This document shows positions 1 through 64,000 of a stretch of DNA of 64,000 bases, one piece after another. Position 1 is the first letter of the stretch; every line of letters starts with the position of its first letter. A model generated the notes under the pieces. The model was given only the letters and a program-made list of their open reading frames with translations, was not told the origin of the DNA and did no database searches. The stretch is from Tetmemena sp. SeJ-2015 (Eukaryota; Ciliophora; Spirotrichea; Sporadotrichida; Oxytrichidae), in contig JAJKFJ010022662.1 in assembly GCA_027382625.1 (NCBI GenBank), forward strand, positions 1-64,000. The letters run 5' to 3'. A program made the translations under genes and the position numbers.

Positions 1-3000
1 AGAAGTCAAGAAAATTTACTTGCGTTTCGAAAGTCCAAAAAGTTAAATCAGTAAAGCAAAAGCAGAGAGCATGAGGTTTATGAAAATCATATAGAACATG
101 AGACCGAGGTTCTATATTAAATTAGTAGAACTGTAGTTCATAAAGTCAAAGTATGGATTCAGAGGCTCATATGAGAATGAGTCAAAGTCAAAGATATTAT
201 TCGAAAATTCATCTGTGTCAACTATCATTACAGTATTTTAGTATTTTTAGTACAATTATAATTTCACTGAATAAATAAGTTGAGCTATGCGATATCATTC
301 AATTTTTATTTGTTCAGAAAAGTGAATAAGGTGAGAGTGTTAGCAGGAAGTAATATAGGCATCATTGGAAGATGTGTTATAAGTTGAAAACCTTCAATCA
401 TCCCCCACAACATTTATGCTCCCAAACTCCTACAAAAATTGAATTGCTCTAATCTTACAGAAAAATATTAAGGCTTGCACTAATTCCAAACATAGTGGCC
501 ATCGCTATTTTTATCCAAATTGCTACATAATTTGAGAGCGAGTATTCGTCTGATGATATTTGAGGTGGCAAGTATTTTTAGATTTGGTAGTTAGCAGATA
601 TTTTGAATTTTATACTTGAGTCAAAGTAAGTATCTGTTTAATTGAAGGTAACGTAAATAGAGTCTAGCTAAGTTTGTGAAATTTAAGAAGCTAGGTTACC
701 AAATTTTAGATTTATTAAAAGCTCGTTTTAATATTTATAGAAAATAATTTATCAAATTGAAAAAGAGTTTCTTTTAAAAGTAGAAACTTCGTAATTGACT
801 TCAAAATTTTTCCCTTCAATTTTGACCAAAATTTTTAATGACTGATTTAGATACTCAGAGTAATTTTGAGGAATCAGCATATCCTTTTCAAACTATATTG
901 TCATTTATCCTGTTTAAGTGACTTTTAAAATCCTGGCTTGCATATTTTCAACTACCTGTGACATCTTACTCTTAATCTCATACTTTTGTTACTCGGAGGA
1001 GTTAAAAGGTAGAACTTGCAGATTGAATGAATATGAGTTCTAAATATCAGGTGTCCCTAAACTGGAGAGTTTAACTGTTATAGTGAATAATCCTTTTCTA
1101 TCTGGATTAGTTTCGTTTTAGGGATTAATTCAAAGAAAATATTAAAGATTGAATGTAATAACAGAATTTCCATCAAATCTTGAAAAATTAGAAGATTTTT
1201 AATCGAAGTAAACCATAATCTGATTCATGAATTTAAGACTTCAAGGGAACTTATAAATGAGAACATGTAGTTAAAAAGGAACAACTAAAACTTGTGGCAC
1301 TTGCCAACTCAAGGCGTCAACAATTGTGGTGGCTAATTACCTCCATCACAACTGAAGATGCAAGTGTCTAGTACCCTGTTATCAATTTTTCATTTCTCTG
1401 ACTGGACAACTCGAAGCCAGAAAAAACTTAGACCTCCTTGAGGTCAAGGATAATCTAATGTATTAGGTGACACCTTAGTTTTATGGTGCTGAATAATGCA
1501 AGTTGTCCAGCCTAACATACGATCTCCACAAGAAAAACCAAATCAGATAAAAGAACAGCCTTTAAACCCTTTTATCGGGGTTTTCTTACCTTTTTTCCAC
1601 GTACATTAATTCTTAAAGGCCTTACGATCCGAAGAGAGAGGGCCATTATTCTAAAGTCAAGGGACCTAGGGAAATAGTGTTCTTCTAACACGATTTCAGG
1701 ATTTATCTTAACCCACGCATACTTTTCCATGATTTATCACCAAAAATTTTTAAAATTTATAATCTCTCATTAGTTTTTTTGTTTAATTTAAGATTGAGTA
1801 AGGGTATTAAAATCTCCCAACCCCAAAACTGACTTTTGTAAAATTTGGTTTTTAGGTTTTCCAAAATTTTTATTTTTATAAAAAAATTAATTTTGATAGC
1901 CATTATTTTTTCAAACTACATCAGGGATTTTGATATCAAAGAGTAGCCTTGCTTGTATCCTATTTTTAAAGACTTTTTTTGAAATAGGGAGCATTTCTAT
2001 TAATTTTCAGATTAAAAAAGTAACTCTAAATAATAAATTTATAAAAATTTTGTTAGAATATTTTAAGTTAAAATAAAATTAATTTAATTCCCTATTAATT
2101 TTCAGCAAAAACTCTTTTTTAAAATAGGATGAATACGAAAAAAAATTGGGTTTTTCAAAAAAGAGATTCAAAAACCCTTCAAGCACTTCTTATTTATAGT
2201 TCTATAATTTAACTATTTATTTTACAATAACTCTAATAATTATTGGTAAATAATGGTAGGATATTGGTTATTTTTTATTTGAAGATATTCTCCAATCTCT
2301 CCTCATTCACTCAAATTTTCACTTTCGATATATCCTATTTAACTTTCCAGTGATTATCCTAATTTAAATTTTTGTTTAGAAAGTTTAGTCATTATTATGC
2401 TATGCATTCAAAACCACAAAACCCCATAATATGATAAGAAAGTGAAAATAAGTTGTGTATAATTAATTTCTTTATTAATACTTATAATCATGCTAAATTT
2501 TAACCCTAAACAGGCAATCTAAAGTCTTCTAGGAAGGTGACCTTGACTTTCTGTCCATATTCTCTGAATTTTACCTTAAGTGATTCCTCTATCTCAGATA
2601 ACTGAGTGTTAGTTTCATAGGTTGCTTTTTAAATTACTTTGTTTACTAACTTTTTAAAAGGTTCTAACCCCTTGTCTATCTTACAATGTTTTGTTGCGAA
2701 TTATATTGCATCATCTTCACTTCACACTAGAAGTATTCCTCTGGTTTCATATCGCATTCAAGTATGATTGCAACTATAGACCAAATGTCCCACTGCACTG
2801 AACCGTTGAGCCAAGTCTGTCTCTATGGGAAGTAGCCTGCAGTTCCTTGCACCGATCCCTTCCTCAATGCTTTCTCTTCTTAAAACTCTGCTGAAGTCTA
2901 TGACAGTTGCTCTGACTGGTTCAAAGTTTATCATATGTTCTCTGGCTTGAGATCTCTTGAATCCCAACTCATGCAACTCCATCATCCTCTAACGAGGCAG

Positions 3001-6000
3001 TGAGAATAGCAGTAAGCTAGTACTTGTTGCGCCTCTGCTGAGAAATTCTCTTAGTGTGTCTCCTTAGGAAGGCGAATGGCGATGTAATCATGATCGATAA
3101 AAACCAGCAAGATGAAGAACGTACTTCAAGTTTTTGTCCCTCGCTTCTCCAACACGTCAGTTCGTTCGCGACTCATAGACCTCTCTTCTTCTTTAAAAGG
3201 TATTAGGGAAGATCTTTGTAAGCGTCTTCTTGTATGATTGTGTCTCTTCGTTTCCCGCATCAGCAAGGTGGAGGTAATTTTGAACACACTCCTCCAAAGT
3301 TACAACTCTCAAGCATGGAGTCATTATTTTAGTATGTCGATCCGGCCCAAGAGAAGAGAGAAAGGAACCTCTTAAGAATCCTTCTTCCCAGATAAGCAAA
3401 AGTGACTTAAGTCATTAAGTTAAGCTTAAATACTTTTCTAAATATCACTCAAACCTTTCTCGCACATAACTTTGTCTTCTCTTTTCCACTCTCTTACAAC
3501 TACTCACTATTAAATCCTCTGTATTGATAGTTTAAATCATGCACAAGTGATAGAGCAGCAGCTTCTTATAGTGCCTTTAACTAAGTTCCAGTAAAACTCA
3601 ATGCCGTTGAAAATCTGGGGAGTATGGAACATTAAAAACAGGAGTGATGTTTCAACTCAGCGTATGCCTTCTTCGCTTCCTTTGTCTTGTGTTTCGCTGA
3701 GGTTGTTTAACGAGTAGAACGATATCACCGTCTGTGATCTTTTCTCTGAGCTTCTTTAAGGAACGCCACATACTGCTCTCGCTTGATAGAGCGAGGATGA
3801 AGGACATAAGCTTTTAAGCTTTAGTCTTCGCTGATTCCTGCAAGTAACGCACTTGTAGTTATATTTACTTTTTACTCGTAAACTTCTATGTTTTCGTGCT
3901 TCTTGTACCAATCTTCTTCATGAAGGGGTTGTGTGTGAAACAGTCGTCAGCACATACAAACTTACGCTATCCCTCTCACACCTGAGCAGTGTAAATATAT
4001 TTTAGATTTTTATAATAAAATGGCTTAGTGAAGTCTATTAACGCGGGTTCACTCGATTCACATTTTGTACGTTATGCCATTTCAACAATAATGTTTGCTA
4101 CAGTCTACGGAGAGACTTGAATAAGAAACTATTATGGAAGATTTGGCGCTACTCTAAACTGAAGTGCGCTTAGTGGCGAAGAGTTTGAGGATCAATCAAA
4201 TAATTGATGTGCACATCTTGAAACTTAGAAGTGCATGAGGAACAGCTGCAACTCCTAAAATTTCTCATCTGCAAAGCAACTTTTAAATGCGAGAGTATAG
4301 TGCGCGCTGGCACTTCAACATTTTTTGCGATGGAGTGATGTTGAAACTGGCTATTACTATATAAGGTACTACATCCATACCTTAGAGTCAAAATGAAACT
4401 GAGATAGGATATGTAGTTATTTTTGAGTAATTTCGCGTTTGACTCGCATGATTATAAGTATTAATAAAGTAATTAATTATGCACAACTTATTTTCACTTT
4501 CTTATCATATTATGGGGTTTTGATTGAGATCAGATTTCTTTCTAATTGCCTATTTTATTTAAATTTTCGATTAAATGATATTTTAACCCTAAACACATTA
4601 ATCAATTCCACTACAGTTGCCAATTGGCTATTCGTACTCCTCCAATCACCATCTTTTACTTTTACTTTTAAATGTCTTAACATTGATAACGCAATAATTT
4701 TCGAGCCAGATTAAATCTAATAAATATTGAAACCTTTAATTTTTCATAAATTAGTATTCACAATAGGTACTCTAAACATTTAGTTCATTTAGCTTATTTT
4801 AGGCGGCTTTAAATATCTTTATTTGCTAACTATAATTCCTTCATAAATTAATTATAAATATATATAAATACAAGCAGCCTAAAGCTTCCACTCTGGCAAT
4901 ATTATTCATAGAGACATAAAAATATTCTACGTCAAATGTCAACAATTTTAAGTCATTTTAAGTCTAATCTTACAATTTTCTATTTTCCATAAAGTTCCTT
5001 CCAATGAAAGAAAATTATTTTAAATTTTTCCACATAATGCGAAGATTAGTTCGCAAGTAAAATGAGTTTCTGATTGTAAAATTTGAAAACATAAAGCTTT
5101 AAATCACAACTAAATTCTAAATCTCACCCTTGATTCCAATTTACTGAATTTAAAAAAATTTATGACTAAGAATTTAAGTATTCAATAAGATATATTAAAT
5201 AATCAATTTTTTAACTTAATTAAAGTTACTTTAATCATTTTTATAAACATCTTAAATTTTAACCCTATACATGCAATCTAAAGTCTTCTAGGAAGGTGAC
5301 CTTGACGTCTGTCTCATATTCTCTGAATTTTATACCTTTAAGTGCTTCCTCTATCTCAGATCTTGTCTATCTTACAATGTCTTGTTGCGAATTATATTGC
5401 ATCATCTTCACTTTCACACTAGAAGTATTCCTCTGGTTTCATATCGCATTCAAGTATGATTGCAACTATAAACCAAATGTCCCACTGCACTGAACCGTTG
5501 AGCCAAGTCTATCTCTATGGGAAGTAGCCTGCAGTTCCTTGCACCGATGCTTCCTCAATGTTTTCTCTTCTTACAACTCTGTTGAAGTTTATTTTAAAAT
5601 ATTTTATAAAAAGGATAATGTTGATGAACAAATTTTTCTTAATATCTTTATTTCTGAAATTATTTGATTTTTACTTTAGAAATTTATGCTAATTTATCTT
5701 ATTTTTTGCAATTTTAAGTGTTCTTTTAGAGTAAATTGATCAACAAAGTTGAAGTGCATAGTATAGCTTTTTAATTCTTTAACAATAAGTTATAAATTAG
5801 GCAATCTCAATTAAGCAAGTTGCTGATGAGGAAAAATAAAATAGTTGATAAGGTGCAGGTGTAGGTGCTTACTTAGGAAAGCAAAGAATTCTAACTGATC
5901 ATAAAATAAAATATGAAAGATCTTAGTTATTTGAAGCATACCTTGGAGAGAGCACAAGTTTTGAGGTGAGAATAAAAATTAGAGAAGTAGTTAAATTGAG

Positions 6001-9000
6001 TCCTTCTAAGGTCAACAGCACTATTAACTCTTATAGAGACTTCTATTGGCTTTATTCCTGAGTTATAAACTGGAAAATCATTGATTGATGTTGATTAAAT
6101 AGTATTATATTATTTTAAATATTCTTTAGCATAAATTTTGTTTCTTAAAAATATTATAGGACTAATCACATTGAAAACCCCAAAAAATGTGGTAATTATG
6201 ATATTCATCTATTTATTAACTTTTAATTATTTTGTTCATATAAATGCCTGACCAAAAAAATGAAAAAGGATCCTCAAGATCATTAATTTGAAACCTGTTT
6301 TAGATATACGCCTGCCCATTTCTTAGAGAATTTTTGATTGCATGTTCTTTCCTAAGATTAATCTGCTCGAAATTTCATACAAAATAGTTGAAGCTATCAT
6401 CTGAACGAGAATTTTATCAAATATATTAAACGATTTTGTATAAAAATTTAAACTATGAAAAATGTCTGAGAAGGGAAGATGAAATTATTTTTATGGGTAT
6501 TTCAAATTATTTTGAGAGTTACAAAACATATTAGTTATGAGTAGAAATACCCCTTCTCATAATTTCATTATTCTTTTAAATCAAATCTATCCTTCAAGAT
6601 AATTAATTCCATAATTAATTTTATTTATTTTCATCTAAATATATTCCTTTGTCAGATTTTGAGTTTATGGGGATTGATTTATCGTGACAGGTATCCAACC
6701 AATACCTTCTAAAATTCCGAAGCATTAATTTTTATTTTATTTCTATGATTTTAATTTTGTTAGAAGCATCTATATTTGGTATTACCTTGGTAAGAAAGCA
6801 AGCCAAATTTTGTAGAGCTCACGCCTTTATTTATATAGCCGGCGTAGAAGAATTGATATGAGTCATTATATTTGAAATGCTACTTGTTTAATTTAAAACA
6901 TTAATTATTTAAATTGATCTAAGTGAAAACTAACACTGAGTCTAGAGGAGGTACTCCTCTTATATAATTAAGATTGACTGCTTCATTCGTTTATCCAGGA
7001 CTAGAAAAAGAAAAAAATATTTGGGAAGTCAATTTTCTACTAATCTTTGGCTTAAAATGCTCAAGATATTAATATAATATGATTAGATTATCAGAGAAAT
7101 CCCTATCTTAAATTCAAAGTTATTTAATTATTTATTGAGCAGATATTAAATTATACCATTATATCAAGATAGTATTTAATGAAAATGGGTTTTAAAAGAG
7201 ATAATTGAAACTGCAACAGCTTTAAATAGTTTCAACATAGAGTCTAATCTAACCATAGAAAATGTTTTGCAAAACAAATTGTGTGTAAATGTATTATACC
7301 TTTTTAAATAACTCTTAAATTATAGTGAGATTGAGAACTAAGATTATGATAACAAAATAAAGCCATCTCATTCAAAAAAAGCATTAAATTTGTCATAGAA
7401 AAGGTGTTTATCTCATATCATGCAATCATTCGTATTTAGCTATAATTAAAATATCTTAAAATTATTTAGGCGACAATTTTATTCAAAAATATTCTAATAA
7501 ATGAGAACAAAAAGGAAAATAATTCTTAAATACAAGTGCTTCTTGAGCTCTTAATTTTGTTTTCGTATTATAAATCTTTTTATTTTTGCTATTTATAAAA
7601 AGAATACCTGATTTTGGAGCACAAAATTTTTATCTGCAAAAACGCTTGCTCTAGTGAGAACTGGAGCTTGACCTATCTGGTTAGTCCCCGAAGACAGCTT
7701 GCTAGTCAAAAGCACTCATCTAGCCTCCGAGAAGTTTTAAGCATAGTCAGCGTGGAACAAATTCACCGAAGTCTCTTTATCATTTTTATCTCTCCCATTA
7801 GCTGTGCGTTTCTTGCCTTGGAGGTGTCGTAGAGATCTAACCACTCTTGTGGAGCTACGACCTTGAGCAAGTGTTTTTGCATTTAGTGTTATATAAATTC
7901 AATAAATTAAATTTTAGTGTCAATAATTGTGTAAAATTTATCAAATAAAGAGTCAAAATTATAATTATCTTTATTTTTCATTTATCCGCCAATAGTTTCT
8001 TGCTTTTATATTAGCAGCCACCCTAAAATTATCTCTCCCTTAAATTAAATATAAAAAGGAGGAAGGCCCAAATATCTTTGAAAATATACGACTAATAAAA
8101 ATTAAAAATGGATTAGAGGGATCTTTGTTCTAGTAGAAAATTTGTCTAAGTGAACTCACAAATACTATTCCTATGCACTCAAATACTTAGCCTGCTGTAG
8201 TAAAATTTATTTTATTATTATATCTATATTTTCACAATTATTTATTTAAAATTTGTAGAGTCGTAGAGATAATAGTCAAGCATAGTCTCTGAAGATATAA
8301 TAAAAAATTATAGAAGCTAGATTATAGAAGAAATAGCCCAGCTAACTTTAATTAACTTGAAGATATAAATCAAATGAATAATAACTATTAGTACTCGTTC
8401 CCACAGTACCCAGACAAATAAATTTAAAATATGATTACAACCGGTTAAGAATGTTGAAGTTTCATCTACATGGAGCATTTAAGGTACTGTCTCCTTATAT
8501 GCATTGTTTGTGAGGCTCCCATACCTTCTAAAGAAATTGATAATGCCAGTTTCCTTGTCCATACTCAATAGCATTTCAAATATTTAATAGTACTATATTG
8601 GAATCTATAAAAGTAGTTTGGATTCCAGCAACGTACATTCAAATAAAAATCTCATAAATCAGTCATTTTAGTCGGTAAAAGGGCATAAATTGTTGTCAGG
8701 TAAATGAAATTGGGTGAAGGATTCGGACCTTCATCCTTTTTTAGACAAAAATTTATCAAAAATCACCAAATGAGCCAACAAAAATAAACAAAATTTAAAA
8801 AGATTTGGCCTTTAAAACTTCCTTTAGGATCAATATTTATGATATCATATTTATCTGAAAAAAGTATATTCTAAAATAAATTTTAATTTGAAATAAAACT
8901 TAATTTTAAAATGATGGAGGCCTAATTTACCCATTTTATTGAATTTAGATCTTCATTATAGTATGAATTTAAATTAAAATCGATGATTAGTTAAAATAAT

Positions 9001-12000
9001 TATGGAAGGTTGCAATTTCATGGCTGTTTAAATCGAAGATTCATTCCCTGATCTGCAGCTTGTTCGATAGCTTGTAAATAAATAATATGCGCTTCTTCTT
9101 TAATCATCTTCGAGCGCCTCTCAGCAGTGAGATATGGCTCATGCATTCTTCATCATTATCATAATCTACTTGATTAAAACATGTGTCGCTTATAACTCTT
9201 TACTGAGCGCTCACACACAAAAGTTACAAGGATAAATTTTTTTTTAATTTTAAGCTTAATCGTATGGTTTAATAATTATTTAAATCTGACACACCTGACA
9301 CACTTCAAATGTCACTCATTTCTTCCATTTTAATTTAATATCTAATTAATTCTCTTTTTTACTAGATTCTCAGTTATATTATTAATATGGCATTTATGTG
9401 GCTTCCTATTTACCTTATAATTATCTTACCTTGTTAATATTTTTTATATTAAGATTAATTAAAAAATTAAGTTAAAAAATGAGAAAATTTTATCTCTCGA
9501 AGCGTTATCTATATATCTGAATAGAACTGGAAAAAAGAGCTCTATAATTAATTTTTTTTAATAAAATAGCACGTATTTTGATAATAAAAATAAGAATTCC
9601 TGGGGGATTAAGAGCTTATAATGTAATCAGGGAAAATAATATCTAAAAGACTAACTCTTTTGAAGTAGCTTAAGGGAGAATTTCACAAATATCAATCGAT
9701 AAATAAAAGAAGAGTTCCTAAAACATGAAAGAAGTTATCTAAATTAGACTTAATAAATTTAAAATAAATCTTTCAGAAAATTATAAATTTTAAATCATAT
9801 GGAAATTTTAAGAACGAAATATCCTTTTTTTATTTTTTGGATTTTAGCCTCTTTGGGTGAAATTGGAAAGTTTTTTTTCAATTTTAGGAAAGGAGCGCTT
9901 CCGCCACCCTCACCCCAATCTGTAGTGTAGCCATTATTAAATTCTTTTACCCATTCGATAACTTTAAAATCTGAAGTAAATTTAGCTATCTAAGTGACTT
10001 GAGTATTTGAAGCAATATGGTTAATTAAATAAAATATATATAGGAAGGTGCTACTCAAAAATAAGGAAGATTTCTCCTTCGTCAGTAATTTTATAATATT
10101 TTCTTTTTAATTTGCATTCCTTGGAATCTCTGATATGTGATAGAGGTTCCCATCGTAATGGATGTAATTACCTAGCCATTTTAATAGCTGATAGCTGCAT
10201 ACACATATTTTATCTCATTATAGTTGATAAATTTTTTAAAATGAAAATTAAATAAATTATTATTTTTATAATAAATTAAAACTGTTTCTAATAAAGCTGT
10301 GCTGATTACAACTTTGATTGCTGTAAATTCTTCTTAGGATACCTGCATTCAAGAGTTACTGGACAATTTTCTTGGTCCAGAGTTTTCAACTTCAATATCT
10401 TTTCGCAGACAGCCTCTACCTCAATGCCAGCAGAAAATATTAACACTAAATTAATAAGCATTATTTTTGCTTAGCTATCTTGCGAAAGTAGCTGTAACTT
10501 TTTCTCATCTCTTCATTTATTACATTAATTAAATTATAATTTTAAGATAAATTAAACTATAGTTTAAAAGGTTGCCACTATGTACTTACTCAAACTTATT
10601 TCAACATCTCTGCAGTTATTTACAATTAAATAATTAAATAGTTAACAATGTCTTGTGGTAAGCCGTAATTATTCATTTTATTGTACTGATGAAACCATTT
10701 CAGCCGAGATTACCCAAGAATATCAATATTATTTATAGAGAGTTAAGTTTTATTTTAAATTTATAAATATTAAGAAATGCGATTCTTAAAATTTTAATAC
10801 TTTAATATTAAACTTGAGATATCAAATTAAAAATTAATCAAAAGTATAAAATCATATAATTCAATAGATTAATTAAGATTATAACTTAAATTGGCCTTAT
10901 ATATATCTATTAAAAAATAATTAAGAATGTTGCTTGAAAATCCGAGAACGGGCCACTCAAATTATTTTGGGCTTCCTGAATTATATTTGTATTGCTATCC
11001 ACAAAATACTATGTTATTTGTACTATCTCTCTCAATTTAAAAGAAAAAATTTTAATAAATATCTTAATTTCGAAATCATTTATTACTATAGATACACCAT
11101 TTGTTTAGTGCTAGAAAGAGAATGGGTACTAATTCTGATTAAAGCAAGTGTCTAAAGCATTTGCAAAATTTTAGGCATCCAGAATAAGCCATAAAGCTAA
11201 AGCAAAATGTTTATCAGCATAAAATATTCTTCTTTCAATTTGAATAAAATAACTCTAAAAGAGTCAGTCTGATTAAGACCATATTCTTATGCACCCACTA
11301 ATATGGTAAGTGCTGTCACAACAGTTACTTTAGCAATCTTATTTTTGAAGCTTGCATCGTTTGTGAAGATCGTGTATGACTAATCTAAATTAGAATTTCT
11401 TTTGTATGTAAGAAATTAGGAGTGTACATTTTAATCAGAACTAAAAATTAGCTTCTTAAATTAATTTAATTTCATGTCAGTGACCTAAACGACCACTCCT
11501 TGGGCAAATTTCTTTTGAGGAACTTGGACTTGAATTTGCAGAGCTTGTGATCCTAAAAAGTACTTCTGATCCTTGAATTTAATGTCAAAATTAAGCATTG
11601 TAAGATCGATGGCAATTCCTTTCTTCAATAAAAACTGCAACTGACTATTAGTGGTATACTCAAAATCATCAACGTAAAATTTTGTCTTTTTAAATAAATG
11701 AGGCAATGACTTTGAAGTTATACACTTTATTGGTCTCTAGCTTTGAGAGGAGATCTTCTGTCATCATTAGCGTGTAAGGAGGAGTCAGAGACATGCTATA
11801 AATCAGAGAGTCGTTATTATCAGCATCAACAAATTTAAATCACATCGAAATAAAGTACCATAAAATACTCTTCTATAAAAATAAACTTATCTTTATTTAG
11901 TATAGCTATCGGTGCAAGTCATTATACTAAATTGGGCAAAATCATTAAAATAAATAAGGTATACTATTATAAATTGAACAAAAAATTAAAAAAATACATT

Positions 12001-12894
12001 CTTCATTAATTATCTGAGCAGATATTAAGTTTAAATATCATTCTTATTTTATCTAAATCTATAATAATATTAATATATTTGAATGCAACGGTTTTGACAT
12101 TAAAATTGAAAGACTTTGATATTTATAAAATCGTATATTATTAGAATGCTAAAAATATTCTGAATACATAATTAATAATTAATTTTGTTACAGGGATTCT
12201 TTTTTAAGTTACCTTACTTTATTTTAAATGAATGTATCATCTTGATGTGTTTATTGTTCAGAATAAAAGTATCCATCGTATAAAGTAAAGTAAAGTAAAG
12301 TAAAAGTAAAATTTTAGGAATGTAATTAATAATCAATTTAAAACCAGCACTTATTCAGTACTAGTTTGAAAATCGTACTATTATCCTATGTAAGATCCAT
12401 CATATAAATGAAGCTTCGCTTATTCTTTTTAATTAAATAAAGTTGAAAAATTCAAAAATTATCCTAAAAATATTTATTTTATCATTATTTTTTAGAATAT
12501 AATCTCTCTTAGATTTTATAATTCGCCCTAAAAAGTGATTGAGGATACAAATTGATCAAGCATATTTTTTGGGGTCAATTTAGAAAAAAAGGATATTTTA
12601 TGTTTTAGAAATAATATTAAATAGATATTTTAAAAGGAAAGAATATTTAAATAAGATATTTTTAATATGGATAGCTAAAGCAAGAAACACTTAATATCCT
12701 AAAATATTAATTATAGCCAAAATAATAATAATTTTACTGTAAAATTATTTTTGAAAGGAAAAACTACATTTCACCCTCAGCTTTGGCCTATTGATAAGAG
12801 CATTAATGTTGTTTTTATGCTATTGGTTGATCTTTTCTTTATTCTGAAAGATTTTAAAAATGCAATTGGAAATAATGAAGAAATACTTTTTCAT
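1..12894 (-). CDS. Gene A: large multi-domain membrane protein (3' end outside window)
   Basis: This is the first of five tandem paralogs. The proposed start is the ATG at 12894-12892, which begins a signal-peptide-like MKKYFFIISNCIF; paralogs B and D start at the same place in the same conserved block. Recognisable coding blocks run downwards: a CADG-like block at 11485-11860, further extracellular blocks near 11160-11400 and 10570-10740, a beta-propeller-like block near 8470-8650, and the first membrane segments at 1-700. The remaining membrane exons and the stop lie beyond position 1. TAA/TAG must be read as Gln. The gene is heavily interrupted: it hosts the TBE-like relic, an R1 repeat, an R3 insertion and a hairpin element. 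The family resembles the very large CADG/multi-TM proteins of ciliates; that is inference from motifs, and the biological role is unknown. Confidence 0.6.
1226..1889. repeat. R3 insertion, gene A
   Basis: About 660 bp between coding pieces that end CTGAT and resume TTTTGATAGCC. Genes C, D and E have only ~15-20 bp there. It shares TGACTGGACAACTC, GGTGACACCT and ATCTCCACAAGAAA with 17094-17850. No coding frame is seen. Confidence 0.68.
2417..2493. repeat. Left terminal inverted repeat of TBE-like relic
   Basis: 77 bp beginning CAAAACCCCATAATATGATA. It pairs with 4446-4522 with only a few mismatches. The stop codon of the kinase frame (TGA, 2488-2490) lies inside it. Confidence 0.85.
2488..3420 (-). 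pseudogene. TBE-type protein kinase relic
   Basis: Kinase landmarks can be read on the minus strand, but in shifting frames. RDLKPEN (catalytic loop) is at about 2938-2960. VIDFS stands where DFG is expected, at about 2848-2862. A P-I-E activation-segment end is followed by a DIWS motif near 2770-2785, and an acidic C-terminal stretch ends FLEDFRL before the TGA in the terminal repeat. At least three frame changes occur within ~250 bp, and one coincides with a tandem AGAC AGAC, which could be a 4-nt insertion. An upstream frame at 3193-3399 (about 68 residues) probably belongs to the same protein. TBE elements are known to encode a ~57-kDa kinase/zinc-finger protein; no zinc finger was recognised here. 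Confidence 0.68.
3540..4391 (-). pseudogene. Tc1/mariner-type (TBE 42-kDa-like) transposase relic
   Basis: From 4391 downwards the minus strand encodes an N-terminal helix-turn-helix-like segment, SIAKNVEVPARTILSHLK. Frame-shifted pieces follow, typical of mariner-like proteins: a VPHALLSF segment near 4215-4245, a DD...F region near 3930-3960, and a DN-x-SAKHKTKEAKKAY segment near 3680-3725 that fits the second catalytic-Asp region. TAG/TAA codons occur as Gln and several frame shifts are present, so it is inactive. Its role in an intact element would be strand transfer at the telomere-like terminal repeats. Confidence 0.58.
4446..4522. repeat. Right terminal inverted repeat of TBE-like relic
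   Basis: Reverse-complement copy of 2417-2493, ending TATTATGGGGTTTTG. Confidence 0.85.
5250..5590 (-). pseudogene. Second TBE kinase fragment
   Basis: About 340 bp nearly identical to 2505-2585 joined to 2676-2890 of the first relic, with ~90 bp deleted between them. The minus frame reads QYNSQQDIVRQTRSEIEEAL, then ...FLEDFRL. It has no terminal repeats of its own. Confidence 0.75.
7636..7880. mobile_element. Small hairpin (MITE-like) element in gene A
   Basis: 245 bp bounded by 16-bp inverted repeats (GCAAAAACGCTTGCTC and its complement with one mismatch). An inner 7-bp stem, GTCGTAG/CTACGAC, lies near 7827-7861. It is richer in GC than the flanks. The 72-codon plus-strand frame across it is not thought to be a gene. 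Confidence 0.6.
8470..8650 (-). other. Beta-propeller-like coding block, gene A
   Basis: The minus strand reads MDKETGIINFFRRYGSLTNN, preceded by a separate piece, YVAGIQTTFIDSNIVLL. This D-x-x-T-G-x-(I/L)-N-F pattern with YVAG is common in SBBP/PQQ-like propeller repeats. Homologous blocks lie near 21290-21480 (B), 33720-33900 (C) and 55310-55490 (D). The domain name is tentative. Confidence 0.4.
8955..9381 (-). repeat. R1 repeat copy, gene A (inverted)
   Basis: About 0.43 kb, the reverse of the R1 family. Its ends are related to TTATAGCTGAGAATTTAAT. The core has GTCGCTTATAACTCTTTACTG, and the other conserved part is CTGATCTGCAGCTTGTTCGA. Confidence 0.7.
11485..11860 (-). other. CADG-like coding block, gene A (split by IES-1)
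   Basis: Reading down from 11860 gives FVDADNNDSLIYSMSLTPPY, then ...KVYNFKVIASF. After removal of a 19-nt segment the frame continues as YVDDFEYTTNSQLQFLLKKG and onward. The FVDAD...DSLIYS pattern is typical of cadherin-like/dystroglycan-type (CADG) extracellular repeats. The block ends near 11485, where a TAG is read as Gln. The same block occurs in B, C and D. Confidence 0.6.
11681..11699 (-). other. IES-1 of gene A (19 nt, pointer ATTT)
   Basis: Within the CADG-like block, two ATTT repeats enclose an AT-only stretch without GT...AG ends. Deleting the stretch plus one repeat joins GCCTC to ATTTTACG and gives the continuous frame IASFYVDDFEY. Left in, the frame runs into TGA. Confidence 0.72.
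12281..12306. repeat. AAAGT microsatellite
   Basis: Four to five tandem AAAGT units in the spacer just below the gene A start. Confidence 0.85.
12285..12395. repeat. Source-like copy of a sequence also found in IES-1 of gene C
   Basis: The stretch with CCAGCACTTATTCAGTACTA matches 36586-36676 over about 90 bp. This copy lies in the spacer between the gene A start and its CADG-like block. Confidence 0.75.
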
Positions 12895-13890
12895 TGAAGC
12901 ATAAAGTCGTTTAGTTCTACTTGTACTATAATCCTAAAAGCATTTGAAAACTGAAGATTAGAAGCTTAAAGAATCTGTTTTATTTCAATTATTATTTTTT
13001 CGTGATTCTTATATCTATCTTTTTAATGTATGATCTTTATAAATAGTGGAATAATAATTCATATATTATAGTTCGAGATATTATGATTTATATTTAGAGA
13101 TATTCTCACTTGTCATTATATTTATTTTCATTAAATTAAGGGTACTTTTATATATAAGATTATTATGAATAGTTAATCCTGGATTATACATTGTGTGTTG
13201 GTCCTTGGCCTGTGATTCACATTTTAATACGCTTTAAATAAAGTTTGAATTGGTTTTAAAGTCTACGCAAAAACTAATTTGAAAACAAAAACATACTAAA
13301 AATTAAATTAGCACCATCAAAATCAAATTCTTAAAATTAAATGTAGAGAAAGGAAGTCTAGCGTCTAAGATAAGTAAGGCATCCCTTCCAAACAACAGAA
13401 GACATCATCTCAACTAGCTAGCTCAAAATTTTCAAAAGTATTTTTATTTTGTTCTTCTTTTTAAACAGCATAAACAGCAATATTTACATCATGCGCAAGG
13501 ACCTTCAACGAATACAAAATCCAGAAAGAGTCTATCCTTACCCCTAACATTCAAGTGCTAAAAACCGCAGACATTAAAGCTTGTTCAGTTCAAATAGTAT
13601 TCTTCAAGTGTCTTCCACTGATCTGGCTGTTTTTGGCTTTAATTAAAATTTAGAAATTTAAAAATAACCAATAATTTTAAATAAAGTACTCTTCTTAAAA
13701 ACTCTGTCGTAGTTAAGTTTTCCTTAACTTCGATAAACTCATCGAATTAATCCAGCAATATTAGCAATAGTATTCAATTTATGCACAAATTATTAAGAAA
13801 TATATCATAAAAGATATCACTTAATTTTTAGTAAATTTAATATCGACAAATTAAAGTTCTATAATCTATTGTCTTAAAAATTTTAGCTTT
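12895..13890. other. Intergenic region A-B
   Basis: 996 bp between the gene A start and the gene B stop. The first ~130 bp upstream of the start is conserved among paralogs; the rest is AT-rich. No gene or clear promoter element is seen. Confidence 0.5.
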
Positions 13891-16800
13891 TCAAACATTT
13901 TTAAGCTTTAATTATAATTACCTCTCTAAGCTACTCTAATAGCAAATCTATTCTCTAGAAGCTTCATGTTTTGTTATTGGCTTAGCCTCAATATAATAAG
14001 GGAGATCAATTAAATCCTGCATGCTTTCAAAGAAAATAATTTCATTCCCTTGTTCTACTGTTTCAAATCGTAATGAAATTCCACCAACTTAAACTTTTTA
14101 TTCTCGCTTTTTGGCATCTTTATCTCTCTGAAAATAAATTTAATATGGGAAGGATACTATTAGATTACGAAATTTAAGTTAGAAATACAATGACAAGACT
14201 TTAGCAAGCAAAATCGTCAATTTTTGCTCTAGGCTATATATATACTAAAGGATTGTTCTATATCAATCTGAATTTGTAATTTGTAATTTTGAAGCTTTGC
14301 AACTTTTTAACATTTTTATGAATAGTATCTTACCTAAAACTGTGCTAGTAACTGCTATTATCATATAAGTGTCCTTTTCTACAAAATAGTAAAAAGATGT
14401 TAATTATTGTACAATGTTTAGTCAATTCTCCTTCTTGTAGAATGAGAATTCATTTTCTTTAAAACATAATTTAATGGCAATTTAAGATATAAATAAATAA
14501 ATTTTGTAATTCTAAGGTTAATTTTCAATTCTATCTTTCCAGTAATGAGCTATAAAATTTTGATGTTGTTTTATTTTAGATTTGATATATTAAAGTAATT
14601 TTGAAACTGTTTCTTTAATCACAAGAAACGAATTTAAAAGCAAGTAGAAAATGACAAGAGCAATAGGAATAAATCCAAGTTAAGTTTTCAAATCTATATC
14701 TATGTTAATGAGCAATATATTTAAATATTTTTAATAGAAAGGGAATGAATGAGTAGCAAGTTAAGAGAAAAATGCTTTCGTTAAACAAAGAGACTGTATG
14801 GAATTCTCTACTCTCGTATGGATTGGTAAGATTAACAAGCATTATCATCCAAATGCTAGTTTGAATATGCAATATTAAGCAAACCTATGGACTATCTTGG
14901 AAGCATATCATATTTAAAAAAATTAAGAATTAAATTAAAGTAGGAAAAATTTACAGAGATCGAATCAAAGTTAGATAATAAATAGTCATCTGATGGATCG
15001 ATACAGAATAATTTTTTTAAGAATATGTTTTATAATAAGCAAATTAGTATTTGCTATACAATTATTTCTCTTTCATGCCAAAAACTAGTTATTTTTGGAG
15101 TTATATTTTTCAAAAATAAAACTCAGAACGAATGATAAGAAGCTTATATTTTTAAGCATTATGGAAATATCAGAAGAAAAGATCTTGAATTGGTTAGTAC
15201 ATCATAAATATACTTATCAGAAATTCAATGTTAAATTTGCCATCAAACTACTGATCAAGGTGTCAACAAAAAATTTGCAATATAACTTTTAATAGAATCT
15301 TAATCTTTATTTTTAAAATGATTATAAGAGTCCAATATCACTAAAGAAATATATTTATCACGCTATTTTTAATCTTCATAAATGAATAATTTTTAATAAA
15401 TATAAAATATCATGATGATTGAATAAAATAATCTTCTGGTCCAAGTATACAAAACAAAAGCAAATATTTTAATTCCTGTATCTTCCTTAGCTTTTGTATT
15501 TTCAATAAGGACTTCCATTTGATCAATTATAATTATTTTCTCCTTCTGTCTTCGATTTCTAAGCAGAATTAATTAATTTTTATTGCAGTTTCATTATGTA
15601 TGCTGCTAGAAATGGCATTGAGAAAGTAAAGACCACCATTAAATATAATAATTTAAATTGTTAAAGATATACAGGAAGACATCAGATCACCACTAAACTC
15701 AGTTCTCATCTATAGAGTTAAAGAAGTGAATAATTATTACATCAAAGAAATTTATTAGAGCACAGATTGAGAGTTCAAGTTAACCCTCTGCAATGAATCT
15801 GAGTATTTGATTGAAGATGCACTTTTCATATATCACTTTCAAAATTTTGCTACAGCTTAATGAGAAGTCAGAACACTTACTTATGCTTAGAAAGGCCAAA
15901 AAGTTAAATCAGTAAAGCAAAGGCAGAGAGCATGAGGTTTATGAAAATCATGTAAAACATAAGACCTAGATTCTGAATTAAATTTGTTGAGCTGTAGTTC
16001 ATAAAATCATAGTAGGGATTTAGAGGTTCGTATGAGAATGAGTCAAAGTCAAATATTCCATTCGAAAAATTATCAGTGTCAACTATCATTACAGTATTTA
16101 AATGAGTTTAGCATATTTTTTTTTACTTGATTTAATAAATAAGTTGAGCTATGCGATATCATTCAATTTTTATTTGTTCAGAAACGCGAATAAGGTGAGG
16201 GTGTTAGCTGGAAGTAAAATAGACATCATCGGAAGATGTGCTATAAGTTGAAAACCTTCAATCATCCCCCACAACATTTATGCTCCCAAACTCCTAAAAT
16301 AATTACTTACTAAATCTAATCTTACAGAAAAATATTTAGGCTTGCGCTAATTCCAAACATAGTGGTCATCGCTATTTTTATCCAGATTGCTACTGTGTTG
16401 GAAAGAGAGTATTCATCTGATTATATTTGAGACGGGATAATTTTTGAGATTTTGAAATTCAAGGATATTTTGAATTTTACGCTTTAATCAAAGTAAGTAT
16501 CTGATTGATTGAAAGTTACTTCGATAGAGTCTAGCTGAGCTTGTGAAATTAGAGAAGTCAAGTTTTCAAATTTTAAATTGATTAGAAGCTAGTTATAAAT
16601 AAGGAGGTAAATAACTTATTAAAAAATGAAGGATAGTTTGCTTAAAATCTTTTAACTTAGTACTTTATTGCAAAATATTTTCCCTAAATTTTGACCTAAA
16701 TTTTCAATGACTTATTTAGATACTCCTAGTAATTTTATGGAACTAACATATCTTTTTCAAATTATATTGTCATTAATCCCGTTGAAGAGATTTTCAGAAT

Positions 16801-19800
16801 CTTAGCTTGCAGATTGTCTACTGCCTTGGACATCTGACTCTTAATCGAAAATTTTTCCTGCTCAGTAGAGTTAAAAGGCAGTACTTTAAGAGTGAATTAA
16901 TACGAGTTATAAATATCAGGGGTGCCTGAATTCGAGAGTTTTACATTTATTGAAAATGATCCTTTTCCATCTGGATTAGTTGAGTTTTAAGGATAAATTT
17001 AAAGAAGAAATTTAAGATTGAATGAGATTGCAGAATTTCCATCAAATTTTGAAAAATTAGAAGATTTTGTATCGAAGGAAACCATGATCTGATATCAGAA
17101 TTTAATAATTTAAATGGAATTAAAGAGTTAGACCGCAATGTCCAAGAACTCACAGTTAAGAGGAATAACTGCTAATTGGGGTGTGCCATTTCATTACTTC
17201 AAAAATTGTGGTGACAAATTCCATCCATAAAGATGGTAGATTTTTGCAGACTCGAGCATAATAAGTATCCGCTTTCAACTTTCTTGCTTTCTTGACTCTG
17301 ACTGGACAACTCTAGCAAAAAACCTCTACTATTATTGGTTAGTTAAAGAGGTAGAAAAAAATCAAGACCTCCTGTTAGGTTAAGAATAATCTTAGGTGAC
17401 ACCTCAGTTGACATGGTGCAGAATAATCCCTGTGATCTTGCATTATATATTATCTCCACAAGAAACACCAAATCAGTACCAAGAAGCATACCCTTAAATT
17501 TCCTCTCTGAGTTCCTTACGATTTTACCACGATCATTGCTCCTTTAGGCTCTTCTATCCGAAGATAGTTGCTCATTATTCTAGGGCAAGAGGATCTAGGA
17601 GAATGTTCTTCTGGCCGGTTTTCAGGGCTGACCATAACCCACGTACTCTTAAATTAGACACACTACACAATTCACAGACTGATACTAGACTAGATTGCCT
17701 CCTTTAAGGAGATAAACTCAACGAGGAATGTCATTGAATATTGTTCGGCTAATCTACCTACAACAGACAAGCTGTCTTTGGTGTAACATCACAGGTACTG
17801 TTTTTTTTTAACTTTCTAATTTAACCTTAATCTGATATATAAATAATTGAGTTTTGATAGCCATTATTTTATTCATTATTTATATCTGGGAGTTTGTACA
17901 TCAGTGAGATGCTTTGCATAGTTTCTTAATTTTAAAGACTTGTTTTAAAATAGGGTGCCTTTTTGTTAATATCCAGATTACTAAAGATAACTCTAAAAAT
18001 CAATGAAAAGGTTTTGCCCTATTTTATGTGAAATAATTTATTTTTCCCTATAATTATCAAATCAAAAAGTTAAAATCTAAAAGCCATAACGCGGAACTAG
18101 ATTCAGCTTGGTTGGTATAGTGAGATTAGCTTGCCTTTACCAAATGCCGTTATTCGTTACTTATATCTTCTGAGAGGCGATCTAATTTATAAAAAAAATC
18201 TGAGAATAGTCGTATCTAATTGAAGGATGAATTAGTTATGATGAGCCCTGAAATCGCGAGATAAAAATAAGCTACCCTTAGTTGGAACCTATGACTCTAG
18301 TCTAATTATTATTTATCTTATGATAGTAGAGCCCGCAATGAGTGAATGATCATTGAAAAAAATTGCAAAGAAAATTCGAAGACAATATTTAAGAATATTT
18401 TTTTTGGTATTTATTGTGTTTCTTGCAGAGATATTATTTTAGGCAAGAAAATTAGCTTTATTCTGCTCTATAATCTTAAGGTGTCACATAGCTCCTTGTT
18501 TATGTTGCCATATCTTGTTATTATAGCTGGTTGCTTGCTAGAGTTTGCTAATTTAGTCTTACTGATTTGATAAGAGTTTTATTTTATTTTTAGATGTTTC
18601 TGAAAGTGTTTTTTTTATAAACTTTGATTAAATTATTCTAATTTATTTATCTTATATGACTGCAAATAAATTGATCAACAAAGCTGAAATGCATAGTATA
18701 GCTTTTTCATTCTTTAACAATAAGTTATAAATTAGGCAATCTCAATTAAGCAAGTTGCTGAGGAGGAAAAATAAATTAAATGATAAGGTACAAGTGTAGG
18801 TGCTTACTTATGAAAGCAAAGAGTTTTAGCTGATCTTAAATAAATTATGAGAGATCTTTGTTATTTGGAGCAGACCTTGGAGAGAGCACTAATTATAAGA
18901 AGCCGAGAATAAATATTTAAGAGAAGTAGTTAATTTGTGTTTTTCTAAGATCAACTGCACTATTTACTCCTATAGAAACTTCATTGGGTGTAATTCCGGA
19001 ATTATAAGCTGGTGAATCAAATACTGATGTAGATTGAATCGTATTGTCTTATTTTAAATATTTCTTAAACATAATATATCATATTTATAAATATTATAGT
19101 ATCGATCACATTCAAAAACCTAAATTATTAAAAGAGTTAATCTAATAATTTGCTTTTAGCTTTGAACATTTTTACAGGAAAAAGTGAAAATTAGGAATTT
19201 AAAGCTAAAAATAGAGATATCTAAGTATTAAGCAGAATTAATCTAGTTCCTTTTGATATGCTTTATTTTAGATATTTAATTTGATTACTCCACATGATTA
19301 ATAAATTAAGATAAGATTCCTTTACAATGGACTGCATATGCAAGGCCAGATACGTTCCATTTGCATTTTTGCACTAAATAAATATAGTTTCCGGTTAGAA
19401 GAGTGTCGAAATATGTTAATAGATTTAGCAGTTAAGTTTGAAAATATCAAAATTGTGGTTGAAATTAATTATAAGTGGTTTTAAGATAAGTTGATAGTGA
19501 TGAAAATCATAAAATTAGGAGTTGGAGAATTCCTCCTGATAAATTCCTCATTCTCATTAATCAAATTTAATTAATTGTACTCTCAAGGTATTTATTACTG
19601 TAAATAATTTCTATTTCATACAATCAAAATTAATTGAATCTTTTATCATATATTTAGTTTATGGGTATTGATTGAAAACTATGTTTTTGTAAAAAAATCC
19701 ACCCAAAATCGCATAATGGCATATATATTTTCATTTCCAAATAATTTATTTATAATTTTACAAGCATCTAAACGTGGTATCATCAAGGTTGGCGACCAAG

Positions 19801-22800
19801 CCAAATTTTAAAGTACTTGTTCCTGTATATATATAGCCGGATAAGAAGAGCGAAGGTGCATCATTGTATTTGAAAGGCTACTTGTTTAATTAATATTTAA
19901 ATTGATCGACGTGAATATTATCGATTATCCAGGTACTGCTGTTAACTAACCTAGAATATCAGCTTGAGTGGATTATCCAACGATTGAGTAAGCAAAAATA
20001 TTAATTTGGGAAAGTATTTTTCTTCTTATTTTTATATCACAATCATATTTAAATTTAAACTATCTCAAAATCGTTAATTTTTTACAATAAAGAGTCAAAT
20101 TATATTTATCTCTTATTTTCCTTATCCCCGCCCTTTTTTACTATTTTTATTTAAAGTACCACCCTTAAAATTATGTGTCGTATATTAGAGGAAGAATTTA
20201 ATGAAAATGATGCAAAGAAAGAATAAAAGAAATTTAGTTTAGAATCAGGAAGAGTATAATGAACTTAATTGCATTTTAAATAAGAATATCTTATCACTAA
20301 ATATTTTTTTGAATAAATTTGTACTATTTTATTTATTTAATAGAATTAAGTATTTCTTTGATTGAATTCCGCTAAAATAGAGATTTAATAAATCTAAGTA
20401 AATATCTGAAGAAGATAAGCTGAGATTAACTTTTTTTCCAATGCTTTTACTCTTAAATTTAGTTTTATCTAATATATTATTTTTATATCTATTTTTTGAA
20501 AATAGGAGTTCACTAAATAGAATTTTAAGGATGGAATCAATTTTTAAAAAAATGAGTTTTGAGTTTAAACAATTAATTGCGGAGAAAAATATATCTCTAT
20601 CGCTTTGTATTTCTTTAGATAATTCAGTTTATTAATTCAATTTATCATTAACTTGACTCTAACTGTATTTATGTAAGGAGGGTTTGGATATCTTTGAATA
20701 AATACGACTAATAAAAATTATAAAATGGATTAGCGGGATCTTTGCTCTAGTAGAAAATTTGTTTCAGTCCACTTATAAATCTCATTCCTATGCACTCAAA
20801 TATTTCACCTGCTGTAGTAAAATTAATTATATTAAATGAATAATATATTATATATTTAACTCAATTATAAGCTGTAGTGTTTTAAAGATCTTTTTTATTA
20901 ACTGTGCTGCTATATATATTTAATTTAATATTTTTTCATTAACTAAAATATTACATAACAAAAGTATAATTTGTTGAATTGTGAAACCATATATTTTACT
21001 TTCAAATCTTCAAATCCTATTGATTTCCATTCTTACTACACTCTATTGTCCATATAACTCTAACTGATATTATTTTATTTAAAATTTGTAGCGTCATACA
21101 GAAAGTAGTCAAGCATAGTCTCTGAAGATATATAAATTAAATATTAAAGAAGCTAAATTCCAGAAAAAAAAGCCAAGCTAACTATAAATTAATTGGAGAT
21201 TAATAAAATGATTAAATAACTATTAGTATTAGTTCCCACTGTGCCCAGACAAATTTGTAAATTTAAAATATTATTACAACCGGTTAAGTAAGTTGAAGTT
21301 TCTTCTACAATGAGCATTTAAGGCACGGTCCCAAGATTTTTATTTCCAGTGAGGCTTCCATACCTTCTAAAAAAATTGAGATTGCCAGTTTACTTTACCA
21401 TACTCAATAAAATTAAAAATATTTAATAGCACTATATTGGAATCGAAAGAAGTAGTTTATATTCCTGCAACATACATTCAAAAATAACTTCAAATAAATT
21501 AGCCATTTTGGGTTAAATCCTAAAACCAAAAATAAATCTGATCAGATTTTATTTAAACTTTTAATTTAAAATTTAAAATTTTAAAAATCTTTAAAATTTT
21601 ATTAATATTAGTTTTAATTTGGGAAAAAATAAAATATATTAAAGAAATAAAAAAAAAGGAAAATTTCTCCCTCATCATAATTTTTTAAAAAATTAAAAAT
21701 TTTAAAATTTTAGAGTCTCTGATATGTGATAAAGGTTCCCATTGTTATGGCTTTAATAACCTATCCAGTTTAATAGCTAATAGCTGAATAAACATATTTT
21801 ATCTCATTATAGCTGAGAATTCTTAGAGGATAATTAAATTAATAAATAAGATAATATATTTTAAAATCTAAGACAATTGAGAGATGAGTTTTTGAGTTTG
21901 ACTATTTTATTGGTTAAAATTTTGCACTTAAACATCTCTTTGCAAAGAGCCTTTATTGCAATAGCTGCAGAAAAACTCCTGCTAAAATTTATTGAGTTAG
22001 CTACGTAAAAAAAATTTAAGCCGATCTACCTTGTGTTTATAGATGCAAAATTTTTTACAATTTTTCATTTATATTTTTAATTAAATCCAGATTTTCATAT
22101 AAATTAAACTATAGTTTCAAATTTGCCCCCTCAAAACTTTCTCGAACTAATTTCTACATTTCTGCAGTTGTTTACAAATTTTAAAATTAAAAAAATTTAT
22201 TTATTTCCTAAAAAGGGGAACATTTTTTAAACCATTTTTCATTTGTTCATTTCTTATCACTGTTATAATGAGGTTTGTGTAGTTTAAAGTGTATGTGTTT
22301 TAACTTCTTTCTCTATCTCAATTAGCTTCACAATTAGATGAATATTAGGAGTGATTTGAATTTTGACAACTTTTATTCTCTAAAAGTGAACAATCTTAAG
22401 ATTTTGGTTTCTGCATTGATACCCTAAAAGTATAAGTCTTGGTGTAAATTAGTTTTTGATTGATAAATCTTGAATGCTCAATTTCATGAATAGAGATATG
22501 AGCCAAAATCATGGAAATTAAACATTCTAGACCTAAAGTATCTATAATTATTAAAAGTCTAAGTATGAGCAAAAGCCTATTACAATCAAGTAAAGGATAC
22601 ATGAATACTGGAAACTAACTCCATTTAATTTACTTTAAGATTTAATTATTAAATCATTAACTCATTTATTTTTATTATAATATCTTATGGCAAGCCGTGA
22701 TTATTCCTTCTATTGTACTAATGAAACCATTTCAACCGAGTTTAGCCAAGAATATAAATTTAATTATTTAGAGTTAATTATAAATTTTGTATGAATTTTA

Positions 22801-25800
22801 TTTATATTTTTTTTTAATTTTTGATTAGGTTAAATATTAAACTTGAGATATTAAAATTTAAAAATATTCACAAATTTTAAATACACAGCATTATTTACAT
22901 TTAAATTTCATTTGGAAATTAAATTTTTTCTGTCCTCTTAATCAAAAAAATTCTCAAGTAAATTTAAAAAATAATTTCATTTTTTACTTAAAAAATTATT
23001 TCCTATTTTGAGAGGCACGATAAGCTGAAATATTTCAAGCTGAATAAATATAACAGTTTACTTCACTATCGTTACTTACACTAATACTTCTCTTTCTTAT
23101 TTAATTTCTTTAATAATTTATAAATTCTCAGATAATTAATAAATAAGGTATAATTAATTTTAAACTAGACGTTTAATGTATAAATAAACACACAAATAAA
23201 TCAAATTTAAAAGTAGCATTATAAATAAAATGAATAATTATAGGATGAATACGAATTGAAAATATAAGGTAAGAGATATTTGAAATAAATATTAGCTAGT
23301 AGACTTTTATTGAAGACATTATATTCTGATGTTTAACGCCTAATGTGTGATTTGTTAAACCAAGGTTCATGTCCTACAAACTCTTTTAAAAAAACTTTTT
23401 TCAGTCAAATATTTCTAGAAGTAGCAGCAATAACAATAGCAAAAACTGCAACAGTCAAAGTAGAAATATTTTAAGTGATATTTAAGATGAATAAATGGAA
23501 TATGAATACAATTAGTTTGCGGAAGAACAGTTTGAAAAGAAGAAAGCTGGAAAATAAATAAGAGATATTTAGAAAATGTTAAAATAAAACCTGATACAAT
23601 TTAACTCAATTTTACGCAATTAAAGATAAAGGTTGTTATTTATCTCGACATGATCTTAATTAATTTCCTAATGGTTAAACTTAAACATCTCTTTTTCAAT
23701 TTCTCTAATCTAATCGTATTCTTCCTATAAGAATGTTGTTGGAAAATCCGAGAACAGGCCACTCTAATTATCTAGGACCTCCTGATATGAATTTGTATTG
23801 CTAACCACAAAAAACTAAGTTATTTGTATTGTCTCTCTCAATTTAAAAGTATAATTTCGCAGAGAATCTAAAAGAAAATCGTCAAGGGGTCTTTCTTAAA
23901 CACATTTAGAAACTATTAAATTCTATCAGTAATATATTTGAATTATTTAATAAATGATCTAATTACAAAAAATAAATAAATGAGTGAATCTAGTCGACAT
24001 TTGATAAAGCAAAGTCTCATCCTTAAAAATCAATTTCGTTCCTAAACTCATCAAACTTCTATATGGTAAACCTATTTGCTCATTATTATATTATTTATAA
24101 TTACTTTAAGTATACAGTGATATATTGATTGATTTCTCTTATTTAATCTTCATTAGCCTAATTTAATTTACGGATTATAGAGAGATTCATTAGCTCTTAA
24201 AGTAAAGATCAATCATTCTCTTGGATTTTGGCCATTCTCATTGCACACAATTTAGATTAAAAGAATCATATTTGCTTAAAGAGGTAAATTTCATTAAAAA
24301 CGATTTATTAATTTTAAAGATAAGAATAATGAACAAATAGTGAAGTCATTTTAGAGTGGAAAGAAGAGATAAACAAACTATTTAAATGAATCTTAAATCC
24401 TAACTGAGCTCAATCCTAAAACCTGTCTGTTACTAATATTTTATTCTTGATGTATTTAAGAAAGACCCACTGACAATTTTCTTTTAGATTCTCTCCTATA
24501 TTTATTTCAAGATCATTTATTACTATTGAGACATCATTTGTCATGTGCTAGAATGAGAAAGGGTACTAATTCTGATTAAAACAATTGTCTTAAGCATTTA
24601 CAAAAATGGGCGCATCCAAAATTAACCATAGAGCTAAAGCAAAAAGTATATTAACATAAAAATATTATTCTATCAATTAAATAAAATAACTCTAAAAGAG
24701 TCTGCCTGAGTTAGTTCATATCCTTATGCACCCACTAATATGGTGAGTGTTGTCACAACAGAGACTTTAACAATCTTATTTTTGAAGCTTAAATCACTTG
24801 TTGAGATTGAGTATGACAAATCCAAATTAGAATTTCTTTGGTAAGTCAGAAATTAGGTATGAACATTTTAATCAGATCTAAAAACTAGTTTCTTAAAAAT
24901 AATTAAGTTTCATGTCACTAACTTAGACGATGACCCCTTGGACTATCTATTTATTAGGAACTTAGACTGAAATTTGCAAAGCTTGCGATGCGATTTGGTA
25001 CTTCTGATCATTGAATGCAATGTCAAAATTAAGCTTTGAGAGATCGATAGCAATCCCTTTCTTAAACATAAACTGGACTTCGCTATTGGTAGTGTACTCA
25101 AAATCGTCAACGTAAAATTTTTAATTTTTATAAATGAGGCAATGACTTTGAGATTGTAAGCTTTGTTCGTTTCCAGCCTGGATAGGAAATCTTAAGTGAT
25201 CATAAGTGTGTATGGAGCAGTCTGAGTCGTTATGTAAATTAGAGAGTCATTGTTGTTAGCATCAACAAATTCAAATCACATCTAAATAAAGATATAAAAA
25301 TGTTCTTCTTTTAAAAATATTCTAATCTTATTTAGTATAGCTCTCAATGCAAGTCATTATACTAAATTAGGCAAAATCATACAAATCAATAAAAGAACCT
25401 TATTGTAAATTGAAATTAAAAATTACATTATAAAATTATATCTTCTTCCTATAACCTTTCGCAATATTAACTTTAAATATTCTTCTAACTTTATTCTTTT
25501 TCATCCTTGAATATTATATTAATTTGTCGATATTATGATATTTCTACAGTAATTAATTGAATTTTTTACACTCTCGGCCCCTTAAAGCGCTAGATCAGCA
25601 AAATATTTTCGCCCAACATTTACAATAATTAATAAACTCTGTCAAGAGCATAACTCTTAAAGAGTTATCGAAATTTATCTTAAGGTGACACAATCTTCTA
25701 AAAATTTAAGAATCGCTGATTAAAAAAAATAATATTTCAACTATTTTATTTAAATTTATTATTTAATGATATTTTAACCTAACAATATAATTAAACTCCC

Positions 25801-26493
25801 CGACCGTTGTCAGTTGGTCACCTGAATTCCTCCAGCTACTTTTTTTACCCCAATTTTCCTTTAGTTTCATGATATTTTGTTATTAGGATGCTAGAAACAT
25901 TAAGAATACATTTCCTCTCTTTTAAATTATGAGATTTTTGAATCAGATTTACTTTTAATTATCTGCTCTTAATGTATCATTTGATGTGCATACAATTAAT
26001 TCATATTAATTTTAAGGAATGCTTAATTCTATACATTTAATTTAAATTAAGTGAACTAAACATTCAAAAACTCTCCTAAAATTATTTTATTTTATCTTTC
26101 ATAATAAATTCTTAAAGATTTTAAAATTCACCTTAATAGAGAAAGAGAGATAGAAAATAGAGATTGAGTTGAGAAAAGCAGATCTTATGAAAAATTCAAA
26201 CATAGTTATTTTAAAATAATAAAAAAAACATTAGTTTTAAGAATTTAATTAAAAAATTAACATTTATTAGTAAAGAAAGCTAAAGCAAAAAGTATTAAAA
26301 ATCCTAAAATACTTAATAAAAGCAAAAATATTTTACTGTAAAATATCCTCTGATGGGAAAAAATCAATTTCATCCTAAAATTTGTCTTTTAGGCCAGTGC
26401 CATAATGCTATTTTGATGTTGGTGGTTTGTATTTTCTTATTTCTATAAGATTATAAACAAAGAAATACAAATAATGTAGTTATACTTTTCCAT
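13891..26493 (-). CDS. Gene B: large CADG-like / multi-TM membrane protein, complete span
   Basis: This is the most complete copy. The start ATG at 26493-26491 gives a signal-peptide-like MEKYNYIICISLFIILQ. The CADG-like block lies at 24910-25290 and the propeller-like block near 21290-21480. TM1 is near 16330-16560, TM2 at 16130-16297 and TM3 at 15881-16083. TM4 (15741-15849) lies between two 31-nt introns, and later TM segments run down to ~14580. The C-terminal tail includes LIDLPYYIEAKPITKHE and ends ...RQLQLKLKNV with TGA at 13891-13893. All other stop triplets in these blocks are TAA/TAG (Gln). It contains insertion R3, the inverted-repeat element R4 and a ~490-bp insertion at 22185-22675. 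The likely location is the plasma membrane or a vesicle membrane, with a large extracellular part; the function is unknown. Confidence 0.65.
14718..14736 (-). other. IES-2 of gene B (19 nt, pointer TATT)
   Basis: Two TATT repeats (AATA on the plus strand) enclose an AT-only segment in a membrane block, between FPF and the conserved NIDIDLKT-type sequence. Deletion gives a continuous ...PFLLL... frame. Confidence 0.7.
15710..15740 (-). other. 31-nt intron 2, gene B
   Basis: GT...AG intron after the TM4 exon. The next exon starts in the same way as in gene C (MRTEFSGDL in C). Confidence 0.72.
15850..15880 (-). other. 31-nt intron 1, gene B
   Basis: The intron starts GTAAGT and ends TGTAG between the TM3 and TM4 exons. 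It has exactly the same length and place in genes C, D and E. All copies have a TAC-rich, CTGATTAA- or CTCATTAA-like sequence near the 3' end that could serve as a branch site. Confidence 0.8.
17094..17850. repeat. R3 insertion, gene B
   Basis: About 760 bp at the same site as in gene A, with the same landmark sequences in the same order. Confidence 0.68.
22185..22675. other. Gene B-specific expansion of a short spacer
   Basis: Gene A has ~35 nt between the same coding pieces (CTGCAGTT...GTTTAC and TCTTGTGG). B has ~490 nt of AT-rich sequence with no recognisable gene. Confidence 0.5.
23861..24494. mobile_element. R4: 634-bp inverted-repeat element in gene B
   Basis: Its ~45-bp terminal inverted repeats start AGAGAATCTAAAAGAAAAT and include GGGTCTTTCTTAAA; they pair with the reverse complement at 24450-24494. 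The insertion is absent at the matching place in genes A, C and D. No open frame of note is present, so it looks like a non-autonomous (MITE-like) element. Confidence 0.75.
24910..25290 (-). other. CADG-like coding block, gene B
   Basis: It is homologous to the gene A block: FEFVDANNDSLIY, then ...NLKVIASF, then after IES-1 YVDDFEYTTNSEVQF. It lies 1.2 kb downstream of the gene B start. Confidence 0.6.
25119..25135 (-). other. IES-1 of gene B (17 nt, pointer ATTT)
   Basis: Same site and same junction as in gene A, with an unrelated AT-rich interior. Deletion restores IASFYVDDFEY. Confidence 0.72.
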
Positions 26494-27356
26494 TTAGGCA
26501 TAAAGTAGTATAGTTTTACTAGTTCTATTATCCAAAATACATCTTGATAGCTGCAGATTAAAAACTTAAAGTATTTGGTTTATTTTAATTAATATTTCCT
26601 TTAATATCTTAATCTATCTTTTAAGTTCGATATTTAATGTGTAAATTGTTAAGAAAAAGAGGAAATAATAAAACCACCTTGTCGAGCTATTTATTTTGAT
26701 TAAATTTGAAGGATAATTATGATCAGTTCAGCCCTGAATTTCCAAAAAGTCTTGTTTTTATTCTGTAAGATTATGATTAAATAGGACAGACTTGTGATCT
26801 TCAATTATGTTAATTTAACTGTCCCTCAAAGGCCAATTTATTGCGAAAAACACTTAGACAAAAAGGTTGCTTTATTTGCAGATTTTATTTTGTAATTATG
26901 GGATATTTTAATAGTCATTTTAAATTTAGAATCTTTAAATCAAGTTATGTAAGTATTAAAATTAGTTTTCTTAATGTGATTTTCAAGCAAATAATTGATA
27001 AAGAATTAAAATTATAATTTATAGCAATTTGAATAGTCTAAAATAAAAAAATCAAAGATTAATTTTTTAATTATTTTCAACCCCAGTTTTCAATTACTGG
27101 CTAAAATAGTAGCTTATCAAGTAAAAAAAGCGTTGAGGATGTGATAAAATTTTAATCTTAGTGGCCAAAATTCCTGGTTTGACATATAGAAATTGGAAAT
27201 TTTTTATAAATTGGGGCTGATCGGAATAAACATTATTAAATTCACATTATAATATTTTCAGAAATCTCTTTAGAATAAAAATCTCCTTTTAGTTTATAGA
27301 ATAATTTACCGAATTAAATTAAAGTTGTATAATTCTTTAGCATTTCAATATTTTCC
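26494..27356. other. Intergenic region B-C
   Basis: 863 bp, AT-rich, containing one R2 element (27079-27235). No gene is seen. Confidence 0.5.
27079..27235. repeat. R2 element in the B-C intergenic region
   Basis: About 155 bp bounded by inverted copies of a motif related to CAAAAATTGGGGCTGAACGG: reverse orientation CAACCCCAGTTTTCAATTAC at the left, AAATTGGGGCTGATCGG at the right. Confidence 0.5.
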
Positions 27357-28076
27357 TCACGTCTTCTTAAGTTTTATTTATAGCTGCCTCTATAAGCTAC
27401 TCTATTGAAAAGCCATTACTCTCGGAGTTTCATGTTTTGTTATTGGCTCAGCCTCAATATAATAAGGCAGGTCTATTAATTCCTGCATGCTTTCAGAGAA
27501 ATTAATTTCATTCCCTTACTTTGTGGAATCAAATCTTAATGAAATATCATTTTTTTCAACTTTTGCTTCTCGCTTTTTGACATCATTATCTCTCTTAAAA
27601 TAAATTTAATTTAGGAAGGATAATATTTGACTGACTTTATTAAAAATTTTATGGAAATATAAATAAAAGATGCAAAAGTTCAAGTCGGAAACCGGATCTT
27701 GCTGAGAACAGTTAAAGCAATAATTATTAATATAGATATGATAAGCTGCTAAATGGTAATTATGGTGCAAGATGCAGAAAATGCTCCTCCTTGTGGGAAA
27801 AAAATTAATATTACTTGAAATTAATTTGTATGAAAGCTTAAGAAGTAAAATAAATCTTTTGTTTTTAAGTCTTAGGTTCATTTTTAATTAAATCCTTCCA
27901 GTAATGATTGGTAAAATTTTGATGGTGTTTCATTTAAGCTTTGAGGTATTAAAGTAATTTTGATACTGCTTCTTAAATCACAAGAAACGAATTTAAAAGC
28001 AAGTAGAAAATCACAAGAGCAATAGGAATAAAGCCGAGCTAAGTTTTCAAATCAATATCTATGTTGTTTAGCAATA

Positions 28077-28097
28077 TTTTGATTTTTGTTTTTAATA
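28077..28097 (-). other. IES-2 of gene C (21 nt, pointer TATT)
   Basis: Same site as in gene B. Here the length is a multiple of three, so the frame stays open even if it is not removed. The paralogs show it is the same segment. Confidence 0.68.
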
Positions 28098-29105
28098 GAA
28101 AAGGAATGAAGGAGTAGCAAGTAAAAAGGAAAATGCTTTCATTGAATAATGAGATTGTATGGTATTCTCTACTCTCGTATGGATTAGTTAGATTAACCAG
28201 CATTATCATAAAAATACTAGTTTGAATGTGCAATATCAAACAAATCTATGGACAATCTTGAAAGCATATCATTTTAAAATGAATTAGGAATTAAATCCAA
28301 AGGAGGGAGAACTTACAGAGAAGGAATAAAGCTTGATCATATCTCCTTTTCAGAAGGATAGATACCTATTAATCTCAGTAGAATATTACTTATAATACTA
28401 AAATTAGTTTATTTCTCTTTTTCTGATTACTATTATAGAATTTCAAAAATAATCTATTCCTGAGGTTCTGTAAAGCAAAATATAATTACACATGAGATGC
28501 ATATTTTAGCTTAAGGTAGATGTCAAAAGGAAAGATCCTGACTAGTACATCATATATTTACTTTTGCCAAAAATTGAAAGCTCAATTATTCATCCAATAA
28601 CTGATTAAAGAGTCAAAAGTTCAATCTGCAATCAAGCTTTTAAAGATTAAAATTATATCCTTGAAAATAAAATGTCTATGAGGACCTATATCGTTAAAAA
28701 TATATATTTAAATTAGAATTCATGAGAATATTATGAACCAAAACAATTTTGGACTAGAGACTTTGTATCGAGATTTAACAAGCTATTATAAAAATTGCAA
28801 AATATCATGATTGTAGAATATAATAATCTTCTAATCCAAGTATACAAAACAAAAGTAAATATCTTAATTCCTACATCTTCTTTAGCTTTAGTATTCTCAA
28901 TAAGTACTTCCATTTAATCAACAATACTTATTTTCTAATTAACTCTTCGATCTCTAAGCAGAATTATATTAATTTTTTTTAGCAGTTTCATTATGTACAT
29001 AGCAAGAAAAGGCATTGAGAAAGTAAAGACTACCATTAAAAATAATTCTATAATTGTTAAAGAAATGCATGCAGACATCAGATCACCACTAAACTCAGTT
29101 CTCAT

Positions 29106-29135
29106 CTAGAAGGTTAGGTAGTGAAAAATTCTTAC
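29106..29135 (-). other. 30-nt intron 2, gene C
   Basis: GTAAGAATTT...CTTCTAG between ...CALINFFD and MRTEFSGDL. Confidence 0.75.
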
Positions 29136-29244
29136 ATCAAAGAAATTAATGAGCGCGCAAATTGAAAGTTCAAGTTGTCCCTCTGCAATGAATCGTAGCA
29201 TTTGATTGTAGATGCACTTTTCATAAATCACTTTCAAAATTTTG

Positions 29245-29275
29245 CTAAAAATTAATGAGTATTAAGGGTACTTAC
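29245..29275 (-). other. 31-nt intron 1, gene C
   Basis: The intron runs GTAAGTACCC...TTTTTAG between TM3 and TM4. Removing it joins the frame ...FSKRN to KILKVIYEKC. Confidence 0.8.
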
Positions 29276-30399
29276 TTGCGTTTTGAAAATCCAAAAAGTT
29301 AAATCAATAAAGCAAAAGCGGAGAGCATGAGGTTTAAGAAAATCATGAAGAACATAAGACCTAGGTTTTGGATTAAATTAGTTGAGCTGTAGTTCATAAA
29401 GTCAAAGTAAGGATTTAGAGGTTCGTAAGAAAGTGAGTCAAAGTCAAAAATTCCATTCGAAAAATTATCTGTGTCAACTATTATTATAGTATTATAATGA
29501 TATCAGAATATTTTTTATTTTCTTTAAATAAATAAGTTGAGCTGTGCGATATCATTCAATTTTTATTTGTTCAGAAAAGCGAATAATGTGAGAGTGTTAG
29601 CAGGAAGTAAAATAGACATCATAGGCAGATGAGTTACCAGTTGAAAGCCTTCAATCATCCCCCACAGCATTTAAGCTCCCAAACTCCTATTAAAATTTAA
29701 GCTCTCTTAACTTACATAAATATATTAAGGCTTGCGCTTATTCCAAACATAGTGGTCATAGCTATTTTAATTCCGATTGCTACTGAGTTAGAGAGCGAGT
29801 ATTCGTCAGATGTTATTTGAGGTGGGATAGTTTTTGAGATTTGGTAGTTTGTCGATATTTTGAATTTCACACTTGAATCAAAATAAGTATCTGATTGAAT
29901 AAAGGTTACATATATAGAGTCTAGCTGATTTTGGGAAATTTGAGAAGCCAAATTACCAAATTTTAGATTGATTAGAAGCTAGTTTAAATTTTTATCTATA
30001 AATTATTATTCAAAATAAAAGAAAGTTTCTCTCGAAATTGAAGATTTAGTAATTGATGGCAAAATTTTTCCCTTTAATTTAGACCTAAATTTCTAAGGAC
30101 TGATTTAGATACTAAGTGTAATTTAGAGGAATTAACATTCCCTTTTCAAACTATATTGTCATTTATCCTGCTGTAGTAACTTTTAAAATCCTGGCCTAAA
30201 GATTATCTTTAGCCTTGGACATTTAGCTCTATATCTAGAATTTTTCCTGCCCAGCGAAGCTAAAAGGTAGAACTTGTAAAGTGAATGAGTATGTGTTTCA
30301 AATATCAAGTTTAGATAGCCTTGAAAGCATGACTGTTATAGTAAAAGAACCCTTTCCATCTGGGTTTGTTGCATTTTAGGGATTAATTAAATATAATAT

Positions 30400-30965
30400 C
30401 ATTTATCAAATTAGAAAGTTAATGAAAAGGTGGCCCAGGGAGGAACATCAAAGCATTTTTATAATTTCTTACTCTCGTTTAGTTATACAATCACTAAATT
30501 AGTAAGGTATGAGAGGACTACTACCATTGGTAATGGATGGAGCAACCCTGAAAATGATATTCCTAGCGGGTTGAGTTTGAGGTCAGGATAGAGCAACTGG
30601 CGACTGACATTCGATAATATAGGCTAAATTAAAAAGCTCCCTAATACCTGACTGTTTCTCTGAGAATAAGATATTAAGCCTCCTAATAAGAGTACAGTGA
30701 CCAAATTGTGATTATTTCCTTTACTCAACAGCTCATCGCAGAAAAATTGCCAAGTAGCCGCTAAGGGCTTAATAAGTGAAACATTATGAATTTTTGTTAT
30801 GAATAGAATGGATCATCAAAGCACTCTCCGCAGTGTGATTCGGAGGTTTGCTTATGCTAATCTCCGAAGTCACGGTTAAGTAATTTTAGAGAAACAAAGC
30901 CCTTGAAACATTATTCCCTACACCCTAATTAATAAATAAAACTGGATGTTAACCCATTAATTATT
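30400..30965. mobile_element. GC-richer insertion in gene C
   Basis: About 560 bp between two ATTAATT repeats, where gene A has only about 15 bp more than the minimum. It includes a hairpin, TTCGGAG...CTCCGAA, near 30840-30872. No open frame is recognised. Confidence 0.55.
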
Positions 30966-33900
30966 ATAAAATAATACTCAAGATTGAACGTGATAGCAGA
31001 ATCTCCATCAAACAATGAAAATTTAGAAGATTTAGTATCGAAGGAAACACCGACCTGATAAAAATATTTGAATTTGATAGCCATCATTTTATTCGTCAAC
31101 TATTTCTGGGAGTTAGTAAATAATTGAGAATCCTTGCATAGTTTCCTAGTTTTAAAGATTTGTTTTGAAATAGGGCGCATTTCTATTAACATCCAGATAT
31201 GAAAAGATAACTCTAAATAATCAATTGAATTTAAGTTAGTTAGTTATGTAAAAGATAAATTAACTCGATTTAAATTTTTAATCTTTGATTTAGCTATCAT
31301 CTTTCTTTCCAAAATATGAAATCCATATTGATGCCTAAAATTTTTAATTAATTTACTCTCTAAATATTTTGTTCATAGAGCTTTATAAATTTTATTTCAA
31401 TTTTTGATAAATGTAGCGATAATAAATATAAGAGTTGTGTAAATACTTTCACAAATAAGAGAATGGAATATTAAATTAAGATGACACTTAAAAGAAAATT
31501 AATCCTATTAATAAGAGTTTTTATTAAATGAGTATTTTTAATTTAATGTCAACGAAGGCCTTTGAAAATTTTGATTTTTCTCCTAGCACTTTTTGTCTAA
31601 TAAAATTTTAGCTTTGATGCCCTAAAAGATTTTTTTTAATACTTTGTTATAATAAACTGTTATTTTATAATTTTTCAAATATAGAATCCTCTTCAATTGT
31701 AAACTCATCAACAAAGCTGAAGTGCATAGTATAGCTCTATAGAAATAAGTTATAAATTAGGCAATCTCAATTAAGCAAGTTGCTGAGGAGGAAAAAATAA
31801 AATTAAATGATAAGGTGCAGATGTATGTGCTTACTTAGGAAAGCAAGGAATTCTAACTGATCCTTAAAATAAATAATGAGAGATCCTTGCTATTTGAAGC
31901 ATACCTAGGAGAGAGCACTAATTGTTAGGATAGAATAAAATATTAAGAAGTAGTTAAATTGTGTTTTCCTAAGGTCAATTGAATTATTTACTCCTATTGA
32001 GATTTCTTTTGGTTTTATTCCAGCGTTATAAACTGGAGTATATAAAACTGATATCGATTGCGGTATATTATCATAATTTTAAATATATTTTTAAATAAAA
32101 AATAGCATTTATAAAAGCTATAGTTGTGATTACATTCAAAATCCAATAATAAGAAAAAAAAAATAAGTAGGTAATTCTATTTATTATGTTTTTATTTTTA
32201 AAAGTTGGCCAAAATTAGTAAATGCTATATAAAATAAATTAGTTTCTACAAAATTAAAGTTATTATATATCAAATAGGCAAATTTGAAAGAAGTTTCAAA
32301 TACTGGTGCTTTTTCCAAATAGTTTGGCTTTTTTAAGCTTAAAAAGTTTTATTTACATTTTGACTCTCTCAAAAGTTTTCTTTAAGTTGAATATAAAGAA
32401 CATAAGTCCATAAATAAATAATTAAATGCTTAGTTATTTTAATAGAATAATTTAAGAAAGTTAGAAAGTAATTGTAATAGTGACTTATGGAAAACATCTC
32501 CTCGCTAAAAACAAAAAACTGAGAATTCTATCATACCTTTAGCCAATTATCAATAGTTTAAGGTAAACTAATAGAGGATTTTTCACCTGCGAATTTTTAC
32601 TTTTATTGGCGTTTCTAGAGATTATTTTTGACTTATTTATACACAGATTGATGAGAGTAAAATTTTTAATTTATATTAGCTTCTTAATTAAGCTCTTCAT
32701 AAATTACCAATATTTCTTTATTCTACCATTATACTTATCTTAATCTTAAAAATACTAAATAATATTTTAGGGTTTTTGTTGAAAACCATTGGTGAGTAAG
32801 AAGCTCCATTTAGCACATATAAGCATATATTTTTAAATTATGAACCGCTATAATTTACATTTCTTATAAGCATGAAAATGTGCCTCCATCATTATACGTT
32901 AGCATACCTAAATTTAAAGTGCCAGTATTTATAAAGCCAGCCATGGAGTATTGAAGCGCGCCATTGGCTATATAATGCTGCTTGTATAATTTAAAATAAA
33001 TATAAAATTGTTCTATTTGAATATGATTGGATAGGGAGATACCCCTGATATCAAATACAAGTAATCTGATTGAGTGGTTTACCCAGAGATTGTGAAAGGA
33101 TATTTAGGGTAAATTCTATACTTTTAATTTATTTATTTATTGCCTTAAATCTTAGCTTTTATTTAATTTATTATTATTTTATTCAAAAACTATTTAAATA
33201 GACTATATTAAGAGAAAATTTTCTACGAATTTATATATTTTTTAAGGCAATGTATTTAATTAATTTTACCTTCATTAAATAAATAATATAAAGGAAGGGT
33301 TAGAAATGCAGGAGGGGTTGAAATTCTTTGAAAATATAGCATCAATAAAAATAATAAAAAATGGATTTGCGGGATCTTTATTAACGAAGAAAATTTATAT
33401 AGCCACATTTACAAAAGTTATTCCTGCGCACTCAAATATCCCACCTGCTATAGTAGAATTAATTATTTTTTATAAAAAATAGTTCCATTTATATAATTAA
33501 TATACCAAGCTAGTAATTGAATATAGAAAGTAGTCAAGCATACTTTCAGAGGCCAGATAAAAATAATCTAGATCGTAGAAGAAAATGCCAATCTCACTTC
33601 AAATAAATTAAATTAATAAACAATTACATTAGATTATTCACTGCTTGTGCTCGTTCCAATCGTACCTAGACAACAAATTAAAAATAGTTTTTTTTTTTCC
33701 AACCACTTAAGTACGTCAAAGTCTCATCAACATCGAGCATTTATGGCCCCGTTTTTAGATGTTCATTGTTAGTGAAAATACCATATTTATTAAAAAAGTT
33801 GAGACTTCCAGTTTGTTTGTCCATGCTTAATAGCATAATAAATATTTTAATAGCACTATATTGGAATCGGTAGAAGTTGTATGGATGCCTGCTACATACA

Positions 33901-34049
33901 TTTATGATAATTTGGGTAGAAATTAAATAATCTGTCCAAAGGCATATTTAATTTTTAAGTGCTCAGTTTATTTAACCCACTATAATTGTTTATTACCAAG
34001 CAGATTTGGCTTTATATTTTAATAAGGGAGATATTTTATTAGTATATTA

Positions 34050-34500
34050 TAGTAGCGAGTGCATTAAAAAAGGCTACATGCGGCTTACTCCTCATGGAGC
34101 CGCAGATCTTCTAGTTACTGACTCGGTACTCTCTAGGCATGTTACTGCTGTAAATGCTTGGATCACTACCGATAGCAGCAAGAGGACTCGGGCGTCGCTA
34201 CTCGCAGCACAAGGCAACAGCAAGGAACCCCTGCCGCTTAAACCTTCCCAGACTGAGGGCGTAAGCTGCTGATTACTTGGGAGCCGAGGTGCCAAGACTG
34301 ATTTCCTAGCAGAGAGGTCTAAGATTGCTTGCACTCATGCTCGAGTAGTAGAACTGAGGATGTGCATATGAGCTTATCTCAGTAATATCATTTAACTCTA
34401 GTCCATTATTCCTTGCCAATCTCACCACTCATGTCCGCCTCTTATCCACATAATGTCCGGCGGCTGGAGTCTTGCCATATCTGCAAGATAATAAGCAATT
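34050..34500. other. GC-rich insertion of unknown origin in gene C
   Basis: A ~450-bp island with much higher GC than its surroundings, absent from the matching spacer in A, B and D. It has a GCGGCT/AGCCGC hairpin at 34080-34104. Both strands are open for about 80 codons (34006-34272 plus, 34092-34334 minus), which in GC-rich DNA is weak evidence for a gene. No motif, terminal repeat or known RNA was recognised. Confidence 0.45.
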
Positions 34501-36359
34501 TACAAACATTTAAATACATCATATCAATAAATTAGAGTTATTTTAGTCGGTAATAGCGCATAAATAGTTGTTAGGTAAATGAGCTCTGTCGTATAATCAA
34601 TATGAAATTCCTTTATCCATTTAAGATCTTGCAAATCTTGAGTAAACTTAGCTATCTACGTGACTGGAGTATTTGAGGGAGTTAGGTTTAAATAATAATA
34701 TTGTTGCCATGGAATTAATAAATAAACAGGAGAATGTTTGATTTTGCAGAATTTTGAAGATCAAGTGATGAAATGGATAAAAATTTTAGTGATGATGAAA
34801 AATCTCAAGAGCCTTGCAAACTGAGGAGGCTATTTTATATAAAACATTATTGCAAGAGAGAGTAAAATTAATGAATATAAATATGTTTGATATTTAAATT
34901 GTATATCAGTAATATACTTTTTTGTAGGCGTTATTCAAAAATGAGGAAGATTTCTCCGTCATCAGTAATTTAATATTAAATAATAAAATTTGCATTCCTT
35001 GGAGTCAATAATATGTGATGTCGCTCCCCATCGTAATGGCTTTTATTACCTAGCCAGTTTAGTAGCTGATTGCTGTATAGACATATTTTATTTCATTAGT
35101 TTCAAAGCTCGCCAGTATGAACTTTGCCTAACTTATTTCAACATCTCTGCAGTTGCTTATAATAAATAATTAATTTTTATAGTTGATAATGTCTTGTGGT
35201 AACCCGTATTTATTCATTCTTTTGTACTGATGAAACCATTTCAGCCGCGTTTAGCCAAGAATATAAATATAATCTATTTATTAGACAAATATTATAAATC
35301 TTAGGATTTTATAAATGACTCTTGCAATTTAAGTTTAATTTTAAAAATTTTTTCAGTTTTTCATCATAAAATATGTCTTAATTATAATTTAAGATTATTG
35401 AAATCTATAAGTAATATAGCACTTTACTGTCTCCTATTCTTGAGCTTTTGGAAAGGCAATATAATATTTTTAATTTTATATAGAAGAATAAATAACTCCC
35501 CCCTATAATAGATAAATGAAGAGCACATCATCATTTTGTTTTTCTGAAATTTTGTTATATCGTGAATAGTCCACACAAAAAAGTTCTAAGAAGAGACTTC
35601 TTAAACTTTCAGTACTTCTTTTTCAAGTTTTACTTATAAATCAATATCCAAACTTAATTGGAAAAAAGTAATCCGATTTTTCAATTATATCTCAATTGCA
35701 ATAATAAAAAGAGGGTATTTATTTTAATTTATATTTTTAAGTAATTAAGTAGATTAATTTATAGCACAATGTGAAAAATTGTAGTATTACTTTTATTTTT
35801 TGAAATACATCTTTTAAGAATGTTGTTGGAGAATCCGAGGATAGGTTAGTACTATGAATTTGGGCTTCCAGGAATCTATTTGTATTACTAACCACAAAAT
35901 ACCACATTATTGGTGCTGCCTCTCTCCATTTCAAATATTTACAAGTATTTTAAATATTATTTCAAGAGCATTTATTTCAATTGACATTTGACTCGTCATA
36001 TGCTAGAATGAGAATGGGTACTATTTTTGGTTAAAGCAATTTGCTTAAGCATTTGTGAACTTTATTTGATTCATAGTTAGCCATACGGCTAAAGCAAAAA
36101 TATTTTATAATAAATATATTCTATTGCCAATTAAATCTAATAACTCTAAAAGAGTCAGTCTGCGTAAGTTACTGCTCTTAGGCACCCACTAATATGGTGA
36201 GTACAGTTTGAACAGTGACTTTAATAATCTTATTTTTGAAGCTTAACTTACTAGTGAAGATTGTGTATGATTAATCCAGATTTGAATTTCTTTAGTAAGT
36301 CAAGAATTAGGTATGAACATTTTAATCAGAACTAAAAACTAGTTTCTTAAATTAATTTA

Positions 36360-36850
36360 ATTTCATATCACTAACTTAGACAATCACTCCTTGTACTATC
36401 TGCTTATAAGGAACTTGGATTTGAATTTAAAGTGGTTACGATCCTATTTAGTACTTCTAATCCTTGAATGAAATGTCAAAATTGAGTTTTGAGAGATCAA
36501 TGACAATACCTTTTTGAAATAAAAACTGTACTTCACTGTTGGTGGTATACTCAAAATCATCAACGTAAAATTATTATGTTAATAGTAAAGTAAAATTTAG
36601 GGAATATAAATAATAATCAATTTAAAACCAGCACTTATTCAGTACTAGTTAATAAATCGTATTACTATCCTTTGTAAAAATTATTATGTTAATTTAATGA
36701 GGCGATCACTTTGAGGTTATACACTTTGTTCGTCTACAGCTTTGAAAGCAAATCTTCAGAGATTATTAAAGTATATGGAGCAGTCTAAGTTTGAGAAGTG
36801 CTGTAAATCAGAGAGTCATTATTTTCAGCATCAACAAATTCAAATCACAT
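36360..36850 (-). other. CADG-like coding block, gene C (enlarged IES-1)
   Basis: It is homologous to the blocks in A, B and D. The short segment splitting it is 127 nt here rather than 17-19 nt, because extra sequence has been inserted into it. Confidence 0.57.
36572..36698 (-). other. IES-1 of gene C (127 nt, pointer ATT)
   Basis: Same site. The segment is enlarged by a sequence related to 12285-12395 and has the flanking string ATTATTATGTTAAT at both ends. Deletion between the outer ATT repeats still gives the same junction. Confidence 0.68.
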
Positions 36851-37726
36851 CTAAAAAAGAAATAAAAATTACTCATCTATAAACAAGAACTAATTTTTAT
36901 TTAGTATAGCTGTCGACGCAAGTAGAGATTTCAAATTAGGCAATCTTGTAAAATTATTAAAAATTGACCAATTAAGTCTTAAATTATTACAATAGGTTTT
37001 TATATAATTCTTCATTTATTATTTAGTATCTTGATATTGAGTTTATATATTCTTCTAATTTTATTTAAATCCTTATGAATATTATTTACAATTATGATAC
37101 TCGGGTTTGACTTGAAATTTGAAATTATTTATTATTTAAAAGAACATATGTTCTTTTAATGAATATATTGATTAAATTGTTAATCGTTCAATTTAATTTT
37201 GCTACATGTATTCTATTTTTAATTTTAATTTCTCATTTTAAATTAATGTAAGATATAGATGTGTTAAAACGCTTCTTAAAAATATATTTATTTTATCTTT
37301 GTTTAAGAATCTCGCAAATTTTATATCTCAGCAATAGAGTTTGATGATACAATTGAGTTAAGATTATATTTTGGAAAGCTCTACAAAAGGGATAATATAT
37401 TTTATTAAAAAAAGTAAATACTGATTAGAAGTCTGACACCTAAATATAGATTAGTCATTTTTAGATGATCAATAAAATAATAAAACTTGTATTCTTATGT
37501 ATATTTAAAGCTTTTAACAGAATCTACTGAGGTAGAAAATATAATATAAATTCATTTCTAATAAATAAATTCATAATGGCAGAGGAGTGAGGAATTCTGA
37601 AGCTTATCTTTTGCCACTAACCTTATTCAGTGCAAGCATCTAAAAAACTAAGAGGCAAGTAAACCTAAAAGATTATCATCTTAATTATTATTTTTGGGTT
37701 TAGCTCTAATTATCACTAATTAATTC

Positions 37727-38147
37727 ATTATAGCTGATAATTTAATGGAAAACCAAATTAATTTATTGAATTAAATAAAATGGGACAAACTAGGGCAGTT
37801 AAAGTGTGTCCAATTTAAATAATTATTAGACCATTCGAATCAGTATCAAATTTTAAGAACTTTATATCCTTGCAACTTTTGTGTGGGAGGGCTCAGTACA
37901 GAGATATAAGCGACATAAGTTTAGTAGAAACTGATATTCAAGATTGAGAAACACATCATATCTTTACTGAGAGGGGCTGTTGAGATGATTAAAGAAGAAA
38001 CTCATATTATTTTTTTTATAAGCTATCGAACAAGATACAGATCAGGGGATGTTTGAGCGACTTCAACTGGCACGAAGTTGCAACTCTCCATTTATTATTT
38101 TAATCAATCACCGATTTTAATTTAATTTCCACCTATAATTTGAGAAT
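37727..38147 (+). repeat. R1 repeat copy, gene C
   Basis: It starts ATTATAGCTGATAATTTAAT, has the core CTTGCAACTTTTGTGTGGGA and GAGAGGGGCTGTTGAGAT, and ends with an inverted ATTATAGGTGG-type terminus. No coding potential is seen. Confidence 0.75.
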
Positions 38148-38749
38148 TTATTCCACTTTATAGTTTAAGTCAAGGTCAAATGGGAACTAAATGATTCTAA
38201 TGAGATTCTTCATAAGGAACTTCCCAAATTAGGCAAGTCCACATAATAAGCCAAAAGAAGATTCTTTTGGAAGTAAACAGAAGCAAGATTATATCTGCTT
38301 AATTTATGGAGGACTAAGGATGAGTGTAGTTAAACATAACTAAACAGAGAAGGACAATTTCCTAAAATAAAAAGCTAAATATCAGAGAAGAATAGAGGGA
38401 AAATCCAAGTCTAGTCCAAATTAAATATATTCAGTAATATAGAGAGCCTGAATTAAAACTAAAACTGTATTTTTTGTTTTTGATCACATATTAGTATTTC
38501 ACCCATAATAAAATTTTCAATATTAAACTATCCATCAAAATTTTTTAATTAAAAAATTATTATCAATCTTTTTTTAACCAATATTGATTATAAATATCAA
38601 TCTCACTGTGCATCTAGTATCGATATTTAATTTTTTTATTAAAAAATATTATACACTTAAATGACAAAATAGGGTTGATTTGAAATAAGCATACTCAAAA
38701 GCTTTGAAAGCTCTTGTTCTATTTAACATTCTTTTCTTGACTTAAGTTC

Positions 38750-38876
38750 CATAAATCATACAAGAAGAATATGCTTACAAGATCTTCCCTTACGAATACT
38801 TTGTAAAGATTGAAGAAAGACGTCTGGAGTTCGCGAACGAACTGACAGTGTTGAGAGAAGCGAGGGACAAAAAGGT
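38750..38876 (+). pseudogene. Third TBE kinase fragment (opposite strand)
   Basis: The plus strand shares long near-identical stretches with the reverse complement of about 3125-3250 (ACAAGAAG...GCTTACAA...ATCTTCCC, then CGCGAACGAACTGAC and GAAGCGAGGGACAAAAA). The frame reads YEYFVKIEERRLEFANELTV. It lies just outside the Rep element in gene C. Confidence 0.72.
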
Positions 38877-39077
38877 ATATATGTTTTTATCAATAAAAAT
38901 ATCGATTTTCTGGCCTGAATTACTTTCCAAAATGTTTTATGATAAGCAAATTTTAGGAATTATAAAACTAGAGAGATGTTTTATTGTAATAATTTCTAAT
39001 TATGTGTAAAATTGTAAATAAAATAATTGATCTCGATTAAAATTTTTGTATTTATATCACCTTTATTTACTATATAA

Positions 39078-39490
39078 TATTGTAGTATTAGAGATGAATT
39101 TCAAAATTATAGATCAGCCCAGTGACGGTTGACAAGCGTTGGCGGAGAGCAGGGTGAACATCCTGATGGAGTGGCTCCGGATGCGTGGCAGTTAGAGATC
39201 AGGTGCTCTATTATAGGTGGGATTTAATTGAGAACAGAAATTAAATTAAATGTGCTTTATTAAACTTACTGATTACGCATTAATTAAATAAAACACCGAT
39301 TGGAAGTGATTAGTTCATTGGTTCATTGGTTCATTAGTTCACTGGTACACTGGTGCATCGGTACATTAAAGGAGTACTTTATGTCACACTCGAATTGTAC
39401 TAATGCACTACTAGATAAGGTGGAGTAATTAAATGCGGATTATAAATTAATAGCTGCACTGGGGAATAGGGTTTAGGATGTGTGTGAATA
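39078..39490. repeat. Left outer terminal inverted repeat of Rep element
   Basis: It pairs with 42812-43270, with the best match in the outer ~210 bp and in the segment around GGTTTAGGATGTGTGTGAAT. It includes the GC-rich segment 39119-39190. Confidence 0.82.
39311..39367. repeat. Subterminal GGTTCATT-type tandem repeat
   Basis: About seven degenerate 8-10 bp units (GGTTCATT, then GGTACACT and GGTGCATC) inside the left outer repeat. A decayed counterpart lies near 42980-43035 in the right arm. Confidence 0.65.
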
Positions 39491-39520
39491 TAACATTTAA
39501 GCAAATAGTGGTTGGAAAAT

Positions 39521-39877
39521 TCATAGTCCTTCAATGTGATGCGTGCTCTTCTGCCTCTACTTCATTTTCAATATGGGTCTCTGTGCCTGCTTCAGTCTCT
39601 GCCCCTACTGCGTAAGCTTTTCCGCCCTCCCGAAGAAGCCTGATCTCAAAAAACTTGCCAATGTTGATGAGAGGTGGGTGGTAGCAGCCAGAGAGAGGTC
39701 CGACTTATTGAGTAAATGGAAGAAGGCCAGCTCGTCTACTCGGAGTATGGCTGCATGTGTCTTAGCGCAGAGGGAGTCATGGCTTAGCTGTTGGTCCTTA
39801 GCATCAAGGTTGAGAACGAGGAATACGTTTGTAGTGTCGGTCTTGGCAGCCGGAGGCTGATTCATCATGGTCGTCAA
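39521..39877 (-). CDS. Unknown 118-residue protein of the Rep element
   Basis: The ATG is at 39877-39875 (MTTMMNQPPAAKTDTTNVFL). Two TAG codons read as Gln carry the frame to a TGA at 39521-39523, in a GC-rich stretch. It is rich in Leu, Ala and Lys in the middle, with a basic Gln-rich C-terminus. No motif is recognised. The opposite strand is also open in the standard code (39543-39860), so the strand choice is uncertain. Its position between the outer and inner inverted repeats suggests it belongs to the element. Confidence 0.35.
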
Positions 39878-39896
39878 TATAGATAGGAATTTAATA

Positions 39897-40090
39897 GATT
39901 AGAGGCGGTTGTAGAAATCTCAGATTAATTAGATCTATTTCAAACTACGCATTATTTAATTCCCTGACCACCTGACCAACGGTAAGATAGTAAGAAGTGA
40001 AAGGAAAGATTGAAAGATTTATTTCTGACCACCTGACCACTGGTCAGAAAATCAGGGTTGGGAAAGGTAAAATGGAAAGATTTTATAAAA
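39897..40090. repeat. Left inner inverted repeat, Rep cassette
   Basis: Pairs with 41690-41882. It contains two copies of CTGACCACCTGACCA (39964-39978 and 40025-40039). The second runs directly into the inverted TGGTCAG, making a short palindrome (40025-40047). Confidence 0.8.
40025..40047. promoter_or_regulatory. Possible Rep-binding palindrome/iterons
   Basis: CTGACCA repeats in direct and inverted orientation form a 23-bp hairpin-capable site in the arms flanking the Rep gene. Rep proteins of rolling-circle replicons bind short iterated sequences next to an origin hairpin. The assignment here is by position and symmetry only. Confidence 0.35.
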
Positions 40091-40107
40091 TAAACTTAAT
40101 TCTATAC

Positions 40108-41469
40108 TCACTGCAAATAGCTCAAGATAGTGCGGATAATTTACTTGGTACAGAACTGCGAGTTGAAAGCATACTCTTCAGTCTAGGTTGCTTTTGTATT
40201 TGCTCCATCCTCCTCCAGCTTGTCTTTTTGAGAGCTTGCCTCGCTCATGGTGTGATCATTTGTTTCGGTTTTGAGTGGCACTGTGTATTCCTGTTCTCTC
40301 TGCTCTGCCTCCAATCTTCTCAAGAAGTACTCTGCGAGTTGGAATGCAGTGAATGGAAAGGTCCCGTCGCCTCGGCCCATTGACTCTGTGAATTCTACCA
40401 GTTTGAGTCTTGTTTTGAAGGCTCTGAAGTCAATGTCACTGAGATCCTGGATGTGAAGAGTGTTGGAGCTGAGGATAGTCTGGCAGTTCTTGTAACCTCA
40501 TCACAGGCTGCTAGAACTTCGTATTCACGCAGAACCCATTCCCCTCGAAGAGTTGCTTCAGATCCTCCTGCAAGTCTGCCTGGAAAAGCATGCTGCGCTT
40601 CACCTCGTCTATTATTGCCAGCTGGGGCTCGAAGTGGAAATCACTGTTGTCCACTGCGAATTTATATCCGGCCAGCTTGATCTCCTCGCATCTGAAAATC
40701 TGCATCAAGTACGTGAGCAGTGTGGTCTTTCCTCTATTTGGCTCCCCGTACATCCACACTGCGTTTATCTTGCTATGGCATTTGCGGAAAATGACCTCAA
40801 AGAGGCTTTCCACGACCTCCAGGTACTGGGTCTCCACCAGGGATGCCTCAGAGAGTGGCTCGAATTGGAATTGGCTAACTTTGTTCATCTCAAAGTACTC
40901 CCTCAATCTTTGGTACTTGGTCTCAGGGATGTAAAGATAAGGCTGCATTTTCTTCTCCAATCTGCAGGTGGTCTAGAGGTTGGTGAAATTCTTGATAATA
41001 CTCTTCAGCATCGTTGAGTTCCCTTTGTGCTGCCAATAAAACTCCTCGACAGACCTCGCATTGCCTCCCCGAAAGTCCTGAATGAATGCCGATATCACGT
41101 CCCTGGATTTTTCATCGCTGATCTGGCCCTTCTCCTGCTGTCTTAGTAAAGGCTCGGGTCTAGCTTGTCGGAGCATACTTGAGAACAGAATGGGGCAACC
41201 TGCCAGCAGCTTGATTTGCAGATCGGACTTTAGCAGCCTTGAGATCTCTTTCACGCTGATTTGCTCTGCGTTGAACTCCAGTCTCCGAAAGAGCAAGTAT
41301 CCTTTACAGTCCTTCTGCTTGAAGAAGTTCTTAGTGGCCCCCTACTTATCTTTCTGGAGATGGAACCGAGAACCACAAAATGGTTATTAATGCAATGGTC
41401 GAAGGTTTCATTGATGAAGTGAAAACTTCGCTGAACAATCTCGTCGAAGTTAGCACCTTCGTCAATCAT
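40108..41469 (-). pseudogene. CRESS-type Rep with SF3 helicase, frame-shifted
   Basis: The Walker A motif GEPNRGKTT lies at about 40717-40747, Walker B LAIIDEV at 40599-40622 and a motif-C-like ILSSN at 40462-40479. Their order and spacing fit the superfamily-3 helicase of circular ssDNA virus-like Rep proteins. Upstream, GYLLFRRL aligns in position with the strand after the HUH endonuclease motif of Rep (HLQGY in relatives). Here DCK replaces HLQ, and no clear Tyr motif is seen. The middle frame stays open only with TAG as Gln (for example at 40511-40513 and 40973-40975). Frame changes occur near 41370 and near 40485. After the second, the C-terminus continues to a TGA at 40108-40110. It is thus probably inactive, unless the frame changes are removed as eliminated segments or bypassed during translation. 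Confidence 0.72.
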
Positions 41470-41689
41470 AAGTCCGCTATGTAGAAGTCAGTACTCGTGG
41501 CGCTCCACTCCTTGGACCAATTCGAGCTTGGAATGTTTCACGGCTCAATCCTCTTCGGAATGATTTTACTCAATGATAACTTACACTTGACATACTAGCT
41601 CTTGCGCCACCTCTGCAATATTCAATCTGCATCTAGAAATCGAGACCTTCTTCAATGAATTCTATAATGAAGAATGCTAGGATTAATAA

Positions 41690-41882
41690 AAATCTTTCCA
41701 TTTTACCTTTCCCACCTTGATTTTCTGACCAGGGTCAGGTGGTCAGAAATAAATCTTTCAATCTTTCCTTTCACTTCTTACCTATCAATTACCTGGTCAG
41801 CCCGTAGTCAGGGAAATTAAATATGCGTGTATTGAAATTGAGATTAACTTAATCTGAGCCTCTCTACAAACGCCTGCGACAA
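41690..41882. repeat. Right inner inverted repeat, Rep cassette
   Basis: Reverse complement of 39897-40090. It carries CTGACC/GGTCAG repeats at 41725-41746 and near 41792-41813. Confidence 0.8.
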
Positions 41883-42811
41883 TTAATTATGAGTTATCCA
41901 TCTATCAATATTGAAAAAATGGCATTGATTCCAATTCTCTTATCAGAATTACAGTTATGCTACTCAATCTGTTGCTTCAGACTGTGAGGCTAGTCTCTGC
42001 AGTGTATTCCCTTTAAAAGAACTGGCAAGTTTGAAAATTTGCAAATTAACTTAAGTTTATTGTCAATTTCTTAGCTAATTCACTTATGAATTCTTACAAC
42101 TTATCTCTGTAATGAGTTTAGGGAATTATCTTTGCTGTAGTATAATATTGAGAAAATCTAAGAAAAGTTTTTTGAAAAGTTTGAAAATTAAGAACGCTTC
42201 TAATCAACGTTTGACATTAAAAATTAGTGTAAAAAGCGATGTCCATGATCAGTAAAGACACTACATCTAGTAGTAAAAACTCCATCGCTAATTTAAAGTA
42301 CCAATCAGAACTTAAATAATTTATTAGATTATAAAGCAGAGCAGGCTCCCTAGCTGATTGAATTTAAAAATTAGTAGTTGGAGTGCTTGACCTATCATCA
42401 GAATGAGACTTATTACTCACTAACTGACATTGTTTTACCTAATCTTTAATGTCACACTTTAGCCAATTAATACGGCTTCTTAATTTCCAACTTTTCCACA
42501 AAACTATATTCTAGATCTACCATATTAACTAAGCAATAGATCAATATCCCTTAACTCTATACAAAGAAAGCTGTAAAATTATAAAGTATTAGCTAAGAAT
42601 GACAAAAATTAAGTCTTAAATGACAAAAATTTTGCAAGGACCTGCCAGTCTTTAAACGGCCTTAGACGAGAAACTAAGCTCAAATCAGCAAATACAGACT
42701 GAAATAGCAAAACTGATTGATAAAGAAAACACGCGAAATACAATGCCATCTGTTCAATATCTCAATCCTGAGCAGACCTCATTTTAAATATTGTAAATTA
42801 TAATATAAATC
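41883..42811. other. Right spacer of Rep element, no gene seen
   Basis: About 930 bp of AT-rich sequence between the inner and outer right repeats. No open frame beyond short ones, no repeat and no similarity to the left spacer is visible. Confidence 0.6.
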
Positions 42812-43270
42812 TATTCACACACATCCTAAACCCTGAGTTCCCCAGTCGCCGCAGCTATTAAATTTATAAATCCGCATTTAAGTACTCCACCTTACCTAGT
42901 TAACGTTGCATTAGTACAAATTAGGCTGCAATTTAGATACAATGTCGCAGTGTTGACACTAAAGCTGCCATCTTATACCGATGCACCAGTGTCACAGTGT
43001 AATGAACACCAACAAATGAGACAATGAACTAATTCACTGCCCAATCGCGTGTTTTTATTATAATTAATGCGTAACTCAGTAAGTTTAATAAAGCACATTT
43101 AATTTAATTTCTGTTCTCAATTAAATCCCACCTATAATAGAGCACCTGATCTCTAACTGCCACGCATCCGGAGCCACTCCATCAGGATGTTCACCCTGCT
43201 CTCCGCCAACGCTTGTCAACTGTCACTGGGCTGATCTATAATTTTGAAATTCATCTCTAATACTACAATA
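42812..43270. repeat. Right outer terminal inverted repeat of Rep element
   Basis: Reverse complement of 39078-39490 with small insertions and deletions, about 46 bp longer. Confidence 0.82.
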
Positions 43271-43985
43271 GTCATTAAATTCTCTTCGATTGACCAAGAT
43301 CTTATTAAAATGTAGTGTAAACTTAATCATTTATCTAAATGTGTTTCTTCTTTTGTAAGATCTTTTAGCTAGCATGCTTTAGAAGTCAAGAATATCTTTA
43401 TAATCTTGAGAGATTGAATGCCATAAATTCTCTATTAACTTTCTTTAATTATTTTAAAAATAATTTATCAATTGGATTGATTATTCGAATTATTTCTCCT
43501 TTATTAATTTAATAACCGATAACAAACGACTCAAATATATAGCTTATTTTATAATTTTTTTTAAATAAAAAATAATCAAACTTAGATGTTTTCTAATAAA
43601 AAGTTATGACTATAAAACAGCTTCATGATTTCAAATAGGAAATAAATGGCTAATTTTAGAAAATTAAATCAGAAGTAAGTGTGTCTCTAAACTGGCTTAT
43701 TATATGATTAATTTATATATTTCTTTATAATGAAAATTGTGAACAAATAAGTTAAAATTTATTTTAACAGCTAAAGCAAGAAGCATCAAGCATCCTAAAA
43801 TATTAAGGCCTCGAATTATTTTACATTCAATTATTCTTTGAAAGGGAAAAATCAATTTCATCCTGAATATTGTCATTTTGAAGAGTGTTTTGCTGCTGTT
43901 TAGATGTTTACAGATTATTTTCTATAGACTTTAAAGTAAATAATTTACAAAACTAATATATAATTGCGTTTTCTTTGATTTATAA

Positions 43986-44535
43986 AGTAGTTTAGTCAAT
44001 AATTTCACTTATCCGAAATACATTTAATGCTTTTTTATTTCGCTTAAAATTTCTGGTTTATTTAGATTAATATAATTCTCGATAATATTTTTTTATCTAT
44101 CTTGTTAGTTCATAATGAGTAATTATAAAATTATTATTTATGGGTTTGCACGTGTGCTCAAGTGGAGGTTATACAAGTTACGTATATGCTTTATATATTC
44201 CTTGAGGGGTTCTTTAATTCCTCCTAAATCGAAATTTTAAAGAAAGAAATATTATTTGTAATAATTATCTACAAGATCAAAACAAATATTTTAACTTGCA
44301 AATATAGATAAAGCCTTTACTCTTAAAGAAATAATTTTGAAAATGGATTTTAGAAATTAGAATCTTAGGATCTCACATATTTATATAAATTTAGATTCTT
44401 GATGTTCTTCTTATTTTTAAAATCTAGAATAATTTATTATCAATTGAGTTAAAATAATAAGATGAATAAAGGATAGATTTAATTTTCATTATCCTACGCT
44501 CTTTCATTTCTATTAAGGCTTTATTCTTAACTAAC
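43986..44535. other. Intergenic region C-D
   Basis: About 550 bp, AT-rich. No gene is recognised. Confidence 0.45.
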
Positions 44536-47500
44536 TCATTAAGCTTTTTTAATGCGTCTCTTAAACTTTTTTTTAACTATTGTAGGTTTTTTCCTCTTCA
44601 TTGTCTTAATTAGATTTGGTGGATCAATTTCTTCTAGCTTGCTTTCTGTTAAATTAATTTAACTGCCTTGAGTATCTTAAACTTTTCCTTCTTTGAGGTC
44701 TTATTCTTTACTAATGATGCTAATAAGAAGTAGTTAGGGTTTCATTTTGGAATTAATGTGCGAGCATAAGTTTGATACTGTTTCTTTGATGACAAGAAAC
44801 GAATTTAAAAGCTTCAAATAAACACATAAAAATAAATAAATAATGACGATTACTCTGAGGCCGGTTTATTTTATAATGGAAATATAAAGAGATAATGATT
44901 AATGAGCAAAGCATAAAAAAAAGATTTCTATAAACCTACTGTAAATGAGACAATGGGCTTAAATTGAGGGATAAGTATAGAGCCCTGAAGTTGCATTCGA
45001 GTAAAAAATACACATTAAGTAGAATTCTCCTGCTTCCATGAAAATGATGTCACTCCAAGGATATTCAAGATTAACAAAGAGCAATTTTCTTTATCCAAAT
45101 CATGGCTAAGAAAAAAAAGCTAGCTTATGGTTCAAATTTATCGACTCATGAAAGATATTATTTTGGTGCTAGCTACTAAATATAATCTACTTCGAGCAAT
45201 TTGAAGGTACCACCAGTCTCTACGGAGTATTTTAAATATTGCTGAGAGGCATTGATTAATTTTTTCTTTCCAAAATTCATCTATTTTAAATTGGAGGTTT
45301 TTAACCGAGGGCAAAAATAGTAAGTTTTGTGAGCTCAGAATAGGTGCGGGCTAGTATATAGTGGTATTTTAAGTCCATTTTATTTCTCCCAATCTTAATT
45401 GAGGCAAAATTCTACAACTAATTCTAAGTATTCATGGATTTGGAGTTTACGTAGCTACTGATTTCTCAGGTTACGCGAGTGTTATTATTTAAGCCCTGAA
45501 AATTTACTCCCTAATTCCTCTTATGAAATTTCTATTTATTAAAAGCAAGTAGAACACCACTAGGACTATGGGAATAAAACCAAGTTAAGTTATCAAATCA
45601 ATATCTATGTTGGTGAGCAATTTTTTAAAATTATTTTTAATAAGAAGGGAATGAAGGAGTAGCAAGTTAAAAGAAAAATGCTTTCGTTAAATATGCAGAT
45701 TGTTTAGAACTCTCTGCTCTCATATGGATTAGTTAGACACATGAGCATTATCATAAAAATACTAGTTTGAATATGCAATATCAAACAAATTTGAGGATAA
45801 TCTTAGAAGCATATCAATAAAGAGATTCTATTCCAAATTATAAGGGAATTAAAAGTTTTTGGGGTGAATAAAGAAATTTGTCTTCTTATTCAGGAAAATC
45901 TCAATCATGACAGGAAGGCTGGTTATAGTCATTGAAACGTGCTCAATTATTCTCTGTTAGGATCTTTTTACTCCTTGAAATTTAATAACTATTAATCCAT
46001 TGAGTTATACGAAGAAGATTATTAGGATCCTAAAACCCGAAGATATAAAAAATTGCTCAAATGATAATTAACATCATATTTTACTTTAATTTAATTTATG
46101 AAGGATGCACATTACGAAATCCTCTTCTCTTATATTCATTATAGCTGAGAATTTAATTGAAAATTAAATTAATTATTAATTTTAAGTAAAATGTAATAGA
46201 TCAGTGGCAGTTGAAGTATCTTATTTCTAATTAATTATTACACCATTCGACTCAGCATAGAATTATAAGAATTTTCTATCCTTGCAACTTTTGTGTGGGA
46301 ACGCTCAGTACAGAATTATAAGCGACACAAGTTTGTGAAGATCCGGAAAAATGAATATGATCGACTCGCGCTCACCTTATCTCTCTCCTGAGAGGTGCTG
46401 TGAAGATAACTAAAGAAGAAACTCTAATTAATTTTTGATAAGCTATCGATCAAGCTGCAGATCTGGGGGTGAATCTGCGATTTCAACTGTCACCATTTTG
46501 CAACTCCCTCTTTATTATTTTAACTAATCATCGATTTTAATTAAATTCTATACTATATTAAATTAAGCGTCTAACTCTCTGTCGTTGTGATTATCTATTA
46601 AATTATACTCCTAGAATTAAAAAAACACAACTGTCACTTATTTGCATGAATGGAGACTTGAAAGCCGGTTCCAGGAGTATGAAAAGAAAAGAAGTAGCTG
46701 ATACTATAATATCATAATCAAGTTATTAGTGATATTCAGTAAGGAGATAAGTAGGCCTTTAAATGAGGAATATATCAAAAGAGATTTCTAATTCAAATTA
46801 ATAAAAGACGTTAAATATTAAAATTCCATAATTACTATATTAGAAAATTTAAAGCCTATCAAAAGTTAATCTGAGAATTTTCTTTAATCATCTCGCGAGA
46901 GCACTTAACAACAGCAAAATATGATGCGCACAATTTCCATTACTTCAAATGTCCACTATTGATAATTCTGTGTCGCTTATAACTCTATTCCGAGCTAATC
47001 CACACAAAGTTGCAAGCATATAAGATCTGAGAATTTAATAAAAAATCTAATGGTATTTTAATTTGAGACATTTTAACTACCTCTCTCAAAGTTCATTTTA
47101 ATTTAATATACAAATTAATTATATTTTCCATTAATTTTTCCGTTATAATATCTCAAATAAAAACCTTTAAATATATAAAGAAACTATAGTGGTACTAGTC
47201 TTCTGGTGTATAAAATTTAGGCAAGCAAATTAGTTTCGTTATTTCACAAGCTATATAGATTGAAATCAATAAAAAAAAAATTTAAGTAAAAATATCATGA
47301 TAAATGAATATAACAATCTTCTTATCCAAATATACAAAACAAAAGCAAAGATTTTAATTCCCGCATCTTCCTTAGCTTTTGTATTTTCAATAAGCACTTC
47401 CATTTGATCAACAATTTTAATTTTCTCATTCTACCTTCGACTTCTAAGCAGAATAAAATTATTATTATTGCAGTTTCATTAAGTACATAGCTAGAAAAGG

Positions 47501-50500
47501 CATTGAGAAAGTAAAAACTACCATTAAAAATAATATTTTTAATTGTCAAAGAAATAGAGGAGGACATCAGATCTCCACTGTACCTAGTTCTCATCTATAG
47601 TGTTAAAGAAGAAATGAAAATCTTACATCAAAGAAATTTATAAGAGCGCAGATCGAAAGTTCAAGTTATCCCTCTGCAATGAATCTCAGAATCTGATTGT
47701 AGATACACTTTTCATACACCATTTTCAAAAATTTACTACAATTTAATCAGTATTAAGTAAACTTACTAGCGCTATGAAAGTCCAAAAAGTTAAATTAATA
47801 ATGCAAAAGCAGAGAGATTGAGGTTTATGAAAATCATGTAGAACATGAGTCCGAGATTCTGAATTAAATTAGTTGAGCTGTAGTTCATAAAATCAAAGTA
47901 TGGATTAAGTGGTTCATATGAGAGTGGGTCAAAATCAAATATTTCATTCGAAAAATTATCAGTGTCAACTATGATTATAGAATTTTAATTTTCTAAACAT
48001 TTTAGTAATTTTATTGAATAAATAAGTTGAGCTACGCGATATCATTCATTTTATTTGTTCAGAAAAGCGAATAATGTGAGTGTGTTAGCAGGAAGTAAAA
48101 TAGACATCATTGGAAGATGTGTTATAAGTTGAAAACCTTCAATCATCCCCCACAACATTTAAGCTCCCAAACTCCTACAAGAAGTTACTTACTCTAATCT
48201 TACAGAAAAATATTTAGACTGGCACTAATTCCAAACATAGTGACTATTACTATTTTTACTCCGGTAGCTACTGCGTTATTGAGGGATTCTTCAGATTATA
48301 TTTGAGGCGGGATAATTTTTGAGATTTTGTAGTTAGTAGATATTTTGAATTTCATACTTGAATCAAAATAAGTGTCTGATTGATTGAAGATTACGTAGAT
48401 AGAGTCTAGCTAAGCTTGTGAAATTTGATTAGCCAAGTCACCAAATTTGAGATTTATTAGAAGCTAGTTTTAAATTTATAAGGGAAATTACTTAATTTAC
48501 AAAATGAATTAAGTTTCCCGAGAAGCTAAAGATTTAGTAATTTATTGCAAAATTTTTCCCATTAATTTAGACCTAAACTTTCAATGACTGATTTAGTTAC
48601 TCATCGTAATTTTGAGGTATGAGCATCCCTTTTTCAAACTAAATTGTTAATAATCCTGTTGAAGTTACTTTTAAAATTCTGGCATGCATATTTTCTACTA
48701 CCTTGGAAATCTTACTCTTTAACTAAAACTATCCCTGTTAAGAAGAGTTGAAAGGCAGAACTTCTAGAGTTAATGAATATGTGTTATAAGCATCATGTGT
48801 GGCTGAATTCAAGATTTATACAGTTATATTAAATGAGCCTTTTCCATCTGGATTCGTCTAGTTTTAGGGATAAATAAAATCAAAATGTTAAAGATTGAAT
48901 ACGATAGCAGAATTTCCATCAAATTAAGAAAATTTCGCTGATTTTGGATCAAAGGAAGCAATGACCTGATAGAAATAAATATTTGAATTTTGATAGCCAT
49001 AATTTTATTCATCAATTATATCCGGGAGTTGGTATATCAAAGAGTAGCCTTGCATAGTTTCCTAATTTTAAGGCATTGTTTTGAAATATGGTACAGTTCT
49101 GCTAATATCCAGAGAAGAAAAGATAACTCTAAACAATCAAATAATCTCAAAAGAATATTTTAGGTTAAAATATTTCTCTATTTGTGTTGCAGCTAAGAAA
49201 GTTCACGTTAAAATATAACTGGCAATCAAAATAAATACTATTCTTGGGGTGGGGCCTTTCCTCATCATTAAAATATAACAAAAAATGATAAAATAAAAGC
49301 CTAGGTTTAAGCGCTAATTTTTATTCCTTAATTCAATTCTCAAAGTTTAAATGGTGAATTACATTATCTAAAAGCTTTGTCCTATTACAGTTAATTGGAG
49401 ATCAAATATCCTTAATAATTCTTCTCATTTTTAGCTCATTATTATAAAAAGTTAATCTTAGATAGAATTATGTAAGAAATATTTTTATTCTCAATACTTC
49501 AATTCAATGCTTGCATTAATGATTAACTTTGATGATAATTGTGCATATAATGCTTTAAAGTGAGTAATTAATTCAAAAAGTAGATGTATATTGTTCAATT
49601 AGCTTATATTTTGTTAAGAGATTCTTGTTAAAATTTTTAGGAGACTATAATGAAGAAGATTATGAGCTCTTAGAACATAACTTTCTGTTGTGAAATGAGA
49701 TACTAAAGTGAAATCCTTTAATTTTACAGCTAGATCAATGCAATCGAGGGGTGAATCTGTCCAATAATTTACAGCCCCGCTTTATTGAATTAATCCCATT
49801 TAATTAAATGCTATACGATATCCTGTAGATAGTTATTTAAAATTTCCCATAATTCAAGTTTTCCCTTAATGTTTTTTATAGAATAGATATGAAAGAGTAA
49901 TGGATAAATGACCTCCAGAAAACTCTAATAAAATTTAAATTTGAGCCTTTAGATGATATAATTTATACAGTGAGAATTGGATTAAGGGAGAAAAAAATTA
50001 ACCATTAATCATATGTTTTTATTCATTAATTGCAAGAAAATTTTACAGTCCAGGTGTGGGTACCACCAAATTTGATTAATTAATTTATAATAAAAACCCT
50101 CTTTTCTAATGGCTATATTTCTCTCCTAATTTAAATTTTTTATTATAAAAATTTAAGGGGTTAAAATCCAAGAATTAAATAAATTATTTTCAGGTCATAG
50201 ATCTTCTTTTAAAAATATTGAGTTATGGTATATTTTATAGATAGTATTGCTAATTTAAACTTGATTTTTAAATTTTTCAAAAGATGTCAACATGATGGAG
50301 ATTCCAAACTATCCTGAGATCTTAGTCACTAATATATATGAAGAATGTTATGTGAGATCCGGAGGTTGCTCTATAAAAAATTCTCTGTATAGATGGGTTA
50401 ATCATGCATCAAGTGATAGAACAGCAGCTTCTTATAGTGTCCCTTAACTAAGTATTAGTAAATACTGAATTTTATTTTTCTTTGTGTGTTTCTAAATAAA

Positions 50501-53500
50501 TTTAAGTTTAACTTTATCAAATATAAATTCTCTGTAAGAGTAAATTAATCAACAAAACTGAAGTGCATAGTATAGCCTCTAATGTTAATTATTTATAATA
50601 AGTTATAAATTAGGCAATCTCAATTAAGCATGATGCTGGTGAGGAAAAATAAATATTTGAAAAGGTACAGGTGTATGTGCTTACTTAGGAAAGCAAGGAA
50701 TTCTAACTGATCCTTAAATAAATTATGAAAGATCCTATTTATTTGGAGCAGACCTTGGAGAGAGCACTAATTGTTAGGCGAGAATTAAAATTAAGAGAAG
50801 TAGTTAAATTGAGTCTTTCTTAGATCAATTGTGCTATTTACTCCAATAGAGACTTCTATGGGTGTTATACTTGAGTTATAGACTGGTGAGTCAGATACTG
50901 ATGAAGATTAAATCGTATTATCTAATTGTATATTTATTTAAGCCAAATATAGCATTTATAAATACTATAGTGTCAATCACATTCAAAGCCTTAAGATAAA
51001 ATAAGATAAGTAATTCATCTATTTATTAACTTTTAATTATTTTGTCTTTTAAACAACTGGTAAGATAATTTTGACAAGTTTATTTTTATACAAGTAAAAT
51101 GGAAATGAAGCCTTAAAGTAATAATTAGAAACTGGGACTTAAAAAAGTGCTTTATCAATATCTCATTAATCTGATAACTAAATTAGAAAATTTAAAAACA
51201 AAAATTTTGATAGATAGTTAGCTCTGAAGTAAATGTAGAAATATGCCTGCCTCAATTCTAAGAGAATGCATTTATAAACAACTGCCGTGCTTTTTGATAA
51301 ACCATTTTTCAAATTTTTATTTTTTCAATTTTTTTTTTAAATAACGTATTGAAGCTAAATAGTTTAATGTGATGATTGAAGTTGAATATATTTTAAGTCG
51401 ATTTTAAGATGATGTTATTTAGTACGATGAAAATCAATAAGTTATTATTGCTGAGAATTTAATAAAAAAGAGAATTAAATTACATATTAAATTAAAATGT
51501 AATAAAACAGTAGCAGTGGAAATGTGTCCAAATTGAAGAAAAAAATTTTCCCTTTCAATTCAGCTTGAAATTCTAAGAACTTTATTTCCTTGCAACTTTT
51601 GTAATGGGAGCACTCACTAAAGAGTTATAAGCGATGTAAATTTAAATAAAGCTAAATATTGCGAATGCGATCTTAAGCGCATCATTTCTCGCTGCTGAGG
51701 GGTGCTGTTGAGATAATAAAAGAAGAAACTTATTTTATAATATATCGAACAAGCAGCAGATCAGGGGGTAAATCTGCGATTTTAAAAGCCAAGAAGTTGC
51801 ATTTCTCCATTTATTATTTTAACCTATCTCCGATTTTAATTTTATCTATATATCTCTCTTAACAAATTTCTTTTTCTTTTTAATAAAATATATCATTAAA
51901 TGTAATAACCATTTTACTTATTATGATAAAAATATATTATCATTCAACATAATATCTAGATTAATGGGTATTGATTTAAAGTTATTGACTTCAAAAAACT
52001 ACCTTCTGAAAGCTTGAAGCATTAATTATTTTTCACTTTATGATTTGAATTTCTTAAAAGCAAGTATATATGGAATCAAGGTCAGAAATGAAGCCTAATT
52101 TTGTAGCGCTTGGGCTTATATTTATATAGCCGGAGAAGAAATATTGAAATGAGTCATCGTACATGAAACGCTACTTGTTTAATTTTAAACTTTCAATATT
52201 TAAATTGAGCTAGGTGAAAGCTATCACCGAATTGAGAGGAGATATTCCTCTGAGATAGTAAAGAATATCTCCTTAAATAGTTTAACCAGGGATGGAAAAA
52301 GGAAAAATATTTGGGCAAGTTTCTTTTCTTTTTTTACTTAAAATGCTTCAGATATTATAACTGTGTTAAATAATTTTGGTAAGAATTTTATTTTTAAAAA
52401 AAAATATTATTATATTTGAAGGAAAAATGCAGAAGTGCAAGTTTCTTCCACTTTTTAATATCAAAATTTTTTGAAAATCGTTCATTAGGCCAAATAGGTT
52501 TTAAATGATATTTTACGTTCAGCCCCGATTTTTCAAAAACTTTAGAGCATCCTTCTGTAAAGCCTGGACGAACGAGGACGAAGGTCTTGTCATCTGTGCT
52601 AAAACTTGGTACTGTAAGCACTCCTTGTCGACCGGGTATTGCTAGAAAAATATGAAATAAAAGGTAATTTTTCTTTATCCAACCCCACAATTATAGGGAA
52701 CATTCTAGATAAACATGCCAATAATGGATAGATTTGAAGCCACTTCTCTAAAGTTCATTAAAAATAGTAAAAACAGTGACTACTTACTGGAAAAGCTGGT
52801 TTCCTAGCCAGTAGTCAAAAATTGGGGCTTAACGGATAATATAAATTCTAAAATAGAAAGTAATTTTAGCTAAAGCAAGAGTTAATCTATCATGAAAGCT
52901 CTATAATAAACTATGAAACATTTTTTAGAAAATCCTACAAGTATATTTACTATTGTAAGGAATAAAAATAATCAATCTCAATATGTCTAACTAATAAATT
53001 ACCTAATATAAGACATACAAATTCTTTTGAAGTGGTTAAGTGAATTACGCAGATGTGATTTAGAACAACTAAATTCTCATAACTTTAAAATATATAATAC
53101 AATTAGAGCTAATAATTAATATAGTGGGAAATTTATTATACGGTTTTATTGGTTATAAAATAATTAAATGGAATTTTTTTCAAAATTCGGTGACTCGTTG
53201 TTTTCGTTCTAAAACATCGACTGTATCAATGGAGCTAGTTCAAGAATAAAACTCCTCTTCAATAAAGGGAGGTATGGTCATCATTTAATACTTGCTTTCA
53301 GTAGTGCACAACTCTCAAATAGCTGGAATTACTTAATCGATTATTTTTGCCCGTTATTCTCATTCCTAAAACTTGTTACTTATAATTTACTAAGCCCTAA
53401 CACAAAAGTTGCAAGGATAAATAAGTTTCTTAAGTTTTTGGAATTTGATTTGGTCCCATAAGTTTTAAAATCTTGGAGCACTACTCTCTTCTTTAGCCAG

Positions 53501-56500
53501 CTGATTTAAATCTCCATTTGAAAAATGATAAATTTTTTTTTTTTATTAAATTCTATGCTATAATTGATCATAAATATTTAATTTTTGAATCTCCGAGAAA
53601 TTTCATAAACTATATATTTTCATTTTATGCCATATTTTTAATTTTTGTATCTTTAAACAATATTTGAGAGATTTTTATCGTAATATGGGGCAGGAAGCAT
53701 TTACGTATCCACTTACCCCCTCCTCCTACGAAAAAATTCTAAATACAATCAGTGTGTAAAATTGGGGCTGAACTGATAATATTTCTCATCCTCATCAACA
53801 GTGCTTTTAGTTAAAAGAGCCTTTATATTCTATATGATATTTTAAGCATGGAATTTAATTATCTAACGTCTATAAATTAATTTAAATTAGAAGTGTCTTT
53901 TAAACTAATATAAATAACTGCCTTCTCATTTCCAAGTTCCTTTGGATTATTTGACTTGGATCCTATGCTGTTTAAAGAGATTCTTGAAACAGCTACCACT
54001 CTTCTTTAAAACCCTCAGAACCAAATTCCAAGTCTCCACTCTTGAGAAAAGTGGCAGTTAGATTTTTTAATTCCGGGGTACAATAATTCGTTCTCTATAT
54101 TATTGTAATATAAATTCAATAAGTATTAAATCGAGAACCAATAATTGCTTTAAACTTATCAAATAAAGAGGCAAAATTATAATTATCTTTTATGCTTAAT
54201 TAATCCACAAATGAATTATTGCCTTTATTTTAGGAGACACCCAAAATTATCTATTTCTTAAATTAAATATAAAAAGGAAGATTGTTCAAAATATTTTTCA
54301 AGAAGTACGACTAATAAAATTAAAAATGGATTCGAGGGATCTTTATTCTAGTAGAAAATTTATTTATATACACTTGTAAACGCTATTCCTATGCACTCAA
54401 ATACAAAGCCTGCCGTAGTAAAATTAAAATTAATATATATTATAATATCTATATTCTCATAATTATTTATTTAAAATTTGTAGCGTCATAGAGAAAGTAG
54501 TCAAGCATAGTCTCAGAAGATATATAAAAAATATTATAGAAGCTTGATTATAGAAGAAATAGCCGATCTAACTTTAATTAAATTTGAATGAGCAATCAAA
54601 TGATTAAATATGGGTGAATAGAATTAGATTATTGGTGATAGTTATTTTATCCTGATTAAATCTAAGCTTAGGTATCAGCTCTGTAATTGCTCACTTGATA
54701 TTAATAATTTATTTATTAAAATGTAACAACAAATGACAAGAGTAGGACAATGGGCATTAAAGACAACCAATAAATTCAAATAACAGACATTTGTACTTGA
54801 ACAATGTTTTATCTTATAATAATTATGATGGTGATACTTAAGTTTGGCTCTCATTTAAATCTTCTTCTAAAATTATTACAGAAGTATCGTGTAAGTAATA
54901 GAAAGCAGGTTGGGATACTCGAGTGCTTCCAGGGGTTCATTATTTTTGCATCAAAACTGTCATAACAAAAATGCAACATTCTTGAGGTAAATTTTGTAAT
55001 GGCATTTACTATTTTCTAAAGAGTGCATTTAGAAATTAAGCTGAAGGAAGGAGAATCTTAAGAAATGGCAAGCGAGCAAATATAACTAGGGAACTAAAAT
55101 ATCTTATTTAAGAAGAGATTTTGGGAGTATAGTACTTAAAATATCAGTCAGTACCTAATTAGCGATAAATATGTAATTGTATGAATTCATAATCTTAATC
55201 ACCTAATTACATTATACCTATAACTAATGGAACTCGTTCCCATTGAGCCTAGACAAATCTAATAAAATTAAAAATATTATTACAACCGGTTAGGTAAGTT
55301 TAAGTTATTATCTACATGGAGCATTTAAGGAGCAGTTAATAGAATTTTATTGCTAGTGAAGCTCCCATACCGTCTATAAAAATTTAGATTGCCAGTTTCT
55401 TTCACCATGCTCAATATCATTACAAATATTTAAATAGCACTATATTGGAATTTATAGAAAAAGTAGTTTGGATCCCTGCAACGTACATTCAAATATAAAT
55501 CTTAAATTAATAAGTCATTTTTGTCGGTAATAGAGAATAAATAGTTGTCAAGTAGAAAAAATCTGAGGAGTAACCATTGTTATATTCTTTTACCCATTTG
55601 AGATCTTTAAAATCCGAAGTAAATTTTGCTATTTAAGTGACTTGAGTAGCTGAAGGAATATGGTGAATTAAATAAAATACTTATTAGGAGGTGCTATTCA
55701 AAAATAAGGAAGATTTCTCCCTCATCAGTAATTTAATAAGAATATTTAATTTGCATTCCTTGAGTCTTTGAAAAGTAAAGGGTTTCCCATCTTTATGGCT
55801 TTTTTACCAACCAGTTTAATAATTAAACATTTTTACTCAAATAGCTAAATTTTTAAAATTGAAAAAAATTAAAAATTATTATTAAATTTTAAGAATTTTG
55901 AAATTAATTTTTATGTTTTAAAATTTTTTTAAAAAATTTTTTTAAAATTTTTTTTTTTTTTTTTTTTTAAAGTTTGTAGAACGAGTTATATCATGAAATA
56001 GATTATTCTTTTGTCAGAGTTTGCAATTTTAATTTCGCTTCGCATAGTGTCTTTATCGTTATTACAACAAAAAGCAAATTATAAATTCAATGAGACAGTT
56101 AACTAACAAGCATAATTATAAATTATTACATTTGTTTTGGCATTAAAACATTTTCAACTCTTCATTATCTGTTAAAAGTTCCTTTTTTCATTTAAATTTA
56201 ACTATAGTCTAAAAGGTTGCCACTATGTGCCGACTTGAACTAATTTCAACATCTTTGCAGTTATGTAATAATTTAATAATTAAAGATAAATAGTTTATTA
56301 TATCTTGTGGCATTCCATATTTATTAATTCTATTATACTAATGAAACCATTTCAGCCGAGATTAGCCAAGAATTAATTTTAATTATAAAGAGTTAAGTAT
56401 TTTTAAAATTTAAGGATTAATCTAAAACAATTTTTGAAATTTCTGATTATTTTTAAATTTTATACGAAGATAAAAAATTAAAAACTCGTAAATGATAAAA

Positions 56501-58566
56501 TTTAATTCGAAAATTTATTTAAAATATGCATTCTGAATGTGAAAACTTTTTAATTAAATAATAAGAGAATAAAGAATTTTGATGAAACCTTTATTTTGAG
56601 AAACAAAATAAGCAAAATTAGTGAAAGCTGAATACCACTTAGCAATTTTTTCTGCAATTATACTTTGATTTATCTTTATTTATAATTGTGTGATTTAAAC
56701 AAATTTCAGTATAATTCATAACAAAGAAAGGAATGCAATAACTTTATATTAAATAATCGTTGAATAATCAATCAAATATATAAGAAGAATAATCAATAAA
56801 ATTAATTATTAAGAATGTTGCTAGAAAATCCGAGAACCGGCCACTTTAATTAGTTAGGGCCTCCTGAAATGTATTTGTATTGCTAGCCACAAAAAACGAT
56901 ATTATTTGTGCTATGTCTCTCAATTTAAATTATTAAGATTATTAAGTTAATATCTTTATTTCAAAAGCATTAATTACTATCGATACATCATTTGTCAAGT
57001 GTTAGAATGAGAAAGGGTACTACTTCTGTTAAAGCAACTGCTTAAACCATTTGCAAAATTGGATTCATCCAAAATAAACCATAGAGCTAAAGCAAAAAAA
57101 TATATTAGCATAAAAAAATATTCTTCTATAAATTAAATCAAATAACTCTAAAAGAGTCAGTCTGCGTAAGTTCCTATTCTTATGCACCCACTAATATGGT
57201 AAGTGTTTTTACAACAGTTACTTTAACAATCTTATTTTTGAATGTTAAATCACTTGTGAAGATTGTGTACGACTAATCCAGATTTGAAATTCTTTAATAA
57301 ACCAGGAATTAAGCATGAACACTTTGATCAGAGCTAAAATCAAGTTTAAATTATTTGTGTTTGATATCTGCAACAGAGACGATAACTCCTTAGGCTACCT
57401 GAGCAATGGGAACTTGAACTTGAATTTTCAGTGCTTGAGAACCGATTAAGTACTTCTGATCTTTTAAAGGTACGTCAAAATTTAGGATTGAGAGGTCAAT
57501 GATGATTCTTTTTTGGAATAAAAACTTCACTTCGCTATTTGTGGTGTACTCAAAATCATCAACGTAAAATTATTAATTTAAATAAATGAGGCTATTACTT
57601 TGAGATTATACACTTTGTTAGCCTCTAGCTTTAAGAGGAAATCTTCGGTTATCATAAGTGGGTACGGTGGAGCCATGGTTAGGAATGTGCTGTAAATCTG
57701 AGAGTCGATGTTGTCAGCATCAACAAATTCAAATCATATCTAAATAAAGACACAAAAATACTTTGTTAACATAAATAAATGACTCTTTATTTAGTATAGC
57801 TCTCGGTGCAAGTAGAGATTTTAAATTAGGCAATTTCGTTATAAAATTTACATATAAAATATCAAATAATTTTAAGCTAAATATTTTTTTTATAATAAAT
57901 TCTTCATCATATTACCTAGATATTGAGTTTAAATATCCTTCTTAGAATGGTAAAATACCATTAATATATTTTTACCCTTTCAAATTAATTTGCTTACTAA
58001 TATCCTTTAATTAATTTATTTAATTACATAACAAGGGAAGATATGCTTTTAATTTTAATAGAATTCAATAATACCAAAAAATTCGTGAAAATATATTTAT
58101 TTTATAGTTTCTTAATATTTATAATTCCCCTGAATAGATTTAAGGATAGAATTGAGTAAAAAAATATATTTGGGCGAATTAGAAAATAGTGACATTCAAA
58201 ATTATTTTAATAAAAAGTAAATAACAATTAAAAGTCCAAAACCTAACTAAACTATTTAAATCATAATGCTATTATGTATTAAAAATAATTTTAAATCATT
58301 TTTTTTAAAAAAATCATAACTATAAGGTATTTTTATACGATTAGCTAAAGCAAGTCGCACTAAATATCCTAACATATTAATTATGGCCAAAATAATAATA
58401 ATTTTACTTTAAAATAATTTCTGAAAGGAAAAATGCAATTTCACCCTTAACTTTGTTTTTTTGATAAAAACGCACTTATACTGTTTAGATGCAAATTGTT
58501 GATTTTTTTCTTATTTCTAAAAGATATTAAAATGAAATTGCAAAAAATGAAGAAATACTTTTCCAT
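44536..58566 (-). CDS. Gene D: large CADG-like / multi-TM membrane protein with divergent C-terminal tail
   Basis: The start ATG at 58566-58564 gives MEKYFFIFCNFILISF, signal-peptide-like. The CADG-like block is at 57370-57740 and the propeller-like block near 55310-55490. TM1 to TM3 lie at 47767-48430, TM4 at 47627-47735, and later membrane exons run between 47300 and 47594 and near 45550-45790. The tail after the last TM segment differs from B, C and E. It is strongly basic near the end (KRKKPTIVKKKFKRRIKKA) and stops with TGA at 44536-44538. The last membrane block is split by a 734-bp insertion between two copies of TTAAAAGC. The N-terminal block shows small frame disagreements with A that I could not resolve, so eliminated segments or damage there are possible. 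Function is unknown. Confidence 0.58.
44813..45546. mobile_element. 734-bp insertion in the last membrane exon of gene D
   Basis: The paralogs B, C and E have GAATTTAAAAGCAAGTAGA uninterrupted. In D the sequence breaks after TTAAAAGC (44805-44812), and a second TTAAAAGC (45539-45546) precedes the rest. Deletion of the insert plus one repeat restores the frame ...YLLLNSFLVIKETVS. It could be an IES with an 8-bp pointer or a transposon with a TTAA-containing target duplication. Confidence 0.72.
45622..45641 (-). other. IES-2 of gene D (20 nt, pointer ATT)
   Basis: Same site. Deletion restores FLLLTNIDIDL, whereas retention shifts the frame. Confidence 0.68.
46137..46553 (+). repeat. R1 repeat copy, gene D (first)
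   Basis: The most intact copy, with short terminal inverted repeats (AGAATTTAATTGAAAAT at the left; inverted AGAATTTAATTAAAAT at the right) and the shared core. Confidence 0.75.
46930..47155 (-). repeat. R1 repeat fragment, gene D (inverted)
   Basis: Partial copy with GTGTCGCTTATAACTCTATT and TAAGATCTGAGAATTTAATA on the plus strand. It lies 0.4 kb from the first copy in opposite orientation. Confidence 0.62.
47595..47626 (-). other. 32-nt intron 2, gene D
   Basis: GTAAGATTTT...ACTATAG at the position equivalent to gene C intron 2. Confidence 0.72.
47736..47766 (-). other. 31-nt intron 1, gene D
   Basis: The intron runs GTAAGTTTAC...TTGTAG at the conserved position. Confidence 0.78.
49140..50540. 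other. Long spacer in gene D, equivalent to the TBE-bearing spacer of gene A
   Basis: It lies between the conserved blocks ending GATAACTCTAAAC and starting TCAACAAAACTGAAGTGCAT. Apart from a ~60-bp TBE fragment and a weak R1-like stretch near 49640-49830, nothing is recognised. Confidence 0.45.
50395..50460 (-). repeat. Small TBE fragment in gene D
   Basis: About 60 bp match 3530-3590 of the relic (AGCAGCTTCTTATAGTG core). It lies in the long spacer of gene D, just before a conserved coding block. Confidence 0.65.
51440..51860 (+). repeat. R1 repeat copy, gene D (second full copy)
   Basis: Shares the TGCTGAGAATTTAATAAAAA start, the CTTGCAACTTTTGTAATGGG core and the CAGATCAGGGGGTAAATCTG segment. 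Confidence 0.72.
52505..52847. mobile_element. R2 element in gene D
   Basis: About 343 bp with ~33-bp inverted ends (left TACGTTCAGCCCCGATTTTT, right AAAATTGGGGCTTAACGG). A short hairpin of the GACTACT...CCAGTAGTC type lies near the right end. A further lone end, AAAATTGGGGCTGAACTG, lies near 53758. Confidence 0.6.
53370..53580 (-). repeat. R1 repeat fragment, gene D (inverted, decayed)
   Basis: Only the part around CACAAAAGTTGCAAGGATAA is clearly preserved. Confidence 0.45.
54600..55220. other. Gene D-specific spacer insertion
   Basis: About 620 bp between AATCAAATGATTAAATA and the conserved CTCGTTCCCA block. Gene A has under 50 nt there. The ends show a weak inverted similarity (GGGTGAATAGAATTAG versus the reverse complement of CTAATTACATTATACCT). 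No gene is seen. Confidence 0.4.
55850..55972. repeat. Low-complexity A/T tract in gene D
   Basis: Almost pure A/T with alternating A and T runs and a 22-base T run. It sits in a spacer where gene B has a similar A/T tract (21540-21715). Confidence 0.7.
57370..57740 (-). other. CADG-like coding block, gene D
   Basis: It is homologous to the other CADG-like blocks: FEFVDADNIDSQIYS, then ...NLKVIASF, then after IES-1 YVDDFEYTTNSEVKF. Confidence 0.6.
57571..57587 (-). other. IES-1 of gene D (17 nt, pointer ATTT)
   Basis: Same site and junction as in genes A and B. Confidence 0.72.
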
Positions 58567-58941
58567 TTACTCCAAAAGCAGTATATTTCTACTTGTACTA
58601 TAATCCGAAAAGCATTTTGATAAAGGAAGATTGAAGAACTTGATTTATTTTAATTATTATTTCCTTTGATAATTTTATCTATCCTTTTTTTCGAATAATA
58701 AATTTGTAATTTTTAGAAATAGTAAATAATAATTCGTATTTTAGATTTCAAGAAATTGAGATTTTAATTTTGAAATGTTTCTGACTTTGTAGAGTTATTT
58801 TATTTAAATTGTAATTTAGCAAAAATATATAATTAATTCCACAAACTCATCGAATTAAACAATCAAAGCTATTCATTTTAGAGTATTGAATAATTATTAA
58901 AATTAAAGTTCTATAATAAATTGACATTAAATTTTAGCTGT
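58567..58941. other. Intergenic region D-E
   Basis: 375 bp between the gene D start and the gene E stop, AT-rich and the shortest of the four gaps. No gene is recognised. Confidence 0.5.
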
Positions 58942-61900
58942 TCAAGTATTTTTAAGCTTTATTTAAAGCTTACTCTTTAACATACTCTTATGAGTAGCAA
59001 ATATTTTAGAAGTTAAATGTTTTTCTTTTGGCTTAGTTTCAATATAATAAGGTAGATCTATTAATTCTTATACACTTTCAGAGAAATTAATTCCATTCTC
59101 TTGCTCAAAGGTGTTAAATCTTAATGAAATATCGCCATCTTTAACTTTTTATACTCGATTTTTTGTATCATTATCTCTCTCAAAATAAATATATTATAGG
59201 AAGGATATAATTAGGTTACATCAAATTCGATGTAGAAATAAAAAAATAATTTAAAATGGAGAAATTGGCAAGATTTTTGAAGATGCAGTAGTTAGAGTTC
59301 TGCATCAAGGCTATAGTTACTCTGAGTTTATAATTTCAGTTTTAAACTTTGTATACTTATTGCAACTATCTTAAATATCATTATGAAAATTATTTGGTCT
59401 TGTTCTAGTAACAACAATTTTCGAGTGGTCTAATCTTCTATGGTACAATTTTCAGTCAATAATTCTTCTTATTTAAATGAAAATAAAAAAAATTCATTGG
59501 CAATTTAAAGATAGCTGAAGTAGAAAATTAATTTTTTTAAGTCTGAGCATATTTTTACTTCTATCCATCCTTTAATGGGTAATAAAATGTTGATGTTGTT
59601 TTATTTTAGTTTTGATGTATTGAAGTAATTTTGAAACAGTTTCTTTAATGACAAGAAACGAATTTAAGAGTAAATAGAAAATGACAAGAACGATGGGAAT
59701 GAATCCAAGTTAAGTTTTCAAATCTATATCTAAACTGGTTAGCAATATTTATTATTTAATAGGAAGGGAATGAATGAGTAGCAAGTTAAAAGAAAAATGC
59801 TTTCGTTGAACAAAGATATTGTATGAAACTCTCTACTCTCGTATGGATTGGTAAGATTAACGAGCATTATCATAAAAATGCTAGTTTAAATTTGCAAGAT
59901 TAAACAAATCTATGGACAATCTTGGAAGCATATCAATATTAAATAAATTAGGAATTAAATAGAAAAGAGTATAAAAATTCAGAGAACCAATAATAGTAAT
60001 ATAATAATAGTCTTTGATGGGTTAATACAAATCATTTAAGTAAGACTATTACTTGTAATACAAAAATGATTTTGAATTCAATTTCTTCACTTGCTGTTTA
60101 TTTTAAAGAAATGCTAAACATTTATCTTTTTCTATGGTCAAATTATCAAAAAATATAACTCAGCTCTTATGTAAAGAAGCTTCATAATTTAGCTTTAGGA
60201 ATTATCAGAATAAAGGTCCCCGAATTATTTTTTCAGAAATGAATAAATTTTAAAAAGTATAAAATATCATGATGATGGAATAAAACAATCTTCTTATCCA
60301 AATATACAAAACAAAAGCTAAGATCTTAATTCCTGCATCTTCCTTAGCTTTTGTATTTTCAATAAGTACTTCCATTTAATCAACAATGTTTACTTTTTCC
60401 TTCTGCCTTCGATCTCGAAGCAGTGTTAATTTATTTTGAAAGCAGTTTCATTATGTACATAGCTAGAAAGGGCATTGAGAAAGTAAAGACGACCATTAAA
60501 AATAATAATTTAAATTGTCAAAGAAATACATGCAGACATCAAATCACCACTGTAGTCAGTTCTCATCTATAGTGTTGTAGAAGAAATGAATTCTTACATC
60601 AAAGAAATTTATAAGAGCGCATATTGTAAGTTCAAGTTATCCCTCTGCAATGAATCTCAGAATCTGATTGTAGATACACTTTTCATAAACCAATTTCAAA
60701 ACTTTGCTAAAAATTAATCAGTAGTAAGGAAACTTACTTGCGCTTAGAAATGCCAAAAAGTTAAATCAGCAATGCAAGAGCTGAGAGCATGAGGTTTATG
60801 AAAATCATGTAAAACATGAGACCGAGGTTTTCGATTAAATTAGTTGAACTGTAGTTCATAAAATCGAAGAATGGGTTCAGAGGCTCGTATGAGAATGAAT
60901 TAAAGTCAAAAATTCCATTCGAAAAATTATATGTGTCAACTATCATTACAGTAATTTAATGATATCAGAATATTTTTTATTTTCTTTAAATAAATAAGTT
61001 GAGCTGTGCGATATCATTCATTTTATTTGTTCAGAAACGCAAAAAATGTTAGTGTGTTAGCAGGAAGTAAAATAGACATCATTGGCAAATGTGTTATAAG
61101 TTGAAAGCCTTCAATCATCCCCCATAGCATTTGAGCTCCCAAGCTCCTACAAAAATTGATTTGCTCTAATCTTACAGAAAAATATTAAGACTTGCACTAA
61201 TTCCAAACATAGTGGTCATCGCTATTTTTATCCATATCACTACTGAATTAGAGAGTGAGAAATCGCCAGTTGATATTTGAGGGGGAATTTCTTTTTAGAT
61301 TTAGTAATTTAGAGATATTTTGGAATTTACACTTTTATCAAAGTAAGTGTCTGATTGATTGAAGGTTACATAGATAGAGTCTAATTGAGTTTGTGAAATT
61401 TGGGAATCTCAACTACCGAATTTAAGATTGATATGAAGTAAGTTATAAGATTTTAAAGAATTATAATTTATCAATAAATTAAAATAGATTTACCTTTAAA
61501 ACTAGTAATTTAGTAGTTTACTGCAAATTTTTTCCCCTCAATTTTGACTTAAATTTTCATTGACTGATTTAGATACTCGGAGTAATTTTAAGGAATTAAC
61601 ATCTCCTTTTCAAACTATATTGTCATTTATCCTGTTGTAGTAACTTTTAAAATCCTTGCTTGAAGATTAGCTTCTGCCTTAGACATTTTACTCTTGATCC
61701 AAAATTTATGTTGCTCGTTGAAACTAAAAGGTAGAACTTAAAGAGTAAATGAATACGTAAGTTTTACTAGTCTGGTCTGTTTAAACTTGAGAGTTTTACT
61801 ATTATAGTAAATAAGCCTTTTCCGTCAGGGTTAGTTTCATTTTAAGGATAATCTTTTTTTTAAAATTATAGATTGAATGTGATACCCGAATTTCGATCAA

Positions 61901-64000
61901 ATTTTGAAAAATTAGAAGACTTTGAGTCGAATGAAACAGAGATCTGATACAAATATTTTTTTATTTTGATAGCCATTATATTATTCATCAATAATATCTG
62001 GGAGTTAGTATATCAAAGAAAAGCCTTGCATAGTATCCTAGTTTTAAAGATTTAGTTTAAAATAAGGTGCATTTTTGTTATAGCTAAGAATTTAATAAAA
62101 AGAGAATTAAATAAATAAACATAAAATCCGTGGCAGTTGAAGTGTGGGATATTGGGTTAATTTTATTAGCATTCGATTAATCATAAAATTCTAAGCAACT
62201 TTGATCTTTGCAACTTCTTCGTAGGAGGTCTGTGGAAAGAGTTATCTAGGTCATAAGTTTTTTAACTTATAATTTGTTGGTTCGGAATTTGTGACTTCAA
62301 AAACCCTTCATAGGTACCTCCTATCATAATGGCAGTAGAATAGACTCATGTTAAAATTAAATAACTATCGAACAAGCCTCATATTGGGCTAACTACTTTA
62401 CAATTTAACTGACAAAAAATTACAATTCTTCATTTATTATTTTAACTTAATTCCGACTTTGATTTAAATTTTAACTATGAGATCGGGATAAGAAAAGATA
62501 ACTCTAAATAATGATTAAAATCATTTGTTAGAATATTTTTAATTTAATAAATATTTTAATCCTTTCTATATTTCAGCCAATAACTAGTTTTTAAAAATTA
62601 ATAAAGGGAGCTTTAAATTTCATTATATCTGAGAATTTAAAAGAAAATAATTCACAAATACATGCTCATTCTTGTTGGATTACCTTTGAATACTAGTTTA
62701 AATTAATAATTTTCGTTATAAATATATTAAAATGTCAGCCGCTGATGCCAGCCTCCCCATCTCTAAAAAAAACGCGATTTTACAGAGTTGGCACGGGAGG
62801 TCGACCCAGCCGGTTTGGCCACGGTGGCTCCAGCCTCGGCAGAGGCACTCAGCCACCACCCTCCACAGCCTCCAGCTTGCTGAGAGGAGCTGCAAGCTCC
62901 AAGGATCCTCGGCCATCTTAGCTCTCACCTCGGCAAGTCCGAGAGACCTCACCAAGGTCAGTGAGAGAGCCGAGTCTTCAGCAAGCTGGAGTGCGTGGAG
63001 GGTGGTGCCGAGTGCCTCTGCGAGGCTGGAGCCACGTGGCCAAACCGGCTGGGTCGACCTCCGTGCCAACTCTGTAAATGCGTTTTTTTAGAGATGTGAG
63101 GCTGGCATCAGCGGCTGACATTTTAATATATTTATAACGAAAATTATTATTAAATTAGAAAGTTAAAATTCAGGACGCACACGACCGGCACTAGGCACCG
63201 GTCGCCCTTTCCCTGAAGGCTTTCTGGTTTGGTAATCCATTGGCTGGTGGTGAGTGCTTAAAATGAGGCAAGGGATAATGGCAGCCGAAGCCCTGGGGAA
63301 GGTGGTTGAGCTGCTCACTGGAGAGATAATCAAAGGTGAGTGGTTCCCACTCACCTTCCTAATCCTGTTAGGCGTGGAGGGACGAGATCTATGGGCAAAC
63401 ACTCAGTCATGCAGCTGGACAGCGAAGCCAGACGCTACGGAGCAGCGACTTGCTCTCGGTCCGATGCTACCGGATTTTTTTTCTCCTTTCAGGTTTTTTT
63501 GGATGGTCTGCAGAAGCCGGGGGCTTCTGCTCAGAGTGTGAGGTGGCGGGGGTGCCACGTGTTTAATATCCCTATTCGGCTGGTAGGTTTGTGTGCGTCA
63601 GATAAGTGCGTCACAGCAATATCATTGACGTCACGGCCTATCTTATTTATGCCGGGGGCCCTTTAATTCCCTTTAATTATTATTAATTATTATAACGAAA
63701 ATTATTAATTTAAACTAGTATTCAAAGGTAATCCAACAAGAATGAGCATGTATTTGTGAATTATTTTCTTTTAAATTCTCAGATCTAATATTGTTTTACA
63801 ATTGGAACTCCAATTCTGTTGCTAATTTTTTATAATTATAAGAAATTTACTTCAAAATTTGAAACTTAATGACTAGATTCTTTCGCAATTAATACGATTT
63901 TTTGCAATAATATAAACATTACTTTTATAACGCAAGCCTTGGATCATAGAGTAAAGTTCTTTCTTTATTATAAAAGATGAAATTAATTAAGAATTAAGCA
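58942..64000 (-). CDS. Gene E: 3' part of a fifth paralog (5' end outside window)
   Basis: The stop is TGA at 58942-58944, after the tail LIDLPYYIETKPKEKH...QIKLKNT, which is the same tail type as B and C. Membrane exons follow upwards: last TM near 59580-59740, a middle membrane exon at 60260-60566, TM4 at 60598-60706, and TM3 at 60738-60946 with YEPLNPFFDFMNYSSTNLIE. TM2 is near 61020-61150 and TM1 near 61180-61420. Above ~62080 the gene spacer is filled by an R1 repeat and a GC-rich nested palindrome element, and coding blocks are not recognised there. The frame is open only when TAA/TAG are read as Gln. Confidence 0.58.
59748..59761 (-). other. IES-2 of gene E (14 nt, pointer TATT)
   Basis: Same site, and the shortest of the four copies. 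Deletion gives FLLLTSLDID. Confidence 0.7.
60567..60597 (-). other. 31-nt intron 2, gene E
   Basis: GTAAGAATTC...ACTATAG at the position equivalent to gene C intron 2. Confidence 0.72.
60707..60737 (-). other. 31-nt intron 1, gene E
   Basis: The intron runs GTAAGTTTCC...TTTTTAG at the conserved position. Confidence 0.78.
62078..62480 (+). repeat. R1 repeat copy, gene E
   Basis: It starts TTATAGCTAAGAATTTAATA; the middle is diverged, and the CTATCGAACAAGCCTCAT segment is retained. Confidence 0.65.
62722..63150. repeat. GC-rich foldback palindrome
   Basis: Arms of about 180 bp face each other around a centre near 62925. The outer part starts TATATTAAAATGTCAGCCGC, and both arms carry GGTCGACCCAGCCGGTTTGG or its complement. 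The DNA or any transcript could form a very long hairpin. Confidence 0.78.
63160..63680. other. GC-rich unique segment of the composite element
   Basis: About 520 bp containing CGACCGGCACTAGG...CACCGGTCG and GTGAGTGGTTCCCACTCAC hairpins, a short GACGTCACGG stretch and overlapping frames of 79-108 codons on both strands. No protein or RNA family was recognised. Confidence 0.4.

What the first reader, a model, noticed from the sequence alone, without database searches (positions are those of the whole stretch)
39078..43270. Rep-encoding long-inverted-repeat element in ciliate germline DNA
A CRESS-type Rep/SF3 helicase gene sits in a ~4.2-kb element with two nested sets of inverted repeats. The sequence shows Walker A GEPNRGKTT, Walker B LAIIDEV and ILSSN in order, and outer and inner repeats of ~0.4 and ~0.19 kb. 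Known Rep genes come from circular ssDNA viruses and plasmids and their endogenous copies; a TIR-bounded ciliate element of this form is not one I recognise. Because in-frame TAG codons are read as Gln, the gene has lived long in a ciliate-type code rather than being a fresh capture.
Basis: partly seen in the sequence, partly recalled or inferred. Interest (0 to 1): 0.88.

Follow-up and report, generated by a model that had tools for sequence, protein, structure and literature searches.

The report
Helicase-only mobile elements in ciliate germline
A decayed jumping gene in a ciliate's germline DNA proves to be one of a large family of small, inverted-repeat-ended elements whose only recognised gene is a virus-like DNA-unwinding protein, which is a surprising tool kit for moving DNA.

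Summary
The repeats and helicase motifs are real and correctly placed, but the 4.2 kb is not one element. A roughly 1.3-kb internally deleted element (39078-43270) holds two insertions: a decayed ~2.03-kb helicase element (39878 to about 41909) and a palindromic MITE (about 41907-42760). Inner and outer elements are distant members of one family with 144 gene loci as merged from capped searches of the 146-Mb host assembly, a ciliate by its telomerase RNA. Most copies examined span 1.7-2.3 kb, with 0.1-0.4-kb inverted repeats and one gene; 11 have open frames of 440-492 aa. Three of three tested copies have empty sites elsewhere; one read base by base shows a TA duplication. The protein is an SF3 helicase (DUF5906, papillomavirus E1, parvovirus NS1 profiles), with dN/dS 0.09-0.18 in four of five measurable pairs. 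No HUH, catalytic Tyr or DDE motif is conserved, so "CRESS-type Rep" is not supported. Elements 97% identical can carry different end cassettes, swapped at both ends together. Likely mechanism (inferred): an origin-binding helicase copies the element while TA cutting comes from outside. Closest known: parvovirus/papillomavirus-like transposons of Hydra and planarians.

The parts
39078..39490 (+). Left terminal inverted repeat of the outer element (starts TATTGTAG, TA at the tip)
42812..43270 (-). Right terminal inverted repeat of the outer element
39313..39335 (+). Iteron-like repeat GTTCATT x3, 8-bp period, in the outer repeat
   Evidence: 1 of 200 shuffles as high
39521..39877 (-). Remnant of the outer element's own helicase gene: first part joined to last part after an internal deletion (about 1.04 kb of relative L075 is absent)
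39878..41909 (-). Inner helicase element (right end decayed, so that border is approximate); left tip TATAGATAGG
39878..40089 (+). Left inverted repeat of the inner element, with CTGACCA iteron-like repeats at 39964, 39972, 40025 and 40033
   Evidence: 0 of 200 shuffles as high
41683..41909 (-). Right inverted repeat of the inner element (outer border approximate)
40436..41395 (-). Helicase gene, main open stretch (319 aa, 3 TAG and 2 TAA inside); Walker A 40747-40721, Walker B 40621-40601
40108..40500 (-). C-terminal stretch of the same gene in another frame, with motif C (ILSSN, 40476-40462); approximate borders
41907..42760 (.). Separate palindromic MITE beside the inner element (arms 41908-42234 and 42433-42760, 71%); 106 matches for this stretch in the genome, self included

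Best explanation
The window holds a decayed copy of a family of small TIR transposons in a ciliate germline. It is nested, with an unrelated MITE, inside a deletion derivative of a distant member of the same family. Open members carry one recognised gene: an SF3 helicase with an N-terminal domain of unknown fold. Most likely mechanism: the N-terminal domain binds 8-bp iterons in the two long inverted repeats, and the SF3 ring opens and copies the element, homogenising its two arms through a foldback or gene-conversion intermediate. Cutting and joining at TA is done by a nuclease supplied from outside (the host's TA-cutting IES excisase or a Tc1/mariner transposase). Shown: family, ends, empty sites, TA duplication at one site, SF3 motifs, purifying selection in most measurable pairs, symmetric end exchange. 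Inferred: iteron binding, replication, foldback intermediate, source of the nuclease. Identity of the family I hold at about 0.9; the mechanism at about 0.35.
For: 144 distinct gene loci after merging hits. Inverted repeats in 24 of 25 related loci examined (L073 none). 11 frames from a chosen ATG to TGA, 440-492 aa. SF3 profiles over curated cut-off in 10 proteins: DUF5906 in 6, PPV_E1_C in 2, Parvo_NS1 in 2 plus one exactly at it. Empty sites for 3 of 3 elements tested; one matches a 30-base junction with a single TA, one mismatch. Terminal motif found 320 times against 5 for the reversed control. Among the 100 places listed, 58 form 29 inverted pairs; 17 of the 21 pairs of at least 1.9 kb enclose a helicase hit, 0 of 8 shorter ones do, none of the 29 encloses a listed DDE_3 hit. 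dN/dS 0.09, 0.12, 0.14, 0.18 and 0.37 in the five measurable pairs. Symmetric end swaps: L018/L019 (96.9% identical cores) and L042/L040 (87.3%). Iteron-like repeats with 0-3 of 200 shuffles as high in 10 of 17 arms (related arms are not independent).
Against: No structure or profile shows what the N-terminal domain is. Iterons were weak in 2 and not significant in 5 of 17 arms. In 9 of the 24 loci with repeats the two arms are only 78-93% alike, as expected for aged copies but no sign of homogenising. Long inverted repeats kept alike by gene conversion occur in other transposons too (recalled). No circular or single-stranded form could be looked for. 4 of 21 full-length end pairs show no helicase hit, and 42 of the 100 listed ends found no partner.
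Confidence: 0.6

Rival explanations
1. The N-terminal domain is itself a much diverged nuclease (HUH-derived or new), so the element is autonomous and the single protein cuts, copies and joins.
For: One recognised gene per element, under purifying selection in most measurable pairs, linked to the ends in 17 of 21 full-length pairs. The order of hydrophobic stretches in the first ~125 residues resembles a Rep or origin-binding domain (reading by eye, against recalled folds).
Against: In 11 open copies the first ~125 residues show no column with an acid in 10 or more or His in 6 or more; the best-kept Tyr is Phe in 2 of 11. No Rep, HUH or transposase profile matches. The alignment there is only about 24% identical between subfamilies, so a shifted active site could be missed.
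Confidence: 0.25
2. The helicase plays no part in transposition. The elements are moved by Tc1/mariner-type transposases, and the helicase serves something else, such as extrachromosomal upkeep.
For: TA duplication as in Tc1/mariner. DDE_3 genes are plentiful: 150 listed over cut-off. Gene-less derivatives exist.
Against: No listed DDE_3 hit lies within any of 29 end pairs (capped list). The helicase is linked to related ends across subfamilies only about 24% identical.
Confidence: 0.2
3. The copies are endogenous remains of a virus with a linear genome and inverted-repeat ends.
For: E1/NS1-like helicase; long inverted repeats.
Against: Copies examined span 1.7-2.3 kb (L076 3.0 kb), with little room beside the helicase gene, and no capsid profile was seen. 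No relative confirmed in IMG/VR viral contigs or 50,697 phage records.
Confidence: 0.08
4. One 4.2-kb transposon with two nested repeat sets, as first read.
For: Both repeat sets are real.
Against: A relative of the outer element at C2863 lacks the insert: window 39076-39879 and 42756-43270 are contiguous there at base 1177. Inner and MITE parts occur without the outer part elsewhere.
Confidence: 0.02

Closest known systems
Parvovirus/papillomavirus-like elements DENSOV_HM (Hydra) and PIVE (planarian), Liu et al. 2011, PMC3198968 (abstract, section 8 and find passages read)
   Same: Genome-integrated repeats coding an NS1/E1-type helicase; the Figure 5 legend names the Parvo_NS1 and PPV_E1_C domains and marks terminal inverted repeats
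   Different: Animal hosts; the acorn-worm element in the same section also codes a coat protein. Here one recognised gene, no capsid, TA duplication, ciliate code. No direct sequence comparison was made here.
Geminivirus-like transposon of Tuber melanosporum (same paper, section 8)
   Same: Rep-like gene inside a TIR-bounded repeat
   Different: The paper reports 37-bp TIRs, no obvious TSD and two transposase ORFs; here 0.1-0.4-kb TIRs, a TA TSD and no transposase found
Tc1/mariner elements and MITE-like mobile IESs of Paramecium and Blepharisma (PMC8354472, PMC9942856: find passages read)
   Same: TA-bounded germline repeats with gene-less derivatives
   Different: Those papers tie the identified autonomous members to transposases or a tyrosine recombinase and leave many families without a partner; here the gene within the ends is an SF3 helicase
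Helitrons and Replitrons (recalled; for Replitrons only a search listing was seen)
   Same: Transposons built on a replication-initiator protein
   Different: Those use an active HUH nuclease (recalled); no HUH motif is conserved here

Membership tests
CRESS-type Rep | HUH nuclease domain (motifs II and III, catalytic Tyr) | tested here: not met
   No conserved His pair or Tyr in 11 open copies; no Pfam Rep-domain match
CRESS-type Rep | SF3 helicase domain | tested here: met
   Walker A, Walker B and motif C kept in the alignment; DUF5906, PPV_E1_C and Parvo_NS1 over cut-off in some of 10 proteins; RNA_helicase under cut-off wherever listed
CRESS-type Rep | circular ssDNA replicon | not testable with these tools
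   Only an assembly is at hand
Parvovirus/papillomavirus-like transposon | NS1- or E1-type helicase | tested here: met
   Two of ten proteins (L015, L011) pass both cut-offs; weak NS1 chain match 9kbj, E 0.026; phage primase families match too
Parvovirus/papillomavirus-like transposon | capsid gene or NS1 nuclease domain | tested here: not met
   One recognised ORF per element, no such domain in the Pfam scans
Parvovirus/papillomavirus-like transposon | phylogenetic clustering with NS1/E1 | not tested
   No reference sequences fetched
Tc1/mariner | TA target-site duplication | tested here: met
   one site to the base; searches give contiguous empty sites for 3 of 3 elements
Tc1/mariner | DDE transposase in the element | tested here: not met
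   No DDE match in 10 proteins; no listed DDE_3 hit inside 29 end pairs
Helitron | no TIRs, no TSD, HUH plus Pif1 helicase (recalled) | tested here: not met
   TIRs and TA TSD present; SF3 profiles, no Pif1 match

The most novel reading that the evidence does not exclude
A new class of eukaryotic transposon: TIR-ended, TA-inserting elements whose only protein is an origin-binding SF3 helicase without a nuclease, which copy themselves as small replicons and leave all cutting and joining to the ciliate's own genome-editing excisase. They could be the missing autonomous partners of some orphan MITE-like germline elements of ciliates.
Probability: 0.25. Interest if true: 0.88.

Novelty: new variant of a known kind. 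Interest (0 to 1): 0.7.

Why it matters
Virus-like replication initiators inside transposons are rarely described (recalled), and here one is the sole recognised gene of a large, TA-inserting family under selection. If the helicase works without its own nuclease, transposition would be split between a selfish replicator and a host genome-editing enzyme, which ciliates make testable. [quoted passage not shown] The symmetric swap of end cassettes between near-identical elements gives a handle on how the two inverted repeats stay alike.

Tried and rejected
Structure of the window's 319-aa helicase piece: mean pLDDT 34, useless, so no fold search was made. Relatives elsewhere: protein search with alignment A1 (the 7,994 candidates sharing most words were scored, none at E 1e-3) and with one open copy (7,996 candidates, none at E 1), viral contigs (13 pattern matches, none confirmed), plasmids and phages: nothing. 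These searches reach distant or eukaryotic relatives poorly. PHROG scan of 6 proteins: phage DNA primase families match the helicase part, best E 3.4e-07; one weak match to a DNA transposition protein (L015, E 0.0013), also over the P-loop region. One P-loop family unrelated to SF3 (NPHP3_N) reaches its Pfam cut-off in L072. A neighbouring nitrilase was used to name the host: hits are unnamed or bacterial, so the species stays unknown. Window gene content: 10 long ORFs without a Pfam match at E 0.001. Naming the family CRESS: rejected. Single 4.2-kb element: rejected. The window's own insertion was not used to prove the TA duplication, because the junction is blurred by the adjoining MITE. The SSU rRNA search did not complete. 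Open frames are not proof of intact genes: L072 and L074 each have a stretch that departs from their relatives as if out of frame. One search counted helicase loci from 153 of the 230 rows; the rows left out are overlapping or further pieces of loci already in. Both searches were capped and some contigs look duplicated (for example C1787 and C3586), so 144 is neither a strict floor nor a full count. One search had 10 of the 150 DDE_3 rows typed in; one search then compared the contigs of all 150 rows with those of the 29 pairs: only C2045 and C3189 are shared, and neither hit lies inside a pair.
Full report
The outer repeats pair 39078-39272 with 43076-43270 at 99% over 195 nt and extend to 39078-39490 against 42812-43270 at 84%. 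The inner repeats pair 39903-40084 with 41689-41875 at 86%. Walker A, Walker B and ILSSN lie in order on the minus strand from 40747, 40621 and 40476, but ILSSN is in another frame than the two Walker motifs, and the N-terminal part is interrupted as well. This copy is a pseudogene.

The window lies in a held assembly of 146 Mb in 5,213 contigs. A ciliate telomerase RNA scores 66.1 bits against a cut-off of 52, while 0 of 14 control genomes show it, so the host is a ciliate. TAG and TAA stand inside the helicase frames, and all 11 open frames end at TGA. Where one of 11 open copies has TAA (45 codons) or TAG (79), the other copies have Gln in 42 of 382 and 78 of 663 aligned places, against a background of 4.9%; Lys and Glu are as common or commoner there. 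The CAA/CAG control gives Gln in 456 of 2,186. This fits Gln without proving it. The species could not be named.

What the 4.2 kb is. A relative of the outer element at C2863 (locus L002) matches window 39076-39879 at 95.6% and 42756-43270 at 85.1%, contiguous at its base 1177: it is the outer element without the insert. Against L075, a family member with its own helicase gene, the outer element keeps 252-720 and 1761-1954 but lacks about 1.04 kb between them. So the outer element is an internally deleted derivative, and its ORF 39521-39877 is a remnant of the first and last parts of that gene. The insert consists of the inner helicase element, 39878 to about 41909, and a palindromic MITE, about 41907-42760, whose stretch has 106 matches in the genome, self included.

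The family. Helicase hits number 126 with the window piece and 104 with a distant member; merged, 144 distinct loci (capped searches, some duplicate contigs). In 25 related loci examined, 24 show inverted repeats of 85-417 bp (L073 none; L015 and L047 are one place); spans are 1.7-2.3 kb except L076 at 3.0 kb. Eleven loci have a frame of 440-492 aa from a chosen ATG to TGA. Most ends, brought into register by eye, start at a TA with tips such as TATTCTAA, TATTGTAG or TATAGATAGG. The motif TATTCTAACAATCARGG with up to one mismatch occurs 320 times, the reversed control 5 times. Of the 100 places listed, 58 form 29 inverted pairs: 17 of the 21 pairs of at least 1.9 kb enclose a helicase hit, 0 of the 8 shorter ones do, and none encloses a listed DDE_3 hit (the lists are capped).

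Mobility. Flanks joined across the element with a single TA were searched for 3 elements, and all 3 have contiguous matches elsewhere: C221 (91%) and C2475 (80%) for L016; C1168 (95%) for L024; C821, C2315 and C3386 (90, 89, 86%) for L042. At C1168 the 30-base junction reads with one mismatch and one TA, so the L024 element sits in a duplicated TA. The other two sites were not read base by base.

The protein. Pfam scans of 10 open proteins put DUF5906 over its cut-off in 6, PPV_E1_C in 2, and Parvo_NS1 in 2 with a third exactly at it; RNA_helicase is listed in 8 and never reaches its cut-off. The window's own piece reaches none of these cut-offs. PHROG DNA primase families match the helicase part, best E 3.4e-07. 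PDB sequence matches are weak: a primase at E 0.0036 and NS1 at 0.026. The N-terminal ~145 residues match nothing relevant in 10 proteins. In 11 open copies the best-kept columns of the first ~125 residues are Phe at 20, 21 and 53, Ser/Thr75, Lys76, Tyr/Phe78, Phe79, Gly86, Leu90 and Gly120 (L069 numbering); no acid (10 or more of 11) or His (6 or more) is kept there, and the first fully conserved acid is Glu223, before the helicase. No profile or motif marks a nuclease. Five pairs allow dN/dS: 0.09, 0.12, 0.14, 0.18, and 0.37 for the youngest pair (9 of 55 pairs exceed 50% identity, four of those are saturated, and three of the five share members). The gene is therefore kept by selection in most measurable pairs.

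Signs of a replicon. Clustered 7-mers with 8-bp spacing occur in the repeats: CTGACCA x4, GTTCATT x3, TTGGAAC x4, GTACATT x5. Of 17 arms tested, 10 have 0-3 of 200 shuffles as high, 2 have 5-9, and 5 are not significant. The two arms of one copy are 96.7-100% alike in 15 of 24 loci and 78-93% alike in 9, while related copies differ: L074 and L072 arms are 100% and 99.4% alike within each copy but about 79% between copies, with gene dS of 1.24. L018 and L019 are 96.9% identical over 1.9 kb, yet their outermost ~70 bp are unrelated at both ends; L042 and L040, 87.3% identical, show the same. Both ends thus change together. I read this as copying of one arm from the other in a foldback intermediate or by gene conversion; the step is inferred.

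Mechanism. I think the protein is an origin-binding helicase that copies the element, and that TA-specific cutting and joining comes from a host excisase or a transposase in trans. Shown are the ends, the empty sites, one TA duplication, the SF3 motifs and the selection. Not shown are binding, replication and the source of the nuclease.

Place among known things. Liu et al. 2011 (PMC3198968; abstract, section 8 and find passages read) describe parvovirus-like and geminivirus-like transposons in animals and a fungus, including elements drawn with a PPV_E1_C domain and terminal inverted repeats. That makes this a new variant of a known kind rather than a wholly new thing, unless the helicase proves to be nuclease-free and host-dependent. 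Ten library searches listed no paper on SF3-coding transposons in ciliates that I could recognise from titles and abstract openings. The passages found for my terms in PMC8354472, PMC9942856, PMC5182062 and PMC9797194 mention none; these papers were not read whole. The library lacks most subscription journals.

Noticed in passing
window 41907-42760: A palindromic MITE family with 106 matches in the genome, self included; many matches cover only its middle ~0.36 kb. Ends read TATTGAA...TTCAATA.
   Followed up: partly
L070:2544-3101: A nitrilase (PF00795) gene next to a helicase element; its named relatives in the list are bacterial, and one unnamed database protein is 99% identical. Possible gene transfer from bacteria or a foreign contig.
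   Followed up: partly
window 62001-64000 and 33322-34269: GC-rich islands (38% in the last 2 kb; 0.43 and 0.33 in the long ORFs there) in a window mostly at 23-32% GC, with odd reading frames.
   Followed up: no
L024:3423-3869: A stretch that looks (by eye) like a hypoxanthine phosphoribosyltransferase with in-frame TAG, beside a helicase element whose empty site is on C1168.
   Followed up: no
G000 contigs C1787 and C3586: Helicase hits at the same coordinates on two contigs, which suggests duplicated or allelic contigs in the assembly and inflates copy counts slightly.
   Followed up: no
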